Assembly (NCBI GenBank): GCA_959606905.1
Contig: CAUHML010000149.1
Span: forward strand, 1 to 7,991
Origin: an uncultured Bacteroides sp.
GTDB lineage: Bacteria > Bacteroidota > Bacteroidia > Bacteroidales > Bacteroidaceae
Length of the DNA: 7,991 bases
Direction: 5' to 3'
The position numbers and the translations under genes are program-made. Under the pieces are notes generated by a model. The model did no database searches, was not told the DNA's origin, and saw only the letters and a program-made list of their open reading frames with translations. Positions 1-7,991 of the stretch are shown here, piece by piece; positions within the stretch are counted from its first letter, which is position 1, and each line of letters starts with the position of its first letter.

Positions 1-66
1 GACATCATTAAAGCTCAAAAAGGTGAAATTGAGCAGATGAATAAATGGCTTGATAGTCAAAAGTAA
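1..66 (+). CDS. C-terminal end of a DUF305-like protein (partial)
   Basis: The window opens inside a plus-strand frame of 21 codons ending in TAA at 64-66; the start lies off the left edge. The tail contains the pattern I-I-x-A-Q-x-x-E-I-x-Q-M-x-x-W-L, which I recognise as the last helix of DUF305 proteins, small helical exported proteins often found among copper and silver resistance genes. This is recognition of a short motif, not an alignment. If correct, the region to the left may be metal-resistance cargo. The gene converges on the OLD nuclease gene, and terminator-like hairpins follow it at 81-99 and 144-167. Confidence 0.6.
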   Translation, partial: DIIKAQKGEIEQMNKWLDSQK

Positions 67-80
67 ACATTGTAGAAATG

Positions 81-99
81 TCACGACAAGCGTGATTTT
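81..99 (+). terminator. weak hairpin with T run after the DUF305-like gene
   Basis: TCACG (81-85) and CGTGA (91-95) form a 5-bp stem around a 5-base loop, followed directly by TTTT. It lies 15 bases after the stop codon of the DUF305-like gene. The stem is short, so on its own it would be a weak terminator; the stronger one is at 144-167. Confidence 0.3.
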
Positions 100-143
100 A
101 CATCGTTCCTGGGCGCGGGAGTCGGTTAATCTTTATATAATTC

Positions 144-167
144 AAACCCGATTAATTTCGGGTTTTT
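144..167 (+). terminator. intrinsic terminator of the DUF305-like gene
   Basis: AAACCCGA (144-151) pairs fully with TCGGGTTT (158-165) across a 6-base loop, and the T run continues to 167. Form and position fit a rho-independent terminator for the plus-strand gene ending at 66. Read on the minus strand the stem is followed only by TTGAATT, so it would be poor for the convergent OLD gene. Confidence 0.7.
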
Positions 168-179
168 ACTACTCTGTAC

Positions 180-203
180 TCCGGTCCTTTGTTGAGGACC
201 GGA
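180..203. other. GC-rich stem-loop between convergent genes
   Basis: TCCGGTCC (180-187) and GGACCGGA (196-203) form a perfect 8-bp stem with an 8-base loop. It lies 31 bases past the stop codon of the OLD gene on the minus strand. Neither side has a T run, so it may be a 3'-end stabilising or pausing hairpin rather than a classic terminator. It is the only strong fold close behind the OLD gene. Confidence 0.45.
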
Positions 204-234
204 ATATATGCACCTGAGATGCTTATTTAATACA

Positions 235-2061
235 TTATCTCGTCATGGATACAATGTCGCTCAGGATCTCAACCAGCTCGCTTCTCTCCTGCGTTCCGTC
301 ATGATAGGTTGATCTTGAGATGATTCTTTCTGATGTCATCTGAGGCCAGAATTTATCTAGTACATTATCGGGTTTCATTCCCACAGCCCGGCCGATTATT
401 TTTTTAGCGTCACAGGTGTCCGTAAACGTGACGGCTACACCAGTAATTTCCTCGATAAGATCCGGGCACAGATAGTTTTCTATCTCACGTTTGCGCGTAG
501 CGAAAAATACCTTACCGGCCTCCTCTACTTCTTTTTTACGCTTCTGGATGGACAGAACCTGTGCAGGGTCTCCCCCAATATCGGAGTCCAGAAATACGCA
601 CCAGGGAAGCCCCAGATCTTTGGCCAGATTCAATGTAACCCAGTGTTTGACGCTACCACACCCTCCTATGAGGACTGGCACTATTTTCACGTCCTCCAGA
701 GAGGCTGGCAGCGCACCTGACTGTTTTAATGAACTGGCCGCATGCCTCAGGAAAGTAACATCCGACTTTCCCTCTACCAGAACAATCCCCTGCGCCCTTT
801 CCATACCGGTCTCTGGCAGCACCCCCAGGCTTTCAGTGGCTTCCTTCAGCACTGCGTCATCCGGCATTTTTACTACGGGTTCACCCGCCTCATTTCGGGT
901 AACATAACGTACGCCTTCGACAGGGATTAATCCGGCCAGCGCCGGGACATGGGTGGTGACGATAATCTGACGGTGCGGCTGGCCTGCCAGTGCCAGTAAC
1001 GCTTTCATCAGCATCATCTGATAGTTCGGATGCTGTGACGTTTCAGGCTCCTCTATGGCATAAATCACATTTCTGGGCGTCCCCGCGACATTCTTTTCAG
1101 CCTCAGCCCGAAAAAAATTCAACAGGATAAGCCTCCTTATCCCGCTGCCGCGCTTATTGATGGGGATGCCATTTTCCCCGTCCAGGGTGAAATTGAAGGT
1201 CCACTTGGGTTTCTCCTTAAATCGTGGAGTCAGTTCACTGGCGAGTTCGGGGGCCATTTCACGTAATTTATCCAGCGTTCTCTGTGCGACATCCAGGACG
1301 CTGTCCTGAATCTCATTTTCCAGCGCTGTAATTTTGTCCTGCAGCGCAGCCTGAGCGTCTTTTACGGCCTGCTGTAAGGGGTTTTTAGCTTCGGAATCCC
1401 CGTCGCTGCTTTCCCTGTCGGCTTTGAAAATCGCATACGTGGGCAGCAAATCGAGGATCTTACCCCATAATGATTTTGTGTCGGTTCCGAACTCTTTATC
1501 GACATCCAGCATAATTTCCGAACAGGTATAGGGGGCTGCGGCTTCCCTGATGGCCTGACGCCATAACGATGCAGTGCGTTTATCCGCCACATTTTTTTCA
1601 ACTTCTTTTCCCACCGCCTTGAGCTCAGAAATTTTCATGCCCAGTAAATTTCTCAGGGGCTCCTCATCCGGGTGGATGCAGCGGATGCAGGTCTGCTCCG
1701 GTTTTCCTGAGGTCGTTGCTTTAAACGTTTTGACGATTTCAAAATTGCCGTCCTCATTCAGCAGATGTTCTGAGGCGAGCGTGGTCTGCACCCTGTCGTC
1801 GATCATGATAAAATCGGGCAGGTCATCAAATTCACAGGCTATTTCAAAACGGCCGTCCCCTTCTCTTAGGCTGAAACAGTTCATGTCATTCTTGTCAGCC
1901 TTCATTCCTTCTGTTTCAAAAAAAATAGCCAGCGCTTCCAGAAGCGTTGATTTCCCAAAGTCATTACGACCGACAATACCCGTCATGCTTTCATCAATAA
2001 TGATTTCAGTAGAGTTTCTGTAGCCTCTGAAGTTTTTCAGTTTTAATTTTCTGAGCCGCAT
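235..2061 (-). CDS. OLD-family ATP-dependent endonuclease (ABC ATPase + TOPRIM)
   Basis: A 608-aa protein with an SMC/ABC-like ATPase followed by a TOPRIM nuclease, the order of OLD (overcoming lysogenization defect) nucleases; P2 Old is of similar size. Visible motifs: Walker A G-R-N-D-F-G-K-S-T at 31-39 (Lys37), signature-like N-K-R-G-S-G-I-R-R at 302-310, Walker B ending I-E-E-P-E near 336-340, switch His371, then TOPRIM with Glu430 in V-L-V-E-G-K-S-D, a Gly-rich G-G-C-G-S segment at 466-470, and D-S-D at 492-494. All core residues look intact. I start at ATG 2059-2061: AGGA sits 6 bases upstream and the protein then begins M-R-L-R-K-L-K-L-K-N-F-R-G, the usual family N-terminus. The frame stays open to a TTG at 2121, which would add 20 atypical residues. 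No UvrD-like helicase (GajB type) adjoins, so it looks like a stand-alone OLD rather than Gabija. Its role is probably cargo defence against phage or foreign DNA; the target is unknown. Confidence 0.93.
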   Translation of the reverse strand: MRLRKLKLKNFRGYRNSTEIIIDESMTGIVGRNDFGKSTLLEALAIFFETEGMKADKNDMNCFSLREGDGRFEIACEFDDLPDFIMIDDRVQTTLASEHLLNEDGNFEIVKTFKATTSGKPEQTCIRCIHPDEEPLRNLLGMKISELKAVGKEVEKNVADKRTASLWRQAIREAAAPYTCSEIMLDVDKEFGTDTKSLWGKILDLLPTYAIFKADRESSDGDSEAKNPLQQAVKDAQAALQDKITALENEIQDSVLDVAQRTLDKLREMAPELASELTPRFKEKPKWTFNFTLDGENGIPINKRGSGIRRLILLNFFRAEAEKNVAGTPRNVIYAIEEPETSQHPNYQMMLMKALLALAGQPHRQIIVTTHVPALAGLIPVEGVRYVTRNEAGEPVVKMPDDAVLKEATESLGVLPETGMERAQGIVLVEGKSDVTFLRHAASSLKQSGALPASLEDVKIVPVLIGGCGSVKHWVTLNLAKDLGLPWCVFLDSDIGGDPAQVLSIQKRKKEVEEAGKVFFATRKREIENYLCPDLIEEITGVAVTFTDTCDAKKIIGRAVGMKPDNVLDKFWPQMTSERIISRSTYHDGTQERSELVEILSDIVSMTR

Positions 2062-2108
2062 ATGAAGTCCTGTGTGTAAGAAAGCGTTTTGCTGCAACCT
2101 GAATACAA

Positions 2109-2152
2109 AATATATTTTCAAATGCCTGCCAACAAGCAGGGATAACCGTTAT
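2109..2152 (-). promoter_or_regulatory. candidate OLD promoter with two adjoining inverted repeats
   Basis: On the minus strand, CTTGTT (2136-2131) and TATATT (2114-2109) are 16 bp apart and could act as -35 and -10, giving a leader of about 40 bases before the ATG at 2061. The -35 lies inside an inverted repeat, CCTGC (2125-2129) and GCAGG (2136-2140), and next to it is another, ATAAC-C-GTTAT (2142-2152). Repeats covering a -35 box could be a repressor site. The promoter match is moderate and the link to a regulator is inference. Confidence 0.3.
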
Positions 2153-2616
2153 TCAGAATATCTTAACGACATTTCGGGATTATGATCTGGTCGCGCTTTC
2201 AGAACTTTACTGCCCCTCAAAACACCGGAAACTAACTTGTGGTTGGTTACATGGCAAAGTTAAAACTCCAGAATCACGGGTAATGATTTCAATGCTTATT
2301 ATATTTTTTGGAATTGACTCATGAGCTTTATAATTTAAATGATAATAATAACCATTCTTTTATGCGTAATATTTGCTACTGACACTGATGAATTTAAAAG
2401 AAGATAGATTTTCATTTACGGATTATTTCCTAAATTCATCGATAATGTGATCGACATAAAATTTTCACTGAAGAATGAAGAGATAATTTAAGGCCGAGCG
2501 AAATAGCTCAAAATGGTGTATTTAACATAACAGAAGAAATGAAAGGCTCTATCGCAACCTGATACTTCAGGCCGCTAAGGGGTTAATCTTGTTGAAGAAA
2601 AATTAGACCGGGAAGC
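2153..2616. other. AT-rich intergenic stretch without a convincing gene
   Basis: About 460 bases between the OLD upstream region and the HipB-like gene. I read all three minus-strand frames from 2627 down to about 2270 and found only fragments broken by frequent stops, with nothing resembling HipA or another toxin; plus-strand reading gave only short peptides. The rest was scanned only for obvious coding. The middle (about 2280-2490) is strongly AT-rich and holds one promoter-like sequence on the plus strand (2308-2334). It may be a degraded remnant or an RNA-coding stretch. Confidence 0.5.
2308..2334 (+). promoter_or_regulatory. candidate sigma-70 promoter in the intergenic stretch
   Basis: TTGGAA (2308-2313) and a perfect TATAAT (2329-2334) are 15 bp apart, which is tighter than ideal. 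Transcription would start near 2341 and run toward the 3' end of the HipB-like gene. No gene with a ribosome binding site follows, so the product would be a small or antisense RNA. In AT-rich DNA such matches can arise by chance. Confidence 0.28.
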
Positions 2617-2645
2617 GCCAGGCGTCACCATTTCTCCCGCCTGGC
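2617..2645. other. 8-bp stem-loop spanning the stop codon of the HipB-like gene
   Basis: GCCAGGCG (2617-2624) pairs perfectly with CGCCTGGC (2638-2645) around a 13-base loop that contains the TGA stop (2627-2625, minus strand). On the minus strand the stem is followed by a GC-rich stretch and only about 12 bases later by TTTTT, so it is not a textbook terminator. It could stabilise the 3' end or act as a weak terminator for the regulator mRNA. Confidence 0.5.
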
Positions 2646-2924
2646 TGGAAGTGAAGAATAATTGTGCATAGCTCCGTATTCGGGCTTTGCATCTGACAAT
2701 GGTTCCCTGGATGAAAGTACGATCTCCACTCCAAGGACGCTGAACACCCTAAACAAACGCTCAAAACCCGCACTTGCAGGGTTGGCCTCTAGTCGGGCAT
2801 AAGTTTGCTGTGTTATACCCAAACGTTCAGAAACATCTTTTTGCGTCAGTCCATTGGCTTTGCGAAAGCCGATTAAAACAGGACGTAACTGATTCAAAGT
2901 CTTCAAAGCGTATTGAGTGTTCAT
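2625..2924 (-). CDS. HipB-like Xre-family DNA-binding protein (orphan antitoxin/regulator)
   Basis: A 99-aa protein with an Xre helix-turn-helix at about residues 26-46 (L-T-Q-K-D-V-S-E-R-L-G-I-T-Q-Q-T), followed by the pattern E-x-N-P-A-S-A-x-F-E-R-L and a short strand G-V-E-I-V-L. That layout, and a C-terminus ending in Lys-Trp, resemble HipB, the DNA-binding antitoxin and autorepressor of HipBA modules. I start at ATG 2922-2924 because GGAAGG lies 6 bases upstream; the frame is open for another 10 codons to 2954, with no comparable site. Two operator-like repeats at 2970-3016 suggest self-regulation. In HipBA modules the toxin gene usually follows and overlaps the antitoxin stop. Here an ATG does overlap the stop region (AAATGGTGA), but it opens a frame of only 18 codons and no HipA-like sequence follows. 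It may be an orphan antitoxin, a repressor of another gene, or the survivor of a lost module. Exact family (HipB against HigA or other Xre) is inference. Confidence 0.82.
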   Translation of the reverse strand: MNTQYALKTLNQLRPVLIGFRKANGLTQKDVSERLGITQQTYARLEANPASAGFERLFRVFSVLGVEIVLSSREPLSDAKPEYGAMHNYSSLPARREKW

Positions 2925-2969
2925 AAGTGACCTTCCGTATCGACGGGTTAACAAGCATAACGCAGGGAT

Positions 2970-3016
2970 TTACAGCATATAGGCTGTAATGCTCATTAAC
3001 AGACTATAGGCTGTAA
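2970..3016. promoter_or_regulatory. two operator-like repeats upstream of the HipB-like gene
   Basis: The first box is a perfect inverted repeat: TTACAGC (2970-2976), 6-base spacer, GCTGTAA (2983-2989). The second has the same right half (3010-3016) and a left half matching at 5 of 7 positions (2997-3003). The core TATAGGCTGTAAT recurs exactly at 2978-2990 and 3005-3017, 27 bp apart, between two and three helical turns. Paired palindromes 46-92 bases upstream of an Xre gene are typical of autoregulatory operators. A possible -10 for the gene is TATGCT on the minus strand (2959-2954); I see no good -35. Confidence 0.65.
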
Positions 3017-3017
3017 T

Positions 3018-3276
3018 ACGAATCCTGCCAAGATGCGGCATCTTTCAAATACAAGGCCGTATTGGGTAAGCAGTACACCGTTATATAGCACCCCTTGCCC
3101 CTTTGCTGGAGAGGGACCCACGTGATCGCAGGTCTTTTAGACGTTGTTGCTAACCGGCATCATACACAGGTGGTAACCCCCAGGGAAACTCTATGAGTGA
3201 TAATTTATTCCTGCCCCAGTCAAAATATAAAACCTTATCTAACTAGCTTTCTTAGTATTTTATAAATGAAGTGAAA
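3018..3276. other. gap between the transposition operon and the HipB-like gene
   Basis: This stretch separates the last transposition gene from the operator of the HipB-like gene. It holds a short palindrome, AAGATGC-G-GCATCTT (3030-3044), and two tiny overlapping plus-strand frames: GTG 3122 to TGA 3196 (24 aa), then ATG 3193 to TAG 3246 (17 aa) with AGGG upstream. I recognise neither peptide. No hairpin with a T run follows the minus-strand operon end at 3277, so no terminator for it is evident. Confidence 0.45.
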
Positions 3277-4203
3277 TTAGCGAAGAAGTTTTACATTGTA
3301 AAGTGAGCAAAAATATTTACCATTCAACTGGCAAAATTTACAATCTGCAGCCCTTAGCCTGAGAAAATGCACATTAACAGAATAATCATCAAGTCCGATA
3401 GAGGCATAACTTACGTCCTCAAAAATATCAGAAATAAATGAGTTGAAATTACAAAAATTAACTTCACTTAACATCTTGAACACCGCAGAAATATATCTAT
3501 CATGCATTATCTTGACTTCGATAACCTTAGATAAACTTGAATGCGACTTACATTTGAAGAGATCAAAGAGAAAGTAAATCAGCATATTTTTATTGTCCGA
3601 AATCCATTTTAAAATTTTATTACGTGCACATGGTAATATATACACTGGATTTTTGAAAGGGTTTGAAACGTCAACCACAAGGGAACAATAACCATGAGGA
3701 TTTATTCCACTTATAATTAAGTCACTAAGTCCTTTCACTGCATTCAAATAGTTATCAAAACAAACCTCATATAAACTGGTACTATGAACTGCACATTTAG
3801 ATTCAAACAACCATCTATGACGCAGATAACCAATGCCTTTAGAGTGTATATCTTCAACAATACATTTGTGACAGTAACGAATGTTTGAGATGTTTACCAA
3901 TGGATATGAATTAGTTATGTGAAAATTTTTCCGACAGGCATCTTCAACAGCGTTAAAATACCCGTAAACACCAGAAGATAACGACACTATATTGGAAGTT
4001 AGTATATAACCATTTCTAGTGGCAAGAATGTCATATATATCCTGCAAGCTATGCAATTTGTACATATCAATCAGTTCGAAACGAGGAAAGGCATCGTACC
4101 TTAGTGCGCCATGCTTTGATATTATGTTCCTGCAATTGGATAAGTTATACATTATCTGTGAACGCAGAAGAAAACTGTGCCACAATTCATTTTCGTAAAC
4201 CAT
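3277..4203 (-). CDS. small TniQ-family protein, putative second target selector
   Basis: A 308-aa protein with weak but recognisable TniQ features. The N-terminus E-x-L-W-H-S-F-L-L-R (5-14) fits the family opening, and Cys111-x2-Cys114 with Cys137-x2-His140 in K-C-A-V-H-S-T-S-L matches the TniQ zinc site. Near the end is another cluster, Cys288-x2-Cys291-x7-Cys299. It lacks the long DNA-binding region of TnsD and is about the size of short TniQ adaptors that work with another targeting factor, such as the TniQ of CRISPR-associated transposons; no cas gene is seen here. ATG 4203 is preceded by GGGAG at 5 bases, and only 11 bp separate it from the tnsD stop, so the two are probably co-translated. 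Sampled lines are about 34% GC. By analogy it would bind TnsC and help choose the target, perhaps with TnsD. TniQ membership is moderately sure; the function is inference. Confidence 0.75.
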   Translation of the reverse strand: MVYENELWHSFLLRSQIMYNLSNCRNIISKHGALRYDAFPRFELIDMYKLHSLQDIYDILATRNGYILTSNIVSLSSGVYGYFNAVEDACRKNFHITNSYPLVNISNIRYCHKCIVEDIHSKGIGYLRHRWLFESKCAVHSTSLYEVCFDNYLNAVKGLSDLIISGINPHGYCSLVVDVSNPFKNPVYILPCARNKILKWISDNKNMLIYFLFDLFKCKSHSSLSKVIEVKIMHDRYISAVFKMLSEVNFCNFNSFISDIFEDVSYASIGLDDYSVNVHFLRLRAADCKFCQLNGKYFCSLYNVKLLR

Positions 4204-4214
4204 ATAACTCCCTC

Positions 4215-5771
4215 TTATTTAATTAGTTCCATTTTTCTGAGAAGTATCATTGTCATTGGTAGTTTATCTCTGTATTTCAAAAGCCAGCCATGCCCTCCCA
4301 GTAAAGCATCTAGACTTGTAAGTGACATCGAGTACTGCCCCTGAGATAAAACATCATTTATTAATGATGATGAGATAATATCTCTCTCGCTCCAGTCTAC
4401 TCTTTTATTTTTATAGCATCGTATTGTTTTAGGAAGACAGGAATTAAGCCAGTCACATTCATGTTTATTTAGCCAATAGAAACTTGCATAACAACTTTCT
4501 TTGACTAACTTTCGTGTTATAGAAACGGATTGATTATGTATAAATCTTAATATTTTCTGCTTATGACGCCGTCTTAAAGAATCTTTTTTACATTTTTTAC
4601 GCCATGAGCATAAACCGTAACAAGATGAAATTACAGAGGATACAGCTCCTTCCGATAATGAGTTTTTCTCAGCTATGGATGCCAGACTAAACCCCCTTAC
4701 AGCCATAGACTTGATAAGCAATTCAGTGAATATATTAATTTTTGTGTTTCGCTTAAACGCCCTCAGGTATTTTTTATAAATAAGTGTTTTAATGTAACAT
4801 CTGCTGCGACTAAATTCCTTCCCAAGGTTGCTAACACTAGTATTATTTTCAACTATATGAAAACTGTATTTCTTATGACTTTTAAAGATTTCTTTCTTTT
4901 TATTAGTACGACTTCCTGCATACGTTGGCCAGCAAGTATTTAACAAACAATAACAAAGCAAAAGATGCTTTGTGGGATGCTGACAACATTTGTCTTTGAG
5001 TATAGGCTCCCAGTAATGATAATCAGTTAGGGATGTTGGTATAAGTCCCGATGAACCCTCCCCAAATAACTGGCACTTAGCATAAACATGTGCGTAGAAT
5101 ACATTTTTCTTTAAATTTCCATCCAATGATAATAAATTCAACTTTTTAAGTACATCCATGTAATTGGGGTGTGTAATATCTTTTCTTCTGATTATATTTA
5201 GGGACTCATAACAAAACTTAGCAAAATCGAAGTCTATCTCATTGCTAAGTTGTTCTGTATACGAAACAGGAGGCATCAGTCCAATACGTATGTGCGGTGA
5301 AGAAGGGACATGGATGCTTTCAAGCGCTACCGGATGCCGATGGCAGGTTGTAACCCCATGAAGCTGATGCGCCAGATGCCAATAAGTAACACGATAATGA
5401 AAAGTATCTTCACGAGCGCAAACCGGGCAAAACTTCAATAGTGTGCGCTGCCCTAGTGAAAAATTACTAAGGCGGCACAATCGATTAAGCCTGGCAGGGG
5501 TCGTGTTGAAATCCATAATTTCATTACGACTGATTGGTAGTGCCCAGGCAAAAAGAGGGAGTAAAGTCTGTTCATGCCAGAGCTGATCTGCACTTTCGGA
5601 TGTATGAAGAGAAATAGCCTTTAATCCTGAATTGAGAATTGGATGGACGTTCATATCAGGTTTGTTGAAAATGATCGTTAACAGAGAAGATGGGGACATA
5701 CCGTACACGGTAGTTGTCCGACAAAACCGGCTGAACAAGGATTCATCAGGCAAAACAGGCAACATTCTCAT
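4215..5771 (-). CDS. tnsD: TnsD-like (TniQ-family) target-site selector
   Basis: A 518-aa protein close in size to Tn7 TnsD (508 aa), which binds the attachment site and recruits TnsC. It opens M-R-M-L-P-V-L-P-D-E-S-L, like the TnsD N-terminus. The zinc site is Cys115, Cys118, Cys143, His146. Beyond it are two likely helix-turn-helix segments (about 312-331 and 362-381) and the TnsD-type C-terminal pattern F-Y-W-L-N-K-H-E-C-D-W-L (431-442) then R-V-D-W-S-E-R-D (457-464) and D-K-L-P (502-505). I start at ATG 5771, with AGAGG 8 bases upstream; a GTG at 5780 would add three residues but overlaps that site. The protein stops about 13 residues after D-K-L-P, whereas as I recall it Tn7 TnsD runs on for some 65-70, so the tail looks short; reading past the stop does not recover it. 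GC content drops sharply near 5281, just after the zinc-site codons. The target is not shown by the sequence. Confidence 0.9.
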   Translation of the reverse strand: MRMLPVLPDESLFSRFCRTTTVYGMSPSSLLTIIFNKPDMNVHPILNSGLKAISLHTSESADQLWHEQTLLPLFAWALPISRNEIMDFNTTPARLNRLCRLSNFSLGQRTLLKFCPVCAREDTFHYRVTYWHLAHQLHGVTTCHRHPVALESIHVPSSPHIRIGLMPPVSYTEQLSNEIDFDFAKFCYESLNIIRRKDITHPNYMDVLKKLNLLSLDGNLKKNVFYAHVYAKCQLFGEGSSGLIPTSLTDYHYWEPILKDKCCQHPTKHLLLCYCLLNTCWPTYAGSRTNKKKEIFKSHKKYSFHIVENNTSVSNLGKEFSRSRCYIKTLIYKKYLRAFKRNTKINIFTELLIKSMAVRGFSLASIAEKNSLSEGAVSSVISSCYGLCSWRKKCKKDSLRRRHKQKILRFIHNQSVSITRKLVKESCYASFYWLNKHECDWLNSCLPKTIRCYKNKRVDWSERDIISSSLINDVLSQGQYSMSLTSLDALLGGHGWLLKYRDKLPMTMILLRKMELIK

Positions 5772-5811
5772 TTCCCACACCTCTCTTTGACCGTTACGAA
5801 CTGTTACCTCA

Positions 5812-7260
5812 TTACAATTTATTAAGTGGATCTATATTTATAAGCCCGCAACGCTGAAGAGCATCGTAGGTATTTTTCTTTTCAGCTGTTCTGTTGATAA
5901 CAAGATCGTGGTCAAGAGACAGTATTTTCTCGTCGAAATTGCGCAAAACCTCGTCTATTTTTCCTACGAATTCCTTGTGCTGTGGCCTGTCTATATCCCC
6001 AGGGATCAAAGACTTTAGGGACTTCTCTGCCATGATTTTAGCCGAAGCATCACCCTCATTAGATGCAGAGAGCCATTTAGCTTCCTCATCTTCAGTCGCG
6101 GCCCCCGGGAGTGGAGTATCCTTATATTCCTCCGTATGACTCACGAGTACCGGTACAGAGGCCGACAAGACTGCGCCAGTGATGATTTCATTGCCGCTAC
6201 CGATAACCTTTAATTGTGCCCCCCGATAAATCATCTGAGCCAATCCAATATTGCCTTTAGATAAAATGAATAATTTTTCGTTTAACTCATCATTTAATGG
6301 AGTTTCAACATTTGTCCATTGTAATGGCCATAAATAATGAATAAACGATTGCCAGTCTTGTGAATCGTATCTAACATTCTTAATTTTCATGTAACCACCA
6401 GACTCTGCCCGCCTGGCAATTCTCATTTTCTTTGTCAGCGTCTCGTCAAAAGGATGATTTCCACAAAAAACCATAGATACCCCCATGGAATCTACAATTT
6501 CATGTAAAAAATCAATCAACTTACTCTCACCCCCGGTTCTTGAAAATTTAAGCCTCTGCATTTCATCAATAACAAGGATACCCAAAAATGATGATTTAAT
6601 TCTTTGTGCAATCTGGCGAGCCAGAGCACCATTTCTAATCTCAGGTGTAGTTCGTTCAATACCAATTGCATCATCTAATTTTTGTAAAATCTCTTCACAA
6701 AGGTCTCTCACACTTGAATTGTATGGACAATTAATCTTTACCCATACAATTTGCTTACTGAAGCCGGGAAAAACTCCTTTATAGCTGCTGTGTTCTATAA
6801 TCTGAGGGAAATGATCCATGACTTGCTCAATCATGGTAGTTTTTCCAGAACCACTCATTCCAACTATCGTAATAGTTTCAGCCTGGGATTTAAAATATCC
6901 ACTTTCTGGCTCAATATCAGGACGCTCATTTCCATAGTAATGAAGATATTGAATTGTTCCGCTTTTTAAAGGATTACGAGCTGCATAGCTTTCCCTAAGT
7001 GCCCGTAAGATCATCTTATAAGCCTGGATAAGATTGGTTTGAGGGCAACGGAATTTCTTTATACGTTCGACATACTGCTCTCTAACATTCGCCGGGGCAG
7101 TCCAGCGGATTTTTTCGTCAATTTCGGGGAAATAACTCATTTCCAGAAGTACTTCATCTTCCGTAAGCGCTTCAGGAAGTGCTTCAATTAAGGGATTGCC
7201 ACGATACTCAGGTAACTCCTGTTCTTTATATATCGCTGAAACGCGCCGTATAAGATTCAT
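5812..7260 (-). CDS. tnsC: TnsC-like AAA+ ATPase, transposition regulator
   Basis: A 482-aa AAA+ ATPase of the TnsC/TniB group. In Tn7 this protein assembles on DNA at the site picked by the TniQ/TnsD protein and activates the TnsA-TnsB transposase. Visible motifs: Walker A G-M-S-G-S-G-K-T at 134-141, Walker B L-G-I-L-V-I-D-E at 226-233, a sensor-1-like F-C-G-N-H-P at 265-270 and arginine-finger candidates near Arg280-Arg284. About 130 residues precede the ATPase core and about 100 follow it; in Tn7 the flanking regions contact TnsD and the transposase. The length is less than the 555 aa of Tn7 TnsC. The ATG at 7260 overlaps the tnsB stop by one base (TAATG), with GAGG 10 bases upstream, pointing to coupled translation. 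All catalytic motifs look intact. Confidence 0.93.
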   Translation of the reverse strand: MNLIRRVSAIYKEQELPEYRGNPLIEALPEALTEDEVLLEMSYFPEIDEKIRWTAPANVREQYVERIKKFRCPQTNLIQAYKMILRALRESYAARNPLKSGTIQYLHYYGNERPDIEPESGYFKSQAETITIVGMSGSGKTTMIEQVMDHFPQIIEHSSYKGVFPGFSKQIVWVKINCPYNSSVRDLCEEILQKLDDAIGIERTTPEIRNGALARQIAQRIKSSFLGILVIDEMQRLKFSRTGGESKLIDFLHEIVDSMGVSMVFCGNHPFDETLTKKMRIARRAESGGYMKIKNVRYDSQDWQSFIHYLWPLQWTNVETPLNDELNEKLFILSKGNIGLAQMIYRGAQLKVIGSGNEIITGAVLSASVPVLVSHTEEYKDTPLPGAATEDEEAKWLSASNEGDASAKIMAEKSLKSLIPGDIDRPQHKEFVGKIDEVLRNFDEKILSLDHDLVINRTAEKKNTYDALQRCGLINIDPLNKL

Positions 7261-7991
7261 TATTCTGCGTCCTCAGTCTTCTTCTTACCTTTTAACCATC
7301 TTTGTTTCTCCTCCCGGCCAGGCAAAAGCAGAACATTACTGGATGAAGGAAGTAGGGGTTCAGATCTTCCATTAGCAACATGAGTTCGCCCTAATGAATC
7401 AAGTTCATTTTTCCTGTTCTTTTTAATATCTTTACCATGTACCCGGCGAGATTCGTATATTTCATTTAATCTTTCGTTACCTTTCCTGTTAAATTCATCT
7501 TTATTATTGATATTGCTGAGCGAATCCAGAGTAAATAAATTAATTTCTTTTTGAGTATCTACCCAATCAGCCATTACATCTGTATCAAGATGAGCTTTCC
7601 CTTTAAATACATCTCTTTTCTTAAGTAGGTAATGTTTTTTGAAAATGCTATTTTTGTCAAATCTTACATATATATAATCTACGCAATTGTCATCTATTCT
7701 TGCTTCACAAGTGGTTCTTCCAAATACTCTGACACCTGATGCAATTTCAGGATCACATTCATAAAAAAGATTATTGTACTGAATCCCACCGGCGGTAATG
7801 TTAGCGTTCACAGGGATTAACAATCGTGCGATCACTTCGTCGGCCCCAACGGCTCTTGCGCTGAATCTCCCGTGCTTTAAGCTTATCATCCAACTATTTT
7901 TTGGTGATATTACGAGATCATTTTCAATCAGTAAGGGATTGATATAAGCCAGTTCCTCATACGTTCTCTGATTATGTGCAAGTATCTCCCG
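7260..7991 (-). CDS. tnsB: TnsB-like DDE transposase, C-terminal part (partial)
   Basis: The frame is open from the right edge to the TAA at 7262-7260, giving 243 residues with no start in view; the ATG at 7889 is internal (residue 35 of this fragment). It matches the region after the catalytic domain of TnsB/TniA transposases: a Mu-transposase-type beta-barrel at about residues 25-100 with the typical G-I-Q-Y-N-N-L-F-Y, then a charged, probably helical tail rich in Lys, Arg, Asn and Glu ending L-K-G-K-K-K-T-E-D-A-E. TnsB binds the transposon ends and joins them to the target; the tail of TnsB contacts TnsC in Tn7-type systems. The DDE residues would lie off the window. The stop overlaps the tnsC start by one base. 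Identity rests on domain pattern and on position just before tnsC. Confidence 0.88.
   Translation of the reverse strand, partial: REILAHNQRTYEELAYINPLLIENDLVISPKNSWMISLKHGRFSARAVGADEVIARLLIPVNANITAGGIQYNNLFYECDPEIASGVRVFGRTTCEARIDDNCVDYIYVRFDKNSIFKKHYLLKKRDVFKGKAHLDTDVMADWVDTQKEINLFTLDSLSNINNKDEFNRKGNERLNEIYESRRVHGKDIKKNRKNELDSLGRTHVANGRSEPLLPSSSNVLLLPGREEKQRWLKGKKKTEDAE

Follow-up and report, generated by a model that had tools for sequence, protein, structure and literature searches.

The window analysed here, a stretch of 7,991 nucleotides (C37:14774-22764 of genome G000), is the tns half of a Tn7-like transposon of the Tn6230 (pco/sil) family. Directly after tnsD it encodes a 308-aa protein which, judged by profile comparison, is a divergent member of the TniQ family and would represent a second selector gene beside tnsD. 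The pair is a well-placed member of the known class of dual tniQ-tnsD elements, many of which have no Cascade. We give an even chance to the reading that the two proteins serve two target pathways, TnsD homing to the chromosomal gene yhiN and the short TniQ serving a plasmid-directed route. Among the genes of this transposon, which is very common in gut bacteria, are those for resistance to copper and silver. In a 2024 review yhiN is given as the target of Tn6230, 'but molecular details are unknown' (PMC11406308); the fifth gene of the operon can now be named a conserved putative second selector, and the chromosomal and plasmid sites can be given to the base pair.

Gene order and identity of the element

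On the minus strand the genes follow each other, from right to left, as the end of tnsB, tnsC, tnsD, the 308-aa gene, a helix-turn-helix gene and an OLD-like ATPase gene (Table 1). The two TniQ-family reading frames lie at 3277-5771, 11 bp apart, exactly where the earlier note had placed them. The ribosome-binding-site-like stretch between them ends four bases upstream of the tniQ ATG; an alternative tnsD start, a GTG at 5780, would give a protein of 521 aa. The contig ends inside tnsB, at C37:23950. On the other side it continues into reading frames that are sil genes by name in annotated copies; in an annotated copy, DUF305 and silE come next downstream, past the helix-turn-helix and OLD-like ATPase genes.

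Table 1. Features of the window (positions within the 7,991 nucleotides)
Feature	Position	Strand	Description
OLD-like AAA_15 ATPase with TOPRIM, cargo	235..2061	-	Pfam
HipB/Xre-like helix-turn-helix gene, cargo or regulator	2625..2924	-	HTH_3 47.9 bits
Short TniQ-family protein (putative selector)	3277..4203	-	308 aa; RefSeq WP_000262423.1 'hypothetical protein'
Gap between tnsD stop and tniQ start	4204..4214	-	11 bp; ribosome-binding-site-like AGAGGGAG across gap
tnsD	4215..5771	-	518 aa from RefSeq start; N-terminal TniQ domain and helix-rich C-terminal part
tnsC, AAA+ bridge between selector and transposase	5812..7260	-	482 aa; TniB 44.4 bits, AAA_22 68.7 bits (Pfam)
tnsB, C-terminal part	7260..7991	-	gene continues beyond window edge (7991)

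The presence of tnsABC and tnsD, of TGT...ACA ends and of a 5-bp target duplication, the ends and duplications being read in other copies, identifies the element as a Tn7-like transposon. In the window's own genome the right end is found at yhiN on a separate contig (C47), which we take to belong to the same element. Tn6230 as described by Fang 2016 (PMC4855149) has the same tnsABCD, pco/sil cargo, ends and IncHI2 duplications, and its row in PMC11406308 gives the same yhiN site. The difference from the published descriptions concerns the fifth gene, which we place in the TniQ family: it is 'hypothetical' in RefSeq and appears as a hypothetical ORF, by position, in Fang 2016 (PMC4855149), while the operon is written tnsABCDE by Hooton 2021 (PMC8417528) and tnsABCD in PMC8865565. 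Its assignment to TniQ is absent from the literature surveyed, which comprised search listings and passages of papers.

The element differs from Tn7 proper, where tnsE is the fifth gene: the only Pfam match of its fifth gene at an E-value of 1 is TniQ. In agreement with the earlier note, which saw no cas gene, none is annotated in the element (RefSeq copy), and ORF lists read by eye show none either. Csy3, the only cas profile used, was silent in the window's genome and in R478. Of the 11 genomes or records searched, two contained it, G1179 and G1168, and there it lay on a different contig or some 400 kb away from the element. By annotation and, for Csy3, by this search, the element contains neither the Cascade nor the Cas12k genes of a CAST.

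Among 5426 complete E. coli genomes, 693 have a match to the tnsC-tnsD-tniQ stretch, which covers at least 80% of its length in 659; 205 plasmid records match it as well. At least 80% of the tnsD-tniQ stretch is held in one place in 657 of the 699 E. coli records with any match, and some of the listed E. coli copies carry insertion sequences inside it, that of KSC9 probably within tniQ.

A short TniQ-family protein co-conserved with TnsD

The 308-aa protein matches the Pfam TniQ family over residues 3-144 at E 6e-4, with a score of 20.9 bits that falls short of the 27-bit cut-off, and has no match in NCBIfam. The family assignment made in the earlier note is nevertheless supported by comparison of a profile of 20 short-TniQ relatives with one of 20 TnsD proteins (hhalign probability 96.1%, E 3.4e-9), in which the C-x2-C...C-x2-H zinc residues of the two families are aligned. 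Among 13 relatives scanned against Pfam, 11 match TniQ at E ≤0.05. Two of these exceed the cut-off, one of 331 aa with 42.2 bits and one of 381 aa with 27.7 bits; L032 and L033 have no TniQ match. The first protein database search returned six proteins including that of the window, the other five being 59-89% identical to it; P0005, a likely artefact with an apparent C-to-T pattern, was dropped, and P0004 and P0013 (partial) were excluded from alignments. Further relatives, at about 16-22% identity, came from other genomes and from a profile search. In the resulting alignment, first of 20 and then of 23 rows, ten residues are invariant in 23 of 23 relatives: C111, C114, G123, W131, C137, H140, C192, C288, C291 and C299. 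C111, C114, C137 and H140 form the TniQ zinc site, which the short protein has thus kept, as had been claimed. C192, C288, C291 and C299 look like a predicted second metal site. The AF2 model of the short TniQ, built from 10 sequences, had a pLDDT of 42.3, too low for use, and PDB sequence searches with either selector returned unrelated chains or none, and no TniQ chain.

TnsD itself matches both TniQ (PF06527, 70.2 bits) and TnsD (PF15978, 56.9 bits). Its AF2 model (pLDDT 80.2) has further helices behind the TniQ core and matches Tn7 TnsD(1-318) in 8glw and 8glu (E 5e-8 and 1e-7; TM 0.74 by target, 0.46 by query). Owing to this likeness, the C-terminal part of TnsD is presumably DNA-binding, and recognition of yhiN by TnsD would follow the Tn7 rule. 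The short protein, with only 308 aa, has no room for such an extension, which bears out the earlier description of it as lacking the long DNA-binding part.

Being shorter than TnsD and scoring under the Pfam cut-off, the short protein might be taken for a decayed duplicate of tnsD. This is extremely improbable. In a tree of 62 TniQ cores the 23 short proteins are split off by a branch with support 96/95 and the 23 TnsD proteins by one with 99/99, though the rows were gathered by profiles of the same families, which favours separation, several branches are long and the root is a midpoint root only. The dN/dS ratio of tniQ is 0.25 against an element 94% identical and 0.16 against one 70% identical, the latter at a dS of 1.88, near saturation; that of tnsD is 0.30 at the nearer distance (94%), the tnsD frame of the ~70% element having been missed by the script. 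All 18 loci checked, some being copies of one another, have an intact 308-aa frame. The short TniQ is under purifying selection and is no relic; its own clade and its ten invariant residues likewise speak against decay.

In keeping with the co-occurrence that the earlier note had proposed to survey, tnsD is paired with a short TniQ in all nine yhiN-flanked loci that have a close TnsD and could be decided. It follows tnsD in eight of them, with 308 aa in L066, L067 and L069, 361-362 aa in L109, L110 and L111 and 373-381 aa in L112 and L113, and it lies 9.3 kb further from tnsD in L108/L128 (299 aa). The nine loci are not independent, L066, L067 and L069 being Tn6230 or near it and the TniQ cores of L109 and L110 identical; L106 was left outside the count, as its contig stops 3.1 kb past tnsD. 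The ~70% element, L028, is also at yhiN with tnsD and tniQ. Reading some 29 kb beyond tnsD revealed no short TniQ in L035, a locus at yhiN whose TnsD is 26% identical. Loci L114-L122 mostly have the order tnsABC-TniQ-TnsD, and yhiN was not found near them in the stretches read; of their seven TniQ rows in the tree, those of L118 and L119 fall just outside the short-TniQ clade, on its side, and five fall with TnsD. The protein database clusters hold 6612 members for TnsD and 2266 for the short TniQ, a gap that clustering may explain.

The element accordingly has a second TniQ-family gene co-conserved with tnsD, which makes it a dual tniQ-tnsD element. Neither result that the earlier note had set as refuting its view was observed: at the profile level the short protein matches TniQ, and it forms a clade of its own that is conserved along with tnsD. 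Two selectors had been said to be known in 'some' Tn7-like elements; they are in fact commoner, since Faure 2023 (PMC10293859) counts 1,048 loci with tandem tniQ and tnsD, among which the Tn7017 branch is mostly without Cascade I-F. That branch shares one long and one short TniQ-family gene with the element of the window, although Tn7017 itself is a CAST, unlike the latter. The same authors propose a small TniQ as a hallmark of transposons with an additional selector, the general expectation being that it acts as an adaptor to Cascade or TnsF; the name Tn6230 does not occur in the main text of that paper. By gene content, a further comparison is offered by the Tn7-like element of Vibrio cidicii VC01 (PMC12671221), which likewise lies beside yhiN and has tnsABCD with a further tniQ/tnsD.

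Chromosomal and plasmid insertion sites

In E. coli NT1F34 the insertion interrupts yhiN in its final codons and is flanked by a duplicated ATTGC, and the C-terminus of the encoded protein changes from ...DLIAAKSS* in K-12 to ...DLIAVRGQ*, the stop codon being supplied by the right end. The junction of yhiN with the right end is found at 80% cover in 645 of 5426 complete E. coli genomes, a slightly high count that includes J53, whose two junction pieces lie apart. Among 60 records with the right end, sampled for spread, yhiN lies beneath it in 51 of 53 chromosomal rows; the two exceptions are J53 and a tandem array at yhiN. A right-end search of 392 family genomes gave nine close matches, four at yhiN (L046, which is the window's own genome, L047, L050 and L051), three at the IncHI2 locus (L052-L054) and two elsewhere (Pantoea L048 and Serratia L049). 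L055, a distant element, likewise lies at another place; a further eight hits were short and at chance level. PMC10121019 places Tn6230 in E. coli at the yhiN-yhiM hotspot only. The insertion of J53 pMG101-B (CP070962), with TCAAC, is 289 bp past the yhiN stop and is neither the yhiN nor the IncH site. Hooton 2021 (PMC8417528) gives CP070962 as accession and describes an attTn7 site (CCCGC), which was not seen at the CP070962 insertion.

Right ends were found in 600 plasmid records, 554 of them predicted to be conjugative. At 80% cover the right end is joined to an R478-type IncHI2 flank in 549 records and to an IncHI1-type flank in 46, two lists that may overlap and in which most copies must reflect descent. 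At the IncH locus no more than about five insertions can be counted as independent, as shown by their exact duplications. R478 (IncHI2) has GGTCC; pGENC253 has CCTAC, 3 bp on from that of R478; pN19S0223-1, typed IncFIA and MOBH, has GGTGG; and p08-4425.1, typed IncHI1B and carrying the ~70% element, has GGTGG at the same base pair as a Tn6230 insertion. All four copies in which both ends were read lie in the same orientation. In IncHI2 plasmids, Fang 2016 (PMC4855149) had described ends of 28 bp with 5-bp repeats of GGTCC or GTCCT, and the right-end offset of L041 fits the published GTCCT. L040 combines a right end at the IncHI1-type position with an IncHI2-type left flank and has no duplication.

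The use of one exact IncH base pair by two elements, both with TnsD, raises the possibility that TnsD alone reads yhiN and the IncH locus, the short TniQ having some other or a non-selective role. That TnsD might read both kinds of site counts against two pathways. We consider this quite unlikely, however, in view of the flanks of yhiN and of the IncH locus, which have by eye no evident common sequence, and of the purifying selection on the short TniQ.

The plasmid sites outside the IncH locus show no clear common motif. In pRHBSTW-00965_2 (predicted mobilizable) the duplication is GAAGA and the right flank is the same as that of the Serratia contig L049; pJEF1-OXA-181 has AATGC if an extra T is accepted at the right end; and on the conjugative pB18196_2, where one flank was read, the site is a repeat array upstream of parA. 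Relatives are also present on pYZLc5-3_NDM-1_129k and pZN5-103kb (rep_cluster_1506, predicted non-mobilizable). The element of pJEF1-OXA-181 (TnsA WP_015056397.1, TniQ WP_015056408.1) is a second dual-selector element, and its proteins are found at yhiN in E. coli CM125664 as well; a second dual-selector lineage therefore shows both kinds of address.

As a separate observation, the IncHI2 and Pantoea sites have an inverted repeat with 7 of 7 paired arms, its centre 44-54 bp away from the right end. In the same range of distance the repeat reaches 6/7 at IncHI1 and G1101, 3/7 at the Serratia/Citrobacter plasmid site and at most 5/7 at J53 and yhiN; in pJEF1 the nearest is 6/7 at 43 bp. The palindrome TTAGTAAAG-CTTTACTAA lies 48-52 bp from the IncHI2 insertions. 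The flanks of G1101, ACAGG and GGAGA, give no clean duplication. The chance values are 0.010 for 7/7 and 0.086 for at least 6/7, for a distance range picked after seeing IncHI2. As a general mark of the target, the repeat fits some sites only and remains a lead.

Proposed division of labour between the two selectors

Between the two possibilities raised in the earlier note, a mixed complex at one site or two pathways, the genomic evidence leans to the second, while we infer which selector serves which site. The C-terminal DNA-binding part of TnsD would recognize the conserved 3′ coding end of yhiN and, via TnsC, direct insertion there, the right end giving yhiN its new C-terminus and stop codon. 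The short TniQ would be an adaptor without DNA-binding extension that likewise loads TnsC, but at plasmid sites where a different DNA-binding protein has formed a complex, chiefly the fixed IncH locus. Such a partner protein probably exists. This assignment is suggested by the known systems, in which a short TniQ without the extension is an adaptor, and makes the short TniQ a good candidate for the finder of the plasmid address. Its role would equal that of TnsE in Tn7 and that of Cascade in CASTs. Tn7, with TnsD and TnsE, leads the same two-pathway life between a fixed chromosomal site and conjugative plasmids (PMC11406308); it differs in that the fifth gene is here of the TniQ family and the main plasmid site a recurrent locus. 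In Tn6022, with TniQ and TnsF, the short TniQ is the adaptor for another DNA-binding protein (PMC10293859), whereas no gene is annotated as TnsF in the element of the window.

Alternatively, TnsD and the short TniQ may form one mixed complex needed at yhiN, with the plasmid sites as its secondary targets. Two TniQ copies form one complex in type I-F CASTs, and the adjacency of tnsD and tniQ, the close ribosome-binding-site-like stretch and their co-conservation would suit this arrangement. However, tniQ lies 5-9 kb from tnsD in several relatives (L108/L128, L033, L034 and L107), so adjacency is not conserved, and in CyCAST the selectors act separately and TniQ lowers homing (Faure 2023, PMC10293859), which makes a mixed complex unlikely. 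The same experiments, in which TnsD homing by CyCAST fell from 0.008% to 0.0006% when TniQ was added (Faure 2023, PMC10293859), might hint that the short TniQ is a brake, competing with TnsD for TnsC and setting the rate of transposition. A pure competitor would, however, have no obvious need of a second invariant cysteine set in its C-terminal half, and the plasmid sites would be left unexplained; we regard a brake as very unlikely.

Several observations count against two pathways as well: the TCAAC insertion of J53, the presence of L035 at yhiN with no short TniQ in the stretches searched, the relatives on two predicted non-mobilizable plasmids, the dominance of descent in the plasmid counts, the want of a clear motif among the other plasmid sites and the cluster sizes of 6612 and 2266. 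Within the two-pathway reading it is tempting to speculate, though we hold it doubtful, that the two-metal short TniQ represents a new type of adaptor, with which plasmid targeting would require neither TnsE nor TnsF nor Cascade. It would bind a protein that is encoded by the plasmid or the host and sits on DNA with palindromes or repeats, for instance the TTAGTAAAG-CTTTACTAA palindrome or the array of pB18196_2. If true, this would be a natural protein-bridged targeting route; more generally, a protein partner of the short TniQ would offer a further way to couple Tn7-type insertion to a chosen DNA-bound protein. Counted in favour of two pathways is the locus L131, a single case with an ambiguous duplication, where an intact short TniQ accompanies a TnsD frame ending after 321 aa: this element is not at yhiN and adjoins, as judged by eye, an HxlR-like gene.

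Transposon right end, yhiN terminus and the J53 insertion

At the chromosomal address of the Tn6230 family, the 3′ end of yhiN, the gene gains a new C-terminus together with a stop codon from the transposon right end, as read at L006, in the window's own genome (L046) and at L028. In E. coli the terminus AKSS-stop thus becomes VRGQ-stop, and the ~70% identical element of L028 likewise provides a substitute, VQKQ-stop. At L106 and L108–L113, yhiN stops earlier and the transposon end lies directly past its stop codon. In one E. coli chromosome (L137, L147), yhiN holds a tandem of two different dual-selector Tn7-like elements, each type encoding TnsD and a short TniQ.

The insertion in the J53 pMG101-B chromosome (L044, CP070962) does not use the yhiN 3′ site. 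It lies inside an inverted repeat close to the yhiM end, with a TCAAC target duplication 289 bp past the yhiN stop. The CCCGC attTn7 site given in the published description (Hooton 2021, PMC8417528) is at odds with this sequence.

Coordinates of features at the compared loci
Feature	Locus or record	Coordinates
New yhiN C-terminus and stop codon	L006	4195-4210
Tandem elements at yhiN	NZ_CM125664.1	201500-258500
Shortened tnsD frame with the adjacent short TniQ	L131	14368-16544

Selector variants

In a relative occupying another chromosomal site (L131), the tnsD frame ends at 321 aa, into which the DNA-binding part would not fit, and is adjoined by an intact short TniQ of 331 aa. The related database protein P0005 carries substitutions throughout that resemble C-to-T changes; it is probably a sequencing or treatment artefact and was left out of the analysis.

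Elements and transposon ends on plasmids

Among the records of the plasmid collection, 600 contain a right end, far more than the 205 that contain a tns operon. Plasmid pGENC253 (L125) retains the two transposon ends, located at +3 in the IncH locus, with tns and pco/sil genes absent between them; L045 is similar. On the conjugative plasmid pB18196_2 (L148), a dual-selector element sits within a repeat array located upstream of tnsA, in the interval from there to parA. The repeat unit, estimated by eye, is ~56 bp, and the array is possibly a partition or replication site.
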